Shown here in pieces: positions 1-64,000 of a stretch of DNA of 64,000 nt; positions within the stretch are counted from its first letter, which is position 1, and each line of letters opens with the position of its first letter. The notes beneath the pieces are model-generated. The model did not search any database. It saw only the letters and a program-made list of their open reading frames with translations, and was not told the origin of the DNA. The stretch comes from Bdellovibrionia bacterium. Lineage in GTDB: Bacteria > Bdellovibrionota > Bdellovibrionia > Bdellovibrionales > JAGQZY01. The translations under genes were made by a program, and so were the position numbers. Location of the stretch: the NCBI GenBank assembly GCA_030427805.1, contig JAUICP010000001.1:620001-684000 (forward strand), written 5' to 3'.

Positions 1-234
1 GGCGAGTGTGAGAATTGCAGCGCCCGGGAGAGAAAGTGCGGTAGAAACCACGTAGATCAGAAAGTAAATAGCGAGGGTTAGGGCTTGGTTTTTAGCGTAA
101 TAGTCCTGAAAGTTTGATTGTTGGGACTTCAGGTAATCGAAGCTCAGGTATTGCCCCAAATCGAACACAAAAAAGCTGACAAAGGCACTTATTAAAAGCA
201 GCAGGAGAATGATCTTAGGTGCTTTAGATTTCAT
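1..234 (-). CDS. TVP38/TMEM64-family membrane protein, N-terminal part only
   Basis: The reading frame runs off the left edge, so only the first 78 residues are present. They start MKSKAPKIILLLLLIS, a first membrane segment, then a soluble stretch rich in Q, D and Y, then a second segment containing STALSLPGAAILTLA. That SxxxLPGA pattern is the hallmark of the TVP38/TMEM64 (SNARE-associated, DedA-like) family of inner-membrane proteins, thought to act in lipid movement. A GAGGAG ribosome site lies about 9 bases upstream of the ATG. The family is fairly secure; the specific substrate is unknown. Confidence 0.75.
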   Translation of the reverse strand, partial: MKSKAPKIILLLLLISAFVSFFVFDLGQYLSFDYLKSQQSNFQDYYAKNQALTLAIYFLIYVVSTALSLPGAAILTLA

Positions 235-406
235 ATGAAGTTGCTCCTCAGTGGAGAGAATTACCGATCTCTAATATTTAATAAAAACACAGCTAAAGCC
301 TTACGATAACTAATTTTTTTAAAAATTGGCCCTCTTGCTTGGGGCTTTGAATCTTGTGCTTTTTACAAAACTTCGTAAAAAAAGCCGCAAAAGTTACGGA
401 GGAAAA

Positions 407-436
407 TTGACTCTTTGCAATAGCATTGGATAGATT
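407..436 (+). promoter_or_regulatory. Candidate sigma-70-type promoter for the 464 gene
   Basis: TTGACT (407-412) and TAGATT (431-436) are separated by 18 bases. Transcription would begin near 443, giving a 5' leader of about 20 bases before the ATG at 464. Found by eye only. Confidence 0.4.
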
Positions 437-463
437 GGGACGGTTTTAGGGGTACTTAGGTCT

Positions 464-1051
464 ATGAAAAAAGTCATCGTGGCTATTTTAATGTTCAATT
501 TACTATCGCTGACGGCGGTGGCAGACATTTGTCGTTTGGATAAAAAGGCGTGGGTTGAAACCTCGAAAGACCTGACCCCGAGTCTCAATAATAAAATTTC
601 TCTCTTTGAAAACTTTAAACTGAGATATCAATCAAAAGGTGCCCGTAGAATTTCGCGAGCTATGACTGCCTCAGGTCCTGGCTATTGTGTTTATCAATTG
701 CGACAAAAAACCAAGGCGACCTATCGAGATGAATTTACGGCCCCAGTATACCTCCTCAAATCGGGGCCCAAGTTAACTTTAGTCGCCGCTAATGATTTTG
801 AGTCGTTTGGTCCAAGAGGTATTACCTGTAGCGAGAGAATCAACAGCATTCGCACCCAGGCCCGTCTTAGGCATGGCGATAATAATGTTATTCATCGCAT
901 GGAAGAGCGCCTTCACTTAAGCTCTTCGACCATCGAGCAATGGTCCATGAAAAATGAAGTTAAAATCATGGGTAAGTACTTTTTGATTAAAGGTGAAGCC
1001 AAGAACCCCCAGTGGACCTCTGATTTTTACTGCCAGATTCAGGCCGAGTAA
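464..1051 (+). CDS. Secreted protein of unknown function
   Basis: A 195-residue protein with a clear type I signal peptide: MKK, a hydrophobic core IVAILMFNLLSLT, and an AVA/D cleavage site near residue 20. The mature part has four cysteines (DIC, GYC, ITC, FYC), which suggests disulfides in the periplasm. I recognise no family. It converges on the mpg gene with two bases between the stop codons. Predicted exported; role unknown. Confidence 0.65.
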   Translation: MKKVIVAILMFNLLSLTAVADICRLDKKAWVETSKDLTPSLNNKISLFENFKLRYQSKGARRISRAMTASGPGYCVYQLRQKTKATYRDEFTAPVYLLKSGPKLTLVAANDFESFGPRGITCSERINSIRTQARLRHGDNNVIHRMEERLHLSSSTIEQWSMKNEVKIMGKYFLIKGEAKNPQWTSDFYCQIQAE

Positions 1052-1053
1052 TC

Positions 1054-1680
1054 TTACTTTGGGTTTCCCGAAGGAACTTTTGAGACCCAAGGATTGTCTT
1101 TTATAAAAAATCGAAGTTTCCAAAAACAAGCATCGTGCTTGCTGCCGATTCCTATCCGTGGTGAGCTGACAATATACTTTGAGTCAATCTCGTCGCCCGA
1201 AAGTACTTGAATGGGTTTCTTTTCTATATTGAGGCCATCATGCTTCTTATCTATATTGAGGGCCAGACAAAGTTTACCTGGGCCATTTGTCCATTCAATT
1301 TCTTTTTTACTCTTACGGCGCTTTTTGATGAGGTCTTGACCCGATAAAGGTTCAAGAGCCCTTATGAGTACCGCTTCTGGTTCACTCTCAGAGCGAGTCA
1401 CAAAGTTGAGGCAATGGTACATTCCATAAATAAAGTAAACATAACTCGTTCCAGCTTTTTGCCACATAGATTCATTGCGCGGGGATCTTTTGCCGCCAAA
1501 GGTATGACAGGCGGGGTCTTTAAGGCCTAAGTATGCTTCTGTTTCAACAATTTTGCAGAGAACCTCTGGTTCTCTTGGGTGCTGAACCCTTAGAATCTTC
1601 CCCAGGAGATCTTTTGCGACTTTTTTAGTATCTCGATCGAAGAACTCAGCTTTTATTAGGTCAAAATTCGAAGGTTTCAT
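1054..1680 (-). CDS. mpg: DNA-3-methyladenine glycosylase (AAG/MPG family)
   Basis: Excises alkylated purines (3-methyladenine, hypoxanthine) in cytoplasmic base-excision repair. The 208 residues match the compact bacterial AAG fold: KIVETEAYLG near residue 43-52 carries the catalytic Glu (E48) and the intercalating-loop region, followed by CHTFGGK, PRNESMW, TSYVYFIYGMYHC and LIRALEP, the classic family blocks. The terminal NGPGKLCLAL matches the conserved C-terminal motif. It starts divergently 62 bases from the uracil-DNA glycosylase gene, forming a small repair pair. Length and motifs are typical. Confidence 0.93.
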   Translation of the reverse strand: MKPSNFDLIKAEFFDRDTKKVAKDLLGKILRVQHPREPEVLCKIVETEAYLGLKDPACHTFGGKRSPRNESMWQKAGTSYVYFIYGMYHCLNFVTRSESEPEAVLIRALEPLSGQDLIKKRRKSKKEIEWTNGPGKLCLALNIDKKHDGLNIEKKPIQVLSGDEIDSKYIVSSPRIGIGSKHDACFWKLRFFIKDNPWVSKVPSGNPK

Positions 1681-1742
1681 GGCCTCCTATTCTAGACAAT
1701 CACTGTGGACTTTGATAGCTCAAAGGTATCGAGGGGGAAAAA

Positions 1743-2465
1743 TTGCAGAATAATATCGATTTAGAGCCAAGCTGGAAGCACCGTTTAGAGGATGAGTTTG
1801 CAAAAGATTATATGCAAGAGCTCAAGTCTTTTTTAAAAGAGCGCTACGATTCGGGGGCGACGATTTACCCGCGGGGGAAAGATTATTTTGCAGCCCTTAA
1901 TAAAACTCCTTTCGACAAAGTAAAAGTCGTAATTATTGGTCAAGATCCCTATCATGGGCCTAACCAAGCCCACGGACTTTGCTTTTCTGTTCAACCGGGG
2001 ATTCAGTCACCTCCTTCTTTGAAAAATATCTTTAAAGAGCTACAGGCAGATGTATCTACTGAAACTCCCAATCACGGTTGTTTAAACCACTGGGCAGAGC
2101 AAGGGGTGCTTCTCCTAAACAGTGTCCTGACCGTCGAAAAGGGCCAAGCGGGAGCCCATCAAAAGAAGGGGTGGGAGCGCTTTACCGATCGAGTCGTTGA
2201 AGAGCTCAATAAATCTGAAAACCCCATCGCTTTTATTCTGTGGGGAAGCTATGCCCAGAAAAAGGCAGCTTCAGTCGATCGCAACAAACACTTAGTTCTG
2301 GAAAGTGTTCACCCATCTCCATTATCGGCCCATCGGGGTTTCTTTGGTTCGAAACCCTTTTCAAAGGTTAATAACTTCCTTCGAGAAAGAAAATTAGAAA
2401 CCATTGATTGGCAACTTCCCAATATTAGCCCCGAGGTATCACAAAACGCGGAGACAGCTCAATAG
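1743..2465 (+). CDS. ung: Uracil-DNA glycosylase, family 1
   Basis: Removes uracil from DNA. The water-activating motif GQDPYHG sits at residues 66-72 (catalytic D68), followed by HGLCFSV, the uracil-binding LLLNSVLTV region, and the leucine-loop motif HPSPLSAHRGF with its catalytic H190. The start is TTG at 1743 behind a purine-rich GAGGGGGAAA; no ATG lies near the conserved N-terminus. The last 20 residues (after DWQLPN) extend beyond the usual family end and look unstructured. It is divergent from mpg. Confidence 0.95.
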   Translation: MQNNIDLEPSWKHRLEDEFAKDYMQELKSFLKERYDSGATIYPRGKDYFAALNKTPFDKVKVVIIGQDPYHGPNQAHGLCFSVQPGIQSPPSLKNIFKELQADVSTETPNHGCLNHWAEQGVLLLNSVLTVEKGQAGAHQKKGWERFTDRVVEELNKSENPIAFILWGSYAQKKAASVDRNKHLVLESVHPSPLSAHRGFFGSKPFSKVNNFLRERKLETIDWQLPNISPEVSQNAETAQ

Positions 2466-2588
2466 GGCTGAGAATGTCCGGTAAAAACATAGTAATATAA
2501 GGCACTTATAAATCTGCATTCAGGTCGGCCATGGTACACATAGTGCACCTGTGAAGGGCTACTAAGATTCTGAACTGTGGAGAATATA

Positions 2589-4286
2589 ATGAACCCAAGT
2601 TGTCGGTTTTATTTGTTAAAACTTTTGATTCTTTTAACCGTGGCTCCCTTGATGTGGGGAACTGAAGTCAGTGCCCAAGGTGTTGGGGCTTGCGAAGAAA
2701 GAGTGGTTGAGGTTTTTGCCCAGTCTCAATCAGCAGGTAGAGACGTCGTTCCTGTTAGTGGACAGAACGTCGATGTTTTAAATCCGATGGCGCGCGATCG
2801 TAGAGAGTTCGAAGCGAAGAAAGCGGCTTTTGAAAAGTATGTTGAAGAAGAAGGCTTAATGTTTGCCGATCCAGTCTTTGCCATGATTGTTTGGGAAGTT
2901 ACGAAAGATGCCAATCACAAGGACATTGTCAGTAACTTTAATTTTCGTAACACCTACGCCGAAAGAATCTTAGAAAAGTTAAGAGATGAATACCTCTACT
3001 ACGCCTTAAAAAATAGGGATGGAGACGACACGCTCATTCTTGATCATCTCGGTGAAAACGCGAAGCCAATGGATTTAGAGGAACTCAACGATAAAATCGA
3101 GGCTATGACCTTTTATTTGAGTGATGGCGAGCTCTATGGCTTAACTCTCGATAAAATTAAATACCAAGCACAATTGATCAACGACGCTTATAATGACCCT
3201 GAAAAAAAGAGAGCTCTCATTGGTTTAATCAACGAAGCACTTGAGCAAAACTACTCAGGTAAGATCGCAAAAACGACGGCCATTGTTCGTACCACTCGTG
3301 CTTACAATAGAGCCATGAGTATTTTTGGTCAGAGAAGTACAGGAAAATCTTTAGCTGTTCACCTTGGAGCGACGGCTGTGGTTAGTATTGGCTTAACAGC
3401 TCTAGGCTTTGCAAACCCAGGACTTGTTTCACAATTTACCGCTTGGTTGACCGGTCCGATGGTAGTTCGCCCTGATCTTTTTGCAGCCATGGGTGGGTCC
3501 ACATTCTTGTTTTTATCGAGTGTGCCGAGTTGGCTTCCGGCAGTAGTTCGCAGATCCTGGAGAAGAAGGATTCAGGGTGCTATTAAGGCCGAAGAAAACC
3601 TCATTGCGGGTGACCCTAATGAGGTCAGATCACTGAGTGACTTTCAAAGGCAAATTGATTTCGCAACGGACTTAAAGTTATTTAATCAAAGCATCGATAG
3701 CTTGCTTTCATACAAACCAGAGGACCTTCAAAGTGGGCAATCATCTTTGAACTTTATGAAAGCTCTTAACGAATTTCAGACGGCCTCTTATGAAGTGAGT
3801 AATGATATTCGATTTTCTCACCTCTTTCACGTCAACCAGGACATCAGTGATGGTCAATCCGTTGTCAGTAGAGTGATCGCCGCAGGAAGTGTGGACCGTG
3901 AATCCCGAGAAAAACTCAATGGCTTCATTAGTCGCTTCACCTATCGCCTGAACTTAATGGTCAGTGGTGCCGCCGAGTCCACTCCTGATACCCAAGTTAT
4001 TAGTGAGTTAAAATTGAAATTAGAAGGTCTCCTTTCGCATGTAGAGGGTTTGAAGCAAGAAAATCCTTACAACATCAGTTTGACGTCTTTATCCGAGCAA
4101 GTTCAAAAAATGGTCGAATCTCTTGACGAGTATCACGAGATCTACGCCAATGTATTTAACTTGGGAACCCAGCTCCTTGGCCGAATCAAAGGCCTTTTAG
4201 AGGGCGATATGAGTAATGGGCGCGATATTCTCGAGCAATCAGATGCGATTTCTGAAGAGGCGAATCGACTCGATAACGCCAATTAA
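2589..4286 (+). CDS. Exported helical protein with a membrane hairpin, unknown function
   Basis: ATG 2589 is preferred over an in-frame GTG at 2577 because GGAG sits 6 bases before it. The 565-residue product opens with a signal peptide (hydrophobic LLKLLILLTVAPLMWG, cleavage near VSA/Q at 29). The mature chain is charged and helical, with one or two hydrophobic segments at about 253-273 and 294-320 followed by the basic RRSWRRR (321-327). It has a single cysteine after the signal, in ACEERV (C35). I recognise no domain. Its style (exported, helical, lone Cys-Glu near the N-terminus) matches the secreted proteins at 22023 and 26954, so a functional link is possible but unproven. Confidence 0.6.
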   Translation: MNPSCRFYLLKLLILLTVAPLMWGTEVSAQGVGACEERVVEVFAQSQSAGRDVVPVSGQNVDVLNPMARDRREFEAKKAAFEKYVEEEGLMFADPVFAMIVWEVTKDANHKDIVSNFNFRNTYAERILEKLRDEYLYYALKNRDGDDTLILDHLGENAKPMDLEELNDKIEAMTFYLSDGELYGLTLDKIKYQAQLINDAYNDPEKKRALIGLINEALEQNYSGKIAKTTAIVRTTRAYNRAMSIFGQRSTGKSLAVHLGATAVVSIGLTALGFANPGLVSQFTAWLTGPMVVRPDLFAAMGGSTFLFLSSVPSWLPAVVRRSWRRRIQGAIKAEENLIAGDPNEVRSLSDFQRQIDFATDLKLFNQSIDSLLSYKPEDLQSGQSSLNFMKALNEFQTASYEVSNDIRFSHLFHVNQDISDGQSVVSRVIAAGSVDRESREKLNGFISRFTYRLNLMVSGAAESTPDTQVISELKLKLEGLLSHVEGLKQENPYNISLTSLSEQVQKMVESLDEYHEIYANVFNLGTQLLGRIKGLLEGDMSNGRDILEQSDAISEEANRLDNAN

Positions 4287-4301
4287 CTGGTAAATCACTG
4301 C

Positions 4302-4330
4302 TTGGAACCCAAGCCTCCTTCTGCTAGCTT
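4302..4330 (+). promoter_or_regulatory. Candidate promoter giving leaderless aroB mRNA
   Basis: TTGGAA (4302-4307), 17 bases, TAGCTT (4325-4330), then six bases to the aroB ATG. There is no Shine-Dalgarno sequence before that ATG, so transcription starting at or next to the start codon would explain both facts. The -35 box overlaps a short hairpin GCTTGG/CCAAGC (4300-4314). Eye-based, moderate to weak. Confidence 0.3.
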
Positions 4331-4336
4331 CAGACT

Positions 4337-5386
4337 ATGGTTCCAAGTATTGAAAATTGCCGATTTTCCACCCGTCTGCCGAGTCGTAAGACTTTCAGGC
4401 CTGGGGCTATTCTCATTTATGACCGTCGTTTAGAAGGTATCAGCCCGTCTTTGCGCCACTTCATAAGGCAGTTTAAAAACCGTTACGGGGTCAAGGCTGG
4501 CGAATCCTTAAAGTCGCTTGATCACTTCCCAAAACACTTTTCTAAAATATCAAAAATTATTGGTGGAGTAAAAAAGCAAGAGGCTCAGGTTATAGCTCTT
4601 GGTGGTGGTTCGGTCGGAGACTTTGCTGGATTCGTTGCCAGTGTCTACCACCGAGGTGTTGATTTTCAGCAAATTCCAACAACTTGGCTTGCTGCCATCG
4701 ATTCGGCCCATGGAGGAAAAACAGCTCTCAATTCAGGAGAAGTAAAGAACCAACTAGGAACATTTCACTTTGCTTCAAAAATATATCTCGTCAAAACTAT
4801 TCTCAAACAGCAAGATCAGCGCTTAGAGCGTCAAGCCTTTGCTGAGCACATAAAACATGCCCTTTTATGTAGAAGACCTTGGGCTCAGATAGAGATTATG
4901 GGAAACTCTTTAGAAAAGTCGGACCTATGGGCTCAGTTGCGAGAAAGCATTGAGGTTAAGTACTCAATTTTAAAAAAGGACCCAAAAGAAACAAAAGGGA
5001 TTCGATCCCACTTAAATTTAGGTCATAGCATGGGACATGTATTCGAGGTTCTATTAAATCTCTCCCATGGTGAGGCAGTGGCATTGGGATTGATATTCGC
5101 ATTAAGGTTCTCACAAAAGAAATTCGGATTGAGTGAAAAAACCTGTGAACAGTGGTGTCAGCTCATTGTTAAAACGAGTGCTCCTCGATTTAAAGCCTTG
5201 CAGCTCAGATCGCAAAAGGAATTGAAGTTGAATCAGGTGAAAGCTCTTCTTTTTAAAGACAAGAAGGAGTCGAGTAGAGATGGGGTCGGGTTTGTATTTT
5301 TGCAGGCCAAAGGGCGTCCTAAGAAGGTTAATCTGAATGTGCAAAGTCTGTTGTCTGAATTGAAGCGCCAAGGTTTTATTCGATGA
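4337..5386 (+). CDS. aroB: 3-dehydroquinate synthase
   Basis: Second step of the shikimate pathway: DAHP to 3-dehydroquinate, using NAD and a divalent metal. The NAD-binding block GGGSVGDFAGF is at 90-99, followed by HRGVDFQQIPTTWLAAIDS and GGKTALN. Predicted metal ligands are E170 (AFAEHIK), H230 (LNLGHSMGH) and H244 (LSHGEAV), so it looks active. At 349 residues it is of normal length. It opens the operon and its TGA overlaps the aroA ATG (ATGA). No ribosome site precedes its own ATG. Sequence is divergent from typical bacterial AroB outside the motifs. Confidence 0.92.
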   Translation: MVPSIENCRFSTRLPSRKTFRPGAILIYDRRLEGISPSLRHFIRQFKNRYGVKAGESLKSLDHFPKHFSKISKIIGGVKKQEAQVIALGGGSVGDFAGFVASVYHRGVDFQQIPTTWLAAIDSAHGGKTALNSGEVKNQLGTFHFASKIYLVKTILKQQDQRLERQAFAEHIKHALLCRRPWAQIEIMGNSLEKSDLWAQLRESIEVKYSILKKDPKETKGIRSHLNLGHSMGHVFEVLLNLSHGEAVALGLIFALRFSQKKFGLSEKTCEQWCQLIVKTSAPRFKALQLRSQKELKLNQVKALLFKDKKESSRDGVGFVFLQAKGRPKKVNLNVQSLLSELKRQGFIR

Positions 5387-6573
5387 AAACTCTCTGGCAA
5401 GGACGAGTTGGGCCTTCAAAGTCGATTGCGAATCGAGCTCTTATTATTTCATCCTTTTCTAGGAGTCAGCTGAAAGTTGAAGAAAACCTCAGTGAGGATA
5501 TCCAATATTTAAAAAATGCCCTTGCGGAACTTAAAGAGGGAAAAAGCGATTTCTACCTGGGTGAGGGCGGGACATCGTTTCGATTTTTTGCTCTTCGCGC
5601 GAGTCGTGAAAGTTTCGAGATCACTATAAAAGGCTCAGAATCTCTTTTTAGAAGACCGATGGACGAGCTGATTGATTTACTCGAGCAGCTCGGAGTGAAA
5701 ATTTCCAGTGGTAAGAACCAAATCAAAGTAAAAGGCCCATGGAGGCCTAAAGACAAAGTTATAATTGATTGCCAAAAATCCAGTCAATTTGCCAGCGCTT
5801 TTGTACTTTCAAGCATTGGACTCAGTTATGAGTTTGATGTTTTCTTAGAGTCATTATCGTCATCAAAGAGTTATTTCTCCATGAGTCTTAATTTGATGAA
5901 TGAGCTCACGAATTCAAATGTTCATTTAAATGGAGATCAATTGAGTTGGCGATCAACCAGTGAGATCAATACAAAATCTCTTGAGGGATTCAAAATTGAA
6001 GATGATTGGAGTAGTGCTGCTTCAGTCGGATGTCTTGCTGCCTTGAGTGAAGGTGAAGTAAGAATAGAAAATTTATTTGCTGAAAGTGTCCAATCGGATT
6101 CGAAGATTAGAGAAATTTTCTCACAAATGGGTATCTCCAATGATATGCAAAACAATGTGTGGTCAGTTCGGGGTTCTTCTGATTATCGCGGTGTAAGTAT
6201 AGACCTTGAACAAAGTCCGGACCTTTTTCCGGTACTGTCAGTTTTATGTGCTTTTGCTCAAAGTGGCTCAATATTTACGGGTCTTAAAAACCTTCGATAC
6301 AAAGAGTCAAATCGCCTCAAAAATATAGAGCTTCTAATGGATGCATTAGGCGTTGGTTTTGAGTCGAACGATGATTCTTTAAAAATATTAAAACCTGTGG
6401 ATCGAAAGGATCTGTCGTCCCTTAAACCGATAGATTTAAGTCCTGATTCTGACCATCGAATAGCCATGGCCGGAGCAGTTGCCATACAGGCCGGTGCTCG
6501 GGTTACAATAAGAGATAAGGGTGTTGTCAAAAAAAGTTTCGCACACTTCTGGGAAATCCAACGGAGCCTTTAG
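5383..6573 (+). CDS. aroA: EPSP synthase (3-phosphoshikimate 1-carboxyvinyltransferase)
   Basis: Joins shikimate-3-phosphate and PEP to give EPSP. The 396-residue chain has the substrate Lys in GPSKSIANRAL very close to its N-terminus, the SSQ phosphate contact (KSSQFASAF), the SPD aspartate, the RYKESNRL glutamate and arginine, and SDHRIAMAG for PEP binding. The usual first N-terminal strand is shortened. The start ATG overlaps the aroB stop by four bases, and its own TAG shares one base with the next start (TAGTG), consistent with translational coupling through the operon. Confidence 0.93.
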   Translation: MKTLWQGRVGPSKSIANRALIISSFSRSQLKVEENLSEDIQYLKNALAELKEGKSDFYLGEGGTSFRFFALRASRESFEITIKGSESLFRRPMDELIDLLEQLGVKISSGKNQIKVKGPWRPKDKVIIDCQKSSQFASAFVLSSIGLSYEFDVFLESLSSSKSYFSMSLNLMNELTNSNVHLNGDQLSWRSTSEINTKSLEGFKIEDDWSSAASVGCLAALSEGEVRIENLFAESVQSDSKIREIFSQMGISNDMQNNVWSVRGSSDYRGVSIDLEQSPDLFPVLSVLCAFAQSGSIFTGLKNLRYKESNRLKNIELLMDALGVGFESNDDSLKILKPVDRKDLSSLKPIDLSPDSDHRIAMAGAVAIQAGARVTIRDKGVVKKSFAHFWEIQRSL

Positions 6574-8387
6574 TGAAAATATTGTTAATTGGTCATAGAG
6601 GTACAGGAAAAACCTCATTGATGAAACGTCTTATGCGCCAGGCTCAAAAGCAGGGTGTCGGGCTCCTTGGTATTGATCTTGATGACGAAATTGAGAATCG
6701 AACTGAAAAACCTATCAATTATTTTTTCGAAAATAATAAAGAAGCCGAGTTCCGTGAAATTGAACAAAGAATCTTTTACTCACTGTTAGAAGAGTGGAAG
6801 AGTTCGCCAGTTCCAATTGTTATATCCGTCGGAGCGGGTTGTATGGCAGAAATGCCAAATGACTGGGAGGTGGTTTGGGTTCGAAGAGAGCTTGATGATG
6901 AGGGCCGGGTATTCTTAGATCGCCCGCTTCTTGATAACTCCAAGGCACCCCTTGAAGATTACATGACTCGCTATCAAGAGCGAACCGCTTTTTATAAAAA
7001 GAATTGTCATTGGGCTTTCACAATCAGTGAAGGTGCGGACAATAATAAAGCCAATGAGTGGCGCTATTTTCAATCTTTTAATTTATTATCCCGAACCGTC
7101 TTCACTCTGCGCTCTGAACATTTCGAGTCTCGAGAGCGTCTTGCTAAGACGATTGAGGTTCTGACTCGCCTTGGAGTTTCTACACTTGAGTATCGAGATG
7201 ACCTTATCACCGAAGAGCAAATAGATTCTCTTAAGCTACTTGCTGCGGACTTTTATACAATTCGAAGTTTTAGAAAATCGAAAGAAAATGTGAGCCTCAA
7301 TGGACAGTTTGATTATGTGGATTGGCCAGGGGAGTGGGGTGGACCTGCTATTCACTGCGATATCGTTTCTTTTCACGAGCGAGGTGAATCTGAAAGCATC
7401 GAAGATGTTCTCAAGCGAGTTGATAAATTCGATGACGGAAAAGTAAACCTTAAGCTCGCTGTTCCCATTAAGAGCTTTAGGGAATTAATGCTTGCCCATG
7501 AGTGGACAGAGACGGGAAAGAACCGTTGTTTTTATCCAGTGAGCGATAGGGGGCGATGGCAATGGTATCGCTTAGCCTTCACGCAAGGAAAAGGGCTCAA
7601 CTATATTCGCCTCGATGATGAGGTTGTTCTCGATCAGCCGACGGCGATGGAATGGGTTAACAATAAATTTACAGGCAATAACTTTTTTGCAGTGATTGGG
7701 CATCCGGTTAAGCATTCGCGCTCGCCAATGGAACACCTTGATTTCGCCCTCAAAAATAAGGTGAACTTTTATCGCATCGATATGGAGCCTGAAGAGTGGA
7801 ATGACGAAACGATTTCGTGGTTGCAAAAAATTGGACTGATCGGCGCTGCGATCACTTCTCCCTTTAAAGAAAAGGCTTTCGAATTGTGTAAAGACCCCGA
7901 TGAAGCTATCGCGAGTCTTAACACTATTATTTGGAATGCAAAAGACCAAGTTTGGAGGGGCACAAATACTGATGTATTGGGGCTTCGAAGTTTTTTAGAG
8001 AATCTACAGGATTTGGATACAGTGGTTTGGGGTGGAGGAGGAATGCTTCATCCTATTCAGTATTTACTTCCGGAAGCTGTTTGTGTTTCGAGTCGTAATC
8101 TAACAGTGAAGGCTGGGCCAGATAACCTCATCGGTAAACCGGCCAAGGATCTTCAGCCCAAAAGTATCATTTGGGCTCTTGGCAGAAATTATCAAGCGGA
8201 AATATGGCCTCCCGAAAACTGGGATCCCAGGGTCGTATTTGATTTAAACTATACGGAGGACTCTCCGGGCAGAGAATATGCCAAAAAGAAGGTTTGCATC
8301 TACCATTCGGGATTAGAATTGTTTAAAGTGCAAGCGGAAGCACAAATGAACTACTGGGAAAATCATGTCAGCCAATCTTTGGGGTAA
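6573..8387 (+). CDS. Trifunctional shikimate kinase / type I dehydroquinase / shikimate dehydrogenase fusion
   Basis: One 604-residue protein carries three shikimate enzymes. Residues 1-165 are shikimate kinase: P-loop GHRGTGKT (7-14), DLDDEIE, FRE (R61), the glycine motif SVGAGC, DRPLL (R117) and ERTAFY. Residues about 175-365 resemble type I dehydroquinase: LEYRDD (E206, R208), SFR, SFH (H268), the Schiff-base Lys in NLKLAV (K294), YRLAF (R333) and DQP (Q355). Residues 370-604 are shikimate dehydrogenase: GHPVKHSRSP, the catalytic Lys in SPFKEKAF (K432), SLNT (N450), GTNTDVLG (D467), a Gly-rich VWGGGG, and the C-terminal GLELFKVQ motif. All key residues appear present, so all three steps are probably catalysed. 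GTG start. The order equals that of the last three AROM domains. Confidence 0.9.
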   Translation: MKILLIGHRGTGKTSLMKRLMRQAQKQGVGLLGIDLDDEIENRTEKPINYFFENNKEAEFREIEQRIFYSLLEEWKSSPVPIVISVGAGCMAEMPNDWEVVWVRRELDDEGRVFLDRPLLDNSKAPLEDYMTRYQERTAFYKKNCHWAFTISEGADNNKANEWRYFQSFNLLSRTVFTLRSEHFESRERLAKTIEVLTRLGVSTLEYRDDLITEEQIDSLKLLAADFYTIRSFRKSKENVSLNGQFDYVDWPGEWGGPAIHCDIVSFHERGESESIEDVLKRVDKFDDGKVNLKLAVPIKSFRELMLAHEWTETGKNRCFYPVSDRGRWQWYRLAFTQGKGLNYIRLDDEVVLDQPTAMEWVNNKFTGNNFFAVIGHPVKHSRSPMEHLDFALKNKVNFYRIDMEPEEWNDETISWLQKIGLIGAAITSPFKEKAFELCKDPDEAIASLNTIIWNAKDQVWRGTNTDVLGLRSFLENLQDLDTVVWGGGGMLHPIQYLLPEAVCVSSRNLTVKAGPDNLIGKPAKDLQPKSIIWALGRNYQAEIWPPENWDPRVVFDLNYTEDSPGREYAKKKVCIYHSGLELFKVQAEAQMNYWENHVSQSLG

Positions 8388-9420
8388 ACACATAAAGGTT
8401 ATGAGTTTTGGCGAGAGCCATGGCGAAGCCATGGGTGTCGTTATCGATGGATTGCCGGCGGGAGTTCAATTTAGCCAAGAAACTCTCGATAACTTTTTAA
8501 AGAGACGGCGACCGGGACAATCTGAGGTGACGACTTCTCGTAATGAATCCGACCAGGCTGAAATTCTAAGTGGAATTTACGAAGGTAAAACCCTCGGCTC
8601 GCCGGTGGCAGTTGTCGTAAAAAACCGAGATGGAAATTCAAAAGCCTACCAAGATATAAAGAGTAACCCCAGAGTTGGCCACGCTGACGATATTTATCTA
8701 AAAAAATTCGGAATTCATGACTATCGAGGGGGTGGTCGTAGTTCGGGTCGCGAAACTCTCTCGAGAGTTGTGGCCGGTGCATTTTGCAAAATGTTGCTTG
8801 ATGAAAAACTACCAAATTTAGAAGTGATTTCTTTTACCTCACAAATGGGCCCGCTCAAGTTTGATGAAAAGAAGATAGCGGAGATTGTTAGTGATTCGGA
8901 TCTCATGAGTAAAACCCATTCAAGTCTTGTTCGTTGTCCGGATAGAGATTTGAGTCAAAAAATGGAATCTCTTTTAAAACAAGCAAAAGAGCAAGGCGAG
9001 AGCTATGGAGGAATAGCTCAACTTTTGATTCGTAATATTTGCTTCGGTCTCGGACAGCCTGTCTTTAATAAGTTCAAGTCGGATCTCGCTAGTAGCATGA
9101 TGAGCCTTGGGGCTGTCGTGGGCTTTGATTTTGGCGGTGGCTTTCTCGACCTAGAAATGCCGGGAACTGAGTTTCACGGTAGTTCAAGTTCCTCTCGGTA
9201 TGGAGGAATGCGTGGAGGGGTGACCACGGGAGAGCCCATTCTAGGGCGGGTGGCCTTTAAACCAACGTCTTCGGTAATGGATGTGGCAAAAAAAGGACGC
9301 CACGACCCTTGTATTATACCTCGGGCTTGCAGTGTAATAGAGGCAATGGCCTATATGTGTATCGCCGATCATTTGTTGTGGAAACAATCAGATAAAGTGG
9401 GGTCAATTAATGTCGAATGA
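8365..9420 (+). CDS. aroC: Chorismate synthase
   Basis: Last shikimate step, EPSP to chorismate, needing reduced FMN. Family signatures are intact: GESHGEAMGVVIDGLPAG near the N-terminus, RRRPGQS, the central GGGRSSGRETLSRV, and the late GRHDPCIIPRA. Length 351 is normal. The ATG lies 23 bases inside the end of the trifunctional gene, and the 3' end overlaps the kinase-like gene by 11 bases, so the whole block 4337-10138 is likely one transcript. Its product feeds menF, encoded 2.4 kb downstream. Confidence 0.96.
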   Translation: MSANLWGKHIKVMSFGESHGEAMGVVIDGLPAGVQFSQETLDNFLKRRRPGQSEVTTSRNESDQAEILSGIYEGKTLGSPVAVVVKNRDGNSKAYQDIKSNPRVGHADDIYLKKFGIHDYRGGGRSSGRETLSRVVAGAFCKMLLDEKLPNLEVISFTSQMGPLKFDEKKIAEIVSDSDLMSKTHSSLVRCPDRDLSQKMESLLKQAKEQGESYGGIAQLLIRNICFGLGQPVFNKFKSDLASSMMSLGAVVGFDFGGGFLDLEMPGTEFHGSSSSSRYGGMRGGVTTGEPILGRVAFKPTSSVMDVAKKGRHDPCIIPRACSVIEAMAYMCIADHLLWKQSDKVGSINVE

Positions 9421-10138
9421 GAGTGGAGAGCGATCAATCCCTTTAAATGAGGATTTACGGAGACAGTATTTGTTTTCGTTTCTCGGTGAAATGATGGGGG
9501 CTATTGCCCATGATTTAAATAACCCCTTAATGATTATTTTAGGAAAAGGGGACATGATTCATCGAGGGGTTGAAAGCAAAAAGTGGGATGACTTTAAGGT
9601 CATGGATTCGGCAGAAAAAATAGTAGAAACGAGCAAGAAGATGGCAGCGATCATCGAGTCGTTTCGGTCTCTCAGTGTTTCTCGAGGTCGCGAAGAATTT
9701 CGCGAGATGGCTCTCCAGCAAATGTTGGATGATCTTGATAGCTTTTTTAAGAAAAAGCTGAGCTATGTATCAGCTAAACTCAATAAGCAGGTAGAAGGTG
9801 ATAGTGCTGGAATGTATCGAGTTAATTACCTTAAACTGGGTTTGAGTATGATCCCATGGGTAAACATCATCCTAGAAGGCCTAAAAGGTAGAGATGACGA
9901 GCTTTTGCTCGACTTCATAGCCTCCCATAAAGATGGAAAAATTCAGCTCAGTCTCGCTGCGCCTTTTAACGTTGAGGACACAAGTAATTACAAAGACCCA
10001 TCAGCTTCCCATGAGAAGTTTAAAGATTGGGGTCTCAATCTATTGGTCGCAGAAGAATCAGCCCAAGAATGGGGCGCTGATTTTCAAATTGAGTGGGCTC
10101 CATTTAAGATCACTTATACTTGGAGTGACTCACTTTAA
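9410..10138 (+). CDS. Histidine-kinase-like protein with degenerate ATPase domain
   Basis: A 242-residue soluble protein. An H-box AHDLNNPL with candidate phospho-acceptor H34 is clear, and the following helix fits a HisKA dimerisation hairpin. The remainder aligns only loosely with HATPase: the N-box position reads VNIILEGLKG without the usual NAxxA, and the G2 region is reduced to WGLNLLVAEES. No DxGxG is visible. It may be a phosphotransfer or pseudo-kinase protein rather than an active kinase. The start overlaps aroC by 11 bases, tying its expression to aromatic biosynthesis. No response regulator is adjacent. Confidence 0.65.
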   Translation: MSNESGERSIPLNEDLRRQYLFSFLGEMMGAIAHDLNNPLMIILGKGDMIHRGVESKKWDDFKVMDSAEKIVETSKKMAAIIESFRSLSVSRGREEFREMALQQMLDDLDSFFKKKLSYVSAKLNKQVEGDSAGMYRVNYLKLGLSMIPWVNIILEGLKGRDDELLLDFIASHKDGKIQLSLAAPFNVEDTSNYKDPSASHEKFKDWGLNLLVAEESAQEWGADFQIEWAPFKITYTWSDSL

Positions 10139-10153
10139 ACGAGGCCGAGTAAC

Positions 10154-10882
10154 CTATTTAACTTTTCCCTCATAGATATAGGCAATGCCTGCAGAGAGAC
10201 TGTGAAACTTACAGCTGTGATACTTTCCAGTCGACTCCATGAGACTGATAAAGTCGTTTCGACAAGGGAATTGAGCTGAAGATTTTTGTAAGTATTCGTA
10301 GGCTTCTTGTTTACCAGTCACCCACCCCCCGACAACTGGGAGTATGTGATTAGAGTAGAAATTGTAGACTTCTCGAACCCCAGGAATCGCAATTTGTCCA
10401 AACTCTAGAACTAGGACTTTTCCACCAGGCTTGGTGACTCTGGCCAATTCTTCGAGGGCCTTTTTAGGGTTGTTCACATTGCGAATTCCAAACGATATCG
10501 AAGCAATATCAAATTGCTGATCTTCAAAAGGAAGTTGCGTAACATCGGCAACGCTAAACTTGATATCGCCGAAGCCAGCCTTTTGAGCCTTTTCTGGAGC
10601 GGGTATTAACATTTCCGCACAAAAATCCGTACCTGTAACTTGAGACTCGGGACCCAATGTTTTCTTAAATTGAATAGCGAGATCACCCGTGCCAGTCGCA
10701 CAATCCAGAACCTTACTCTTTGGTCCACCACCACTGAGGCGTACTAATTTTTTCCGCCAGAGGTGATGAATTCCCGCCGAAAGAACATCGTTAGCTCGGT
10801 CGTAACTGGGGGCTATTTCTGCAAACATACTTCTAATTTTCGCAGCTTCAGGGCCTGTGTGATTTTCAGTATTCGTTTTCAT
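10154..10882 (-). CDS. ubiE: Demethylmenaquinone methyltransferase (MenG/UbiE)
   Basis: Adds the ring methyl in the last step of menaquinone synthesis using S-adenosylmethionine. The 242 residues carry the UbiE signatures: FAEIAPSYDRANDVLS, SAM motif I LDCATGTGDLA, TGTDFCAEML, SFGIRNV and the LVLEFGQ motif. With no ubiquinone genes present and a men operon next door, menaquinone is the likely product. It lies 12 bases downstream of the DAHP synthase gene on the same strand and converges with the histidine-kinase-like gene. Confidence 0.93.
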   Translation of the reverse strand: MKTNTENHTGPEAAKIRSMFAEIAPSYDRANDVLSAGIHHLWRKKLVRLSGGGPKSKVLDCATGTGDLAIQFKKTLGPESQVTGTDFCAEMLIPAPEKAQKAGFGDIKFSVADVTQLPFEDQQFDIASISFGIRNVNNPKKALEELARVTKPGGKVLVLEFGQIAIPGVREVYNFYSNHILPVVGGWVTGKQEAYEYLQKSSAQFPCRNDFISLMESTGKYHSCKFHSLSAGIAYIYEGKVK

Positions 10883-10894
10883 ATTAAACTCGCG

Positions 10895-11674
10895 TTAGCT
10901 TCGAAGAGCTTGGGTGAGAGTATTAATTCGCTTCATTAAGTGATCGAACATTTCAGGGGTGAGGGCCTGAAATCCGTCGGATTGGGCTTTTTCTGGATTG
11001 TTGTGAACTTCGACCATAATTCCATCGGCTCCAGCCGCAGCAGAAGCTAATGCCATTGGAGTGACAAGATTTCTGACGCCCGTTCCGTGGGAAGGGTCAA
11101 CAATAATGGGAAGATCTGTATTTTCTTTGATATATGCAACAGAATTGAGGTCGAGCGTGTTTCGCGTCGCCGACTCAAATGTTCTGATTCCGCGTTCACA
11201 GAGAACGACCTGGGCATTTCCCTGGCTAGTGACATAGGAAGCCGCTTTGATCCACTCATCGTAGAGAGCCGAAAAACCTCTCTTTAAAAGAACCGGCTTA
11301 TCAAAGTTCGCTAGTTCTTTAAGAAGTGAGTAGTTATACATATTTCTTGAACCCACCTGAAACATATCAACGAGTTCGTAGAGTTCTTCAATCTGTCTTG
11401 GATCGGTAACTTCAGAGACAAAGGGCATTTGATGTTTGTCTTTGATCGCTTTGACGATATTAAATGCCTCGTGCTCTAGCCCTTGAAAGGCATCGGGTGA
11501 AGTCCTCATTTTATAGATTCCACCACGAAGAATTTTAGCCTGGGAGTTTTTCACACATTCAGAAATGAGATCGAGTTGTGATTGAGATTCGATTGAGCAA
11601 GGCCCGGCGATCGCAACAAACTGGCCACCACCAATTTCGATATCTTTAACTTTCACTACTTGTGTTTTACTCAT
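10895..11674 (-). CDS. aroF: DAHP synthase, type I-beta, catalytic domain only
   Basis: First committed aromatic step: PEP plus erythrose-4-phosphate to DAHP. Motifs [50 protein letters not shown] and DPSHGTG identify the AroF/KdsA-like I-beta class with its metal ligands (Cys, His, Glu, Asp). At 259 residues it is a bare barrel without an N-terminal ACT-like or chorismate-mutase domain, so classical built-in feedback control is probably absent. It is divergent from menF across a 164-base gap holding a palindrome. Confidence 0.94.
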
Positions 11675-11706
11675 CGCTATTGCCTTTTAACTCAATAATA
11701 GCATAA

Positions 11707-11744
11707 GTTCAAAAAAATTTGAACAAAAAAGCCCCCCATATAAT
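11707..11744 (+). promoter_or_regulatory. Palindrome and TATAAT box between aroF and menF
   Basis: A perfect inverted repeat GTTCAAA-AAAA-TTTGAAC occupies 11707-11724, and an exact TATAAT lies at 11739-11744. The palindrome covers the region where a -35 element for the menF promoter would be. It could be an operator shared by the two divergent operons. No known regulator site is recognised. Confidence 0.4.
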
Positions 11745-11838
11745 CGGGTGCCTCTTACTGGTGTTCTCACTTAAACGTGTTAAAATGTTAGGGTTTTTAA
11801 CATTAAGCATTAATAATCACAAGCCTAATAGTGGAAAA

Positions 11839-12873
11839 ATGTCTGTAGAAAACACTGAGTTATTTACTGGATTAAGAAATGATGAATTTAGAGCCCTAAT
11901 TACCAGCTCAAATAGGGTTTATTTGCTTTCTGGCTACCGGGGTGTTTCTTCGCATTTAGAGGATGGTTGCTGGAATATTATCAGTCCGGACTTTGAAGAT
12001 TTAGCAGGTGAATCGTGGCATGTCTTCACAGAAGCCCGGGCCCTGAGTGTAAAAACTACGCTCCCTCAGCATAAATTCCAATGGCAAGAGCCAGACTTTG
12101 AATCCTTCAAAGAAAAGTTCGAAGAGTTACAAAAGGCATTTGTCGATACGGAATTAGAGAAAGCAGTACCTATTATTTTTGCTAAATCTTCCTTCGATAA
12201 ACCGGGAGTAAATGCCCTCGTTTCGACAGTCGTAAAATTACAAACTCCGGTGCCGGGGACCTACTCCTACGGTTTGTGGTCAAAAAATGGGGGGATTCTC
12301 GGAAGAACACCCGAAATTTTGTTCTCCTATGATGGTTCTGAGCTGCAAACAATGGCTCTTGCCGGAACTGCTGATATTGATCGCGATGATCAAGATTTTA
12401 TGGGGGACTCTAAAGAGCTCGATGAGCATGAATGGGTCAAAAAAGATATCCAGTCGCGATTAGAAGCCTTCGGCGAAGTTAAGAGTTCAAACCTTGGAAT
12501 AAAGAAGCTCAGTAAAATCAAGCATTTAAAAACAGAGTTATGCCTATCTCCCAAAGCTCCTCTGAAATTTTCAGAAGTTGTCAAAGCCTTGCATCCCACA
12601 CCTGCCCTTGGCGTGGCTCCGCGATCTGAATTGCAAACGTGGTTAAAAAACTTGTCAGTGGGTGAGGATCGCAAAAAATATGGAGCTCCATTTGGTTGGG
12701 TTGATCCCCAGGGAAATATGACGTGCCTAGTAGCAATTAGAAATATCCAATGGAGTGGAGACATCCTATTATTGGGATCGGGTTGTGGCATCATTCGCCA
12801 GTCGCAATTAGATAATGAATGGAAAGAACTTTCTCTTAAAAGAGAGCAAGTAAAGGAAGATTTGGGTCTGTGA
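11839..12873 (+). CDS. menF: Isochorismate synthase (chorismate-binding family)
   Basis: Converts chorismate to isochorismate, entry to the menaquinone branch. The chorismate-binding domain shows TPEILF, the ALAGTAD block, DEHEWV with the conserved Glu, LHPTPALGVAPR, YGAPFGW and the final ELSLKREQV. Menaquinone context favours isochorismate synthase over salicylate or anthranilate synthase. The frame is open back to a TTG at 11719, but ATG 11839 after GTGGA is chosen because the palindrome and TATAAT lie inside that extension; the product is then 344 residues. Its TGA overlaps the menD GTG. Confidence 0.9.
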   Translation: MSVENTELFTGLRNDEFRALITSSNRVYLLSGYRGVSSHLEDGCWNIISPDFEDLAGESWHVFTEARALSVKTTLPQHKFQWQEPDFESFKEKFEELQKAFVDTELEKAVPIIFAKSSFDKPGVNALVSTVVKLQTPVPGTYSYGLWSKNGGILGRTPEILFSYDGSELQTMALAGTADIDRDDQDFMGDSKELDEHEWVKKDIQSRLEAFGEVKSSNLGIKKLSKIKHLKTELCLSPKAPLKFSEVVKALHPTPALGVAPRSELQTWLKNLSVGEDRKKYGAPFGWVDPQGNMTCLVAIRNIQWSGDILLLGSGCGIIRQSQLDNEWKELSLKREQVKEDLGL

Positions 12874-14444
12874 ATATTCAATGTGCAAAAAAGGTATTAG
12901 AGTGTGTTATCTCTCGAGGTTGTACTGATTTTGTCGTTTGTCCTGGAGCCCGTAATAGTCCCTACGTCGAACTTGTCGATCGATTAAAAGGTATCAATAA
13001 ATATTCTCACTTTGATGAACGTGGCGCTAGCTTCTTTGCTCTTGGCAAACTCAGGGCTCATAAAAAACCAGTTGCCGTTATTGTTACTTCTGGTACAGCC
13101 GTCGCCGAATGTTTACCAGCGGTCATCGAAGCCTATTACCAAGAAGTTCCCTTAATTATCATTAGTGCAGATCGACCAAAGAAGTTGAGGGGGTCGGGAG
13201 CCCCCCAAAGTATCGAGCAAGCAAAACTACTCAGTGATCATTGCGAACTTTGCTTGGATTTAAACCCCAACGAAGAGCTAACGATTGAAAATTGGAGTGG
13301 TAGAGCTCCGCTCCACATTAATACTTGTTTTGATGAACCCCTTTTAGATGAAGAGTTGTCGGAACATGAAATTGAACTAGAAAAAGGACTTTTTCAGGTA
13401 GAGGCAACTCCTTTATCCCCCGGGGACAGTGAGTGGCTGAAGCAAACTTACAGGAGTTTAAAAGACCCCCTCGTAATCGTTGGCGGTTTAAACTCTGAAA
13501 GGGAGCGCTCCTCCGTCTATGCGTTTTTGAAGGAACAGAAACTTCCTATTTATGCCGAAGCAACTTCTGGCCTAAGGGATCCCAGGTTTCGTCTGGAGAA
13601 CTATATCATCTCAGGGGAGAAGAGACTGGAACAGTTGATTGATAGTAGGCAATGTCAGTCAGTTATTCGCATTGGTTCAGTTCCTACGGTCAAAGTCTGG
13701 CGAATACTTGAGTACTTAGATGTTCCCGTTCTCTCACTTTCGGAGTCACCCTTTTCGGGAATGAGTCACGGCAATCATATTTTTGCGAGAATTGACCAGG
13801 CCCTTTCAGTCATTAGTAAAATTCCAATTCCTCCGGCTTCGAACCTCAAGTTTCTAGTAACAGAAGTTCGACTTACTGAAGAAATTGAAGGTCTTTATAA
13901 GAAGTATCCAGAGTCAGAGCAAAGTCTTGTTCGTAAGATGGCGAGCAAACAAATGCGTGATTCTCTTGTATATCTAGGAAACTCTCTGCCTATTCGCGTT
14001 TGGGACCTAGTCACTTCAGATATAGGGTCTCCTCTAGTCTACGCCAATAGGGGGGCGAACGGTATTGATGGGCAAATCGCGAGTTTCTTGGGGTTACTCA
14101 ATCCAGAAAAGAGTAACTATTGTATATTGGGAGACCTTACGGCCTTGTACGACATTAATTCACTGGCTTTGATCAAACAAGCTCAAGTATCAGCCTCAGT
14201 TGTTGTAATAAACAATAAAGGCGGACGAATTTTCGAACGGCTATTTACCAGTAAGAGTTATCTTAATGAACATAATATTGAGTTTTCAAAATTTGCAGAG
14301 GCTTTCGGACTCGAATATAGAACTATAAAAAAGCAAGACGATATTCAGTCTTCACCACCCTCGGTATCTTGTATTGTCGAGGTTTTACCAGATAATCAGC
14401 AAAGCCGAAATTTTTGGAACGAATATAAGGAGCTGTTTAGTTGA
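12870..14444 (+). CDS. menD: SEPHCHC synthase (MenD), thiamine-diphosphate enzyme
   Basis: Adds 2-oxoglutarate-derived succinyl semialdehyde to isochorismate. Typical MenD features: CPGARNSPY near residue 24-32, FDERGASFFALG, TSGTAVAECLPAVIEA, ISADRPKKLRGSGAPQSI, and a C-terminal half with NRGANGIDGQIAS and LGDLTALYD, the ThDP-binding region. The GTG start overlaps the menF stop (GTGA) and the stop overlaps the menH start (TTGA). Length 524 is somewhat short of typical MenD but covers all three domains. Confidence 0.95.
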   Translation: MNIQCAKKVLECVISRGCTDFVVCPGARNSPYVELVDRLKGINKYSHFDERGASFFALGKLRAHKKPVAVIVTSGTAVAECLPAVIEAYYQEVPLIIISADRPKKLRGSGAPQSIEQAKLLSDHCELCLDLNPNEELTIENWSGRAPLHINTCFDEPLLDEELSEHEIELEKGLFQVEATPLSPGDSEWLKQTYRSLKDPLVIVGGLNSERERSSVYAFLKEQKLPIYAEATSGLRDPRFRLENYIISGEKRLEQLIDSRQCQSVIRIGSVPTVKVWRILEYLDVPVLSLSESPFSGMSHGNHIFARIDQALSVISKIPIPPASNLKFLVTEVRLTEEIEGLYKKYPESEQSLVRKMASKQMRDSLVYLGNSLPIRVWDLVTSDIGSPLVYANRGANGIDGQIASFLGLLNPEKSNYCILGDLTALYDINSLALIKQAQVSASVVVINNKGGRIFERLFTSKSYLNEHNIEFSKFAEAFGLEYRTIKKQDDIQSSPPSVSCIVEVLPDNQQSRNFWNEYKELFS

Positions 14445-15139
14445 AACTCTGGTTGTTTCACGGCTTTCTAGGAAGCCCAAAAGATTTTTCAGAAATTATT
14501 GGCCAGCTCCCCCTTGAACTCGAAGTGAAGTCTTGGGACCTTCATAAATTGTACGACGAACTGAAATTTCAATCGAAGCCTGATTTCTTACAGTTTTTTA
14601 AAGAACAAGCTGGTCACGACCCGGTGGTGCTGTGTGGGTATTCAATGGGAGGAAGAATTGCCCTCGAATTGAGTGCCCAGTTAAAGGAGCAAGTTAAGGG
14701 CCTTTTGATGTACTCGAGTCATATGGGATTAGCAAAGCCTGAAGAGCGGCTCCAACGGATCGATAGAGATAAAGCCTGGATTCAAACGTTCAGCGAAAAG
14801 AGCTGGCAAGAAGCTATGGAGCTTTGGAATGATCAGCCGGTTTTTTTGCACGATTTTAATGAAATTTCAGGGGAAGGGCAGGTCAGTACGGAGTCCATTG
14901 AATACTTTTTAAGTCGGTTTTCACTCGGTAAACAACCAGACTTTCGCAGTCACCTCTTGGAGGCTCAATTTCCGTGGCAAATCGTCTGTGGTGAAAAAGA
15001 TGAAAAGTTCTTGAAATTGTGGACGGATTTTTGTGAAACGAATAATAAAGAAACTAATTTAAAACTAGAAAATGGGGTTGGACACCGCAACCTTCGAGCG
15101 GGTGGACATTTTCTGGTAGAGTTTATAAATAATTTGTAA
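14441..15139 (+). CDS. menH: SHCHC synthase (MenH), alpha/beta hydrolase fold
   Basis: Eliminates pyruvate from SEPHCHC. The 232 residues begin LWLFHGFLGSPKDF, matching the MenH oxyanion region, with nucleophile elbow CGYSMGGRIAL and the catalytic His in VGHRNLRAG; Asp is likely in CGEKDEKF. The TTG start sits in a TTGA overlap with menD and is preceded by AAGGAG (14427-14432), a good ribosome site. Position between menD and menA supports the assignment over a generic hydrolase. Confidence 0.88.
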   Translation: MKLWLFHGFLGSPKDFSEIIGQLPLELEVKSWDLHKLYDELKFQSKPDFLQFFKEQAGHDPVVLCGYSMGGRIALELSAQLKEQVKGLLMYSSHMGLAKPEERLQRIDRDKAWIQTFSEKSWQEAMELWNDQPVFLHDFNEISGEGQVSTESIEYFLSRFSLGKQPDFRSHLLEAQFPWQIVCGEKDEKFLKLWTDFCETNNKETNLKLENGVGHRNLRAGGHFLVEFINNL

Positions 15140-15170
15140 CTTCCCCCAAATACTTCAGAGGTAAGGGATT

Positions 15171-16055
15171 ATGGCATCAATCACATTTCAGTCGCTACTT
15201 TTAGCATCAAGACCAAAAACACTCACCGCTGCACTTATTCCAGTATTTGTGGGAACGGGTTTAGCATGGGGACTTGCGGGCAAGGTCGATTGGCTGATCT
15301 TTGCGTGTACATTGCTCAGTGCCCTAGGCATTCAGATCGGAACAAATTTTTTTAACGATGCACTCGATTTCGAAAAAGGAGCCGATACTTCCGAACGTGT
15401 TGGGCCAAAACGGGTGACCCAATCCGGGCAAATGACGGCCAAACAGGTTAAGCTCTATGCTATTATCAGTTTTGCATTAGCGATTCTTTTGGCCATCCCT
15501 CTCGTAGTTAAGGGCGGATGGATCATCGTAGCAATCGGTCTGTTGTCGCTGCTCTTTGGTTATCTATACACAGGGGGGCCCTTTCCTTTAGCCTATGTGG
15601 GGTTAGGAGATATTTTTGTTATTATCTTTTTTGGATTGGTTGCGGTTGCTGGTACGTTTTACTTGCACACCGGAGTGTACCTGCCAGAAACACTCGTGGC
15701 TGGTTTGCAAGTAGGCCTGTTATCGACCTCGCTGATAGCTATCAATAATGCCCGGGATATTGAGCAAGATAAAAAGGCGAATAAAAAAACTTTAGCCGTA
15801 CGATTTGGATTTGGTTTTGCACGCTGGGAAATTGTCTTAACTCAAATTATTCCATTAGCATTATGTTTTTACTGGTGGCGGCAAGATCATCATTTAGCTG
15901 CATTTTTGCCAATGGTGAGTCTCATTTGGAGTTGGACTCTTGTACTAGATACTCTGACGGCAAAACCCGACCAGAGGATGAACGATCTTCTGGCTCAAGC
16001 CGCAAAAATTCATCTAGTTTTTGGAATTTGTTTAGCATTTGGTTTTGTCTATTAG
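15171..16055 (+). CDS. menA: 1,4-dihydroxy-2-naphthoate polyprenyltransferase
   Basis: Inner-membrane UbiA-superfamily enzyme that prenylates DHNA. The 294 residues form about eight or nine hydrophobic segments. The first Asp-rich site is NDALDFEKGAD (from N62) followed by GPKRVTQSG, as in MenA; the second is NNARDIEQDKKANKKT. The gene follows menH after 31 bases with GAGG before ATG. A second, different UbiA-family gene occurs at 20972. Confidence 0.93.
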   Translation: MASITFQSLLLASRPKTLTAALIPVFVGTGLAWGLAGKVDWLIFACTLLSALGIQIGTNFFNDALDFEKGADTSERVGPKRVTQSGQMTAKQVKLYAIISFALAILLAIPLVVKGGWIIVAIGLLSLLFGYLYTGGPFPLAYVGLGDIFVIIFFGLVAVAGTFYLHTGVYLPETLVAGLQVGLLSTSLIAINNARDIEQDKKANKKTLAVRFGFGFARWEIVLTQIIPLALCFYWWRQDHHLAAFLPMVSLIWSWTLVLDTLTAKPDQRMNDLLAQAAKIHLVFGICLAFGFVY

Positions 16056-17030
16056 GTGGAGATGGGTTCTTTCTTCGATCGCGATCAAATATCGCTTTTT
16101 CCATATGTTTTGAAGGCTAAGGAAGAGTTAAACCGCGGCGGAAGCTCTGAGGTCGAAGGCTACCTATTGCGACTGAGTGTCGACGCGTCCCAAGGTTTTT
16201 CGGTCTTACAAACCTGGCCCTCCCTTGGTGACCCTAAGCTCGAAGAGATTTGTAAGGATCCCGAGAGTTTTTTAGCGACCGATTATTTACAACGTCCCCT
16301 TTATTTTGCGAACCTGGATCGACAAGCGCGATCTAAAAAACAATCACTGTTGGCCGAGACTAAGGGGCCTTCTAATCACACCATTTTGCATGACTATCTT
16401 CATGTACAAAAAGGAGAATTGTTTAAAGTTAAAATGGGTTTTGGCTTAGACAAGGACTTAGAGAAGTTTGAATCTATCAGGAATTGGCTGCCTTTGGGGG
16501 CTCAGCTTCGATTGGATTTTAATTCGGTGAATGCCCGCCCGTTTTTAGAAAAATTAAAAGAGGATGATTTTCGCGTTATCGATTTTATTGAGGACCCAGG
16601 TGAAGAGGATTTTACTTTTTTTGGAAAATTAAAGAAAGATTTTCCGGTCAAGATTGCACTCGATCGAAAAAAAGACGATCTCGGGCAGTACAATGGAATT
16701 GATGCCGAGACCCTAGACGTTATTGTCGTAAAACCACTTAAAGAAAATTATAGATTATTAGATTCTGCAAACTCACAGAAGCTTTGCTTCACTTCTAACA
16801 TGGATCATTTCCTCGGGGTTATTCAGGCGAATTATGAGGCCAATCAAGCAATCGCTGAATCTTATGCGTTAACTGATTGTGGACTATTGAGTTTTCTTAT
16901 TTTTGATAACTCGTCGTTTTCTAATCAAGTGACGATCGATGGAACATCACTTTGCTTTAGCAAAAGTTTTGGCTGTGGATTTGGTCTGACAGACTACCTT
17001 ACAGGGATTTCTGACTGGAAGGCCCTATGA
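16056..17030 (+). CDS. menC: o-Succinylbenzoate synthase (enolase superfamily)
   Basis: Dehydrates SHCHC to o-succinylbenzoate. The barrel keeps the OSBS pattern: KVKMGF (general base Lys of KxK), LDFNSV and IEDPG and ALDRKKD (three metal ligands), VVKPL (second catalytic Lys), and a late DCGLLSF. At 324 residues it is typical. GTG 16056 directly follows the menA stop; an ATG at 16062 is an alternative start. Its TGA overlaps the menE ATG by four bases. Sequence identity to well-known MenC is probably low, but context is decisive. Confidence 0.88.
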   Translation: MEMGSFFDRDQISLFPYVLKAKEELNRGGSSEVEGYLLRLSVDASQGFSVLQTWPSLGDPKLEEICKDPESFLATDYLQRPLYFANLDRQARSKKQSLLAETKGPSNHTILHDYLHVQKGELFKVKMGFGLDKDLEKFESIRNWLPLGAQLRLDFNSVNARPFLEKLKEDDFRVIDFIEDPGEEDFTFFGKLKKDFPVKIALDRKKDDLGQYNGIDAETLDVIVVKPLKENYRLLDSANSQKLCFTSNMDHFLGVIQANYEANQAIAESYALTDCGLLSFLIFDNSSFSNQVTIDGTSLCFSKSFGCGFGLTDYLTGISDWKAL

Positions 17031-18178
17031 ATCCAGAATCCACTGAATTTTGGTCCCAAGACACAGAAGGACTCATCTTACTTAATCCTAAACTCGATCG
17101 TGCCATTAAGGAGGGGGTTTGCAAAGAACTTGGGGGTCATGTCCGCGAAAATCATATTTACTTAATGACTTCTGGAAGCACTGAAACAAATAAAAGTCGA
17201 TTCAAAGTCGTTGAATTGGCGAAGGATTCAATTCTCCTGTCGGCCGGAGAAGTAAACAGCCATATTGCATCTGACTCCTCTGATAAATGGCTACTGAGCT
17301 TACCCACTTATCATGTCGGAGGCCTATCGATATTAGCTCGTTGTTATTTGTCCCGTGCAAACTATTTTCAGAGTGCTGAAAAGTGGGATCCAAGGGATTT
17401 TGCCGATCAAGTTGAATCTCAAAAGTTAACCCTTTGCTCGCTCGTTCCCACTCAACTCTTTGATTTAGTAGAAGCTAAAATCGAGGCTCCGGACTCCTTG
17501 AGAGCAGTCTTTCTTGGTGGAGGTAGGGCCTCTGAGGGTGTTAGAAAGCGAGCTGTTGCTTTAAACTGGCCAATCCTTGAAACCTATGGAATGACCGAGC
17601 TGGGTTCCCAAGTCGCCACGGCTCCGATTCTCCAGGCAGGTAGCCTCAGTCAAGGATTAGCGGTATTACCACATGTCGATTTAAAGTTTTCTAAAGATCA
17701 AAAAATTGTTCTCAGATCGAAAAGTTTAATGTCGAGAATTTTTCACATTGAAATAGGTTCTGATTTGCGAATCGAGGATTATGGAAGTGGAACATGGTAT
17801 GAAACTGAAGATAGAGGCTTTTTGACGAAGGACTCATATTTGAAGATAATAGGAAGGGATCATCGTCAGGTAAAAATTTTAGGAGAGTTAGTCAATCTCG
17901 ATCAGGTGGAGAGTCATTTTAGCTCAATTGTTTCGACTGAAAAGACTGCGGTACTGGCCCTTGATGACGAGCGGCGTGGCTCAGTTCTTATATTAGTGAC
18001 TGAAGTTGACCTAAAAAAAGAAGATCTTTTAACAGAGAACAAGAAGCTTGCCGGCTTTCAGCGCCTTGCCGGGCTTCTTAGGCTTCAAGTTCTTCCACGC
18101 ACTGCTTTAGGTAAAATAAAAAAGGCAGAGCTAGAGGATATTGCTAAAGACCAAGTCGGTCATATTGAATTTTTCTAA
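17027..18178 (+). CDS. menE: o-Succinylbenzoate-CoA ligase
   Basis: Acyl-adenylating enzyme giving OSB-CoA. ANL-superfamily motifs are visible: MTSGSTETNKSR (A3-like P-loop), LPTYHVGGLS, FLGGGRASEG, ETYGMTELGSQVAT, YETEDRG, GRDHRQVKILGE and a C-terminal LPRTALGKIKK with the adenylation Lys. The 383-residue length is shorter than usual MenE because the N-terminal subdomain is trimmed. It ends the men operon. The next pathway gene, menB, is absent from the window. Confidence 0.9.
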   Translation: MNPESTEFWSQDTEGLILLNPKLDRAIKEGVCKELGGHVRENHIYLMTSGSTETNKSRFKVVELAKDSILLSAGEVNSHIASDSSDKWLLSLPTYHVGGLSILARCYLSRANYFQSAEKWDPRDFADQVESQKLTLCSLVPTQLFDLVEAKIEAPDSLRAVFLGGGRASEGVRKRAVALNWPILETYGMTELGSQVATAPILQAGSLSQGLAVLPHVDLKFSKDQKIVLRSKSLMSRIFHIEIGSDLRIEDYGSGTWYETEDRGFLTKDSYLKIIGRDHRQVKILGELVNLDQVESHFSSIVSTEKTAVLALDDERRGSVLILVTEVDLKKEDLLTENKKLAGFQRLAGLLRLQVLPRTALGKIKKAELEDIAKDQVGHIEFF

Positions 18179-18213
18179 AGTATATAGGGGATTACCTTCG
18201 GATGAAGATAGTT

Positions 18214-19245
18214 CTAATCGTTTTGAATTTCTGAAGCGAGATCGATTTGTTCAATATCAGCCTCATTTTTTTTAAGGTGAAGATTATCTGTTGAGGTGAT
18301 GTGGCTTTTACTGGCTAAGCTCTCATCGACTTTTTCGACCTCGGGCATATTAGGATCTTGCTCCTTTGAAAATTGGGGTAGGTTTGATTTTGAGTTTTCA
18401 AATTCACCTTTTGTTTCTTCGACCTCTTCAAACTCAAAGGCGGTTAAACCAACCAATCCCATGGACCTATTTTTGAAGTCTTTATTCAATGAAACTTTCT
18501 TCGGAATAACGTCGAAGATATCTTCGAGTAAGACTTCCTGGTACCGAGAGTAACTTTTGTACTTGGCACAAGTCTGAACAAATTTATTACGTACATTACT
18601 ATTGAGCCGCAGGCCAAAGCGATTGATGTAACGTCTTTCGATGTAGGGAACGAGCTCATCAGAATTAGCTGGGTGGTCTAAGTTGAGTCCTGAATTATGG
18701 AGCCCCCGATTGACCAAGTGGGCTCGGTACTCGGTACAGAACAAACTCTGTAATACGTAATTTACTTCTTTTTCGAAGCGAGGCAATAGGAGGCTTAAAC
18801 TCTTGCCTTGGTACATATCAAAAGCAACCTGATCTAAACTACCTTTAAGTTCATCGAAGTCCTGAAGGACTCGAACCCGTTCTTTTTCGTCTTCGATATG
18901 TTTTACTTCGTGGGCAATGATGTGAGCGATTTGCACTGAGCTCAAAGATTTATTCACGAATATTTCAAGCTGATCATTATTGCCAAGTGCGATGGCTCCA
19001 CCAGAAGAGCCGTTGATCTGACTAATTTCATCCCCGCTCCAGGCATTAATTTTGACGGGATTAGAGTAGATTCCATAGGAGCCAAGTTGATGGAGTGCCC
19101 TCAATCCAACCGGGCTTTTTGACAAAAGGATTTTCGCCTCTTCGAGCTTTACCGCAAAATCTTTACGCTCAGTTCGATCATTGTGGAATTTTAGTCCCAC
19201 AACGAGAAAGGTAAAAATTATAAGTACAATAAAGCGCGATCTCAT
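18214..19245 (-). CDS. Membrane-anchored predicted zinc metallopeptidase
   Basis: A 343-residue protein with an N-terminal hydrophobic anchor (FIVLIIFTFLVVGL). HEVKH at 112-116 is a gluzincin-type HExxH, and E172 in TEYRAHL is a plausible third zinc ligand, so it may be a periplasmic protease. The C-terminal 80 residues are acidic, rich in E, S and K and probably disordered. It converges with menE. I cannot place it in a named peptidase family; a non-catalytic role remains possible. Confidence 0.5.
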   Translation of the reverse strand: MRSRFIVLIIFTFLVVGLKFHNDRTERKDFAVKLEEAKILLSKSPVGLRALHQLGSYGIYSNPVKINAWSGDEISQINGSSGGAIALGNNDQLEIFVNKSLSSVQIAHIIAHEVKHIEDEKERVRVLQDFDELKGSLDQVAFDMYQGKSLSLLLPRFEKEVNYVLQSLFCTEYRAHLVNRGLHNSGLNLDHPANSDELVPYIERRYINRFGLRLNSNVRNKFVQTCAKYKSYSRYQEVLLEDIFDVIPKKVSLNKDFKNRSMGLVGLTAFEFEEVEETKGEFENSKSNLPQFSKEQDPNMPEVEKVDESLASKSHITSTDNLHLKKNEADIEQIDLASEIQND

Positions 19246-19515
19246 TTTCCAATACTCCTACCTGTTAGTAGAGCAATACTTAAGCCATTGATGAGTCCTC
19301 AGCTTTATTCTGTTGCTTGCCAGTTCTACTAAGGGCTCGCGGCTGTCAATTAGGTAGTCAGCTGAAGACTATTAAGACACCTTGGGAAAAAGGCTAAATT
19401 GTTGTTATTATTGGCAAAATATGAGACTTTCCGCAATATTTAAGGGTCTGAGGAGGGGGATTGCTATTTACCAATTTTCTTTTAAACTAGGCCCTCTCAA
19501 AACCAGGAATTTGAA

Positions 19516-20028
19516 GTGACTGCAGAAAACGAAGAGTTTGAACTTGAGCGCGAAAAGCTTGCCGATGCCATCGGTGAGTTTGTTAAGTACTGGGGTTTTA
19601 AGTCGATCCACGGACGAGTCTGGCTCTATCTTTTTACGGCTGAAGAACCGATGACGGCCAGTCAGCTTGTCAAAAAGCTCGGTGTTACTAAGAGTTTAGT
19701 GAGTATGGTTTTAGCCGAACTCCTTGAGTATAAGGTTATTGAAAAAGTCGATATCGGTAGCATTAAATCACCGGGTTATGTGAGTGTTTTGGATCTAGAG
19801 CAGGCCATTTTCGGTGTACTTCGCAAGCGTGAACGTCCGCTTCTCGCCAAAATATTAAAACAAATTGAGTCATTTAGATCCCAGCCAGAGCTTTCCAAAA
19901 CTCTAGAGACTCGAATTAAGCATCTTGAGAAAATGACAAGCTATGCAATCGATGCTATGAACCGCCTTTTAAATGCGAAGGCTATTACCACCTCAAAATT
20001 AAAGCTGCTACTGAAGCTGAGTCGATAA
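19516..20028 (+). CDS. GbsR/MarR-type winged-helix regulator
   Basis: A 170-residue DNA-binding protein. The segment GRVWLYLFTAEEPMTASQLVKKLGVTKSLVSMVLAELLEY is, read in parts, a standard winged helix-turn-helix (residues about 34-75), and the leading EFVKYWGFKSIHGR is the GbsR-family signature. Start GTG 19516 follows AGGA. Its TAA overlaps the ATG of the polyprenyl synthase (TAATG), so it probably controls its own operon, including the prenyltransferase at 20972. The ligand is unknown. Confidence 0.8.
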   Translation: MTAENEEFELEREKLADAIGEFVKYWGFKSIHGRVWLYLFTAEEPMTASQLVKKLGVTKSLVSMVLAELLEYKVIEKVDIGSIKSPGYVSVLDLEQAIFGVLRKRERPLLAKILKQIESFRSQPELSKTLETRIKHLEKMTSYAIDAMNRLLNAKAITTSKLKLLLKLSR

Positions 20029-20975
20029 TGGATTTAAGTAAATTAAAAATATATGATTCAAAGGACTTTCCTTCTTACCTACCGAAGCTGAACCAGCTCT
20101 ATGATGATCTTTTTTCGGGAGGAAAGGGATTTCGTTCAAAATTAATTAAGAAAGTCGGGGAAGCTATTTCTCTGGATTCAAAGTCGATCCATTTATTGGG
20201 ACAAACTATTGAGTTCATTCATAATGCCTCGTTACTGCATGATGATCTTATCGATCGGTCTCATTTGCGTAGGGGAAAGACCACCGCTTGGTTGCGGTTT
20301 ACCCCCGAGTACGCGGTTTTAGCTGGTGACTATTTACTAGCGCGAGTTATGGTTAACCTTTCAAAGTATGGGAATATCAATCTCATTCAGTATACGGCTG
20401 AAATGATTTCGGACCTCCTAGAAGGGGAGTGGATTCAAGACTCACTCGTCGGGGATTTTGAAATTGGAAAAGATCAATTAGATCGCGTTCATGAATTGAA
20501 AACGGCTTCACTTTTTAAGTGGTGCCTTCGCGCACCTCATATCGCCAAAGAAGACTACCGAAAGGAACTTCACAACCCCCTTGAACAAATGGGGAGTATA
20601 CTTGGAATTCTTTTTCAAAGAAGTGATGACTTACTGGATTTCGATATTCGAAACGGTGAAAACAAGGCCGTTCTAGGGGATCTAAAGTCGGGTTACTTGA
20701 ATTCTTTTGGTGTTTACCTTTTTAAAGGATTGGACGCAGAAACTCGTGCCAAAGCCATTAAATCTGAGAGTCTTGGCCAGTTGATAAATACAATTGGGCA
20801 AGATCACTTTGACACACGGGTCGCTTCTTTTGATGAAAAGAATGAAGAGTTAATTCAGTTTTATGAGCATCAATTGAGTTTGGTGGAGTCGGCTCTGGAT
20901 GCCGAATCCCAATCCTTGGTTGGAGAGTTAAAGCCTCTTTCGGACCTTCTCTATTGGAGAAATCAAAAGCCTTGA
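20028..20975 (+). CDS. trans-Polyprenyl diphosphate synthase
   Basis: Chain-elongating isoprenyl synthase that would make the side chain for menaquinone. Family motifs: GGKGFRSKL, first Asp-rich motif LLHDDLID (72-76) with RRGKTTAW, AGDYLLARV, and second motif QRSDDLLDFD. At 315 residues it resembles octaprenyl/heptaprenyl synthases (IspB/HepT type); the product length cannot be read from sequence alone. It sits between the GbsR-like regulator and a UbiA-family gene with overlapping junctions on both sides. Confidence 0.88.
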   Translation: MDLSKLKIYDSKDFPSYLPKLNQLYDDLFSGGKGFRSKLIKKVGEAISLDSKSIHLLGQTIEFIHNASLLHDDLIDRSHLRRGKTTAWLRFTPEYAVLAGDYLLARVMVNLSKYGNINLIQYTAEMISDLLEGEWIQDSLVGDFEIGKDQLDRVHELKTASLFKWCLRAPHIAKEDYRKELHNPLEQMGSILGILFQRSDDLLDFDIRNGENKAVLGDLKSGYLNSFGVYLFKGLDAETRAKAIKSESLGQLINTIGQDHFDTRVASFDEKNEELIQFYEHQLSLVESALDAESQSLVGELKPLSDLLYWRNQKP

Positions 20976-22030
20976 AACCCGAGTTCGTTAGTTTAAAAAG
21001 AAATACCCTGGAGCTGAATTCCTACCTTTCTGGCCGCTTTTCGAAAGAAAAAAGAGCGATACCTGTTCGAAGTTCTTTTAATTCATCGAGCGATCACATG
21101 TCTTTTAAAGTCGTCGGGCGAAATGAAATAGAAAAACCAAGGGGATTATTTGTATTCCTTAGCCTGGTTAAGCCCCTTCACCTTTCGCTTTCTTTAATGA
21201 GCATTTCTTCAGCACTCTATTACGTTGGATTGGATCAAATCAATTTGCCTTTAATAGGCTCTTGTATCACGGTCGTTTTACTTCATATGGCAATGAACTT
21301 ATTAAATGATTACAACGACCATATGAGTGGACTGGATATCGCCCATCAATACAAGGGAAGCCGGGCCATCCAAAAGGGTTGGATGAGAGCCATTGATGTC
21401 AGAAATTTGAGTCTTTTACTCTTTTCTCTGGCGGTTGCCATCGGACTCTTTGTCTTATTGACTGGTGAGAGGACTCTCCTTTTCTATGCCCTAGCGGGAT
21501 TATTTAGCTTATTTGTTTTTTCAAAATCGACGACAAACCGGCCCGTGGTTGGCTTAGAAGAGATTGTGTCGTTTATGTTAATGGGCCCGATACTTTTTCA
21601 CGCCCTTTTAACTACGGCAGGATTTGGATGGAACTATTCGAGTCTCAGTCTATCTGTGTTTATTGGTATGAATGCCAGTATTTATTTTCATCTATCAAAG
21701 TGGTCGAGCCTATTTGATGACAATAAGTCCAATAGAAAATCTACGGCATTGAAGCTTGGGGTTGATTTTTCGAAGTTGGCAAGCCAGGTATCGATTTTAT
21801 TAAGTATAGTCCCTCTAGCTCTGTTTATCTATTTTTCTGATAGTCAGGTCAGTCACTACGTTATCATAGCCGTCTACGGGATCTTCTCTGTGAAGTGTCT
21901 CTTCTTGATCGCTAAGGTGCAATCCTCTTTTTCGTCGAAGCTACGAGAAGTGAAGACCCAGTACCTTATTCACTCCCATTTAGTGGCGTTACTTTTTCTA
22001 GTAGGACTTTTGACTCAAGTTCTTAGTTGA
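20972..22030 (+). CDS. Second UbiA/MenA-like prenyltransferase
   Basis: A UbiA-superfamily integral membrane protein with eight or so hydrophobic segments. The Asp-rich site NDYNDHMSGLD followed by KGSRAIQKGWM closely resembles E. coli-type MenA, unlike the menA at 15171. A second polar site SLFDDNKSNRKST is present. About 50 polar residues precede the first membrane segment, an unusual extension. TTG 20972 overlaps the upstream TGA and has GGAG 12 bases before it; TTG 20954 is an alternative. The acceptor may be DHNA or another ring. Its 3' end overlaps the opposing gene by 8 bases. Confidence 0.75.
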   Translation: MKPEFVSLKRNTLELNSYLSGRFSKEKRAIPVRSSFNSSSDHMSFKVVGRNEIEKPRGLFVFLSLVKPLHLSLSLMSISSALYYVGLDQINLPLIGSCITVVLLHMAMNLLNDYNDHMSGLDIAHQYKGSRAIQKGWMRAIDVRNLSLLLFSLAVAIGLFVLLTGERTLLFYALAGLFSLFVFSKSTTNRPVVGLEEIVSFMLMGPILFHALLTTAGFGWNYSSLSLSVFIGMNASIYFHLSKWSSLFDDNKSNRKSTALKLGVDFSKLASQVSILLSIVPLALFIYFSDSQVSHYVIIAVYGIFSVKCLFLIAKVQSSFSSKLREVKTQYLIHSHLVALLFLVGLLTQVLS

Positions 22031-23321
22031 TAGAACGACTGAGTTCTCTGTGTAGAGTTTCTTCGCTCGCACGTATTGCTTGAATCATTTCTTCGAAACG
22101 CGAGCGATCCTCAAGGGTAGAGAGAGTATCTTGATTGGCAGAGTAGGTTTCTTGGGAAAGAGTATTGGATTGGGCAATAATGTTGGCCATTGCTCTTTTA
22201 AGGTCTTCTCTTTTTTCAGCGATGTCGGTTTCAGCAGCTTGTCTTGCAAGACGAGCATGATGACCACTGAGACGATTTTGTCTATCTTCGAGTTCAGTCA
22301 ATCGAGCCTGAATGGTCATTAACCCGGTAATCTTTCTCGTGGCGTCTAATATAAGGTCAAAACTTAGGTTGAAAAAGTGACCAGAGATTTCGGCTTGATG
22401 AGCTTTATAGGCGCGGTAGATTCCATAATAATCGACTAGAAACTGCCGAAAATCTAAATGACCGGCTTTTAGATTGAGTGTCGAGGAGTAACCCCTTTGA
22501 TACCATTCGATGATCTCTTTGAGTCTACCGATTCTTTGCTGATTCCAAGGTGAATCTTCGTAAGATTCAAGTGTTTCTAAAATATAACTGACACCATCTT
22601 TTGGCCTGAGATCTCTTAATTTTTTTCGATCAATATTCAAGTTGGGTACTTCTCTAAGGATCATACGACCAACTTGCAGAAATATAATATTGTATATTCT
22701 CAAACCTTGATCGATCTTGGCAATTTGGCGATCCACATCATCCATGGTTTCGGTGAGTATGCGCATGGACGAATCTATTAAGGTGTATGATTTGGAAAGG
22801 TCTTCGTTAATTCGTTTTATTGCTTCGCCTAGAGTAGCGAGTTGAGCGTGGATTTCCATCATCGGAGCCTTTTCCTCTTCAGCGCCACGAAATCGAGCCC
22901 ATCTTTGGCGAATTTGATCCCGAGTTGATTCCCCTTCGCTCATTCTGCGAAATTGTCTTTCTAGAGAGAGTTCCCCGATAGCCTCCATCGCCTTGTCTTT
23001 GGCGTCTTTGATGCTCATTGATAGCTTACGAATTCCTTCTAGGTCGAGGTCTAAAGCTCTGCGAGTCATTCCACCATTCGTCAAGGTGTAGACACTGATA
23101 ATTTCTCGGCTGCTATCCCTTTGAAATTCGAGGGACTCAACTCTGAAGCTTGAAACAAAGGGACTCATGTCTCGCAATATTTTAGAGGCCATCTGATGGG
23201 CGGGATCGAGGCCAGCCTCACAACGACCCACCAAAAGTCCTCTCATACTTGCGTCTTCAGCAAACACCAAGGGTGAGATACACATAGTAAAAATAAATGT
23301 TAACAATATACTTTGTTTCAC
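22023..23321 (-). CDS. Exported helical/coiled-coil protein, partner of secreted AAA+ protein
   Basis: A 432-residue protein with signal peptide (ILLTFIFTMCISPLVFA, cleavage near A21/E22). The mature part is almost wholly charged alpha-helix with probable coiled coils at about 140-200 and 330-425. It has one cysteine after the signal, in GRCEAGL (C34). No catalytic motif or known family is apparent. It begins 11 bases after the stop of the secreted AAA+ gene, so the two are co-transcribed and presumably work together, perhaps as adaptor or scaffold. Exported status is an inference from the signal peptide. Confidence 0.65.
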   Translation of the reverse strand: MKQSILLTFIFTMCISPLVFAEDASMRGLLVGRCEAGLDPAHQMASKILRDMSPFVSSFRVESLEFQRDSSREIISVYTLTNGGMTRRALDLDLEGIRKLSMSIKDAKDKAMEAIGELSLERQFRRMSEGESTRDQIRQRWARFRGAEEEKAPMMEIHAQLATLGEAIKRINEDLSKSYTLIDSSMRILTETMDDVDRQIAKIDQGLRIYNIIFLQVGRMILREVPNLNIDRKKLRDLRPKDGVSYILETLESYEDSPWNQQRIGRLKEIIEWYQRGYSSTLNLKAGHLDFRQFLVDYYGIYRAYKAHQAEISGHFFNLSFDLILDATRKITGLMTIQARLTELEDRQNRLSGHHARLARQAAETDIAEKREDLKRAMANIIAQSNTLSQETYSANQDTLSTLEDRSRFEEMIQAIRASEETLHRELSRSIN

Positions 23322-23332
23322 AAATTCATACC

Positions 23333-26300
23333 TTATTGCGCAAGTGTCCCAATGATGTCTTCACAAGTCATGGGCACGTATGCAGCACTTTCATAACGTG
23401 GTGTTCTCGCTTCAAGTGACCCAAAGGATTCACTTTCGATGCGATTTAAATCCTTATCCAATTTAAAGAGTCTGAATTCATCATTTTCGAAGTCGAAATC
23501 GATAATGTCATTTCTGGTAATACTTCCTTGAGAAAGTAGATTCCTGATGGGGCCAACTACAGAATTTCTTAATACTGAAGCCACATTGGCAGCATCTCTG
23601 GTGCGGTTAATACTTAATTTTGCAAGATGCTCAATCGCTGAATCAGAGAGTCGAACATCAACTCTCAGATATTCGCGCAAGGCTTTCCCAAGGTCGTGAA
23701 CAAAAATAGCACGTACTAAGTCTTTGTAGTCCTGATCGTTAAAGTTATTAGCATAACCAATGTAATTAAGACGACGTAAAAAGGCTTGGGCGTATTGTCC
23801 ACTGTCGAGTTCTTCTAGCATTTGTCTTAAAGAATCAGTTTGCTCCTGACTATTTTCAGAGTGAAGGGCTCTAAACATAAGGGCACGATACCGTTCTCGA
23901 CCCTCGAGGCTGTCTGGATCAGCTTCGCTATTAAGGATTGCCGTAGCACTTTCTGCGAGATCTGGAAACATTTGCAGCAATTGCTCGAGTGAATTGGCCG
24001 ACATAAAAATTCTAAAGTTTCTAAAATCGAGTCTTTTTCCTCTTTTATTTCGCGTAATTCCTTCTCTTAAAAGCGGGTAAAAGAATGATTGAAGTATCGC
24101 TGGATCAACTTTATCGATCTCGTCGAAGTTAATCACACCTTCACTACACTTCTCTTGAGCCTCGTAGAGTTCGCCCTCTCCATCTTTGTAACCATTGGGT
24201 GAACCTAAGTAAGTATTGATATCGGCTTCAGACTTCGCTTGGCCAATGGGAAAGTCGAAGAAGCAATCGGGATCAAGGGTATCACCAATGATTTTAGGAA
24301 GTTCTGATTTACCTTTAGTTGAGCCACCGAGGAAAAAGGCTGAATAGACGGGGCCTTTATCTGACATTCGACCATTTCTCTCCATTTCCATGATTGCCGA
24401 AACAAAGTGACGTTGACCAACATATCTTTCGCTAATGGCCTCTTCAATTCTTCTGAGTCGATCTTCAGGTGTTTCGAAAACCGAGATAAGGCTTTCATAA
24501 CTTTTATTGGTCGCGCGAGCCAAAGTCTCAATCAACTCTTGTCGCCCGAGAGTAGGACCCATGTCTTCGGGCCAGTTCTCTCCCAGAGCCTCTTGAAGTT
24601 GGCCGAAGACATCTTGTGAATGTCCACGTGCTTCAGCAATTCTAGAATCAGCCTCTTGAATAGTTTGTGTTAATCCGAGGTAAGAAACATTGTATCCGCC
24701 CTTGAAGGCTTCGGTAAAAATCGCATTGAGCATTCCCATAATCTGCTGATAAATCGTATCGAGAACATCAGCGGGATAGGTCTCATTTGATAGATATTCT
24801 TGCATGAGTAAAGTAACATTTGTTTCGGCATTCTCGATAGGTTGAGATCCTGTATCACCCATGCCTAATTCGTAGGACTTTTCAAAAAGCTTCTCGATAA
24901 ATTCAAGGCCTTTTGCATCGTTAAATTGAGAGATCCTCATGTGCAGACCTAGTCGCAGTTGCGTCCAGTAGGGTGCCAAACGAATTTCTAGTTGGGTTCG
25001 AGTTCTTTGGGCCTGAGATCGAGCGTTTTGTGTATTTGAAATATAGTCGTCATTTTGCTGGAGAAAATCAAAGGCTTCTTCGTATCCTTCGAGCCATTTT
25101 TCGACGGCTGCCATTTCTTCGCGAATTTGTGAGATATTTGCGTTGATTTTATCTCTCTCGCGATCGGCAAGGGGGCCCTGTTCGTTGTCGAGCCCAGCAA
25201 GTTCAAGTTGAAGCTTTGCGATCTCTCTTTCTAAAAATTGGACGCGTTCAGATTTTCCGCTAATTCTATTTTCGTAGCGACGGTGAATGGCTCTTTCAAC
25301 AATCTCGATCGCTTGCCCTGGAAAGTTTTCTGCACCAATTCTTAGTTCCATCACATTAACAAGGTCGCGAATGGCCTCTCTGCTGACACTAATTCCGTAT
25401 TCTTCTTCGAGAGGGGCTACTCTTCTAAAGATAATATCGACCACTTCATCTTTACTGAGGTGGGGTTGCTCGCGACTTTCAAGAGTCAGCTGGACACCGT
25501 CTTTGACAAATATATTATCAGTTTCCTGTCCTATTAAAAGAATTGGTATATTTCTGTTTTTTGATATTTGCGTGAGAACCTTATCAAGGTGGGTTCTTTG
25601 TAGGGCTGGGTTACTAATGTCTACTGCGATGATAACATCGTTTTGGTATTCCTCGAGTTCATCCGTCAGTGCAATAAGTCTATTATTAACATCACCTTTT
25701 TGCAGGTGTTTAGGCAATTTGTGATTATCGCGTGATAACTCTTCGAGATCGAGCCTGATGACCCTTCTGCCTCTAAGACGAGAAGGGATATTCCCTTCTA
25801 TAATCCGGTTTGCAATTTCGTAGGGGATTAAAGTCTTTCCCTGTCCAGCATCACCGTGAACGAGGAAGTAGGGGTTTTGTCGTGAACTGAGAGTTGTGGC
25901 GACAGAACCAATATACTCATCTCGATAAAATGGGCGATCTGTGAATTGCTCAAAGTAAACTTGTTCCGTGAGATCATCAAAAAATGTTTCGATAAGAACA
26001 CCTTTGAGTTGCTCTTTTAGTTTATCGAGAGTTCTTTTTCCCTGTTCTTCTACTTGCTCGCTGGCTTGGCCATTGGCGCGGGCTGTTTCTAATTGTTGAT
26101 TGACCTTCTCAATTTTAATAAGAATAGGCAGATTAGCTATTCTCCAGGGGGCCGAAGAAAAATCTCTGAACTCTGGGGCCCGTTGGGGAAGAGTAATTCC
26201 ATTAACTGTACTCGTTCCTTGTTGGCGAACTGCCTGTGGAGCTACAGGTGGAATCACGGGAGCATCAACTAAATCAACTTCTGGAGAAAGTTCCCTGATC

Positions 26301-26632
26301 AAATCGGACTCTTCGGGGCCAGTCTGGGTTGATACCGATGGACCCGGAGCAGTTTCTTCCTCATCTGTTTCTACGGTGGCATCTATTTCGATGGGCGCAG
26401 TTTCTGCTTCGTCACCAGAAGCTGCCGGCTCAGCTGCGGACTCGCCACCAAAGGTTTCGGTATTAATTCCTAGGTTACCGAGTAAGTCAGAAAGACTATC
26501 ACCGTCCTCTTGGGCTATTGCAGTTTGCGAAAAACTGAGCATTGCTATGACATATATATAGACAAGACTCTGAGCGATGAGTTTCACATCAAAGATCCTA
26601 ATCAGTTTTTTAAATAGAAAATTCGCAATCAT
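23333..26632 (-). CDS. Predicted exported Hsp100/Clp-like double AAA+ ATPase
   Basis: 1099 residues. The N-terminus has a long basic region, hydrophobic core (about 18-38) and AIA/Q cleavage site near 40, then an acidic, Pro/Ala-rich linker (about 45-135). AAA domain 1: Walker A GDAGQGKT (260-267), Walker B VIIAVD (333-338) where the catalytic Glu is replaced by Ile. Middle coiled coil about 463-550. AAA domain 2 is ClpB-like: ERYVGQ, Walker A GGSTKGKS (769-776), pore-loop-like NGYKDGE, Walker B INFDEID (834-840), sensor-1 N880, arginine finger FLRRL (951-955). Domain 2 should hydrolyse ATP; domain 1 may only bind it. An ATPase outside the cytoplasm would be remarkable; the signal could instead be a membrane anchor. 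Confidence 0.8.
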   Translation of the reverse strand: MIANFLFKKLIRIFDVKLIAQSLVYIYVIAMLSFSQTAIAQEDGDSLSDLLGNLGINTETFGGESAAEPAASGDEAETAPIEIDATVETDEEETAPGPSVSTQTGPEESDLIRELSPEVDLVDAPVIPPVAPQAVRQQGTSTVNGITLPQRAPEFRDFSSAPWRIANLPILIKIEKVNQQLETARANGQASEQVEEQGKRTLDKLKEQLKGVLIETFFDDLTEQVYFEQFTDRPFYRDEYIGSVATTLSSRQNPYFLVHGDAGQGKTLIPYEIANRIIEGNIPSRLRGRRVIRLDLEELSRDNHKLPKHLQKGDVNNRLIALTDELEEYQNDVIIAVDISNPALQRTHLDKVLTQISKNRNIPILLIGQETDNIFVKDGVQLTLESREQPHLSKDEVVDIIFRRVAPLEEEYGISVSREAIRDLVNVMELRIGAENFPGQAIEIVERAIHRRYENRISGKSERVQFLEREIAKLQLELAGLDNEQGPLADRERDKINANISQIREEMAAVEKWLEGYEEAFDFLQQNDDYISNTQNARSQAQRTRTQLEIRLAPYWTQLRLGLHMRISQFNDAKGLEFIEKLFEKSYELGMGDTGSQPIENAETNVTLLMQEYLSNETYPADVLDTIYQQIMGMLNAIFTEAFKGGYNVSYLGLTQTIQEADSRIAEARGHSQDVFGQLQEALGENWPEDMGPTLGRQELIETLARATNKSYESLISVFETPEDRLRRIEEAISERYVGQRHFVSAIMEMERNGRMSDKGPVYSAFFLGGSTKGKSELPKIIGDTLDPDCFFDFPIGQAKSEADINTYLGSPNGYKDGEGELYEAQEKCSEGVINFDEIDKVDPAILQSFFYPLLREGITRNKRGKRLDFRNFRIFMSANSLEQLLQMFPDLAESATAILNSEADPDSLEGRERYRALMFRALHSENSQEQTDSLRQMLEELDSGQYAQAFLRRLNYIGYANNFNDQDYKDLVRAIFVHDLGKALREYLRVDVRLSDSAIEHLAKLSINRTRDAANVASVLRNSVVGPIRNLLSQGSITRNDIIDFDFENDEFRLFKLDKDLNRIESESFGSLEARTPRYESAAYVPMTCEDIIGTLAQ

Positions 26633-26953
26633 TTCATATCCTAATATTCATTCTTATTCCTGAATCCTCGCTTCAATTGCAGCCCTTGTGCCGCTACTTA
26701 AAAAACGAAATCTAATATCTCGAAGATGGCTGTAAATTTTATGAAAGGAGTGACATTGATTGGCGCAGAACTGCGCAAATAGCGGATTGCACTATGGTTT
26801 TGGTTGCAAATTGGAACCAAAAATCGTCATCAAATGAAGTTTCTTTAATTTGAGAGCCTCATTGAATGGCATGTTCTGTGTAAATACTAGACACATTCGA
26901 AAATAAAAAGAGATCTACGGTTATTTCGTGACCTCTATTAAGGAGATTAAAAA
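26633..26953. promoter_or_regulatory. Divergent upstream region with two palindromes
   Basis: This 321-base gap separates the secreted AAA+ gene from the divergent helical-protein gene. It contains GCGCAG-AA-CTGCGC (26763-26776) and TTTTGGTT-N9-AACCAAAA (26798-26822), both perfect inverted repeats, and an AAGGAG ribosome site just before ATG 26954. No ORF of note. The palindromes are candidate operators that could coordinate the two divergent units. Confidence 0.4.
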
Positions 26954-28720
26954 ATGAAACTTACTCGACGAAATTTACGAGGCTTGCTTGCTCTAAAAAT
27001 CGCAGTTGCAAGTATTAGTATGGTAGCAAGTCATGCTGCCCACGCAGATACCCTTTCTTGTGAAGAAAGTGTTTCTGGAATTAGAAATTCTGTAATTGCA
27101 GAAATGACTGCAGAAGCTCCAGCTGGATCTGGTTCAGCTCTCGATGCTTTGATCGCAGATGCTGGTAATGATGGTGATCTTATGGCGGGCTTAGCCGGTG
27201 AAGATGGTGGAATGTGGGAAACAAATATTAATTTTGGAGATAGCACTGATACTTCAGAACTCGCTGCTGGTATGGAAGCACGGTATAGTTCTTCTCTTTT
27301 CTTACAAATTGATCAGGAATTGAGAAGATCTCGTGAGGAAGAAATTGCTGATCTAAGAAAAAAGTTAGCTGGTTTCAATGTCGCTGATCTCAGTACAATT
27401 GCTAAGATTGGTAAAGATACTTTAAGAAATTCTCAGGCCCATAGTTTTAACTCAGGAACATTAAATGAGGCACGAGAAGCGGATTTAGCTAATGCCAAGG
27501 CCATTAAAAGAGCTTTTGCTGAAATCAGTATTGTCTTAGAAAATGATATCGATACTTCAAACAGAGAAGCCATGCAGGAGGCGATCGATGCGCAATTGAA
27601 TCCAACTCGGGTTCAGGCAGCTAGAAATGGTCTTACATCTTTTATTCAAGGCGGCCAGGATGCTCTATCTAATATTATGGATTCTGCCAGCAAGATCAGA
27701 GTCACGATTCCTGGTACAGGAATGTTTAGGCGCACACAAGAAGTTGAGTTAACTGATGACGAAGCTGAAGCGATGTACAACGATCCAAATACTTCTGAAG
27801 AAGTTAAAGAAGAGATCTTCAATAAATTAAAAGTTAAGCGTGGCTCCCTTCTCGATTTCGTAAAAAATATTACAGTAAAAATTGGTGAAATGATTGATAA
27901 AGTTGACGAGGCTGCGGATCGATCAAAAGAAGAATATCGAAGAAGTATTATTCTTGAGCATCAACTCAATGATGATGTAAATGCCATTCGATTTGCCATT
28001 CACCAAGTCAATGAGGCAAAAACTAAAGTTGATGCGGCATTAGCAGCTCAGCCCCAGGGCGAGCAAGACCCAAGGCTTCTTGAAGTTGCAGGTCAGTATG
28101 GGCAAGCCCTTGAGCTTCTCAACCGTAGACTTCAAAGTCGAAGACTTCATATTCAACAAGAGCGATTGCGCAGAGAAGGTATGAAACAAGATTATGAAAT
28201 GTATGTTTCTCTTTCTATGGCCGCTCAAGAAGACCTCGAAGCCATTGAATTCCAAGTTGCTGCAAGTACGGCAAGAGCCCTTGGTGGAAGTATTGCTCGC
28301 GAATTGGCTGAGACATCTGATCATATGTCTGGTCTCGCCCATAGAATGACTGAAGATGTGGCGCAGTTTAACCACGAAACAAATATGCGAGTTCGCACCA
28401 TGGTATTTGACCGATCTGATGCCATTGAGAGAGTGGAAGAACAGATCGCTAGCCACCAAAGACGTCTTACTGAACTTGCCCAGAATGATGACGTCATTGC
28501 TGAGCGCATGTCTACATTTGATGCTAGGCAAGCCGGTGTCGATGAAGCAATTCACCAGATCGCTCAAGTTGGCGTGACTGCTGATGTTAGTGACTTCAAC
28601 TTTTCAGCTGAAGAGAATGCAGCGGGAGTTGGACCTGAAGAAGATGCAATGTTCGCCGATGTTGAAGAGGGTCTTGAGGCCGTTGAAGCTGATACGTCTG
28701 AAAGATCTGGAAGCCTCTAA
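26954..28720 (+). CDS. Exported helical protein divergent from the AAA+ gene
   Basis: 588 residues with signal peptide (LLALKIAVASISMVASHAAHA/D, cleavage near 31). After an Ala/Gly/acidic stretch (about 45-95) the chain is long charged helices with coiled-coil character to about 550, then an acidic tail. The only cysteine is in SCEESV (C36), five residues into the mature protein. No motif proves a function. The spacing of helices around LNRRLQSRRL and the following Gln-rich helix faintly recalls TelA-type helical proteins, but I would not name it so. Strong AAGGAG start and a strong terminator imply a well-expressed single-gene unit. Confidence 0.65.
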   Translation: MKLTRRNLRGLLALKIAVASISMVASHAAHADTLSCEESVSGIRNSVIAEMTAEAPAGSGSALDALIADAGNDGDLMAGLAGEDGGMWETNINFGDSTDTSELAAGMEARYSSSLFLQIDQELRRSREEEIADLRKKLAGFNVADLSTIAKIGKDTLRNSQAHSFNSGTLNEAREADLANAKAIKRAFAEISIVLENDIDTSNREAMQEAIDAQLNPTRVQAARNGLTSFIQGGQDALSNIMDSASKIRVTIPGTGMFRRTQEVELTDDEAEAMYNDPNTSEEVKEEIFNKLKVKRGSLLDFVKNITVKIGEMIDKVDEAADRSKEEYRRSIILEHQLNDDVNAIRFAIHQVNEAKTKVDAALAAQPQGEQDPRLLEVAGQYGQALELLNRRLQSRRLHIQQERLRREGMKQDYEMYVSLSMAAQEDLEAIEFQVAASTARALGGSIARELAETSDHMSGLAHRMTEDVAQFNHETNMRVRTMVFDRSDAIERVEEQIASHQRRLTELAQNDDVIAERMSTFDARQAGVDEAIHQIAQVGVTADVSDFNFSAEENAAGVGPEEDAMFADVEEGLEAVEADTSERSGSL

Positions 28721-28760
28721 ATCGAGTCCTAGTTAATCTCTTTATATGTATTTCGAAGAA

Positions 28761-28788
28761 AACCCACCTTACGAGGTGGGTTTTTTTT
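28761..28788 (+). terminator. Rho-independent terminator
   Basis: Perfect 9-bp stem AACCCACCT/AGGTGGGTT (28761-28769, 28774-28782) with loop TACG and a run of eight T (28781-28788). It ends the 588-residue secreted-protein gene. Confidence 0.9.
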
Positions 28789-28810
28789 ATTTATTTGGTA
28801 TTCTCAGTGG

Positions 28811-29563
28811 ATGAATCGTTTTTTTATAGTGGGGGACGGTCTCAATGATGAGGTCCTCATTAAAAATTCAATCAATAGAGGTTTGCTCGTAGATACAGAA
28901 GCTGAAGCCGACTTTGTGATTAAAAACTACGATGATCAACTCGAACTCATTGATAAGAGTTTAAATATGAGCCTTAGCCATCCACTATTCTCTAAGGGCT
29001 TTAGTCATCGTTTGAAAACCCTCAATAAAACAGAGCCACTTATTAAAGCCATTTCCAAATTGGAAAGTGGAAGTCGAATTGGAGACTTCACCTTTGGTCT
29101 AGGTGCTGACAGTTTGGCAATGGCCGCAAAGGGATTTAATGTTCTTGCTTTTGAGCGCTCTCCCATTCTCTTTGTCTTTAACTCGATCGCCCTGCAAAGG
29201 GGACCTGAGAAGGGCTTTCCATTCAGTGCTAAAATCAATTACTTCTTTGCAGACGCCAAAGAAGCCTGTCAGACCTGGAAAAACCAGGGAGTTTTTGAGG
29301 GCTTTGAAGCCCCAGAAATCATTTATTTGGACCCGATGTTTGTAGAAAAGAAGAAATCAGCCCTTCCGGGTAAAGAAATGCAAATTCTAAAAAATCTGGT
29401 GGGCGGAGATCTTGATAAAGATGAACTCTTCACTATGGCACTGGATGTGTGCAAAAATAGAGTTTTATATAAAAGACCCCTTCATGCTCCGCAAATTAAT
29501 GATGGACCTCAGCACATTTTTAAAGGAAAATCACACAAGATAGAGATGTATTTGAGGAACTAG
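28811..29563 (+). CDS. rsmJ: 16S rRNA m2G1516 methyltransferase (RsmJ-like)
   Basis: Class I SAM methyltransferase of the RsmJ family, modifying guanine near the 3' end of 16S rRNA. The SAM site reads IGDFTFGLGADSLAMA, and the family's YLDPMF catalytic motif is followed by KKKSALPGKEMQ, LVGGDLD, VLYKRPLHAP and a terminal KSHKIEMY, all characteristic RsmJ blocks. Length 250 is normal. It starts shortly after the terminator and is followed 8 bases later by a Na/Pi-cotransporter-like gene. Confidence 0.9.
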   Translation: MNRFFIVGDGLNDEVLIKNSINRGLLVDTEAEADFVIKNYDDQLELIDKSLNMSLSHPLFSKGFSHRLKTLNKTEPLIKAISKLESGSRIGDFTFGLGADSLAMAAKGFNVLAFERSPILFVFNSIALQRGPEKGFPFSAKINYFFADAKEACQTWKNQGVFEGFEAPEIIYLDPMFVEKKKSALPGKEMQILKNLVGGDLDKDELFTMALDVCKNRVLYKRPLHAPQINDGPQHIFKGKSHKIEMYLRN

Positions 29564-29571
29564 AGTTTACT

Positions 29572-31206
29572 TTGGATTATTACTACAACTCGCTCATACC
29601 AATCGTTTTACTAGGGACTTTTTGGCTTAATCGCGCCCTTTTAACCTCTCACTTTCAACAAAGTCTTTCTTCGTTTGTTCGATGGCTCGTACAGCATATT
29701 TCCGATAGCGCTTTGGGCTCTCTCTTTGTGGGAATGGCCATGAGTTTGTGCGCTTTTTCGCGAAGTCAGACCAAACTTATGATTTTTGGTTTTATTAATT
29801 CCGGTGTGGTTTCAGCTAAGCAAGCCATGAGCCTTTTGCTCGGTGCTACTTTTGGTGGTGTACTCATTCTTTGGCTCTATCAACTCTACGGAATTTCCAT
29901 GGGCCTTGTTTTTTGTACTCTGGGATTAGTGGGCCTGATTTCTATGAGTGGTCGCCGCTTTAAAGCCCTTTTTCTTAGCTTTTTTCACTTTGGTTTCGTT
30001 TTAATCGTCTTGTACTATCTTTTAGAGCCTGGGATTTTTGCAGAGTTTTTTAACGAGCTTTACTTTTTACCTCTCGTGGTTTTTATAGCCCTCATACTTT
30101 CAGGTTTTTCAAAGTCAGAACAGGTGGGAATAGTTTTTACTCTCACGGCCCTGTCTTCTGGAGTCGTCAGCGAGCTAGCCATTATTTTAGCTCTTTTCGC
30201 CTCGCACCTAGGACCAATGATTCCCCAGTTTTTCAAGTTGAGGCAGGGGAGAAGAATTACAAAGAGAATCTTTCTTTTTAACTTCATGATTCTGGTTTTT
30301 GGTTTCAGTTTCTTTTCAGTTCTTTATTTCACGGGAATCAGTCACAGTCTTTATAAGTATGTTAGCTATTATTTTTACGAACAGGTTTCGATTTCCACCC
30401 AAGCGATCTTCTACATCGCTTTTGTCGAGACCCTGGCCTATCTGATTCCGAGTCTAATTCTTCTCTTGCTGAGACCCGTGTTCGAAAATATTTTTGATAA
30501 AATCATTCCTGACTTAAAAAAGAAGCAGGTGCAAAAGTTAGAAGATTTTGGCAATCCAAGTGATCTTCCTCCCTCCCTCGCCACAGAACTGGTTAATCAA
30601 GAAGTCATTAAAATGGCGGCTATGATTCATCGCTTGATTGAACTCTCCCAAGAGTGTTTGGTTTCTCCTAATTTTCAGCAGGATCTTTTTGATAAAGTAG
30701 AAAAATACGAAAAGATCACTGACAATGTGAAGCGTGAAATCACTAGTTTTTCTCAAGGGGTTTTAGAGCAGAGTCTCCATTCTTCACAAAGTGTTTCTTT
30801 GACCAGAAATATGCGCATTGCCGATATGTTAGAAGGATTGGCCGATTCCTGTAGAAACCTCTGTCGCTCAAAAAAAATTATCTGTGAACAAGATCTCCAT
30901 TTTGATTCTGAATGGAATGGAGAGGTCAGTAAGACTTTAGAGAGAATTCTTCAGACCTACGAATCTATCTTCACCAGCATGACCGAAAAAACTGAAGTTG
31001 ACCTCAAAGAGTATAAAGTCACCTTTGAAGAGTTAGGTAAAATAACCGAGGACTTGCGCACGGATTGGCAGGAGCGTTTTCGAGGGAGCGAAAAGTCAGA
31101 AGGTGAAAATCTAGTTCTGTGGCGCTTGAGCTATAGTTTTCGCGATATGATCGGACAATTAGAAAACCTCATTGAAGCTTGGATCGGGCAAAAGCTCAAT
31201 TACTGA
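29572..31206 (+). CDS. Na/Pi-cotransporter-like membrane protein with PhoU-like C-terminus
   Basis: 544 residues. The first 300 hold eight or nine hydrophobic segments with two related halves: SRSQTKLMIFGFINSG...LLGATFGG and ALSSGVVSELAIILALFASHLGP, which match the repeat layout of the NptA/YjbB Na+-dependent phosphate transporter family, though the QSS and GANIGTT signatures are degraded. The last 200 residues are helical and PhoU-like. TTG start at 29572. It may regulate or transport phosphate or another anion; the loss of signatures argues for a changed substrate. The 3' end overlaps the next gene by 7 bases tail to tail. Confidence 0.65.
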   Translation: MDYYYNSLIPIVLLGTFWLNRALLTSHFQQSLSSFVRWLVQHISDSALGSLFVGMAMSLCAFSRSQTKLMIFGFINSGVVSAKQAMSLLLGATFGGVLILWLYQLYGISMGLVFCTLGLVGLISMSGRRFKALFLSFFHFGFVLIVLYYLLEPGIFAEFFNELYFLPLVVFIALILSGFSKSEQVGIVFTLTALSSGVVSELAIILALFASHLGPMIPQFFKLRQGRRITKRIFLFNFMILVFGFSFFSVLYFTGISHSLYKYVSYYFYEQVSISTQAIFYIAFVETLAYLIPSLILLLLRPVFENIFDKIIPDLKKKQVQKLEDFGNPSDLPPSLATELVNQEVIKMAAMIHRLIELSQECLVSPNFQQDLFDKVEKYEKITDNVKREITSFSQGVLEQSLHSSQSVSLTRNMRIADMLEGLADSCRNLCRSKKIICEQDLHFDSEWNGEVSKTLERILQTYESIFTSMTEKTEVDLKEYKVTFEELGKITEDLRTDWQERFRGSEKSEGENLVLWRLSYSFRDMIGQLENLIEAWIGQKLNY

Positions 31207-32036
31207 AGTTCTTTAGAGTTGAGGTGTTCGTAAAGTAGGGCGAGTCGTGAGGGGGCTTGTTGATAATCCACAAAAGAAAAATAGCGTTTGAGATCTAAAA
31301 GGGCTTCTTTGTGGAGTCCCATTTCGTAATGAACCAGGGCCCGTTCGGCAATGAGTCCTAGGGACTCAGGTTTTAAGGTCATTCGAATATTCTGCAGGCT
31401 TCGCCAAGAATCAAAACGCGAATTCGCTTTTAATCGCGATTGAATTTGCGCTATGTAGTGATCTAGAAATTCTGCGGACGACATCCCTGCCATAAGGTGG
31501 GAGTCATTGATGTCTAATTCACTGTAGTACTTATTTATAATTTGCAGCATATCTTCGGTTTCAAGCTCTCGGCCCATTTGACTGAGATCTACGTAGAAAG
31601 TGTGACCGTCCTCATAAAACTTGAGGTAACAGGGAGGGTAGAGATTAAGAAATTCTGCTTTAATATTTAATGCCTCACAGAGAATAAAATAAAGGCCGCA
31701 AGTAATATCGAGAGTTCCTGTCTTTTTAGTTAGACAGTTATCCAATAAATGTGTCGAAACACTAAAATTTTCGTTGAGTGGTTCGTTCGTTATCTTGTAA
31801 TTCTTGTCCAAGAAAAAGAGTCGAGAGAGCTTGTGAACTTTTTCACTCAAAGATTCGTCCAAAGAAATTTGTGAACGGATATCAAAAATCAAAAACTGAA
31901 CTCTGCGCTTCAATTGCGAGAGGTCGCAATCACTATTGAGGTGAGCTGCGATTTCGCAAAGGCTTTGTGCAAAGATAGAAATCTCAAATCTTTGATTTTC
32001 TTGGTTAATTTCTGGACTTAAGCCGTTCATAGTCAT
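31200..32036 (-). CDS. SirB1-family transglutaminase-like protein with TPR tail
   Basis: 278 residues. The middle (NENFSVSTHLLDNCLTKKTGTLDITCGLYF, read in parts) follows the SirB1 pattern in which a short loop, the Gly-rich turn and a Leu/Cys-rich helix precede a lost or altered transglutaminase core; PPCYLKFYEDGHTFYVDL fits the PxHFLxR...DP strand region. The C-terminal ALVHYEMGLHKEALLDLKRYF is a TPR-like hairpin, also usual in SirB1 proteins. The biochemical role of this family is not established. Cytoplasmic, no signal peptide. Confidence 0.65.
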   Translation of the reverse strand: MTMNGLSPEINQENQRFEISIFAQSLCEIAAHLNSDCDLSQLKRRVQFLIFDIRSQISLDESLSEKVHKLSRLFFLDKNYKITNEPLNENFSVSTHLLDNCLTKKTGTLDITCGLYFILCEALNIKAEFLNLYPPCYLKFYEDGHTFYVDLSQMGRELETEDMLQIINKYYSELDINDSHLMAGMSSAEFLDHYIAQIQSRLKANSRFDSWRSLQNIRMTLKPESLGLIAERALVHYEMGLHKEALLDLKRYFSFVDYQQAPSRLALLYEHLNSKELQ

Positions 32037-32130
32037 TCAGCATTATCAGCTCCAGGGCCTGTTTCAAGACAAAAAAAGATAGTTTTCAGTAAGCGTTGAC
32101 AGGAAATAACAGATTTCCGCAGAATAGATT

Positions 32131-33039
32131 GTGGCCGAGCACAATGACACCGAAATTTTGAAGCAAAAGATACGCGATTTAGAGGCGGAACTCGCCGATC
32201 GAAATCGTGATATCGAGCTCTTTCGAAAAGAGCTTTCCGATGCCAATGTAAAAATAGAAAAGTTTTTGCGTCAGGTTGAAAAAGAAGTGGAGAAGGCGGC
32301 CCAAATTCAGAAGTACATGGTGCCCAAAGAAATCCCTAATATTCCCGGTTTTGAATTCTCAACAAAGTTTTTACCGAGTGCCATATCTGGTGGGGATTAC
32401 TACGATATTTTTGAACACGATGAAAAGTTTCGCTTTGGTATAGTGATGGCCAGTGCCTCTGGCTACAGTATGAGTGCCTTGTTTTTATCAGTACTTTTAA
32501 AAATGACAGGGCAACTTGCTGCGCGGCGGGGGCAAGAGCCCGATGAGTTGATCCGAGCTTTAGTGGACGATTTAAGGCCGCAAATGAATCCCAATGACTC
32601 AGCACACCTATTTTATGGAGTCGTCGATCGAAGGCATTTTCATATTGAGGTGTGTCAGGCTGGGGGCCTAGCCCTTGTTCACCATGACATTACGAGTAAT
32701 CAAGTGAGCCAAATTCTGAAGCCAACTCCCGTTCTGACCAAGGACTCCAAATTAGAAACAGAAACCAAAAAGGTGACCTTGAATCCAAGGGATCGACTTT
32801 TGTTTGCTTCCATAGGTGTTATTGAAGCACAAAATCAGGCGGGTGAGTCGTTTGGGATCGAGCGGCTCTTTCAAATATTGCTTTCTAAACCTAAGGCGGA
32901 CGTCCACGATATCCGCAATGAGGTTTTCTTTCAGCTTTCCCAGTTCACAGGTCAAAAAGACCAGATTAAGAGGGATCAAACTCTCGTGGTTATGGAAGTG
33001 AAGGATAGAGTGATAAAATTGGCCACAAGTAGAAATTAG
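32131..33039 (+). CDS. SpoIIE/RsbU-type PP2C-like phosphatase, probably inactive
   Basis: A coiled coil (residues about 5-58) leads into a SpoIIE domain: AAQIQKYMVPK, ISGGDYYD (86-92), then the core. In active RsbU proteins metal-binding Asp residues follow in DVSGHG and DG motifs; here those positions read MASASGYS (106-113) and FASIGVIEA, and the last DD(I)T is RDQT. So one metal site seems retained and the others lost. It could be a regulatory pseudo-phosphatase in a partner-switch pathway. GTG start at 32131. No anti-sigma or STAS gene is adjacent. Confidence 0.75.
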   Translation: MAEHNDTEILKQKIRDLEAELADRNRDIELFRKELSDANVKIEKFLRQVEKEVEKAAQIQKYMVPKEIPNIPGFEFSTKFLPSAISGGDYYDIFEHDEKFRFGIVMASASGYSMSALFLSVLLKMTGQLAARRGQEPDELIRALVDDLRPQMNPNDSAHLFYGVVDRRHFHIEVCQAGGLALVHHDITSNQVSQILKPTPVLTKDSKLETETKKVTLNPRDRLLFASIGVIEAQNQAGESFGIERLFQILLSKPKADVHDIRNEVFFQLSQFTGQKDQIKRDQTLVVMEVKDRVIKLATSRN

Positions 33040-33127
33040 TTGGTTAAGCAAAGCGTTATCACATCACAAGATCATTAGTATCTGATAGAAATCGCAAACG
33101 AAGTAAGCAGTGAGAAAGGATGTAGAA

Positions 33128-34261
33128 ATGGCCGAAGTCTATGAAGGCGCATTGGATAGAGGACTTGAAGGTGTTGTTGCCTGTACGACAGGGATCTCTT
33201 CGATAGTGGATGCAACTCTTTGTTATAGAGGTTACACCATTGAAGATTTAGCAGCGAACTCAACTTATGAAGAAGTTGTATTTCTACTGTGGAATAACAG
33301 ATTTCCAAAAAAAGATGAGTTTACTCAATTCGTAAAAGATCTCAGACAAGAATGTGTTCTTCCTGCTGAATTTATGTCTTTGCTTAAATCTCTTCCCTAT
33401 CAAGGTGTCCATCCAATGACTTGGATGGAAACTGCGACTTCTTTGTTGAGTCATTTCGACAAAGAAAGCCAGGATAGTTCGGATGAAGCTAATATGCGTA
33501 AAGCGATTCGCCTCACTGCTAAGATGCCACTTCTCGTTTCTGCTCTCGAATGTATTCGCAATGGAAAAGATCCAAAAGCTGTAAACCCAGAGAAGAGTAT
33601 TGCTTGGAATTTTCTTTATACCTTAACTGGCCAAGAACCTGATCCTGAAGCGGTTAAAGTATTTGATACGTGTTTGATTCTTCACGCCGATCACGAACTC
33701 AACTGTTCAGCCTTTTCGGCTCGTGTCGTTGCGTCCTCATTAAGTGATGTTTATTCGGCAGTCGTAAGTGGAATCGCGGCTCTTAAAGGCCCTCTTCACG
33801 GTGGCGCTAACGAGCAGGTGATGAGAATGCTAACCAATATCGGTACTGTTGAAAAAGCGACCGAGTGGGTAAAGGAAGCTCTCGCTAATAAAGAAAAGAT
33901 CATGGGCTTTGGTCATCGTGTTTATAAAAACGGTGACCCTCGTGCAAAAATTCTCAGAAGCATGAGCGAAAGCCTTACGAAAAAAGCGGGTCACCCTGAG
34001 TGGTATGACATGTCTAAGGTTATCGATGATACTGTTCAAAGCGAAAAGGGACTTCTACCAAACGTGGATTTCTATTCGGCGACGACTTACTACAGTCTTG
34101 GAATTCCAATCGATTTATTTACTCCGATTTTTGCTGCCGCTAGAGTATCTGGCTGGCTTGCCCATATTCTTGAGCAGTGGCAAAACAATCGAATTTACCG
34201 TCCACGTGGTAAGTGGAATGGAAACGAAGGCCTCAAGTATACTCCGATTGAAAGTCGTTAG
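33128..34261 (+). CDS. gltA: Citrate synthase
   Basis: Condenses acetyl-CoA and oxaloacetate in the TCA cycle. The 377-residue chain is the short form (like CitZ), with GISSIVDATLCYRGY, ILHADHELNCS, GPLHGGANE, GFGHRVYKNGDPRA and LPNVDFYS carrying the two catalytic His and the Asp. Methylcitrate synthase is an alternative for short forms, but no prp genes are nearby. ATG 33128 after AAAGGA is preferred over GTG 33110. A strong terminator follows. Confidence 0.93.
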   Translation: MAEVYEGALDRGLEGVVACTTGISSIVDATLCYRGYTIEDLAANSTYEEVVFLLWNNRFPKKDEFTQFVKDLRQECVLPAEFMSLLKSLPYQGVHPMTWMETATSLLSHFDKESQDSSDEANMRKAIRLTAKMPLLVSALECIRNGKDPKAVNPEKSIAWNFLYTLTGQEPDPEAVKVFDTCLILHADHELNCSAFSARVVASSLSDVYSAVVSGIAALKGPLHGGANEQVMRMLTNIGTVEKATEWVKEALANKEKIMGFGHRVYKNGDPRAKILRSMSESLTKKAGHPEWYDMSKVIDDTVQSEKGLLPNVDFYSATTYYSLGIPIDLFTPIFAAARVSGWLAHILEQWQNNRIYRPRGKWNGNEGLKYTPIESR

Positions 34262-34292
34262 TATTCCAGCGCAATTTTATCAGTAATTCCAT

Positions 34293-34325
34293 AAAGGCAG
34301 AGCTAGACTCTGCCTTTGTTTTTTT
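34293..34325 (+). terminator. Rho-independent terminator of gltA
   Basis: Perfect 10-bp stem AAAGGCAGAG/CTCTGCCTTT (34293-34302, 34308-34317) with loop CTAGA, followed by a T-rich run after a single G. Confidence 0.88.
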
Positions 34326-34347
34326 CTGAGACACCGAGAAGTTTGTA

Positions 34348-34412
34348 GAAACTGTCAAACTCCTGATTAACATAATATTTCGATATCGAGTTTTACCCGA
34401 AACTGTCGAACT
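34348..34412. repeat. Pair of 14-bp direct repeats
   Basis: GAAACTGTCAAACT (34348-34361) and GAAACTGTCGAACT (34399-34412) differ at one base and lie 51 bases apart, about 110-175 bases upstream of the PilZ gene. They might be a regulator's binding sites. The rest of this 261-base gap is AT-rich and shows no gene. Confidence 0.35.
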
Positions 34413-34522
34413 AAAAATCAGTAAAAATAAAAAAAGATAAAAAATATTAGGTACTTATAAAAACTCCTCAAAGAACTCCGATAACAAATTAGGTAGTTAA
34501 GGGTCACCATCTGGGGGTATTT

Positions 34523-35206
34523 ATGCAGAAGATACTGATATCGAGTATTACTGAGGAGGAGAACTCACTCTTAAAGGGTAAGTTAACCAGCCTAGCGTCT
34601 GAGTTTCACGGTATGCACTACCAAACTTGTCGACCCAGTAATTTATCTCATTCCCTATCCAGTGATCTTGCTGTTTTAATCATTAACCTCCATTACTTTA
34701 ATTCGAGTCAAAGAAGTATCATTACCCAGGTTCGGGGCATGGGCTATTCGGGGCCCATCGTATTAACGGCGCGACCCGAGAGCGCGGCGATTATTAAAGA
34801 GTTTAAATCAATGGATAACCTCACTTTTCTTGAAAAGCCCTATGACACCAAAGATCTAGTTGGGATCGTCAGAAAATATATTGTGGCCCATCAGGTTAAG
34901 CAGAGAATCTTTAGAAGATACCGAACGAATCAAAAAACGCGAATTGAGCGCTATACTCAAGATGGTGTTAAAGAGGGAACGGTTCTTAATCTTTCAAAGG
35001 GTGGAGCTTATGTTGTTGGTTCTTTCCATGGTCTCAATGTCGGCGAACTTTTAAGGTTACAAATTAACCTGAGTGAAGTGGATCGCGAATATACGATGCC
35101 TGCCCGAATAATTTGGAAATCAAAAGACCAACAAAACAATGATGCCATTGGAGTTGAATTTGTTCGATCGGACGAAGTCTATAAGTATCTTATGAACGCT
35201 GTTTAA
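34523..35206 (+). CDS. Receiver-like plus PilZ domain protein
   Basis: 227 residues. The first 120 fold like a response-regulator receiver: the Lys of LEKPY and the T/S strand (IVLTARPES) are recognisable, but the phospho-acceptor position reads INLHYF, so phosphorylation is unlikely. Residues 130-225 are a PilZ domain with the c-di-GMP motifs RRYRTNQKTR (131-140) and NLSKGG (156-161; the usual D/NxSxxG). It probably senses c-di-GMP and relays it to motility, surface or cell-cycle targets. It converges with ddl, with a 4-base overlap of stops. Confidence 0.82.
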   Translation: MQKILISSITEEENSLLKGKLTSLASEFHGMHYQTCRPSNLSHSLSSDLAVLIINLHYFNSSQRSIITQVRGMGYSGPIVLTARPESAAIIKEFKSMDNLTFLEKPYDTKDLVGIVRKYIVAHQVKQRIFRRYRTNQKTRIERYTQDGVKEGTVLNLSKGGAYVVGSFHGLNVGELLRLQINLSEVDREYTMPARIIWKSKDQQNNDAIGVEFVRSDEVYKYLMNAV

Positions 35207-36291
35207 TCGGGAGATATTGTACTTCTTTTGGAGAAGGCTTCAAATCGTTCGACCCCAAGATTAATAATGTCCGTGATCAAATCGGTAAAGCTTATACCTG
35301 ACTCTTGCCATAGTTTTGGAAACATAGAGATCGGAGTCATTCCAGGGAGAGTGTTAATCTCATTGAGAAGGAGTTCGCCGGTGGGGGTGACGAATAAATC
35401 GACCCGTGCAAATCCCTCGCAACCAAGGGCTTTGTAGGCCTCTAGGGCAAACTCTTGAATTTTCTTGTTAAGGCTATCGTCGTTCGTGGCAGGAATTTGA
35501 AATCGAGTTTCTCCTTGATCTAAGTACTTTGCTCCATAGCTATAAAAGTTATCTGAAGTTTTAAAGCTTCCCGGTGTCGAAGCCTTAGGGTAGGCATTGC
35601 CAGTTACGGCAACTTCCACCTCTACGCCCTCGACGGCAGATTCTATGAGTATTTTATCATCGTATTTAAATGCGATTTCTATGGCTGATTCAAACTCCTC
35701 TTTATTGCTGGCACGACTGACTCCCACAGAAGATCCCATATTGCAGGGTTTTATATAAAGGGTCTTTCCAAGCTTTTTAGAGACAATATCGTATTGCACT
35801 TTTTGATGACGTCTAAGGCTAATAAAAGGACTGACGTTGATTTCATGGTTCTGTAAAATTCTTTTGGCGAGATCTTTATCCATGCAAATCGATGACGAAG
35901 TGACATCACAGCCGGCAAAGGGAATTTTTAATAATCGAAAAAGAGCTTGAAGAGTTCCATCTTCACCTAGAGGTCCGTGAACAATGGGGAAAGCAAAGTC
36001 AATATTGACTGGATTCTTTTGTCCGTAGACTTCCATCAATCGTGCGCCTTTTTGCCCTGGATTTAGAAATACTTCTTCACCATTTTCGCGAAAGTCGATT
36101 GGCTTATTGAATTGCGTTTGCTTAAGCAACTCCTCATTGACCTGGTACCAGTCACCATCTTTCGAAATTCCAACAAGAATAGGAGTAAATAGCTCAGTGT
36201 TTAGAGCCTCCAAGAGGCACTTGGCAGATACCAATGAAACATTGTGTTCAGCACTTTGACCGCCAAATAAAATAGCGACTGTCTTTTTCAC
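35203..36291 (-). CDS. ddl: D-alanine-D-alanine ligase
   Basis: Makes the D-Ala-D-Ala dipeptide for peptidoglycan. ATP-grasp signature: AILFGGQSAEHNVS at the start, FPIVHGPLGEDGTLQ, YIKPCNMGSSVGVSRA, EVEVAVTGN, GFARVDLF and LNEINTLPGMTPISM. Length 362 fits the DdlA type. It lies 9 bases downstream of elbB on the same strand. Active-site residues look intact. Confidence 0.95.
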   Translation of the reverse strand: MKKTVAILFGGQSAEHNVSLVSAKCLLEALNTELFTPILVGISKDGDWYQVNEELLKQTQFNKPIDFRENGEEVFLNPGQKGARLMEVYGQKNPVNIDFAFPIVHGPLGEDGTLQALFRLLKIPFAGCDVTSSSICMDKDLAKRILQNHEINVSPFISLRRHQKVQYDIVSKKLGKTLYIKPCNMGSSVGVSRASNKEEFESAIEIAFKYDDKILIESAVEGVEVEVAVTGNAYPKASTPGSFKTSDNFYSYGAKYLDQGETRFQIPATNDDSLNKKIQEFALEAYKALGCEGFARVDLFVTPTGELLLNEINTLPGMTPISMFPKLWQESGISFTDLITDIINLGVERFEAFSKRSTISPD

Positions 36292-36300
36292 TCAAATCTC

Positions 36301-36954
36301 CTAAGCCATCTCAATGACTTCTTTTATCATTTTTCGTATGCCAGTGAATACTTCAAATGGCAGGGCGTTTCCATACATATAGGCGGGGGTCGTTAGAAGC
36401 TTGTTTTCTCGGTCGGTGATATAGTCTGTCACTTCACAATTTTCGTGGTGGGCTCCGGTTTTTTCAATTTCTTGGGCGGTTTCTTTGTCATCACCGATCG
36501 TTATTGTGGCCGTCTCACTTCCTAAAACCTTTGCCAAAAGGGTGGGAGCGATACACATAGCCCCAATGGGTTTAGAAGCTTGATGAAACTCTTTGATGAG
36601 CTTTTCTAAATGGGGTTCGACCTGAGCTTGAGATCCTTCTTTGGCCCATGAGGAAAGGTGCAGGGCTGCACCAAATCCACCGGGAATGACTAGGGCATCA
36701 AAGTCGGATTCGTTGAGTTCGCTGAGGTTTTTTATGTTTCCGCGACAAATTCGAGCGGATTCTTCGTAAGTATTTCGAGGCGAGAGTTTACCTGGAGAAT
36801 CTGAGTGGGCTGTAGTTTCAAATTCGACCTGAGGAGCGAAGCACTGGTATTGCGCTCCAAACTCAGTAATGGCAATCAGACTTGAAATGGATTCAGTAAT
36901 TTCTGTCCCATCTTTAAAACCACAACCAGAAAGAACAACTGCAATTTTTTTCAT
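36301..36954 (-). CDS. elbB: ElbB-type glyoxalase / DJ-1-PfpI family protein
   Basis: 217 residues, the exact length of E. coli ElbB. It shows KIAVVLSGCGFKDGTEITE at the N-terminus, the class I amidotransferase-like nucleophile region IGAMCIAPTLLA (Cys in the elbow), ALVIPGGFGAA, and TTPAYMYG near the end. ElbB proteins have glyoxalase III activity in vitro; the physiological role is unsettled. ATG 36954 is chosen because GGAGG precedes it by 8 bases, excluding an upstream TTG. Operon with ddl. Confidence 0.9.
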   Translation of the reverse strand: MKKIAVVLSGCGFKDGTEITESISSLIAITEFGAQYQCFAPQVEFETTAHSDSPGKLSPRNTYEESARICRGNIKNLSELNESDFDALVIPGGFGAALHLSSWAKEGSQAQVEPHLEKLIKEFHQASKPIGAMCIAPTLLAKVLGSETATITIGDDKETAQEIEKTGAHHENCEVTDYITDRENKLLTTPAYMYGNALPFEVFTGIRKMIKEVIEMA

Positions 36955-37073
36955 AGTTCGAGCCTCCAACTTAGTAGCTCAAGAATAAGCCCAAACCGAG
37001 GGGGAGTCACTCTTCGTTGCAAAGCATTTTACAGAGACTTAACCCATTTTATTGAGTGATGGGAGGAGAGTCC

Positions 37074-37940
37074 CTATTCGGGGACTCCATGGCGAAAATC
37101 GACGACGGAAGTACACTGTTTAACCAAGAGTCGGCTCGTACCTATTTTTCCGATGCCAGTGAGACATTGCTTCAGTAAGTTGAGCTCTCCATCAAATGGA
37201 GAAAATGGAATGTCGTTGGAAAAGTAATATTCGTTTCGGTATCGCTCGGCGGACTCGTCGTTTCTCAGGATTTCGTCGTATGTAATATAAAGTACATTGA
37301 GCTTGCAGGAGGGAACGCCGCCACACTGATCTCTCTCCAAGACTCTTGCCGGGACATCGATCTCAATTTCTTTCGATTTGAGATTGTGATAGGTGACCTG
37401 AATTTCGCTTTCACTCATTGTCTTCAATGGGTTCCGACCCTTAGAAGATTCTATGAACTGGTTTTTCGCTTTTCGGGTGTGCTCTAAAAGCAAATTCTCT
37501 GCCCGAGAGTGAACATCCGTTGAAATGAGTTTTAAATAAGAACTTTCGACAAATTCGCTGAGATCGAATTCAATTTCGCTTTCGAATGTGTTTTTTTGGA
37601 CTTCGTCGCCGGTGTAGTCAATGATTTCACGGACAAGTGTGTATCGTCTGATGTTATCGATTGTTTGCATGTCGAGAACATTGTAACCCAGTTCGGCGGA
37701 GATCAGCTCCTGTTGGCCATCAGCCGTTGTAAATTCTGAAGTTTCCAGGCGATGAATAAAGTCTCCTACTTCCATGCTCAAAACATTGACCCCCGAAAGG
37801 CCCTTTGTGAGTTCGTCATTAACTTCATCAGAGCTAGCCTGTGGCCCAAACTCTTCGAGTTCTTCGCTCTGAGGGGCACACGAAAGAATGAGAAAAATAG
37901 AGATTAGTGAAATTATCGAGGAAATTGATCTCAACTTCAT
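37074..37940 (-). CDS. Lipoprotein of unknown function
   Basis: Starting at the ATG that overlaps the previous stop (ATGA, 37937-37940), the 288-residue product has a lipoprotein signal: MKLRSISSIISLISIFLILSC with lipid-accepting C21. The mature chain is mixed alpha/beta with a disulfide-capable CGGVPSC pair and a further pair near the C-terminus. No family recognised. Asp or Glu after the Cys is absent, so outer-membrane sorting is possible. Translationally coupled to the GNAT gene upstream. Confidence 0.65.
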   Translation of the reverse strand: MKLRSISSIISLISIFLILSCAPQSEELEEFGPQASSDEVNDELTKGLSGVNVLSMEVGDFIHRLETSEFTTADGQQELISAELGYNVLDMQTIDNIRRYTLVREIIDYTGDEVQKNTFESEIEFDLSEFVESSYLKLISTDVHSRAENLLLEHTRKAKNQFIESSKGRNPLKTMSESEIQVTYHNLKSKEIEIDVPARVLERDQCGGVPSCKLNVLYITYDEILRNDESAERYRNEYYFSNDIPFSPFDGELNLLKQCLTGIGKIGTSRLLVKQCTSVVDFRHGVPE

Positions 37941-39028
37941 ATTGAGTCCCACCCCCATATCCACATTGGTAGAGGAAAGAGTTTTTCGAAAACTTCTTCG
38001 GTCTCTTTATCGAAAGTATGAATTTCTTTAGCCTTTTGAGGACCGAAAATAAGTCGGCAGATATCGGCAGAAGAATCTGTAGCGAAGATTTCGGCTTCGG
38101 TGCCAAAGTAAAACTTGCCACTTTCGAATTCAAAGACGAGGTCGTGGTAGCCGAGAGCTCTTGCGTAGCGCTTAATTTTACTGGCTAAGAATTTTGGATT
38201 AAGAATTTTAATCATTCCTAGGTAGCCATCGACCCTGAAAAGTCCATGTTTTTCTAGCTCGGCAATTAAATTGCTGGAATGACTCGGAACAATGAGTTGA
38301 ATATTTCTGCCTTGTTGTCTCTGGATTTCAGAGAATAATGGCAAGAGGTGAGAAACTTTGCCGCCCCATTCGTGAATATAGCCGTTGAGATCAGCCCCTT
38401 TGCCTTCTACGGCGTAGGCTAGAAGTTCGTTATTCCCACTCCAAAGGGTGTAAACTCTTGAATTAGGAATTTCTAATCCCTTTTGAATGTCTTCTCGTGT
38501 TCGTAAAGTTTGTACAGTGTGTTGGCTGTAGACGCGTAATAGTGCGTCGGCAGAAACCTTATTAGTTTCTTTGACGGTCGTTCCCGGTGGCAGATCTGCA
38601 ATTGGTTTCGTAAGCTCAAATGAAATTTCCGAACCGACCAACTCAAATCCAAGCTTTCGATAGAAATCAAAAAGGTCAGTCCAAAGGATAGCGAAGTCGC
38701 AGCCGTGGTTTTCAGCGGCTTCTAGGCAAGAGTTGAGATTCTTTGTACTCAACCCCTTACCCCGATGTTGACTTGATGTGACGACTGAGCCAATCCCTGC
38801 CGCCTTAAACAGCCCCGCTGGTGACTTAATAATCATTGGTTTCATGACAGCGTGGGAGAGAACTTTGTCTCCCTCTGTTATGATTCTAATGTTTCCCGAG
38901 TTTCGGTTGTCAAAAACGGTGGGATACTCAGATACAATCGACCATTCATTTTGGGGTCGAAGTTCGTCATTGAGAAATTGAAATAGCTCACCGAGCTCTT
39001 TATCTATTGGTGGTCGTGGTCCTTCCAT
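37937..39028 (-). CDS. GNAT-family N-acetyltransferase
   Basis: 363 residues. The N-terminal half contains an acetyl-CoA-binding motif A: IGSVVTSSQHRGKGLSTKNL, followed by CDFAILWTDLFDFYRKLGFELVG, the standard motif B ending in YxKxGF. The C-terminal half (TVKETNKVSAD onward) looks like a second, degenerate GNAT-like or sterol-carrier-like domain, as in Eis-type enzymes. Substrate unknown. It is immediately upstream of, and coupled to, the lipoprotein gene. Confidence 0.75.
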   Translation of the reverse strand: MEGPRPPIDKELGELFQFLNDELRPQNEWSIVSEYPTVFDNRNSGNIRIITEGDKVLSHAVMKPMIIKSPAGLFKAAGIGSVVTSSQHRGKGLSTKNLNSCLEAAENHGCDFAILWTDLFDFYRKLGFELVGSEISFELTKPIADLPPGTTVKETNKVSADALLRVYSQHTVQTLRTREDIQKGLEIPNSRVYTLWSGNNELLAYAVEGKGADLNGYIHEWGGKVSHLLPLFSEIQRQQGRNIQLIVPSHSSNLIAELEKHGLFRVDGYLGMIKILNPKFLASKIKRYARALGYHDLVFEFESGKFYFGTEAEIFATDSSADICRLIFGPQKAKEIHTFDKETEEVFEKLFPLPMWIWGWDSI

Positions 39029-39128
39029 GGTTCACTCCTAAGCCTTATTTTATAATTTGTTGGCGAATTTCTCAGGTCTTGAACTTTAAAACAGGACCCT
39101 TAGTCTAAGGACCAGATAGTTTTGCTAT

Positions 39129-39157
39129 TTGACAGTAATCTCATAAATTTCAACAAT
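39129..39157 (+). promoter_or_regulatory. Promoter for a probable leaderless DoxX-like/thi operon
   Basis: A consensus TTGACA (39129-39134), 17-base spacer and AACAAT (39152-39157) put the expected start of transcription at about 39163, which is exactly the A of the DoxX-like ATG. No Shine-Dalgarno sequence precedes that ATG. I looked for a TPP riboswitch here and found none. Confidence 0.45.
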
Positions 39158-39162
39158 GATTC

Positions 39163-39645
39163 ATGGTCCTAGCGTTTGTAGAAAGCTTCAAATATGTCGG
39201 GCATTTATGGCCCCTTGCTCTATTTAGAATCTTTATCGGATATCAGTATATCAATGTAGCCATCCAGCGCTATAAGGATGGGTACTTCTCTAATGCCTAT
39301 ATTAATGAAAGCATACGTCTAGGCATGCCGACCAGTAATTCTCCCGACTGGTATAAGAGTTTCTTGGAGGGAATAGTCCAGGAGAACTGGCAGTTTTTTA
39401 CCTATTTACTTATTTCGTCAGAGTTTTTGATAGGTGTTAGTTTTCTATTGGGTTACTTAGTTCGTCCTTTTTCGTTGTTTGCAAGCTTTCTGGCAATCAA
39501 TCTTATGTGGGCCTTAGGTTCAACGGCTACGGACTATTACTTCAATCTATTTATTATCAACTTAGTTCTTTTTGCTGTCGGTGCTGGTCGGTGTTTAGGT
39601 TTTGACTACTATTTCTATAGAAGTCGAAGAGGCATTTGGTGGTAA
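39163..39645 (+). CDS. DoxX-like small membrane protein
   Basis: 160 residues with four hydrophobic segments. LWPLALFRIFIGYQYINVAIQRYKDG begins like DoxX/thiosulfate-quinone oxidoreductase small subunits, and FEFLIGVSFLLGYLVRPFSLFASFLAINLMW, read in parts, matches the central pair. The function is unknown. Its TAA overlaps the thiB ATG (TAATG), so it is the first gene of the thiamine-transport operon, an uncommon partner that may aid uptake or membrane redox. Confidence 0.7.
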   Translation: MVLAFVESFKYVGHLWPLALFRIFIGYQYINVAIQRYKDGYFSNAYINESIRLGMPTSNSPDWYKSFLEGIVQENWQFFTYLLISSEFLIGVSFLLGYLVRPFSLFASFLAINLMWALGSTATDYYFNLFIINLVLFAVGAGRCLGFDYYFYRSRRGIWW

Positions 39646-40682
39646 TGGAAAAGCAGCAGACAAGTACCTTCGCAATTCTTTTTGCCCTGTTACCGATTAG
39701 TTTGGGTTTACTCATCTATTGGACTTCCGAATCTGGTTCTGAAAACTCAAATGCGGACTTAACTATTATATCTTATGGTTCTTTTGTAAGCAGCTGGGGC
39801 CCGGGACCGGCGGTCGGAAAAATTTTTGAAAAAGAGTACGGCGTTAAATTACAGTGGATCAACGCTGGAGACGCGGGTCTCATCATTGAGAGACTACGGT
39901 TTCAAAATGCCAATCAGTCCGTTGATGTCGTATTAGGGCTCGACCAACTGACCATTGATGGTGCCCGAGAGGTTCTCGAGTGGAGAAATTTTTCATACCC
40001 AGAAATTCTCTGGCACAAAAGACTGCCTAAGGACGCCTTGCAAAGAGATTTTGTACCCTTTGATTGGGGGCCACTAGCCTTTGTTTATAAGAAGGGACAG
40101 CTTGAACCTCCAAAGAGTTTGGAGGAGTTATTGTCAAAAAAATACCAAGGGACAATTTCTCTTCAAGATCCAAGAACGAGTACACCGGGCCTTCAATTTT
40201 TGTACTGGATCCTATCAGAAAAGGGTATTGATGCTGGCTTTAGTTTCTTGGGGAACCTGAGTGAGTCCATTCATTCGGTGTCGACTTCGTGGTCTACTTC
40301 CTATGGACTTTTTAAACGAGGGCAGGCGAAGCTGACCTTTTCGTATTTAACTTCACCGATCTATCATATGATCGAAGAAGAAAGTGGTGATTATAAGGCG
40401 GCCATTTTTGCCGATGGTCACCCCTATCAAGTAGAGTACGTTGGAATTCCTGAGAAATGCAAAAATTGTGATTTAGCGGAGGCCTTCGTCAATTTTTTAT
40501 TGAGACCTGAAATTCAAAAAATAATTATGGCGAAAAACTATATGCTTCCGGTGGTCGACCAGATCGAGCAGGGGACTGAATTTGCCAACATTCCTAAAGT
40601 CCGCTTAATACCATTTAGCGCCCAATCTTTGACGAGAGATCGACGCTCGCTCCTTGAGAGATGGAAGAAGCTGGGTCTTTAG
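39645..40682 (+). CDS. thiB: Thiamine ABC transporter, periplasmic binding protein
   Basis: Captures thiamine (or its phosphates) outside the inner membrane. After an N-terminal hydrophobic segment (FAILFALLPISLGLLIYW) the chain shows the ThiB/TbpA blocks ISYGSFVSSWGPGPAV, DVVLGLDQ, FVPFDWGPLAFVY, LQDPRTSTPGLQFL, SYGLFKRGQAKLTFSYLTSP and EGHPYQVEYV-like DGHPYQVEY. The close match of DPRTSTPG and WGPGPAV is strong. ATG 39645 is preferred over TTG 39636. The N-terminus may remain as an anchor since no clear cleavage site follows. Confidence 0.92.
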   Translation: MEKQQTSTFAILFALLPISLGLLIYWTSESGSENSNADLTIISYGSFVSSWGPGPAVGKIFEKEYGVKLQWINAGDAGLIIERLRFQNANQSVDVVLGLDQLTIDGAREVLEWRNFSYPEILWHKRLPKDALQRDFVPFDWGPLAFVYKKGQLEPPKSLEELLSKKYQGTISLQDPRTSTPGLQFLYWILSEKGIDAGFSFLGNLSESIHSVSTSWSTSYGLFKRGQAKLTFSYLTSPIYHMIEEESGDYKAAIFADGHPYQVEYVGIPEKCKNCDLAEAFVNFLLRPEIQKIIMAKNYMLPVVDQIEQGTEFANIPKVRLIPFSAQSLTRDRRSLLERWKKLGL

Positions 40683-42140
40683 ATGAGACGTGCCCTTGGC
40701 CTCTTAGTCATCGTCGTCTTATTTTCACCCTACGTTCTTAGTTTTTTTCACGGTCAGGGACTCAGTTTCGATTTATCCAGTAGTGATATCAATGTTTTTG
40801 CCTTTACTTTATTGCAGGCCTTTCTGAGCTCGCTCGCAAGCTTGGTATTTGGTTTTTTTGCCGCTTTAGGCTTAATCTACTCAGCGAATCGATACCCCGT
40901 TTTTTATAAATGGATTTTAAGACCTTCTTGTCTTCTGCCAAATGTAGTACCCGTGATAATGGTGATACTCGCGTCTTTAAAGGTGATCGACCCATTTCCG
41001 TTCGGCTTTGTGGGAATTCTACTTCTGCATACTCTAATGAACCTAGGTATTGTCGCTTTGAGTATTCAGAAAATTATTTCAAATAAACTATCAGGTCTTT
41101 CTGAAGTTTCAGCCCTTTTTGGAGCGAGTCGCGCACAGTTTTTATTTCGAGGGGGCCTGCAAACCATATTTGGTGATTTGGCCATGGTTGGTCTTTTTGT
41201 TTTTGCGATTTGTTATTCGAGTTTCGCCATTCCATTGGTCGTGGGTGGAAGCCAGTTTACGACCATTGAAGTTTTAATTTTTGAACAGATTCGACTAGAA
41301 GGGGACTGGGCCAAGGCGAGTTTCTTAGCACTTTTACAAGCCATAAGTATTTTTGTCCTATGTTATTTTATTCCGCAGAAAATAGAGGCAAGCAAAGAAA
41401 GCTTTAGAAGAAATCAATACCTTTCGAGTCGCATTGGGATTCCCATTGCTTTGATTCCGACTTTGATTATTATTATCGGTTTATTTGGTTCATTTAGTAT
41501 GGGAATAAAGCAGTTCTTGCGTTTGGACCTTCTTAGGGCAGAGCTTCCGGGGCAAATTCTAAACTCGCTTGTTGTAGCGATCGGGACGGGACTGATTTCA
41601 TTTCTTTTGTTTAATCTCATTGCTTTTGTTTTCTATAGGGGCACCCTTAAAAAAATAATCCTTAGTTATGCCGCCCCGAGCACTGTAATTTGTGGCTTTG
41701 CCTTTTTAATCTTTGGTCCCCAAGGGGAATTGAGTTCTCTCATTCGAATGATTCTGGGTATTAGTCTCATATCAGTACCAGCCCTCATTCGGCTCCAATT
41801 CGCTAATACGATTTATTCGTTGGAGAGGCAGAGAGAAGTGGCTGTTCTCTTAGGAGCGAGTGAAGCTGAAGTCTTCAAGCAAGTTATTTTTCCACAGAGC
41901 TTTTTTTCGGCTTGTTTTCTCTCGGGAATTGCATCGTTTTGGGCCTGGGGAGATTTCGCTTTGTCGAGTATTGTTGCTGACAGACCCCATACCGTTGCGC
42001 TGGTCATACAAGCTTTAATGACTTCCTATCGTTTAGAGTTAGCAGTTTTATTGCTATGGCTTTTATTGATTTGTGGAATTCTGACTTTCGCGTTATTTTC
42101 TGGAATAGGTTATGTCTACCATAAAAAACTTATTTCTTAA
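40683..42140 (+). CDS. thiP: Thiamine ABC transporter permease
   Basis: 485 residues with about twelve hydrophobic segments in two homologous halves. Each half has the EAA loop: ALFGASRAQFLFRGGLQ near residue 145 and VLLGASEAEVFKQVIFPQ near residue 395, the sites that dock the ATPase. This is the fused two-permease arrangement of ThiP. The ATG directly follows the thiB stop, and the 3' end overlaps thiQ by 29 bases. Somewhat shorter than E. coli ThiP. Confidence 0.92.
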   Translation: MRRALGLLVIVVLFSPYVLSFFHGQGLSFDLSSSDINVFAFTLLQAFLSSLASLVFGFFAALGLIYSANRYPVFYKWILRPSCLLPNVVPVIMVILASLKVIDPFPFGFVGILLLHTLMNLGIVALSIQKIISNKLSGLSEVSALFGASRAQFLFRGGLQTIFGDLAMVGLFVFAICYSSFAIPLVVGGSQFTTIEVLIFEQIRLEGDWAKASFLALLQAISIFVLCYFIPQKIEASKESFRRNQYLSSRIGIPIALIPTLIIIIGLFGSFSMGIKQFLRLDLLRAELPGQILNSLVVAIGTGLISFLLFNLIAFVFYRGTLKKIILSYAAPSTVICGFAFLIFGPQGELSSLIRMILGISLISVPALIRLQFANTIYSLERQREVAVLLGASEAEVFKQVIFPQSFFSACFLSGIASFWAWGDFALSSIVADRPHTVALVIQALMTSYRLELAVLLLWLLLICGILTFALFSGIGYVYHKKLIS

Positions 42141-42762
42141 ATTCGAAGACTTTAGCATCGACATTGGCGAGCTAGAATTGCTGGATCAAGGGGTCACAGC
42201 CCTTTGGGGAGCATCGGGCTCAGGTAAAACTACGGTTTTTAGAACTCTCTGTGGATTGATTAATTGCCCGAGTCTCGAATGGGAGTTTCAGGGTGAACGT
42301 CTCGATCAGTTGAGTCCGGGAGAGAGAAGGCTTGGAGTGGTTTTTCAAACTCTCGACCTCTTTCCTCATATGACGGCGAAAGATAATATTATGTTTGCGG
42401 CCAAAGCGAGAGGTATCGGTCAAGAGGTGGCAAATAAAGATCTTGAACATCTTTCGGAAGTTTTAGAAATGAATCGTTTTTTAAAGAGAAAGGCTCACCT
42501 GCTATCAGGGGGCGAAAGTCAGAGGGTCGCTTTGGCACGTGCCTTGATTTCTCAACCGAGAATTTTGTTACTTGATGAGCCCTTTTCTGCTTTAGATCGC
42601 GATTTGCGCTTGGAAGCTCGTAGACTTCTGAATAATCTTTTGCAAGAGAAACCGATTCCCGTTTTTATGATCAGCCATGATTCTGAAGACATTGACGAAT
42701 TAGCTACAAGAGTATGCCGTATTGAGATGGGTCAGATAACTTCCGTGAATGACCAGGTTTAG
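42112..42762 (+). CDS. thiQ: Thiamine ABC transporter ATP-binding subunit
   Basis: 216-residue ABC ATPase. Walker A GASGSGKTT, Q-loop VVFQTLDLFPHM, signature LSGGESQRVALARAL, Walker B ILLLDEPFSALDRDL and switch His in MISHDSEDI are all intact. Its small size and place after thiP fit ThiQ. It converges with the M48 peptidase gene with stops overlapping by 4 bases. Confidence 0.93.
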   Translation: MSTIKNLFLKFEDFSIDIGELELLDQGVTALWGASGSGKTTVFRTLCGLINCPSLEWEFQGERLDQLSPGERRLGVVFQTLDLFPHMTAKDNIMFAAKARGIGQEVANKDLEHLSEVLEMNRFLKRKAHLLSGGESQRVALARALISQPRILLLDEPFSALDRDLRLEARRLLNNLLQEKPIPVFMISHDSEDIDELATRVCRIEMGQITSVNDQV

Positions 42763-44657
42763 TTTTCTTTAGTTTGGAAGTGATGAGAATACTGAATGGG
42801 GGCCGGTATTTGTAAGCTCTTCAATACAACTCGAACGAGTTCTATTTCTTCTTCTTTAACTTCTTCATCAGCGTAGACACAGCTCATGAGTCCTTCGAGA
42901 AGCTTTTCTTTTCCTTGAGGATCGAGTTTAGCGAGTCTTTGAAATGCATCGAAGAGATAATCGAAAATTAAGAGGCCTTCACCGGGGTGATTAATAACTT
43001 CGCCGTAGATTTCCTGACTGGCTTTCTCAAAGGCGAGTTTCGGGTTTTCTGACTCTAGAGATAGAAAATGCAATACGAGTGCAATACTCGATTTACTACC
43101 CTTTAAAGATTTTTGTCCTTTATTAAATTGATCATCGCTGGGTCGAAACGAGTTGTGAACGAGAACGTAAATACAAAGCTCTAAGCTTCTAATTTTTTGA
43201 TCCCGCATAATAAGTGCTTTAATCACTTTTATAATTTTAGTTTTGCGAGAGTCCTCTGCCATTCTTAAGTCTCTAAGGCAGACTTCGACGAGGGTGAGCA
43301 TTTCTGCGATTGATTCTAGAGGTTCAATTTGCTTTTTACACTGGTTTACGAGTTCTTCAGAAAAATCTTTAAAAGCAAAATCGATATTATTAGAGTTTTC
43401 GTCGAATTTATCCAAAATAAGGTAGAGTCTTATCTCGGCCAGTTCTAACAGGGAATCCAGGTCTAGAGTTTCTGATTGAGGCTCATCCTTTGCTTCAGGG
43501 GCTTCAACTCCCATAGCGGTTAGAATAGTTTGAGCCACCATTAGATCCTTGGGGTCAATAGAGCCTATCTTTTTGTTAATGGGATGATCGGCCTCTTCCG
43601 AGATTTCGGTTTTCTTTTTTTGAGGTTTGGAATTATTGACTTCAGGAAGTTTCATTTTGAAGAGATTGGGGTCAATATTGGCAATTCTCTTTTCGAGGCT
43701 GGGGTGGGTAGCTAGCATCCCAGAGAAAAAATTAAATTTTACGGCTGAATCGAAGAACATGTGCGACATTTCTTCAGCTTTATTGTTATCGAGAATTCCA
43801 TGTTCGGTGTTACCGCGTATTCGCAATAGGGCACCACCGATTCCGTGGGGGTTTCGTGTGAACTGAACTGCCGATGCATCGGCAAGAAATTCCCTTTGTC
43901 GACTGACGGCCGCTTTGATCAGACGGCCGACAAAAAATCCAAGGTAACCAATAATGAGTAGTGTGAGGCCAATGGCAAGTATTACGAGTTTACCCTGGCC
44001 ACTATCTTTACTAGAACTTCTAGAACGTCCCATCGAGCGAAGCATTAGCTCGCCAAGAAGTGAAATAATAAGTATGCCGTGGAGAACTCCAATCAATTTA
44101 ATATTAATTCTCATGTCGCCATTGAGGATATGACTGAATTCATGGGCGACGACCCCCTGGAGTTCATCACGGGTTAGTTTTTCGAGGCACCCTCGGGTGA
44201 CCGCAACGACGGCGTGATCAAGATCGTAACCGGCGGCAAAGGCATTAATCCCGGATTCATTTTCAATGACATAGGCATCTGGAATTGGTGTGCCCGATGC
44301 AATGGCCATTTCTTCAACGACATTGAGATAGCGTTTAACGAGGGGATCTTTTCTGAGGAGGAGGGCATTGACGGCTCCCATGGACTCCGCCACCGCAGGT
44401 CCCCCTTGTCGCAGTTGCGACGTCTTGTACAGTGATCCACCGATAATCACGATTAATGTGACTATGTTGGCTCCCAAGATGAACTCAAGTGGAGTTTGAA
44501 TGGGATCTATATTGCCTTCTGAATTGAGCATGTACTGGAACAAAAGGTGAACAACGAGGCTAATGGTAATGCACATACCGATGATGGCCATAATAAAATA
44601 GGCCACCAACTTTTTGGTATTAACCTTTGCTTTTCGTTGTTCTTCAAAAAACTGCAT
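42759..44657 (-). CDS. M48 (HtpX-like) membrane metallopeptidase with long C-terminal extension
   Basis: 632 residues. Two N-terminal membrane segments (19-40, 60-75), then the M48 catalytic core with VVAHEFSHILNGD (HEFSH 172-176) and, after two more membrane segments, QREFLADASAVQFTRNP supplying the third zinc ligand Glu. LAD and the domain order match HtpX, a quality-control protease. The last 330 residues are not part of HtpX: a charged linker (about 340-380) then helical repeats ending in CVYADEEVKEEEIELVRVVL, which resembles a TerB-like acidic motif. It lies 6 bases downstream of lemA, a common pairing. Confidence 0.85.
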   Translation of the reverse strand: MQFFEEQRKAKVNTKKLVAYFIMAIIGMCITISLVVHLLFQYMLNSEGNIDPIQTPLEFILGANIVTLIVIIGGSLYKTSQLRQGGPAVAESMGAVNALLLRKDPLVKRYLNVVEEMAIASGTPIPDAYVIENESGINAFAAGYDLDHAVVAVTRGCLEKLTRDELQGVVAHEFSHILNGDMRINIKLIGVLHGILIISLLGELMLRSMGRSRSSSKDSGQGKLVILAIGLTLLIIGYLGFFVGRLIKAAVSRQREFLADASAVQFTRNPHGIGGALLRIRGNTEHGILDNNKAEEMSHMFFDSAVKFNFFSGMLATHPSLEKRIANIDPNLFKMKLPEVNNSKPQKKKTEISEEADHPINKKIGSIDPKDLMVAQTILTAMGVEAPEAKDEPQSETLDLDSLLELAEIRLYLILDKFDENSNNIDFAFKDFSEELVNQCKKQIEPLESIAEMLTLVEVCLRDLRMAEDSRKTKIIKVIKALIMRDQKIRSLELCIYVLVHNSFRPSDDQFNKGQKSLKGSKSSIALVLHFLSLESENPKLAFEKASQEIYGEVINHPGEGLLIFDYLFDAFQRLAKLDPQGKEKLLEGLMSCVYADEEVKEEEIELVRVVLKSLQIPAPIQYSHHFQTKEN

Positions 44658-44663
44658 AGCGAA

Positions 44664-45260
44664 TTAAAAGGAAACCTTAACTGCTTGACGTTCTTCGGGA
44701 GAATCAACTTCGAAAAGCTGTGCCGCTTGAAAGTTAAACATTCCTGCAAAAATAATAGTTGGGAACGTTTCTCTTTGCGTATTGTATGTCATAACGCTGT
44801 CGTTATAAGCCTGACGGGCAAAAGAAATCTTATTCTCAGTAGATGTCAGCTCTTCCATAAGATTATTCATGCTCGAATCAGACTTAAGATCGGGATAACT
44901 TTCAAAAAGAGCAAAGAGCTTACCCATAGAAGATCCAAGTTGTGCCTCTGCATTCATGAGTTGCTTCACATCGGCTGGATTCGAAGGGTCACCCGCCATT
45001 TTTTGCTGAGCACTAACAGCTCCATTTCGTGCTTGTATTACCGCCTCGAGTGTCTCTCGTTCGTGAGCCATAAAGGCTTTGGCCGTTTCTACCAAGTTAG
45101 GGATGAGATCGTATCTTCTTTTGAGTTGCACATCAATTTGCGCAAACGCATTTTTAAATTGGTTTTTCAGTCTAACAAGTTTGTTGTAAATTCCGATAAC
45201 GATCATCGCAAGAACACCGATGATGACCACTACCACAATCAATCCGATTAAGGCTGTCAT
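44664..45260 (-). CDS. lemA: LemA family protein
   Basis: 198 residues: one N-terminal membrane anchor (LIGLIVVVVIIGVLAMIVIGIYN) then a four-helix bundle with family signatures YNKLVRLKNQFKNAFAQIDVQLKRRYDLIPNLVETAK, FESYPDLKSD, ENKISFARQAYNDSVMTYN and FPTIIFAGMFNF, listed as separate blocks. LemA proteins are surface or inner-membrane scaffolds of uncertain role, often next to HtpX as here. Strong CAAAGGAG-type ribosome site (AAAGGAGAAAT) precedes the ATG. Confidence 0.93.
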   Translation of the reverse strand: MTALIGLIVVVVIIGVLAMIVIGIYNKLVRLKNQFKNAFAQIDVQLKRRYDLIPNLVETAKAFMAHERETLEAVIQARNGAVSAQQKMAGDPSNPADVKQLMNAEAQLGSSMGKLFALFESYPDLKSDSSMNNLMEELTSTENKISFARQAYNDSVMTYNTQRETFPTIIFAGMFNFQAAQLFEVDSPEERQAVKVSF

Positions 45261-45340
45261 TTATTTCTCCTTTAAAAGACCCCTATAGCATCCAGAATTT
45301 ATGGGGAATTGTCTAGGCAGATCGCCGAAAATTTGGTGGC

Positions 45341-46141
45341 TCAAATCTTGGTTACAGGTGGGTGGGCCCAAGTTTTACGATCTAAAGTCCAAAGGGTTAT
45401 CGTCTTGGTTTTTAGGTCATCCAGGTTATCGGGAACTGGGCTTAGATGGAGGTCGGCATAGGCAATTTCAGAAAGGTCTGAGGGTAGGTGAAAAAAGACT
45501 CGGGTGGTTGTTTTACCCTTCACCGTGTAAGAAAAGGCATTTTCGATGGGAACCTTATAGGACCTCCCTTTTTTGAGAATCTGTGAAGCCTTCAACCAGA
45601 GATTGAGCTGAATACCTAGAATAGCAAAAGTCATTACGAAGATGGGAATAACAAACAGAAGGACGATCCAGTTTCGAACAAAGTGATTTGGGAGAACTTT
45701 TTTTGGGGCCAATTCGGACCAAAAAAACTGGTCCTTGTCACCGACACGGAATAACTCGGGAGTGTAGAAAAAGGCGATCGCTCCATTTTCTAACTCAACG
45801 GTGTAGCCATTCACCTTTCCCTTTCCCCGGGAGTATTTTTTGTGTTTAACAATTTGCCCTTCGATTTGTTCACCATGAATTATGGGTACGAGTTCTTTGT
45901 AGCCGTTAAATAATAGATAAGCGAAGATCGCAGCTAATAAGAGAATCATTGCGCTGAAGAAAATCAGAATAAGAGGTTTTACTTGCCCAAGACATTGCTT
46001 GCTCTTGGTTGTTGAATACCAGTCTTTTAAATGCTTTTTATTAATTCTTTGTCCATAAAAATGAATAAGCCACTTTACGAAGCCGAGGGCGCCAAGGGTC
46101 GCACCGAATGACAGTAAGGATGCTAAGATGAGTTGATCCAC
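45341..46141 (-). CDS. DUF3592-like membrane protein
   Basis: 266 residues with membrane segments near 5-20, 55-80, 155-180. The periplasmic loop (GEQIEGQIVKHKKYSRGKGKVNGYTVELENGAIAFF, in parts) and the return to a paired membrane segment resemble DUF3592 proteins, whose function is unknown. No catalytic motif. It starts convergently near nothing else; upstream is the adenosine deaminase gene's tail at 46203. Confidence 0.5.
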   Translation of the reverse strand: MDQLILASLLSFGATLGALGFVKWLIHFYGQRINKKHLKDWYSTTKSKQCLGQVKPLILIFFSAMILLLAAIFAYLLFNGYKELVPIIHGEQIEGQIVKHKKYSRGKGKVNGYTVELENGAIAFFYTPELFRVGDKDQFFWSELAPKKVLPNHFVRNWIVLLFVIPIFVMTFAILGIQLNLWLKASQILKKGRSYKVPIENAFSYTVKGKTTTRVFFHLPSDLSEIAYADLHLSPVPDNLDDLKTKTITLWTLDRKTWAHPPVTKI

Positions 46142-46202
46142 GGCTTTAGCTTATTCGAAATAAAGAGTCGAATCAAAGCTCACCGAGCGTAGGGTCTAGG
46201 GC

Positions 46203-47195
46203 CTAATCAAAGTGCTTAGAAAAGTAATTTTTTTCGCTTGCGGGCAAGAAGCTCGCGGCAAAGGCTAATTGATTCATGTGTTTAAATTCATCAGCGGTGA
46301 AGCCAAAGTACTTTTGACAAATTTGGTACTCTTTTAAAATGTCAGTGTCAAAAACTGCAGGGTCATCGGTATTGATCGAAAGTGAAATACCGGCATCATA
46401 AAGCTGTCGAATGGGGTGGTTTTTCAATTCATCTACACCTTGAGTAATCCAGTTACTGGTGGGACAAACCTCAAGGTGAATATTTTCTCTCTTGAGAAGA
46501 TCAATAGTGGCTTGATCCTTAATAGCCTGAATACCGTGGCCAATTCTCTGGGCGCCGAGGAGTTCAATTGAGTCTCCGATATTTTTAATGGAAGCTTGAG
46601 AGTTCACTTCGCCCGAGTGAATGGTTACTGGAAGGCCCAAATCTCTGACTTTCTTGAAAAGACCGGTAAAAAGGTGACTATCGTAATTATCCTCATCATC
46701 GGCAAGGTCGACGCCTATAAATGCTTCTTTATTTGCTTCAATAAACTCCCAAACCTTTTCTAGGTCTTTGATGGGCTTCGTTCTTTGAAATATAGCAATC
46801 AAGCCCACAGAGATATTTGAGGAGTCCTTGGGAAGACCACCAATAATGCCCTTAAGAATGGACTCCATTTCCATGTCGTTGAGGTCGGCTAAAAAGGTGG
46901 GGGCAAATCGAAGTTCGAGGAGTTTGATTCCCTGGTCGATGGCTTCATCGCAGGTCTCTCTGATGATCTGGCTGATTCTTTCAGGAGTATTGAGGATCCT
47001 TGATGGGTCTAAAAACTTGTGGAGAACTTCGGCTAGATTTTGCGAAGGGCTGTCCAAAACCAGGTTCTTTTTAAAGGAGGCGAAATCTTGCTTTTCTCCG
47101 TCCTCCTGCGCCATTTTATAGAGGCTATTCCAGTCAAAACTCATTTCCAGATGACGGTGAAGTTCAACTTTTGGCATCGACGCGATTTCTTGCAC
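46203..47195 (-). CDS. add: Adenosine deaminase (metal-dependent hydrolase)
   Basis: Deaminates adenosine or adenine-type purines. Zinc and catalytic residues: HRH (H13, H15) in KVELHRHLE, TIHSGE (His and Glu), RIGHGI, and NTDDPAVF (Asp pair). The order and 330-residue length match the adenosine/adenine/AMP deaminase family; the HxH region reads HRHLEMSF rather than HVHLDGAL, so the exact substrate (adenosine versus adenine) is uncertain. It is divergent from the transketolase gene. Confidence 0.88.
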   Translation of the reverse strand: MQEIASMPKVELHRHLEMSFDWNSLYKMAQEDGEKQDFASFKKNLVLDSPSQNLAEVLHKFLDPSRILNTPERISQIIRETCDEAIDQGIKLLELRFAPTFLADLNDMEMESILKGIIGGLPKDSSNISVGLIAIFQRTKPIKDLEKVWEFIEANKEAFIGVDLADDEDNYDSHLFTGLFKKVRDLGLPVTIHSGEVNSQASIKNIGDSIELLGAQRIGHGIQAIKDQATIDLLKRENIHLEVCPTSNWITQGVDELKNHPIRQLYDAGISLSINTDDPAVFDTDILKEYQICQKYFGFTADEFKHMNQLAFAASFLPASEKNYFSKHFD

Positions 47196-47297
47196 GGATC
47201 TCCTCCTTTAGAGCCTTTAAGTCCCTTGAAAACCTTGACGCAAAATTACAAAAAAGGCAGAGTTCATCAAGATGATTTTGCAATAAAGGACATTCTT

Positions 47298-49322
47298 ATG
47301 GATCGATTGAAAATTCCTCAAAGACTCGCCGGAAACCCTGAAAATCAACCCAAGTACGCTCAGGTGATCAAGAGCAAAAAAGGGGAGCAGATTACTCTTG
47401 CTGACCCCAATGCCACTCGGGCCCTCGTCGCTCTAATGGATATGGCCGCCGTGATCGGTGGAGCTGCCAGTCACTTCGGTGGACCAGCTGCCTTTGCAGA
47501 AATCATGTCGGCTCTTCACGGTTTTGCCTTCAAAACCTCAAAAGAAAAGGGCGGTCAGTGGTACGATCATTTTCATTTGGTCAACGATGCCGGACATTGC
47601 GAAAATGGAATATATGCTCTCAAAGCGAATTACAATTTTGGGGGATTGAGTATCGATCAGCTTATGGAGTTTCGATCGATTAAGAGCCCTCTTACAGGGC
47701 ATGGTGAAGTCGATGCCTATCCAGAAGGGGTTTATGTTTCTAATGGGCCCTTAGGTTCGGGTCTACCCCAAGCCCAGGGACTCGCTTTTGCAGACGCCCT
47801 ATCGAAAAATCCAAGAGTTACAGTGACAGCTATTTCTGATGGTGGATGTATGGAAGGCGAAGCCAAGGAAGCATTTGCCGCAATTCCAGGTCTTGCTGCT
47901 GCCGGTAAGTTGGCGCCATTTATTTGTATCATTAGCGACAACAATACAAAACTGAGTGGTCGAATCGACCAAGAGGCGTTTTCAATGTCTGGAAGTTTCA
48001 CTTCGCTCGGGGATTTGGGTTGGGAAGTGATAATAGTAAATGAAGGTCATAATTTAGAAAAGTGTTATCAAAGTATTGAAGAGGCCTACGAAAAAGTATT
48101 GGCTAATCCTAAGAAACCAATTGCACTTCACGTAAAGACGATTAAAGGCAAGGGAACGAAAGCCACAGAAGAATCCGCTTCGGGAGCCCATGGCTTTCCG
48201 TTAAAGAAGGCCGATGAGCTGACCCAGTTTCTTGCTGAAATTTATTCCGGCCAAGCTGTGCCAGAGGAGATGAGTCATTGGATTGGCAAAATCAAAGAGC
48301 GGGAATCCGCAAAGCCTAAATCCTCGTCGACTTCCGATATTCCGAAAGAAAAGATTCAAGTGGGAATCACTCAAGCCATGGTAGATATGCGCAAAAAAGG
48401 TTTTCCCGTGGTCTCTATTTCTTCTGACTTAGCTGGTTCGACTGGTACGGCCGGATTTAGAAAAGAGTTTCCTGAATTTTCTCAAGATGTGGGTGTGGCT
48501 GAAGCCAATATGGTCAGCATGGGAATTGGCTTATCAAAGGCGGGATATATTCCCGTCGTCGATACTTTCAGTCAGTTCGGTGTTACTAAAGGGAGCTTAC
48601 CAATCATTATGAGTAACCTATCAGAGGGACCGGTTATCGCAGTTTTCTCCCACACAGGCTTTCAAGATGCAGCCGACGGTGCTTCTCACCAAGCACTCAG
48701 TTACTTTGCAATGCTTTCGGCAATTCCGAAGGTGGATGTTTATTGTTTAACCTCTTCTTCAGAAGCTTATGCTTTGATGGCTCAAGCCATTGAAAAGTTC
48801 GCTGAAGATAGAAGGCAAGGTGAAGTTCCCCATAGCCAGATTTTCTTTTTAGGTAGAGAGAACTTTCAAAGAACTTATCTCGATGAAAACTATAGTTATG
48901 AGCTCGGAAAAGCTCAGGTACTTGTCGATCGGGCAGATCAATTTGATCGCTCGGTAACCATTGCCGCTGCTGGTTCGCTACTGCCCCAGGCGATAAGTGC
49001 GTCTGAAATTTTGGCTGCAGAAGGTGTGGGCTCTATAGTAATAAACCCTTCAACCATTAATCGTCCCGATGTTTCGTGTTTTCAAGATGCCTTGAGAAAA
49101 ACCGATGGCCGACTCGTTACTCTTGAGGATCATCGTTCAATTGCAGGCATGGGTTCGATGCTTATTCATCGATTGAATAACGAGGGAATTGCCACTCGTT
49201 CAAGAAGTTTAGGTGTGGGCGATCAGTTTGGTCAGAGTTCCTATACGGCGATTGAGCTTTATCAAAAACATGGCCTTGACGACCAATCGGTTGTTAGAGC
49301 TGCTAAAACTTTGATTGAGTAA
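47298..49322 (+). CDS. tkt: Transketolase
   Basis: Two-carbon transfer in the pentose-phosphate pathway, supplying erythrose-4-phosphate for aromatic synthesis. ThDP-binding motif: ISDGGCMEGEAKEA...DNNTKLSG. TGHGEVDAYPEGVYVSNGPLGSGLPQAQGLA, in parts, and GVAEANMVSMGIGLS, VDTFSQFG, SHTGFQDAADGASHQALS cover the N-terminal, pyrimidine and active-site His regions. 674 residues. ATG 47298 with AAAGGA seven bases upstream is chosen; the frame is open further upstream only through the add gene's start. The sequence is a divergent branch compared with E. coli TktA. Confidence 0.9.
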   Translation: MDRLKIPQRLAGNPENQPKYAQVIKSKKGEQITLADPNATRALVALMDMAAVIGGAASHFGGPAAFAEIMSALHGFAFKTSKEKGGQWYDHFHLVNDAGHCENGIYALKANYNFGGLSIDQLMEFRSIKSPLTGHGEVDAYPEGVYVSNGPLGSGLPQAQGLAFADALSKNPRVTVTAISDGGCMEGEAKEAFAAIPGLAAAGKLAPFICIISDNNTKLSGRIDQEAFSMSGSFTSLGDLGWEVIIVNEGHNLEKCYQSIEEAYEKVLANPKKPIALHVKTIKGKGTKATEESASGAHGFPLKKADELTQFLAEIYSGQAVPEEMSHWIGKIKERESAKPKSSSTSDIPKEKIQVGITQAMVDMRKKGFPVVSISSDLAGSTGTAGFRKEFPEFSQDVGVAEANMVSMGIGLSKAGYIPVVDTFSQFGVTKGSLPIIMSNLSEGPVIAVFSHTGFQDAADGASHQALSYFAMLSAIPKVDVYCLTSSSEAYALMAQAIEKFAEDRRQGEVPHSQIFFLGRENFQRTYLDENYSYELGKAQVLVDRADQFDRSVTIAAAGSLLPQAISASEILAAEGVGSIVINPSTINRPDVSCFQDALRKTDGRLVTLEDHRSIAGMGSMLIHRLNNEGIATRSRSLGVGDQFGQSSYTAIELYQKHGLDDQSVVRAAKTLIE

Positions 49323-49330
49323 AATAAGAA

Positions 49331-49359
49331 AAAAGAGAAAGTCTTAGGCTTTCTCTTTT
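49331..49359. terminator. Bidirectional terminator between tkt and tatA
   Basis: Perfect 11-bp stem AAAAGAGAAAG/CTTTCTCTTTT (49331-49341, 49349-49359), loop TCTTAGG. On the minus strand it is followed by a T-rich run. The tatA stop codon lies in the loop and stem. Confidence 0.65.
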
Positions 49360-49577
49360 GAATTTTCTTTAGCGGATGCTTGGGCGGCTTCTTCTTCACC
49401 CTTGTCGATTTTTTCTTTCTCTTCAGTAACATCGATCGAATCGTCTGTACTGATTCCCTTTTTAAATCCATTGATGGCTTCACCCAGTGATTTACCGAGT
49501 TCAGGGAGTCGTCTTGCTCCAAATAAAAGAACAACAACAAGTACGATAATTAAAATTTGCCATACAGATACGCCCAT
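49344..49577 (-). CDS. tatA: Sec-independent translocase component TatA/E
   Basis: 77 residues: short N-terminal membrane helix (WQILIIVLVVVLLFGA) leading through the FGxxKLP-like FGARRLPEL hinge into the amphipathic helix GKSLGEAINGFKKG, then an acidic Lys/Glu/Ala tail. This is the TatA family layout; TatB would be longer. No tatB or tatC is adjacent, so TatA is encoded alone. Exports folded, twin-arginine proteins. Confidence 0.88.
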   Translation of the reverse strand: MGVSVWQILIIVLVVVLLFGARRLPELGKSLGEAINGFKKGISTDDSIDVTEEKEKIDKGEEEAAQASAKENSKEKA

Positions 49578-49818
49578 ACGAGATGCCTCCGATACTTCTT
49601 ATTATGACAATGACTGGGTCATTTCTCTAGGGGCATTTAAAAAATCCCCTAAATTCAGCCCTTTATCCTTATATTTAGGGCCTTGGTAAAGGATTTTTTC
49701 TTATTTTAAGACATTTGGACTCGACCTTGGACTCAAGACCAAGCAGTCGCCTTGACCTTTTCCTAACAAAATTACCAACTATTTATAGGGACATTCGGAT
49801 ATTTCTAGGGGGTCAAGG

Positions 49819-51315
49819 ATGAGCTCATTTTTTAAGCGCATACTTTCTGCATTGTTTTTATGCACACTGATGCTTTCATGTGCAAAAGAATCAAAGGTTG
49901 CTGATGACTTGTACTTGGGTGTCGATCCTCCCCCAGCAGATATTCCTGTAGTTCCCGTGGGAGCATCCAATGAGATAGTTGATGATTGGAAAGGACTCAA
50001 TCCGGTCGATCCCAATCAGCCTGATCGAAGTTATAAAAACATTTGGGTGAGAATGTTTCCTGTAATGACAGCGCCCTACCGAGATCCCTATCCCTTAACT
50101 GAGAATATTTATAGAGCTGAGCTTTATAATTCAAAAGGCATAGAAGTCCGCAATGAACAAAATGGAAATCTTATAGCAAGTGGTAAGAAGATCGTCTTCC
50201 AATTTGATCGCAATAATATTTTTGTCGATGGTCGACGTCTCGATCTTGATGTTTATTGGTTTGTTCCAAAGGACAAAGATGTATTTACGACAGTGCGTTG
50301 GGACCGAGGAAAAACAGATGAGATGCGTCTCGAATTGCGCGGTGAATTTGTAAACAAACAAACGACATACTCAAAGAACATAGTGCCTAAGCTCGTTCGC
50401 GAGAATGAAAGCCGGAGCTTTGTCGTTTCAAAAATGATTGAGGACCAAGCCAGAGAAAACGTATGGTCGATCATTAACGTTCTTCCTGTAAATGATTATC
50501 TCCTGGCGGTCGTTCCATCAGAAGTCATTCACTCGTGGCATGATCAGGCTTTGCGAGCCCAAGCGATCGCGGCCAGGACTTATGCTCTTTTTGAAATGAT
50601 GGAATCGAGAAAAATCATTCAAAGAAAATGGGACGTGGACCCGACAACGTGGTTTCAAAGTTATCGCGGCCAGTCTTTTCAAAAAGGAAATGGTTCACTG
50701 AGGGTCATGGAGGTTGAACGCACAAGTCGAGCGGTTGAAGATACTGCCAACTTAGCTCTATTTCATGATAACGAAATTTTGAAAGCCTATTTTTCGAGTA
50801 ACTCAGGTGGTATCACTTGTCGTGCGGATGAGTGTTTTAATGCTGATAGTAATCCCGACTATCTTGTCATCAAGCCAGATGTAGAAGGCATTCGTGATGA
50901 GACTGGAATCACCGGTACTTGGGGTAAAGACGCAAGACTCACTCGCACGAATCTCATTAGAAAGCTTCAAGAGAAGGGGATTCCCACCAGTGGATTTAAG
51001 CAAATTGAATCGGGTGTAAAGGGTCCCAGTGGCAGAACTTGGCAAATTAAGGTTGTCTACACGGATGGTCACGAAACTCTTCTTTCGAGGGAAGATAGCC
51101 GATCTTTTATGAGTTTGTTTGGTGGCGTTCGCTCCTATTTATACGAACTTTCCCCCATGAAGAACGGTTGGCAGACTGTTGTTGGTCACGGTTTTGGCCA
51201 CGGGGTGGGGATGTCTCAATGGGGTGCCCAGCTTTTTGCCCTCAAAGGTAAAAGGGCCGAAGAGATCGTTACCTATTACTACGAGGACTCTGAGCTTCTC
51301 GATATGACTCGGTAA
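49819..51315 (+). CDS. SpoIID/LytB-domain lipoprotein, predicted lytic transglycosylase
   Basis: 498 residues with lipobox LMLSC (lipid Cys at 21). The N-terminal 150 residues are a beta-rich spacer. The SpoIID domain follows: LPVNDYLLAVVPSEV, ALRAQAIAARTYAL, and at the end VVGHGFGHGVGMSQWGAQL with the catalytic-region histidines; the Glu of PSE is the expected catalytic residue. These enzymes cleave denuded peptidoglycan glycan strands. In a Gram-negative cell it would act from the outer membrane in wall remodelling or division. Confidence 0.9.
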   Translation: MSSFFKRILSALFLCTLMLSCAKESKVADDLYLGVDPPPADIPVVPVGASNEIVDDWKGLNPVDPNQPDRSYKNIWVRMFPVMTAPYRDPYPLTENIYRAELYNSKGIEVRNEQNGNLIASGKKIVFQFDRNNIFVDGRRLDLDVYWFVPKDKDVFTTVRWDRGKTDEMRLELRGEFVNKQTTYSKNIVPKLVRENESRSFVVSKMIEDQARENVWSIINVLPVNDYLLAVVPSEVIHSWHDQALRAQAIAARTYALFEMMESRKIIQRKWDVDPTTWFQSYRGQSFQKGNGSLRVMEVERTSRAVEDTANLALFHDNEILKAYFSSNSGGITCRADECFNADSNPDYLVIKPDVEGIRDETGITGTWGKDARLTRTNLIRKLQEKGIPTSGFKQIESGVKGPSGRTWQIKVVYTDGHETLLSREDSRSFMSLFGGVRSYLYELSPMKNGWQTVVGHGFGHGVGMSQWGAQLFALKGKRAEEIVTYYYEDSELLDMTR

Positions 51316-52620
51316 TTAACTTCGAGATCTTTGGTATTTCTTTTTGCGTTTTTTCTTGCGGCGTTTAGCCTTTTCATCCTCGATAGAGGAAATTTGGTCG
51401 ATATTTTCATTGTAAAGATTGTGCCAGGTATTGAGTTTTCTCGGGTGGATCAGGCAATCAGCCTCGGCAAATTGCAAGGCCAAACAAAACCCTTCATTTT
51501 TGAGGAGCGCCAGTTGTCGACTGGGGGTTCGTTGATTAAATGAGTCCAATCGATCGAGGACATTCAGCAATTGAATAGCGCGTGCAACAGATTGCTGTTC
51601 GTATTTAAACATTCCCAGTTCGTCGCGCATGATTTGCGAATAGAAATCATCCTCTAAAAAGTGATTGCTCGACGGAAATTTTTCAGGAATCTCGTCATTG
51701 AGAGTTCTGAATATGGCATAAAGGAAGAGTCCAAAAATTTGAATGTTGTCACTCAAATCGTCTCTAAACTTTAGATAATGTTTGAGATTATTAAAAAAGG
51801 CTTCTGCGACACCTTCTTGCATTAATACATCGTGAAGGCTTGGTATGACATACCTGAGAACGTCTAAGTCGAAAGCTTCGGCAAAGGCGAGTTCTGGATG
51901 TGCGAGTCTTAGAATTTTTAAAAGCTCCTCGCGCTTACGAGGTAAGACTGAAAACTTCAAAGTTTCTGCTTGGGACTGCATGGCCTCTCTGAGTTCGGGC
52001 TCAATGCTGAACTGAATTTTATGGGCTAAGCGTAGGGCTCGCAAAATTCGAATGGGATCTTCTTCGAGGCGCTGGTAGGGGTCGCCGATCATTCGAATCA
52101 TCCGCAACTGAATGTCACGAAGACCTTCGTTGTAATCGATGAGATCCTCTTTAACGGGATCGTAAAACAAACCATTAATGGTAAAATCTCTTCGAGTCGC
52201 GTCTTCTTTGGGACTTCCAAAAAGATTGTCCTCTAAAATGGGACCCACATCGGGGATGTCCTCTTCGGGCGGCTGCTTGCGAAAGGTCGCAACTTCGTAT
52301 TGGTGATCGTCTCGCTTAACTAGGACGAGGCGAAATCGTTTACCGATAATATACGATTGGTAAACCTGCTTTTTTACTTTTTGTGGCGGGGCTGACGTAG
52401 CGATGTCGAAATCTTTTGGCGTAATACCAATGAGTAAATCACGAACACATCCACCAACGAGATAAGTCGTATACCCGCCTTTTTGCAATGCCTTAACGAT
52501 GCCTAGGGCGTGTGGATCAATCCATGCTTTATGAAGGGATGGCTTATTCACGGGGCTCGTGCTAGTAGATGAAGTAGCTTTACTATCTGTTTGAGATTCC
52601 TCTTGGAGTTGAGATGTCAT
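51316..52620 (-). CDS. pcnB: Poly(A) polymerase I-like nucleotidyltransferase
   Basis: 434 residues. Class II nucleotidyltransferase motif LVGGCVRDLLIG with DFDIAT (metal Asp pair), followed by RRDFTINGLFYDP, DYNEGLRDIQLRMIRMIGD and EEDPIRILRALRLAHK. The DFTINGLFYD block and the Arg/Lys-rich C-terminus (KRRKKKRKKKYQ) favour poly(A) polymerase over CCA-adding enzyme; both remain possible. The first 25 residues are low complexity. The start codon region overlaps the divergent hydrolase gene by 7 bases; a GTG about 25 codons in is an alternative start. Confidence 0.88.
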   Translation of the reverse strand: MTSQLQEESQTDSKATSSTSTSPVNKPSLHKAWIDPHALGIVKALQKGGYTTYLVGGCVRDLLIGITPKDFDIATSAPPQKVKKQVYQSYIIGKRFRLVLVKRDDHQYEVATFRKQPPEEDIPDVGPILEDNLFGSPKEDATRRDFTINGLFYDPVKEDLIDYNEGLRDIQLRMIRMIGDPYQRLEEDPIRILRALRLAHKIQFSIEPELREAMQSQAETLKFSVLPRKREELLKILRLAHPELAFAEAFDLDVLRYVIPSLHDVLMQEGVAEAFFNNLKHYLKFRDDLSDNIQIFGLFLYAIFRTLNDEIPEKFPSSNHFLEDDFYSQIMRDELGMFKYEQQSVARAIQLLNVLDRLDSFNQRTPSRQLALLKNEGFCLALQFAEADCLIHPRKLNTWHNLYNENIDQISSIEDEKAKRRKKKRKKKYQRSRS

Positions 52621-53426
52621 ACTTAGAAAATTTCCACTATCAACTTTACGGCTCCTCGGAGCTTCCTAAACTCGTATTCTTACACGGACTCATGGGCTTC
52701 TCTTCGAACTGGCGAAAAATCACCAAAGCCTTCGAACAGGAATATCAGATTTTGGTCTATGATCAAAGGGGTCATGGCCGATCTTTTCAGCCAAATTCCG
52801 GATATCGTCCAGAAGATTTCGCTGCAGACCTCGAAAAAATACTGGATGAGCTGAATTGGCCGGAAATCACCCTCGTTGGTCACTCATTGGGAGGAAGAAA
52901 TGCCATCCAATTTACCTCGGATAATATGCGGCGCGTAAATAAGTTGGTGGTCGAAGATATTGGTCCCGAAGCCGATCGCTCAAATATCGACCGAATTCGA
53001 AGTCTGATCAATGGCGTTCCAGCTCCCTTTGCCAACCGAGATCAGGCTAAGGATTTCTTTGAAAAGGAGTTCCCGAAGAAATTTGCCGACCGGCAAAACC
53101 CCCAAGCCTTGGCCCAATATCTTTTTGCAAACCTCAAGAGTTTGGATAGCGGCAAGATGGACTGGCGTTTTTCGAAGAAGGGGATATTTGATAGTCTCGA
53201 GGCGGGGCGAGCCCAAGATCGTTGGAAGGAGTGGGAATCACTCGATTTGCCCATTTTGCTTCTTAGAGGAGAGAGGTCATTGGAACTCAGCCCTGAGATC
53301 TTCGAGGAGATGCTCAATAGAAATCCGAAGGCTAAGGGGCAAGTTATAAAAGAGGCTGGCCACTGGATTCACTCTGAGCAATCGGAGGCCTTTATTCGGG
53401 CACTTAGCGACTTTTTTAGTGAATAA
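52614..53426 (+). CDS. Alpha/beta-hydrolase (YbfF-like esterase)
   Basis: 270 residues. VFLHGLMGFSSNWRKI (oxyanion region), VYDQRGHGRS, nucleophile elbow VGHSLGGRNAI, and late catalytic His in AGHWIHSE; Asp is likely in the strand before. The layout is that of the esterase YbfF and related carboxylesterases; the substrate is unknown. GGAG lies 6 bases before ATG 52614. It shares its first 7 bases with the divergent pcnB start. Confidence 0.88.
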   Translation: MSYLENFHYQLYGSSELPKLVFLHGLMGFSSNWRKITKAFEQEYQILVYDQRGHGRSFQPNSGYRPEDFAADLEKILDELNWPEITLVGHSLGGRNAIQFTSDNMRRVNKLVVEDIGPEADRSNIDRIRSLINGVPAPFANRDQAKDFFEKEFPKKFADRQNPQALAQYLFANLKSLDSGKMDWRFSKKGIFDSLEAGRAQDRWKEWESLDLPILLLRGERSLELSPEIFEEMLNRNPKAKGQVIKEAGHWIHSEQSEAFIRALSDFFSE

Positions 53427-53557
53427 ATACGCCTTCAATCTGAGAATTTTTCAAGATCCCTGTATTAATTTGAGAAAACTAGCAAATATTTCGACATTTA
53501 CTCAGACTTTGGTAGAGTCTGCCGATACTTTCTATGGAGCAAAAAAGAGGTACGTTT

Positions 53558-54070
53558 ATGGAAAAGCTCGAATATCTAGGACGCTCGCTCGTGAGTGTCA
53601 TTATGATTCTACTATTTGCTGGGTCTATCCAGGCTGCAGATCTTAGTGAATCTCAAGAGATTTCCAAAACAAAAGACGGCATTTTACTCGTTAAAGAAGT
53701 GAATCAAACACTCCTTCCGGGTGAATATTTGCCGATTGATACTCTTTTTGATCTCGAGAATATAGACGGCGTTCGTATTCTCAAAATTTTGGTAACTACA
53801 GAATCGGGCAAGAGAGGAATACTTTCACTGGGGGACAGCCCTGTGAAGGTGTTTAGCCTAGGAAATAGAGTGCAGAAAACCGGGGTTGATCTGGATTTGG
53901 TTTGGGGTCCGCAAAAAGATCGCCTCAACTTAAAGCCACGGGGAGCGGCTATGAGAGTGAAGAAAATCACCTTGCTGCTCGACTATGGGGATGGTCAGGC
54001 TTCGCGTAAGCAAGCCCAGTTTAAGCAATCGACGAGTAAAGAAGGTACTCGGGTCATTGGGGATGAGTAA
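53558..54070 (+). CDS. Secreted protein of unknown function
   Basis: From ATG 53558 (AGAGG 6 bases upstream), 170 residues with signal peptide EKLEYLGRSLVSVIMILLFAGSIQAA (in parts; cleavage near IQA/A). The mature chain is beta-rich, with a Lys/Gln-rich end. No family recognised. ATG 53534 is also open but lacks a ribosome site. Terminated by the hairpin at 54106. Confidence 0.6.
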   Translation: MEKLEYLGRSLVSVIMILLFAGSIQAADLSESQEISKTKDGILLVKEVNQTLLPGEYLPIDTLFDLENIDGVRILKILVTTESGKRGILSLGDSPVKVFSLGNRVQKTGVDLDLVWGPQKDRLNLKPRGAAMRVKKITLLLDYGDGQASRKQAQFKQSTSKEGTRVIGDE

Positions 54071-54105
54071 AGCTTCAGGATCGGCCCAGCTCTAATTAGG
54101 TCAAT

Positions 54106-54137
54106 GAGGGAGGAATAGTGCCTCCCTCTTTTTTTTT
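54106..54137 (+). terminator. Rho-independent terminator
   Basis: Perfect 8-bp stem GAGGGAGG/CCTCCCTC (54106-54113, 54121-54128), loop AATAGTG, then nine T (54129-54137). Ends the small secreted-protein gene. Confidence 0.92.
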
Positions 54138-54212
54138 GTCTTTTTGACAAATCCTAGACTTGTTTATAGATTGTAGAATCATCTGACCAGTTGTGTTAAT
54201 TTTGGAGATTTC

Positions 54213-55997
54213 GTGTCCACTGAAAACGACCCTATGATCGGCGAAGATCAAAATACCGAAGCTAATATCGCTTCCCAAATAGAGCCTGAAACACCTAGCG
54301 AAACTGAAGAGCCTGAGGGCATTCCGTTTGCTGACCTCAAATTAATCGATTCCCTGCAAAAAGCCGTCGACAAGATGGGCTTTGATAAGACCACTCCCAT
54401 TCAGACCCAAGCCATTCCACTTGTTCTCAAAGGACAGGATGTGGCGGGGCTTGCACAAACGGGAACTGGCAAGACGGCAGCCTTTGTGTTGCCATTACTC
54501 GAAAGGGTTCTTCGCTCGCAAAAAGCCAGTGCTGAGGATAGCGATGAAATCAAAGAAAGATGTTATCCGGATTGGAATGCGCGAAACTTTGTTTTGATTC
54601 TCGTTCCCACTCGAGAGTTAGCGGAGCAAGTCGAGCAGAACATTCAGTCACTTCGTGGTGATTCTGGAATTCGCTCTGTACCGATTTATGGTGGAGTTTC
54701 ATACGATAAACAAAAAAAGCCCTTGCGCGAAGGTGTCGAGTTTATCGTTGCGACACCAGGTCGCTTAATTGATCTCTATAAAGACCACCTTATTGATTTA
54801 AAAATGGTAAAGGCCATTGTCTTTGATGAAGCGGATCGCATGTTCGATATGGGCTTTAAAGACGATATGCGCTTTATCCTGCAAAGAATTCCCAAGGACA
54901 GACAGTTTCTTTTGTTTAGTGCTACTCTCAATTTAGAGGTAATGAGTACTGCATATAACTTTGGATCCAATCCGGTTGAAATTAATATTTCAAAGGATGA
55001 GGCCCGTGCTGAAAATGTGGAAGATGAAGTCTTCCACGTCGGACGCGATGATAAGCCTCAGCATTTAATTGGGATTTTAAAAAAGCACAAACCTAAACAA
55101 GCCATCATTTTTAGCAACTTTAAATTTAATGTCGCTAAAATCGCGCGATTTTTGGAGAGCAATGGAATTCCAGCTTTGGGTATTTCCAGTATGCTTTCGC
55201 AAAGTCAGCGCAATAAAGTGATTTCTCAGTTCAAGCAAGATGGCGAGCAAAACATTCTGGTGGCTACGGACGTGGCTGCTCGAGGCCTCGATATCAAGGG
55301 TGTCGATCTCGTTATTAATTACGAACTTCCCGATGATCCTGAAAATTATGTCCATCGAATTGGTCGAACGGGGCGTGCGGGGGAAAAGGGTCATGCCTAT
55401 AGTATGGCTGGTGAATATGACGTAGACGCTCTTTCTCGTATCGAAGAGTTTCTCGGTAATAAATTACCGGTTGCATGGCTCGAAGACGAATTTTTGATAG
55501 ATGACTTTAAGGCCTTTCCTACAGAGCACGATATGAGAGGTTCACGTCGTCACCAGCATTCAAAACGCAATCAAGGTGGCTCAAATAAAGGGCGCAAGAA
55601 GCCCCATCACAAAAAGCCGCGAAAAGATCAAGATGGTGAGCAGCGCTCAGCGGATTCAGATTCGAAGCACCGTAAGAGAAGAAGCAAGTCGTCTCAGTCG
55701 GGAGATGAAGAAAAGAGTGTCCACCGCGATCGCCGCTCCGGACGCCATAAGAATCGCAATAACGATAATAAAAAGTCAGCGGGCAAGGGCGGCCAAGGTC
55801 GGAAGAACACTAAAGGCCAACAAAATAAAAAGTCCAATAAGAAGAAGAGCAATAAGTCTATGAAGATGAAGTCGAGCCACAATACTAAGAAAGGTCTTGG
55901 GGCTAAGGTTAAAGGACTTATCTCAAGTCTCTTCGGCGGCAAAAAGTCCAAAGACAGCAAAAGCAAAAAAGGCAAAGACAAGAACTCAAAGAACTAA
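54213..55997 (+). CDS. DEAD-box RNA helicase with long basic tail
   Basis: 594 residues, GTG start. Helicase motifs: Q motif PIQTQAIP, AQTGTGKT (81-88), PTRELAEQ, GG, TPGR, DEAD (205-208), SAT (236-238), ARGLD and HRIGRTGR (381-388). This is the RhlB/RhlE/DbpA group of cold-shock and ribosome or degradosome helicases. From residue about 441 the tail is low-complexity K/R/S/N/G (over 150 residues), broken by one amphipathic stretch, KVKGLISSLFGGKK. Such tails bind RNA and may drive condensates; the exact subfamily is uncertain. Confidence 0.92.
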   Translation: MSTENDPMIGEDQNTEANIASQIEPETPSETEEPEGIPFADLKLIDSLQKAVDKMGFDKTTPIQTQAIPLVLKGQDVAGLAQTGTGKTAAFVLPLLERVLRSQKASAEDSDEIKERCYPDWNARNFVLILVPTRELAEQVEQNIQSLRGDSGIRSVPIYGGVSYDKQKKPLREGVEFIVATPGRLIDLYKDHLIDLKMVKAIVFDEADRMFDMGFKDDMRFILQRIPKDRQFLLFSATLNLEVMSTAYNFGSNPVEINISKDEARAENVEDEVFHVGRDDKPQHLIGILKKHKPKQAIIFSNFKFNVAKIARFLESNGIPALGISSMLSQSQRNKVISQFKQDGEQNILVATDVAARGLDIKGVDLVINYELPDDPENYVHRIGRTGRAGEKGHAYSMAGEYDVDALSRIEEFLGNKLPVAWLEDEFLIDDFKAFPTEHDMRGSRRHQHSKRNQGGSNKGRKKPHHKKPRKDQDGEQRSADSDSKHRKRRSKSSQSGDEEKSVHRDRRSGRHKNRNNDNKKSAGKGGQGRKNTKGQQNKKSNKKKSNKSMKMKSSHNTKKGLGAKVKGLISSLFGGKKSKDSKSKKGKDKNSKN

Positions 55998-56371
55998 CCC
56001 CATCCCTTTGAGTTCTTCTGTCATCCTCTCCATTTCTTATTATTTAGTAGACCCCATTTGCGACTAGGGCTGAGGCCCCCCTTTCTTCGAGTTCCGCAAC
56101 CTCGCCACTACTCTCAAGATAACGAAAATTTGTTAGACAGTCCTCGGCGCTTAGAACAGTGCGAATCAAACACTAATTTTTTAAAAATTGAAAAATCCTA
56201 ACAAAGCCTGCGGAGCTAAAAATTTCCATTATCTTGAGAGTAGTGGCGAGGTGAGGACTGTTCGAAGAAGAAAGGCGGAGGCCGCAGTCCTAGCCGCATT
56301 TGGGGTTTCTACTAAGATAGAAATGGAGAGGACGACAGATGAATTTAATGGGGTGTTAGTTCTTGGTGGGG
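55986..56371. repeat. Large imperfect inverted repeat between helicase and pit genes
   Basis: Read against its own reverse complement, the left arm (about 55986-56136) matches the right arm (about 56198-56371) almost throughout. Landmarks: AAGAACTAAC near both outer ends, CCTCTCCATTTCT, TTAGTAGA-CCCC, and a perfect 24-base block ACCTCGCCACTACTCTCAAGATAA (56099-56122) against 56229-56252, given here only in part as ACCTCGCCACTACTCTCAAG. The arms diverge by small insertions and substitutions, so this is an old inverted duplication or a palindromic element. The left end includes the last codons of the helicase gene. The gap has no convincing gene. Confidence 0.75.
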
Positions 56372-56374
56372 GCT

Positions 56375-57508
56375 TTAGCTGAGGATGGCCATTGCAATCA
56401 AGCCGAGAAGGGCCCCGAGGGGAAGGGTCGTCACCCATGCCACTAGAATTTTCTTAATGGTATCCCACTTCGCCTTTTTGGTAACTGCTCCAATCCCAAA
56501 AATCGAACCACAAGATACATGAGTCGTCGAAACGGGCACACCAATCTTAGAAGCACCAAAGACCATAATACCTGTCACAAGATTTGCGGTGAAGGCTTGG
56601 CCCGGTTGCATTTCTGTAATCCGGTCTCCCATGGTTTCTGCAATCTTTCGCGAGTGAATGAGACCACCAATCACCATAGCGACACCCACTGCCGCAATCG
56701 AAACGTGAAGTGAAAAAGCGGAACCTATGAGTAGTAAGGCTGCAATTTTAGGTGTGTCGTTAAGACCCCTCGCAAAGCAGACGAGCCCCCCACTGGCGTA
56801 ATGAAGCGTGTCCAGAAGGTTGCGTGCTGATACGCCAAGGACTGAGCCTGAGTAGCTTGAGCGACAATAGGCTTCGTCGGCGATGACAGCTTGGGGTAAG
56901 GCCACGGAATTCATTTCGAGCATTTTTGCAGCTTCATGGGGGGTGCTAATACCGGCCGGAACGGTAGCAACCACTTTGTTGCCAATACAGACACAGGTTT
57001 CTGGCTCGATGCTGGTCAGTTCTCTTATTTTTCGAAATAAGGGGTAAAGGACAAAAGCCAAGAGCATGGAGATAAGCGGTCCAGCGATCAAGGGCAGAAA
57101 AAACTTTTCGGCAAGCTTTGCGCCATTTATTCCTGAGGCACTTGCCATCCATCCTGCGCCAGCCAAAGCACCAATGAGAGCGTGGGTTGTGGAAACGGGA
57201 AGTCCTAGGATTGTAGCCAACATTACCGTTAATGCGGCTCCGAGGCCTACGGCCACCGGGAAGGCGCTCATTGATATAACTTCGCTTGGAACGAGCCCCT
57301 TGCCCTTAAAAACGATCACGAGTTCGCTAGCAATAAATAGAGCTGTGATTGCTCCGAGGAATGTTGTTATAGAAGTCCATATTAATGCCTTGTTATAAGT
57401 GGCAGTCTTACTTCCGAAGAGGGTTGCGACACCTTTAAAATTGTCATTGGCCCCATTGGAATAGGCGAGAAAGATTGAAAAAACGAAGGTTGCTACAAGC
57501 CATTCCAT
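56375..57508 (-). CDS. pit: Low-affinity inorganic phosphate transporter (PiT family)
   Basis: 377 residues, about ten hydrophobic segments in two inverted halves. Each half has the PiT signature: AYSNGANDNFKGVATLFGS near the N-terminus with GLPVSTTHALIG, and FARGLNDTPKIAALLL with GVPVSTTHVSCG later. A hydrophilic loop of about 60 residues separates the halves. Moves phosphate with H+ or Na+ (metal phosphate in some homologues). Its 3' end touches the large inverted repeat. Confidence 0.93.
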   Translation of the reverse strand: MEWLVATFVFSIFLAYSNGANDNFKGVATLFGSKTATYNKALIWTSITTFLGAITALFIASELVIVFKGKGLVPSEVISMSAFPVAVGLGAALTVMLATILGLPVSTTHALIGALAGAGWMASASGINGAKLAEKFFLPLIAGPLISMLLAFVLYPLFRKIRELTSIEPETCVCIGNKVVATVPAGISTPHEAAKMLEMNSVALPQAVIADEAYCRSSYSGSVLGVSARNLLDTLHYASGGLVCFARGLNDTPKIAALLLIGSAFSLHVSIAAVGVAMVIGGLIHSRKIAETMGDRITEMQPGQAFTANLVTGIMVFGASKIGVPVSTTHVSCGSIFGIGAVTKKAKWDTIKKILVAWVTTLPLGALLGLIAMAILS

Positions 57509-57530
57509 GGGGAATCCTTTTCTTTTGCCG

Positions 57531-57557
57531 AAAAAAAAAGCTCCCTTTCAGGAGCTT
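57531..57557 (-). terminator. Rho-independent terminator of the 57584 gene
   Basis: On the minus strand: AAGCTCC (57557-57551), loop TGAAAG, GGAGCTT (57544-57538), then a run of T (57537-57531). It lies between this gene and pit. Confidence 0.85.
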
Positions 57558-57583
57558 CTTACACAACAAATTATTTAATTAGT

Positions 57584-58138
57584 TTATTTGTTCCAGGCGA
57601 AAGATCTAATGATTCGATTACAAGCCTTGAGTGATTCTTTAAAGTTAAGAACGTGATCTCTACAAGTCAGAATCACTGCCGTATCATTCTTCTTGTAAAC
57701 AACTTGTCTGATCTGTCTCTTCTTTTCTTGATTTACAAGATCAACGACATAGCCGAGATTTTTACCCAATTTAAAAGGTTTGTTTCTCTGAACATTATAG
57801 CCAAAGCGCGGATACTCTTTGCTCCAGCGAGACATGTATTGTTTGAGCGAAACTGGGTTTTTCAGTTTATCAACTCGAACGGTGAGAGTTCCACGCGTAT
57901 CGTAAACCTTATTGGGAGACCGATAGAGTGTCTCAATGAATTTACTGGCATCTGGAACATTCGTCGGTAACCAATCTGTCTGCTGACTTGAAATTTCAAA
58001 TCCAAGGGGAGATCGGTAGATACCGAGTTGTGGTTTTACCACTTCTGAACTTGTTGTTCCTGGAATGGGAGCAGCTAGAGCAGGAATGGAGAGTAATAAA
58101 CTAAAGACGACTTTTATAATTAGGCTTGTGTATTTCAT
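57584..58138 (-). CDS. Secreted protein of unknown function
   Basis: From ATG 58138, 184 residues with a signal peptide (TSLIIKVVFSLLLSIPALA/A). The open frame extends to 58192, but that extension adds a polar stretch before the signal and is not used. The mature domain (PLGFEISSQQTDW ... RQVVYKKNDTAVILTCR) has the alternating strands of a PsbP/DUF1795-like fold, seen in small lipid- or protein-binding periplasmic proteins; this is a weak fold guess. Downstream terminator is strong. Confidence 0.6.
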   Translation of the reverse strand: MKYTSLIIKVVFSLLLSIPALAAPIPGTTSSEVVKPQLGIYRSPLGFEISSQQTDWLPTNVPDASKFIETLYRSPNKVYDTRGTLTVRVDKLKNPVSLKQYMSRWSKEYPRFGYNVQRNKPFKLGKNLGYVVDLVNQEKKRQIRQVVYKKNDTAVILTCRDHVLNFKESLKACNRIIRSFAWNK

Positions 58139-58200
58139 ACTAAAACAATAACTAGGGCTAGCTCTCGCAGCAAGCATTTTGCACGAGGTCACACATTAAA

Positions 58201-59265
58201 TTACATTTTTTTGGACTGAATCTGGGCTGGGGGAGGGCTAGCTCCGCAGAGTTCTTTAGAATTGATTTTATGAATGTAAAGCTGAGTTTCTAAACTGGTT
58301 TTATAGGTAAACAAGAGATCACCAGTAACAGGATTAAAGTCTGGTGCGTACTCGTGGCCCGTCAACTCTGTGATGGTATCAATACAATCTGTTTTTAGGT
58401 TGTAGGCAAATAGATTGAAGCCAGTAGTGCCCGGAGACTGGGAGCTAAAGATGAGTCTTTGCCCATCGGGAAAGAATTCAAGGGACCAATGTAAACCCTG
58501 GGGCAGTTTCAACTGTTTTACATTACTGAAGTTGGCTCGACTGACAAAAATATTAGAACTTTGAAAATCGGGGCTGTACTCAATCCAGGCCCAAGTTTTT
58601 TGTGATTTATTATAGCGAACATCAAAAACGTTATTTCTTCTAGGGAGCTTCCTTCGTAGAGCTCGTCCACTCATGCTCATAGAATAGAGTTGTAGTCGTT
58701 TATTTCGCTGGCTTGTGAAATAAAAGAGTCGATCGTTGGAATTCCAGAACAAACTACCATCGTAGCCGCGGGTTCGAGTGAGTCGTTTAATTGTACTACC
58801 ATCAATTCGACTTGTATAAACCTCGTAGGGTCTTAGTGGGTGGAGGTAGAGTTCGTTTTCGGATTTGGTGCGAATGGACTTTCCCTCGAGGACCTCTTGA
58901 ATCAGTCGAGGGTATTCTTTAATTTCATCGGTTGTAGATAAATATGCAATATTCTTGGAGTCGTACAAAAACTGCGCATTAGCCGTATCGCCATCGTGGT
59001 AGGTGATTCTTCGCTCTTTCTTGCTGCCAATATCCATAATGTATATTTGCGAATTCTCGTGGTTCTTTCGGTTGCTTGAGTGAAAAATAATTTTTTGTGC
59101 ATCCGGAGAAAATCGACCGTATTTATTTTGGCCACTAAAGGTTATCTGTTTCGCCTGATCCCCTTTTCGTTGTATGGGCTTAGAGTCGGATTGCGACTTA
59201 TCACCAGTTGTACATTGGGTGATAAAGAGACTAATTGCTAAATAAAATAGAGTCCTTAAATACAT
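58201..59265 (-). CDS. TolB-like beta-propeller lipoprotein
   Basis: 354 residues with lipobox FITQC (C18). At least five WD40-like PD40 blades recur: GRFSPDAQKIIFHSSNR, IYIMDIGSKKERRIT, VYTSRIDGSTIKRLT, GYDGSLFWNSNDRLFYFTS, LEFFPDGQRLIFSSQ and APDFNPVTGDLLF, as in TolB. The protein would sit in the outer-membrane inner leaflet facing the periplasm. No tol or pal genes are adjacent, so this is probably a TolB relative, not TolB itself. It follows mutY at a 18-base gap. Confidence 0.82.
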   Translation of the reverse strand: MYLRTLFYLAISLFITQCTTGDKSQSDSKPIQRKGDQAKQITFSGQNKYGRFSPDAQKIIFHSSNRKNHENSQIYIMDIGSKKERRITYHDGDTANAQFLYDSKNIAYLSTTDEIKEYPRLIQEVLEGKSIRTKSENELYLHPLRPYEVYTSRIDGSTIKRLTRTRGYDGSLFWNSNDRLFYFTSQRNKRLQLYSMSMSGRALRRKLPRRNNVFDVRYNKSQKTWAWIEYSPDFQSSNIFVSRANFSNVKQLKLPQGLHWSLEFFPDGQRLIFSSQSPGTTGFNLFAYNLKTDCIDTITELTGHEYAPDFNPVTGDLLFTYKTSLETQLYIHKINSKELCGASPPPAQIQSKKM

Positions 59266-59283
59266 AACATATTAATGAAACAC

Positions 59284-60288
59284 TTAAGTGGGTGAGTCAG
59301 CAAGGCTTAATATTTTTTTTACAACAGAGAGGGGGATTTCTTTACTCACAGCTTTTTTGTCGATCCAGCGGTAAGACTTCGCCTGTTTTCTACAGTTTTT
59401 AAACTCCACATCAATGAAGAGATCGTATTTGGTAACCTTATGGCGTAAGTCGAACTGGCGAGGAGCTTTTTTTAAGCGACGAACTTCTCCGGGTGGAAGG
59501 AGGTGATTTTTCAAAAAGGGAGCGTAGTCATTTTCTTGAAAGCCAAAACTTTTTTTGTTGAATCTCGGAACTTCCAGCTTCCAATGCCAAATCTCTGGTG
59601 GCGCCTTCTTCTTCTTAAGAGGAAGATTTAAATGATTATCTTGTTTTCTCGATTCACAAGTCGATGACCACGGGCAGATCAGGCAGGCAGGGGATTGCGG
59701 TGTGCAAATGGTCGCACCGAGTTCCATCAATGCTTGATTTATTTCTTCAGAGGGACCTTCCGAATTAATGCTATCACTGAGGCTTTGTAAAAAGCGCTTC
59801 TCTTTGGTCTTCCACCATTCCAAACTTAAATTAAAAGCCCTACTGAGCACGCGAATCACATTTCCGTCGACAACGCCAACACTTTCGCCAAAAGCGAGAC
59901 TAGAAACAGCTCTCGATGTGTAATCTCCAAAACCCGGAAGTTCAATGAGATCTTCCCAGGATTGAGCAAATCCATTTTTTGAAATTTCTTGGGCCGCCTT
60001 GTGCAAATTTCTGGCTCTCGAGTAGTATCCCAACCCTGCCCAAGCTTCGTAGACTTCACTGATATCTGCAGAGGCGAGATCATCGATGCTAGGGAAGCGT
60101 TCTAAGAACCTCTCATAATAAGGGATCACGGCTTGAACTGTCGTTTGCTGAAGCATGACTTCAGAAATCCAGATCTTGTAGGGGTTTCTACTGCTTCTCC
60201 ACGGTAAAGGTCTGCGGTTTTCACGGTACCAATCGAGAATAGAATCCCTTTTACGAGCGATCTTTTTTTTCGTCGGAAGTTTAAGCAT
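59284..60288 (-). CDS. mutY: A/G-specific adenine DNA glycosylase
   Basis: Removes adenine opposite 8-oxoguanine. RRPLPWRSSRNPYKIWISEVMLQQT (in parts) with catalytic Glu in the EVMLQQT block, AGLGYYSRARNLH, the hairpin-hairpin LPGFGDYTSRAV with following VVDGNVIRVLSR (catalytic Asp), and the 4Fe-4S Cys set CTPQSPACLICPWSSTC (C-x6-C-x2-C-x5-C). The C-terminal NUDIX-like MutT domain is present. Length 334. Starts well before the TolB-like gene on the same strand. Confidence 0.95.
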   Translation of the reverse strand: MLKLPTKKKIARKRDSILDWYRENRRPLPWRSSRNPYKIWISEVMLQQTTVQAVIPYYERFLERFPSIDDLASADISEVYEAWAGLGYYSRARNLHKAAQEISKNGFAQSWEDLIELPGFGDYTSRAVSSLAFGESVGVVDGNVIRVLSRAFNLSLEWWKTKEKRFLQSLSDSINSEGPSEEINQALMELGATICTPQSPACLICPWSSTCESRKQDNHLNLPLKKKKAPPEIWHWKLEVPRFNKKSFGFQENDYAPFLKNHLLPPGEVRRLKKAPRQFDLRHKVTKYDLFIDVEFKNCRKQAKSYRWIDKKAVSKEIPLSVVKKILSLADSPT

Positions 60289-60521
60289 GGAATTTCTTTA
60301 ATCGAAAGAGCCCCTTTCCGGCAACATATCTCAGCGCGTCAAATTCGAGTAAAAATCATGCTTTAGCATGTCATAGGCGAAAGGCGAAAAACTCTAGAGA
60401 CTTACCCTCGGTGACTGATTCGGCTCCTTTGCAAAAATTTTTCAGGGCTACTTGGCCCCTGCCTTGCTCTAAGGGGGGTAAGAGAAAATGCCCGCGGGAT
60501 TGGGGCAACGGGGGAGGAACT

Positions 60522-62117
60522 ATGGAAAGGCGTAAAGCACCATTTAGGTGGTTACTCATTTTTAGCGTACTAACGATACTGATCTGTCAGTCGGCTTTTG
60601 CCACTGATTATCGAAGTAATCGTTGTAAGAATCGAAAAGGCGGAGAGTTTGACTTTGGAGAAGGTGGGGTCGGTTGCGACGTCAGTGCCTACAAAGAAAT
60701 TCCGGATGTCATGTTCAACTACGCAAGCTTTGTTTTTAACAGAGCCGAAGAAACTGAAGTTCAGCGTAAAGAGTACGTGACTTCAATGGTTGGTCTCATC
60801 GCCGACCTGGCTCGTTTCTATATCGATCAAAGAAAGCCAAATGCCAGTGAACAGGAGAAAAAAGCCTGGGTCCGCGCCATTCTGGCTAAGGGAAATCAAG
60901 AAACCTATTTGTCTCACTACCGAATAGAGAGAGATGGAAATATAAAACTAACTACAGGCGATAGTCTTTATAGTTATGGAATTATGCAAATTCACCGAAG
61001 ATGGCATAAGATTCAAGGAACTGACATTGGCGTCGATCTCGTTGAAAACATTCTCTATGGTCTCGATCATTTTTATGACTATTGGGAAGGCTCAAAATCA
61101 AAGAGTTGTGTTCGAGGACGCGAAGGTAATTCTGATTACTTTAAAAGAAGAGCGCGTAGTGCTTATTCAGCCTACAACGGTGGTCCCGGTTCATACTGTC
61201 GATGGACGAACAGTGGTGCACGTTGGGCGCAGAACGACCGTGGTTATCATCAGAAGTGGAAAGATCAACTCTGGTTGAAGCTTGCCGAAAGTCATCAGGA
61301 CGATTCGAAAAGTCCGGTTGATATTAATTGCCTTATGAATGACGAAGGTAACTGTGATAAGTCAGTAAATTATGACGCCTACTACGATGGAGATAAATAC
61401 CTACTCGCATCAGGTGAAACTTGCTATCGAACTGGTGAGTCGGAACTTTCATGTTTTCAAGATTCAAGAATGCGTAGCTGTTTCAAGGCTTCCGAAGATT
61501 TACCTGAAGAGAAAAAGGGTTTTGTTGAGTTTGAAAAATCCGATGACATGATCATCAAAACCTTCACCAATAGAGATTTGATTTGCCACTATGCCTTTCC
61601 AAGTCTGATTAAACGCCACAGTTTTATTAAATTAAACAAATCTATAAATGTGCGAGCGACCCCAGGAGGGAATCTCGTCACTGGGACGACCGCTGGCGAT
61701 ATCTATCAGGTTCTCGATTTCGATTTTAAAAATGATGGGTCTGGTGGGCGCTATTACCTAATAAAGGTAAATGGAAAATACGGCTACATTTACGCTGGTG
61801 ATGTTGAAGACCATTTAGAGTGGGCAGAGGAAATCGAAGCCGATGAAGACTCTAATTATGTGTTTCCATCAAAAGGACAAGTTGCCGAAGTTGTAAAAGA
61901 AGAAGGAACTAAGCTTCTTCGCAGTCCCCATGAGGATAGCGAAGTCGTTGCCACCGCTGAGGCGGGTGAAAAGTTTAAGGTGTATGCTGTAAGGGTAATG
62001 GGCGAAGAGTCACTTGTCTATTTACTCGTTCAACATGACGGGCGTATGTCTTACCTCTACGCAGGTCGTATGAATCCAAGTGTAACTACGGACTCTTGGG
62101 TCAAAATCTCTGAATAG
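60522..62117 (+). CDS. Secreted SLT-type lytic transglycosylase-like protein with two SH3b domains
   Basis: Start ATG 60522 follows GGAGG; the open frame further upstream lacks a ribosome site. The 531-residue product has a signal peptide (LLIFSVLTILICQSAFA/T). A lysozyme/SLT-like domain follows: candidate catalytic Glu in KGNQET (E127), SYGIMQIHRRW (151-161) and SAYNGGPGSYCRW (216-228), all matching the GH23 pattern of Glu, GxMQ and AYNxGxG. Two SH3b-like domains end the protein (about 395-460 and 465-531: NVRATPGG, YGYIYAGD; LLRSPHED, YLYAGR). It likely cleaves or binds peptidoglycan. Followed in operon by a small membrane protein. Confidence 0.75.
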   Translation: MERRKAPFRWLLIFSVLTILICQSAFATDYRSNRCKNRKGGEFDFGEGGVGCDVSAYKEIPDVMFNYASFVFNRAEETEVQRKEYVTSMVGLIADLARFYIDQRKPNASEQEKKAWVRAILAKGNQETYLSHYRIERDGNIKLTTGDSLYSYGIMQIHRRWHKIQGTDIGVDLVENILYGLDHFYDYWEGSKSKSCVRGREGNSDYFKRRARSAYSAYNGGPGSYCRWTNSGARWAQNDRGYHQKWKDQLWLKLAESHQDDSKSPVDINCLMNDEGNCDKSVNYDAYYDGDKYLLASGETCYRTGESELSCFQDSRMRSCFKASEDLPEEKKGFVEFEKSDDMIIKTFTNRDLICHYAFPSLIKRHSFIKLNKSINVRATPGGNLVTGTTAGDIYQVLDFDFKNDGSGGRYYLIKVNGKYGYIYAGDVEDHLEWAEEIEADEDSNYVFPSKGQVAEVVKEEGTKLLRSPHEDSEVVATAEAGEKFKVYAVRVMGEESLVYLLVQHDGRMSYLYAGRMNPSVTTDSWVKISE

Positions 62118-62126
62118 GATAGTGTT

Positions 62127-62954
62127 GTGAAGGATCGGTTTTATTACAGTTTATTAGTTTTAATTGTTTTGGGTTTTGTTGCCCTGATAGTTTCAGATTC
62201 GAAGTTGTCAGCACTCGGTGATCGTTGGCCAAGTGAAAGTCAGCAACATATGAACGACCCTGTTTCTCAATCTAAAGAGATAAAAGAAAATTCTCAAGAA
62301 TTGATGAAAGAACTTTTTGATGCCAGTGAGTCCGATGCTGAACGGAGTGATCTAGAGGCTCTTCGGGTTCAGTTGGAGAAGCTAGAAGAGAGTCAAAAAT
62401 GTTGGTTCGACCCAAATTGTGAATTGGAGTTCGAAGCACAATCGCCTTTGGATGCTAATTCTCACTTTCGTAAACAAACTCTGGATGCTCTCATTGCTAT
62501 TAAAGACTTTTTATTGAAGAACCCCGAGTACACGGGAAAGTTCGAATACCTTTTTTCTAGTTATGTCGCTCATCAAGATGATTTTGTTAAAGAACAGGCC
62601 CTTGAGTATTTTGCTTGGGTAGAGCCAAATCAGGAGAGGTTAGAAGCTATTATGGGTGGCTTATCCCAGTCCTCAAGTGTGCCTCTCTATGATTCAGCGA
62701 CCTCATTACTCAAATCTTATCATCAGTTTGGATTTGGTCGCGAAGTTTCTAGCTTTATTTCGCACCAAATTCGTCATGGTGGGTTTTTCTTGTCCCGAGA
62801 TCTGGCCAAGAAATCTCTTGAATTTATGACTCCTGAGACCTTCGATATTTTTCACCGTCTGCAAGAAGAATTGCCGGAAAACAGTAAAACTTCTAGAATT
62901 TTGCAGTTTTCAATCAATGAATACCTTCGTTCAAGGAAGCTTTCCGGCCAATAG
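62127..62954 (+). CDS. Membrane-anchored helical protein, unknown function
   Basis: 275 residues, GTG start 9 bases after the transglycosylase-like gene. One N-terminal membrane anchor (YYSLLVLIVLGFVALIV) then a charged linker with a coiled-coil-like stretch (ERSDLEALRVQLEKLEESQK) and a mainly helical C-terminal half resembling HEAT/TPR-like repeats. Cysteines CWFDPNC could pair. No family recognised. Probably works with the upstream wall enzyme at the envelope. Confidence 0.55.
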   Translation: MKDRFYYSLLVLIVLGFVALIVSDSKLSALGDRWPSESQQHMNDPVSQSKEIKENSQELMKELFDASESDAERSDLEALRVQLEKLEESQKCWFDPNCELEFEAQSPLDANSHFRKQTLDALIAIKDFLLKNPEYTGKFEYLFSSYVAHQDDFVKEQALEYFAWVEPNQERLEAIMGGLSQSSSVPLYDSATSLLKSYHQFGFGREVSSFISHQIRHGGFFLSRDLAKKSLEFMTPETFDIFHRLQEELPENSKTSRILQFSINEYLRSRKLSGQ

Positions 62955-62979
62955 CTTGCTTTTTACGGCTGAGATGTAT

Positions 62980-63013
62980 AAAACTCCAAGTGATTCATTA
63001 CTTGGAGTTTTTT
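62980..63013 (+). terminator. Terminator hairpin overlapping the next gene's ribosome site
   Basis: Perfect 11-bp stem AAAACTCCAAG/CTTGGAGTTTT (62980-62990, 63001-63011) with a 10-base loop and T-run 63008-63013. It ends the wall-enzyme operon. The 3' arm contains GGAG (63004-63007), the ribosome site for the GTG at 63014. Confidence 0.8.
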
Positions 63014-63952
63014 GTGTCAGAATATAAGCCATTACCCGGTCGAGACTTTCCACGATTTTCAGCGATCAAGACCTTTTTTAGGTTACCCCATGTCGACATT
63101 GATGCTGATTACGAATTGGGAATCGTCGGAGTTCCTTTTGATGGAGGAGTTTCCTATCGTCCAGGGGCTCGCTTTGGTCCGACGCGGATTCGAGAAATCT
63201 CCTCTTTAGGTAGAGTTTATAACTGGGGACGCCACCAGAGTTTTGTCGAAAAGGTGAAAGTAGCCGATTTGGGTGATTGTCCGACTGTTCCGATTGATCT
63301 CAAACAAACATACGAAAAAATTGAAGCTTACTTTTCAAATCTACTATCCAAGAACAAAAAGTTTATTGCTGTTGGCGGGGACCATTCGACAACACTACCC
63401 CTACTTCGAGCAGTAAAGAAAAACCTGGGTCGCCCAGTTCAGTTGATTCACTTTGACGCCCATCTGGATACTTACCCTGCGGCATGGGGATGCGAATACC
63501 ACCATGGAGCTTTTGTTCGCCATGCGGTTGAAGAAGGTTTAATTCTTCCAGAGAAGAGTCATCAGTTTGGGATACGCGGACCTTTAGCGGGTTCTGACGA
63601 CCTAGACTTTGTGACGAAACACAAAATTAATGTTCATACTGTTGATGATATTCGTAGAAAAGGAATCTTTGATTTCGTAGATGCCCTGCCGGAATTTAAT
63701 GACGATCCCGTTTATATTTCTTTTGATATCGATTGTTTAGATCCTGCCTATGCGCCAGGAACAGGGACTCCGGTGCCTGGTGGACTAACGACCTATGAGA
63801 CCCAGCAGATTTTAAGATCTCTCAAAATAAAAAACCTCGTGGCTTGTGATTTGGTCGAAGTTTGCCCAGCCTACGATCAAAGTGAAATAACCTGTTTAGC
63901 CGCTCTAGACTCAATCTTTGAATTTATTGGCCTTTTTGCCCAGGCAAAGTAA
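63014..63952 (+). CDS. speB: Agmatinase/arginase-family ureohydrolase
   Basis: Dimanganese ureohydrolase; agmatinase is the best guess. GVPFDGGVSYRPGARFGPTRIRE, GGDHSTTLP, IHFDAHLDTY (two metal Asp and His), HHGAFVRHA and SFDIDCLDPAYAPGTGTPVPGG (metal DxD and substrate loop) are all present. 312 residues. Start GTG 63014 after GGAG fits the N-terminal length of SpeB; GTG 62990 is in frame but lies inside the upstream terminator stem. Would make putrescine and urea from agmatine. No other polyamine gene is visible before the window ends. Confidence 0.9.
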   Translation: MSEYKPLPGRDFPRFSAIKTFFRLPHVDIDADYELGIVGVPFDGGVSYRPGARFGPTRIREISSLGRVYNWGRHQSFVEKVKVADLGDCPTVPIDLKQTYEKIEAYFSNLLSKNKKFIAVGGDHSTTLPLLRAVKKNLGRPVQLIHFDAHLDTYPAAWGCEYHHGAFVRHAVEEGLILPEKSHQFGIRGPLAGSDDLDFVTKHKINVHTVDDIRRKGIFDFVDALPEFNDDPVYISFDIDCLDPAYAPGTGTPVPGGLTTYETQQILRSLKIKNLVACDLVEVCPAYDQSEITCLAALDSIFEFIGLFAQAK

Positions 63953-63967
63953 AATGTGCCTAAGGGC

Positions 63968-64000
63968 ATGGAATCAAATAGAAGTCTCGTTTTTATAGCA
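63968..64000 (+). CDS. Possible start of the next gene, cut by the window
   Basis: ATG 63968 after TAAGGG opens a frame (MESNRSLVFIA) that continues to the window end without a stop. Only 11 codons are visible, so this may be chance. Confidence 0.2.
   Translation, partial: MESNRSLVFIA

Follow-up and report, generated by a model that had tools for sequence, protein, structure and literature searches.

In the order Bdellovibrionales, comparative sequence analysis points to an Hsp100-type machine that is exported, as are its partners, a reading that is well supported because a second copy is encoded in the same genome, the operon is shared across two families, the locus recurs in other genera and the N-termini of the AAA proteins and their partners are nearly all signal-like. 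The best explanation at hand, to which we give an even chance, is that the Hsp100 is extracytoplasmic and works with dedicated partners that are exported and in part inserted in the membrane. A first-pass annotation of this DNA had proposed an exported unfoldase; comparative genomics bears out the export with partners, and the location and the supply and use of ATP are what we infer. To our knowledge, ATP-driven protein unfolding in bacteria is held to be cytoplasmic, and the literature searched, which covered subscription journals thinly, yielded no description of a periplasmic or exported bacterial Hsp100. If the explanation is right, recurrent, exported, partner-bound Hsp100s with one conserved ATPase site would imply either that ATP can be used beyond the cytoplasm or that the ring has been put to a new use, and the malaria export machine would gain a parallel open to testing.

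The window, meaning the whole 64,000-nucleotide stretch of DNA that was analyzed, is part of contig 6 in an 11-contig, 4.5-Mb MAG from an uncultured bacterium related to predatory Bdellovibrio; the Bdellovibrionia MAG JAUHWN01 is a near relative. The window locus comprises the AAA+ protein P0001 and two helical partners, encoded by three ORFs that lie where the first-pass annotation had placed them (Table 1). The same arrangement is present in a congener (G001), whose proteins are 95–96% identical to those of the window, and the trio is under strong purifying selection. Among 369 genomes of the phylum, the 432-aa partner, the 588-aa partner and the complete trio were each found only in these two congeneric MAGs (G000 and G001), and the exact trio is new at the level of the genus. 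The partners can be called dedicated, as had been claimed, inside the genus and no further. Conservation of the gene set in relatives, singled out beforehand as a point on which the proposal could fall, proved to be partial: the exact trio does not extend beyond the genus, and the kind of operon recurs.

Table 1. Features of the window locus (positions in the window)
Feature	Position	Strand	Remarks
P0001, exported Hsp100-like protein, 1099 aa	23333..26632	-	signal peptide and acidic linker ahead of D1, a helical middle and D2
Signal-peptide-like segment of P0001	26513..26632	-	residues 1-40; core 23-34; AIA followed by QE
Acidic, fast-changing linker of P0001	26138..26512	-	residues 41-165; 82% identity between congeners
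D1 AAA+ domain of P0001	25223..25990	-	residues about 215-470; Walker A kept, Walker-B Glu absent
Helical middle region of P0001	24488..25222	-	residues about 471-715; initial part aligns with ClpB middle domain
D2 AAA+ and small domain of P0001	23453..24487	-	residues about 716-1060; sensor-2 Arg absent, other motifs intact
AGGA ribosome-binding-like site	26639..26642	-	6 nt before first ATG
432-aa helical partner with signal peptide	22023..23321	-	11 bp downstream of AAA gene
588-aa helical partner with signal peptide	26954..28720	+	divergent from AAA operon
Divergent intergenic region, 321 bp	26633..26953	none	between AAA operon and 588-aa gene

Both window partners have signal-peptide-like N-termini, in line with the exported type first ascribed to them, and AlphaFold models built from two-sequence alignments are helical at low confidence (pLDDT 54 and 51). 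Foldseek matches of the 588-aa model to tektins and alpha-pore-forming toxins were discarded as generic long-helix proteins with low TM-scores. Comparison of the partners with PADLOC, PHROGs and PDB sequences gave no informative match, partners had no match in Pfam, NCBIfam or PHROGs, and family searches recovered no homolog of EXP2 or PTEX150.

By its sequence, P0001 is a real two-ring Hsp100 relative. Its signal-peptide-like N-terminus, acidic linker and two AAA+ domains are as first described; both domains match ClpB, ClpV and ClpA models in Pfam, NCBIfam and PDB comparisons (E=1.7e-29 with ClpB structure 1qvr) and stand in ClpB order. NCBIfam E values run from 1e-38 to 1e-23, with every equivalog cut-off far above the P0001 scores: the top-scoring model, ClpV/TssH (1e-38), gives 130 bits against a cut-off of 885, and the ClpB equivalog model is not reached (~120 bits against 1232). 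P0001 has no match to the Clp_N domain or to Torsin and is not of the single-AAA Torsin type, and the host genome encodes a separate normal ClpB. Alignment with that ClpB and the genome's own ClpA upholds the earlier motif match between D2 and ClpB, with Walker A (GGSTKGKS, residues 769–776), a GY pore loop (residues 814–815), Walker B (NFDEID, D837–E838), sensor 1 (N880) and an arginine finger (R954); at sensor 2, an Ala replaces the Arg of GAR, which is present in P0004 and P0007. The Walker A of D1 is intact (GDAGQGKT, residues 260–267), its pore-loop Tyr is absent, and its Walker B reads VDIS, without the Glu, as had been noticed, so P0001 does not have the two complete rings of ClpB/Hsp104. 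D1 nevertheless evolves slowly (dN 0.0033, dS 0.73): its dN/dS of ~0.005, against ~0.05 for P0001 overall, indicates that the putatively non-hydrolyzing ring is constrained at least as much as the motor ring.

Two exported-Hsp100 operons are present in this one genome. The second encodes P0004 (1100 aa, L047:8144-11446), flanked by P0006 (629 aa, gap of 5 bp) and P0005 (1477 aa, gap of 12 bp), both of which have signal peptides and internal hydrophobic segments. An exported cyclophilin-like gene, read from sequence, lies near this operon. A profile of P0006 led to a genome of another family (G062) with the gene order small signal-peptide gene, P0006 homolog, exported AAA (1075 aa) and P0005 homolog; the three large genes are homologous to those of the window-genome operon and in the same order, at identities of 27%, 21–26% and 28%. 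A further P0006 homolog stands at a contig end in G032.

Exported Hsp100s also occur in at least four other genomes of the order (G019, G087, G023 and G085), and the total may be higher because scoring in the AAA-query searches of the 369 genomes was limited to two candidates from each genome. In G019, G087 and G023, the exported AAA gene lies downstream of the same FAD oxidoreductase, with ppk also upstream in G019 and G023; signal-peptide genes follow the AAA gene in these last two, and the G087 contig ends there. The 564-aa partner of G023 is homologous to the 601-aa partner of G019 (E=1.6e-9), and hhalign weakly detects a region common to P0005 and the large G023 partner (E=0.001, probability 21%). 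In G085, an exported protein of 1594 aa combines three AAA regions with a Peptidase_M41 domain (E=4.7e-12), and a weak Torsin match appears only in P0008 of G085. The 991-aa Hsp100 of G078 was rejected as an exported form; it is ClpC-like, has a Cys-rich N-terminal segment and lacks a signal. We also rejected a component of anti-phage defense, as PADLOC gives only partial AAA matches (PDC-M37B and DolB) and none for the partners. Viral contigs contained no relatives of P0005 or P0007. Branches in the D2 tree are very long and long-branch joins were flagged, so the tree neither shows nor excludes that the exported forms arose once. Taken across genomes, the exported-Hsp100 operon is a recurrent feature of the order Bdellovibrionales and a fast-diverging set.

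That divergence bears on the rival that survives best, in which the proteins have the same location and serve quality control of the cell's own envelope, as a periplasmic disaggregase or degradation feeder, rather than acting on another cell or in secretion. The Peptidase_M41 fusion in G085 and the exported cyclophilin-like gene near the second operon would both suit such a role. We nonetheless consider it rather unlikely: a housekeeping system would not usually diverge as fast as the exported AAA proteins of G019 and G087, which belong to one genus and share 34% identity, nor would it usually show the apparent allele replacement of the P0004 copy or lineage-restricted partners.

The pattern of active sites speaks to a second rival, in which the Hsp100 rings are extracytoplasmic and not driven by ATP, forming a scaffold or pore-forming assembly with decaying ATPase sites. 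Outside the cytoplasm there is no known source of ATP, and degenerate sites are indeed common: D1 is degenerate in most exported members, D2 is dead in G023 (GKD, LAEID), and G062 has a weakened D2 with a DD Walker B and no Arg finger. A full site comprising Walker A, Walker B, sensor 1 and finger is nevertheless kept in seven of the eight exported types. It lies in D2 in most, including P0001, P0004, ortB (the congeneric counterpart of P0004), P0007, G087 and G085, and in D1 in G023 (GAGKS, MIDEVH); random decay would not leave nearly all types with one complete site, in a ring that differs by lineage. P0004, with all D2 catalytic motifs, sensor 2 included, and a degenerate D1, is a fast-changing protein in which the D2 core is the most conserved part (dN 0.066 versus 0.24 overall). 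The D2 GY pore loop is found in every member, even the weakened ones, and is lost only in the extra third domain of G085. Together, the intact site and the retained pore loop suggest that selection maintains a single working motor and contact with polypeptides, and we regard the scaffold explanation as unlikely.

Export itself is predicted from the N-termini. P0001 has a basic n-region, a hydrophobic core and a cleavage-like site, with a charge of +4 ahead of the core and a net charge of –5 over the 25 residues past it. We scored such segments by a crude rule, which asks for a core of 11 uncharged residues with a mean hydropathy of at least 2.0, a positively charged n-region, and small residues at both –3 and –1; by this rule P0001 has the features of a Sec signal peptide. 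The rule was passed by eight of nine suspected exported AAA proteins, a count that takes in the very proteins that first drew attention to the pattern, and by none of 87 ordinary ClpA/B-type relatives from the examined loci. The exception is ortB, which has a hydrophobic segment without a clean cleavage site and a positive flank on the C-terminal side. The rule is permissive, as 16 of the 55 window ORFs pass, lipoproteins and membrane proteins among them. Partner genes linked to exported AAA genes, at gaps of at most 13 bp or overlapping, pass in 7 of 11 cases, compared with 16 of 55 for the window ORFs, and the remaining four look like signal peptides by eye. The N-terminal flank is positive in every exported AAA protein, and the P0004 segment is flanked by positive charge on both sides. 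The remaining rival, a cytoplasmic Hsp100 with ATP at hand whose N-terminus either stays uncleaved as an oppositely oriented anchor or truly begins at the in-frame Met31, which would drop the signal, and whose exported neighbors are coincidental, could draw on the two positive flanks of P0004 and is improbable in view of the P0001 charge bias, the AGGA before the first ATG with no such site before Met31, and the repetition of the pattern across several operons, each beside signal-peptide genes. The inverted topology offered in the first-pass annotation as an alternative is likewise disfavored by the uniformly positive N-terminal flanks and the negative C-terminal flank of P0001, whereas the charges of P0004 are ambiguous.

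In the extracytoplasmic reading that we prefer, P0001 would be a ClpB-like unfoldase exported by Sec, with both AAA+ rings outside the cytoplasm and the protein either soluble or anchored in the periplasm. Judging from the motifs, D1 would be a nucleotide-binding, non-hydrolyzing ring and D2 the motor, whose pore-loop tyrosine would pull polypeptides. The 432-aa and 588-aa proteins may act as adaptors or a platform at the window locus, a role that the larger partners of the sister operons, with signal peptides and hydrophobic hairpins, would share. Energy would come from nucleotide putatively reaching the extracytoplasmic space; a prey origin of this ATP would be speculative. A search for TLC/NTT nucleotide carriers gave no match, and the search controls likewise gave none.

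Torsins, which are partner-requiring AAA+ proteins of the Clp/Hsp100 branch in the ER lumen, had been put forward as an exception to a cytoplasmic location; they would share with P0001 a place outside the cytoplasm, the Clp branch and the need for partners, and differ in having one AAA domain rather than two. They are not the sole precedent of Hsp100 type. In the Plasmodium PTEX, HSP101 (ClpB2) works beyond the parasite membrane, where it unfolds and threads proteins together with PTEX150 and the EXP2 pore (PMC7355975). The HSP101 structures 6e10 and 6e11 are among the sequence matches of P0001, and both systems would place a two-ring Hsp100 beyond the plasma membrane with exported dedicated partners, which in PTEX include a membrane pore. 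Both rings of HSP101 are active and an N-terminal domain precedes them, whereas P0001 has one degenerate ring and, in place of that domain, a signal peptide and linker. As PTEX is eukaryotic and the likeness is of logic only, we treat PTEX/HSP101 as the nearest logic to the exported Hsp100s and as an analogy at most. A bacterial counterpart in Bdellovibrionales, in which an exported Hsp100 ring docks via exported partners on a membrane-inserted protein and threads proteins across the envelope or a prey membrane with ATP outside the predator cytoplasm, is highly doubtful. ClpB/Hsp104 shares the D1–middle–D2 order and most D2 motifs with P0001, and its ordinary form is cytoplasmic. ClpV/TssH of type VI secretion differs from P0001, which has a signal-like N-terminus and no recognized T6SS partners adjoining it.

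Cysteine content was also compared. P0004, P0007 and G087 have no Cys in the mature part, a weak hint because ClpB relatives are Cys-poor as well (mostly one or two). In P0001, C790 and C829 precede D2 strands that we presume, from general AAA+ topology, to be adjacent, and a disulfide between them is possible. Among the other proteins, the mature Cys count is even in ten partners and odd in P0002, P0003, the small proteins of ~220 aa and H_1444.

The second operon for a putatively exported Hsp100, a ClpB-like two-ring AAA+ protein with a signal-peptide-like N-terminus, diverges unevenly between the window's own genome and its congener. Its AAA gene retains 70% amino acid identity with saturated dS, whereas the flanking partners are 92–97% identical (dS 0.4–0.6). 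Because the AAA gene is far more diverged than its flanks, the operon looks as if one allele of this gene had been swapped by recombination. A few genes upstream of this second AAA gene lies a cyclophilin-type peptidyl-prolyl isomerase with a signal peptide.

In four genomes (loci L125, L126, L128 and L131), an FAD oxidoreductase gene lies upstream of the operons for predicted exported AAA proteins and is itself preceded in most by ppk-like and ppx-like genes, all named by sequence reading; no signal peptide was evident in the ppk products at these loci. In the window, two plus-strand genes beside the 432-aa helical partner gene (22023..23321, minus strand) look by sequence like a polyprenyl synthetase and a UbiA-type prenyltransferase; the UbiA-type gene shares 8 bp with the end of that partner gene.

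The G085 protein, which carries a signal peptide, fuses an M41 (FtsH-type) peptidase domain to three AAA regions. The Walker motifs are complete in two of these regions, and the protein is possibly an exported AAA protease. The G078 ClpC-like protein, which looks cytoplasmic, has an N-terminal Cys-rich, zinc-finger-like segment (McsA-like) followed by Clp-type repeats.

Coordinates of the features discussed
Feature	Location	Strand	Basis
Second operon, own genome (G000:C6)	L047:3698-13341		
Second operon, congener G001	L088:5121-14497		
Signal-peptide cyclophilin-type peptidyl-prolyl isomerase	L047:15955-16791		read from sequence
Polyprenyl synthetase and UbiA-type prenyltransferase genes	window 20028-22030	+	read from sequence
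G085 1594-aa signal-peptide protein	L086:2110-6894		
G078 991-aa ClpC-like protein	L087:818-3793
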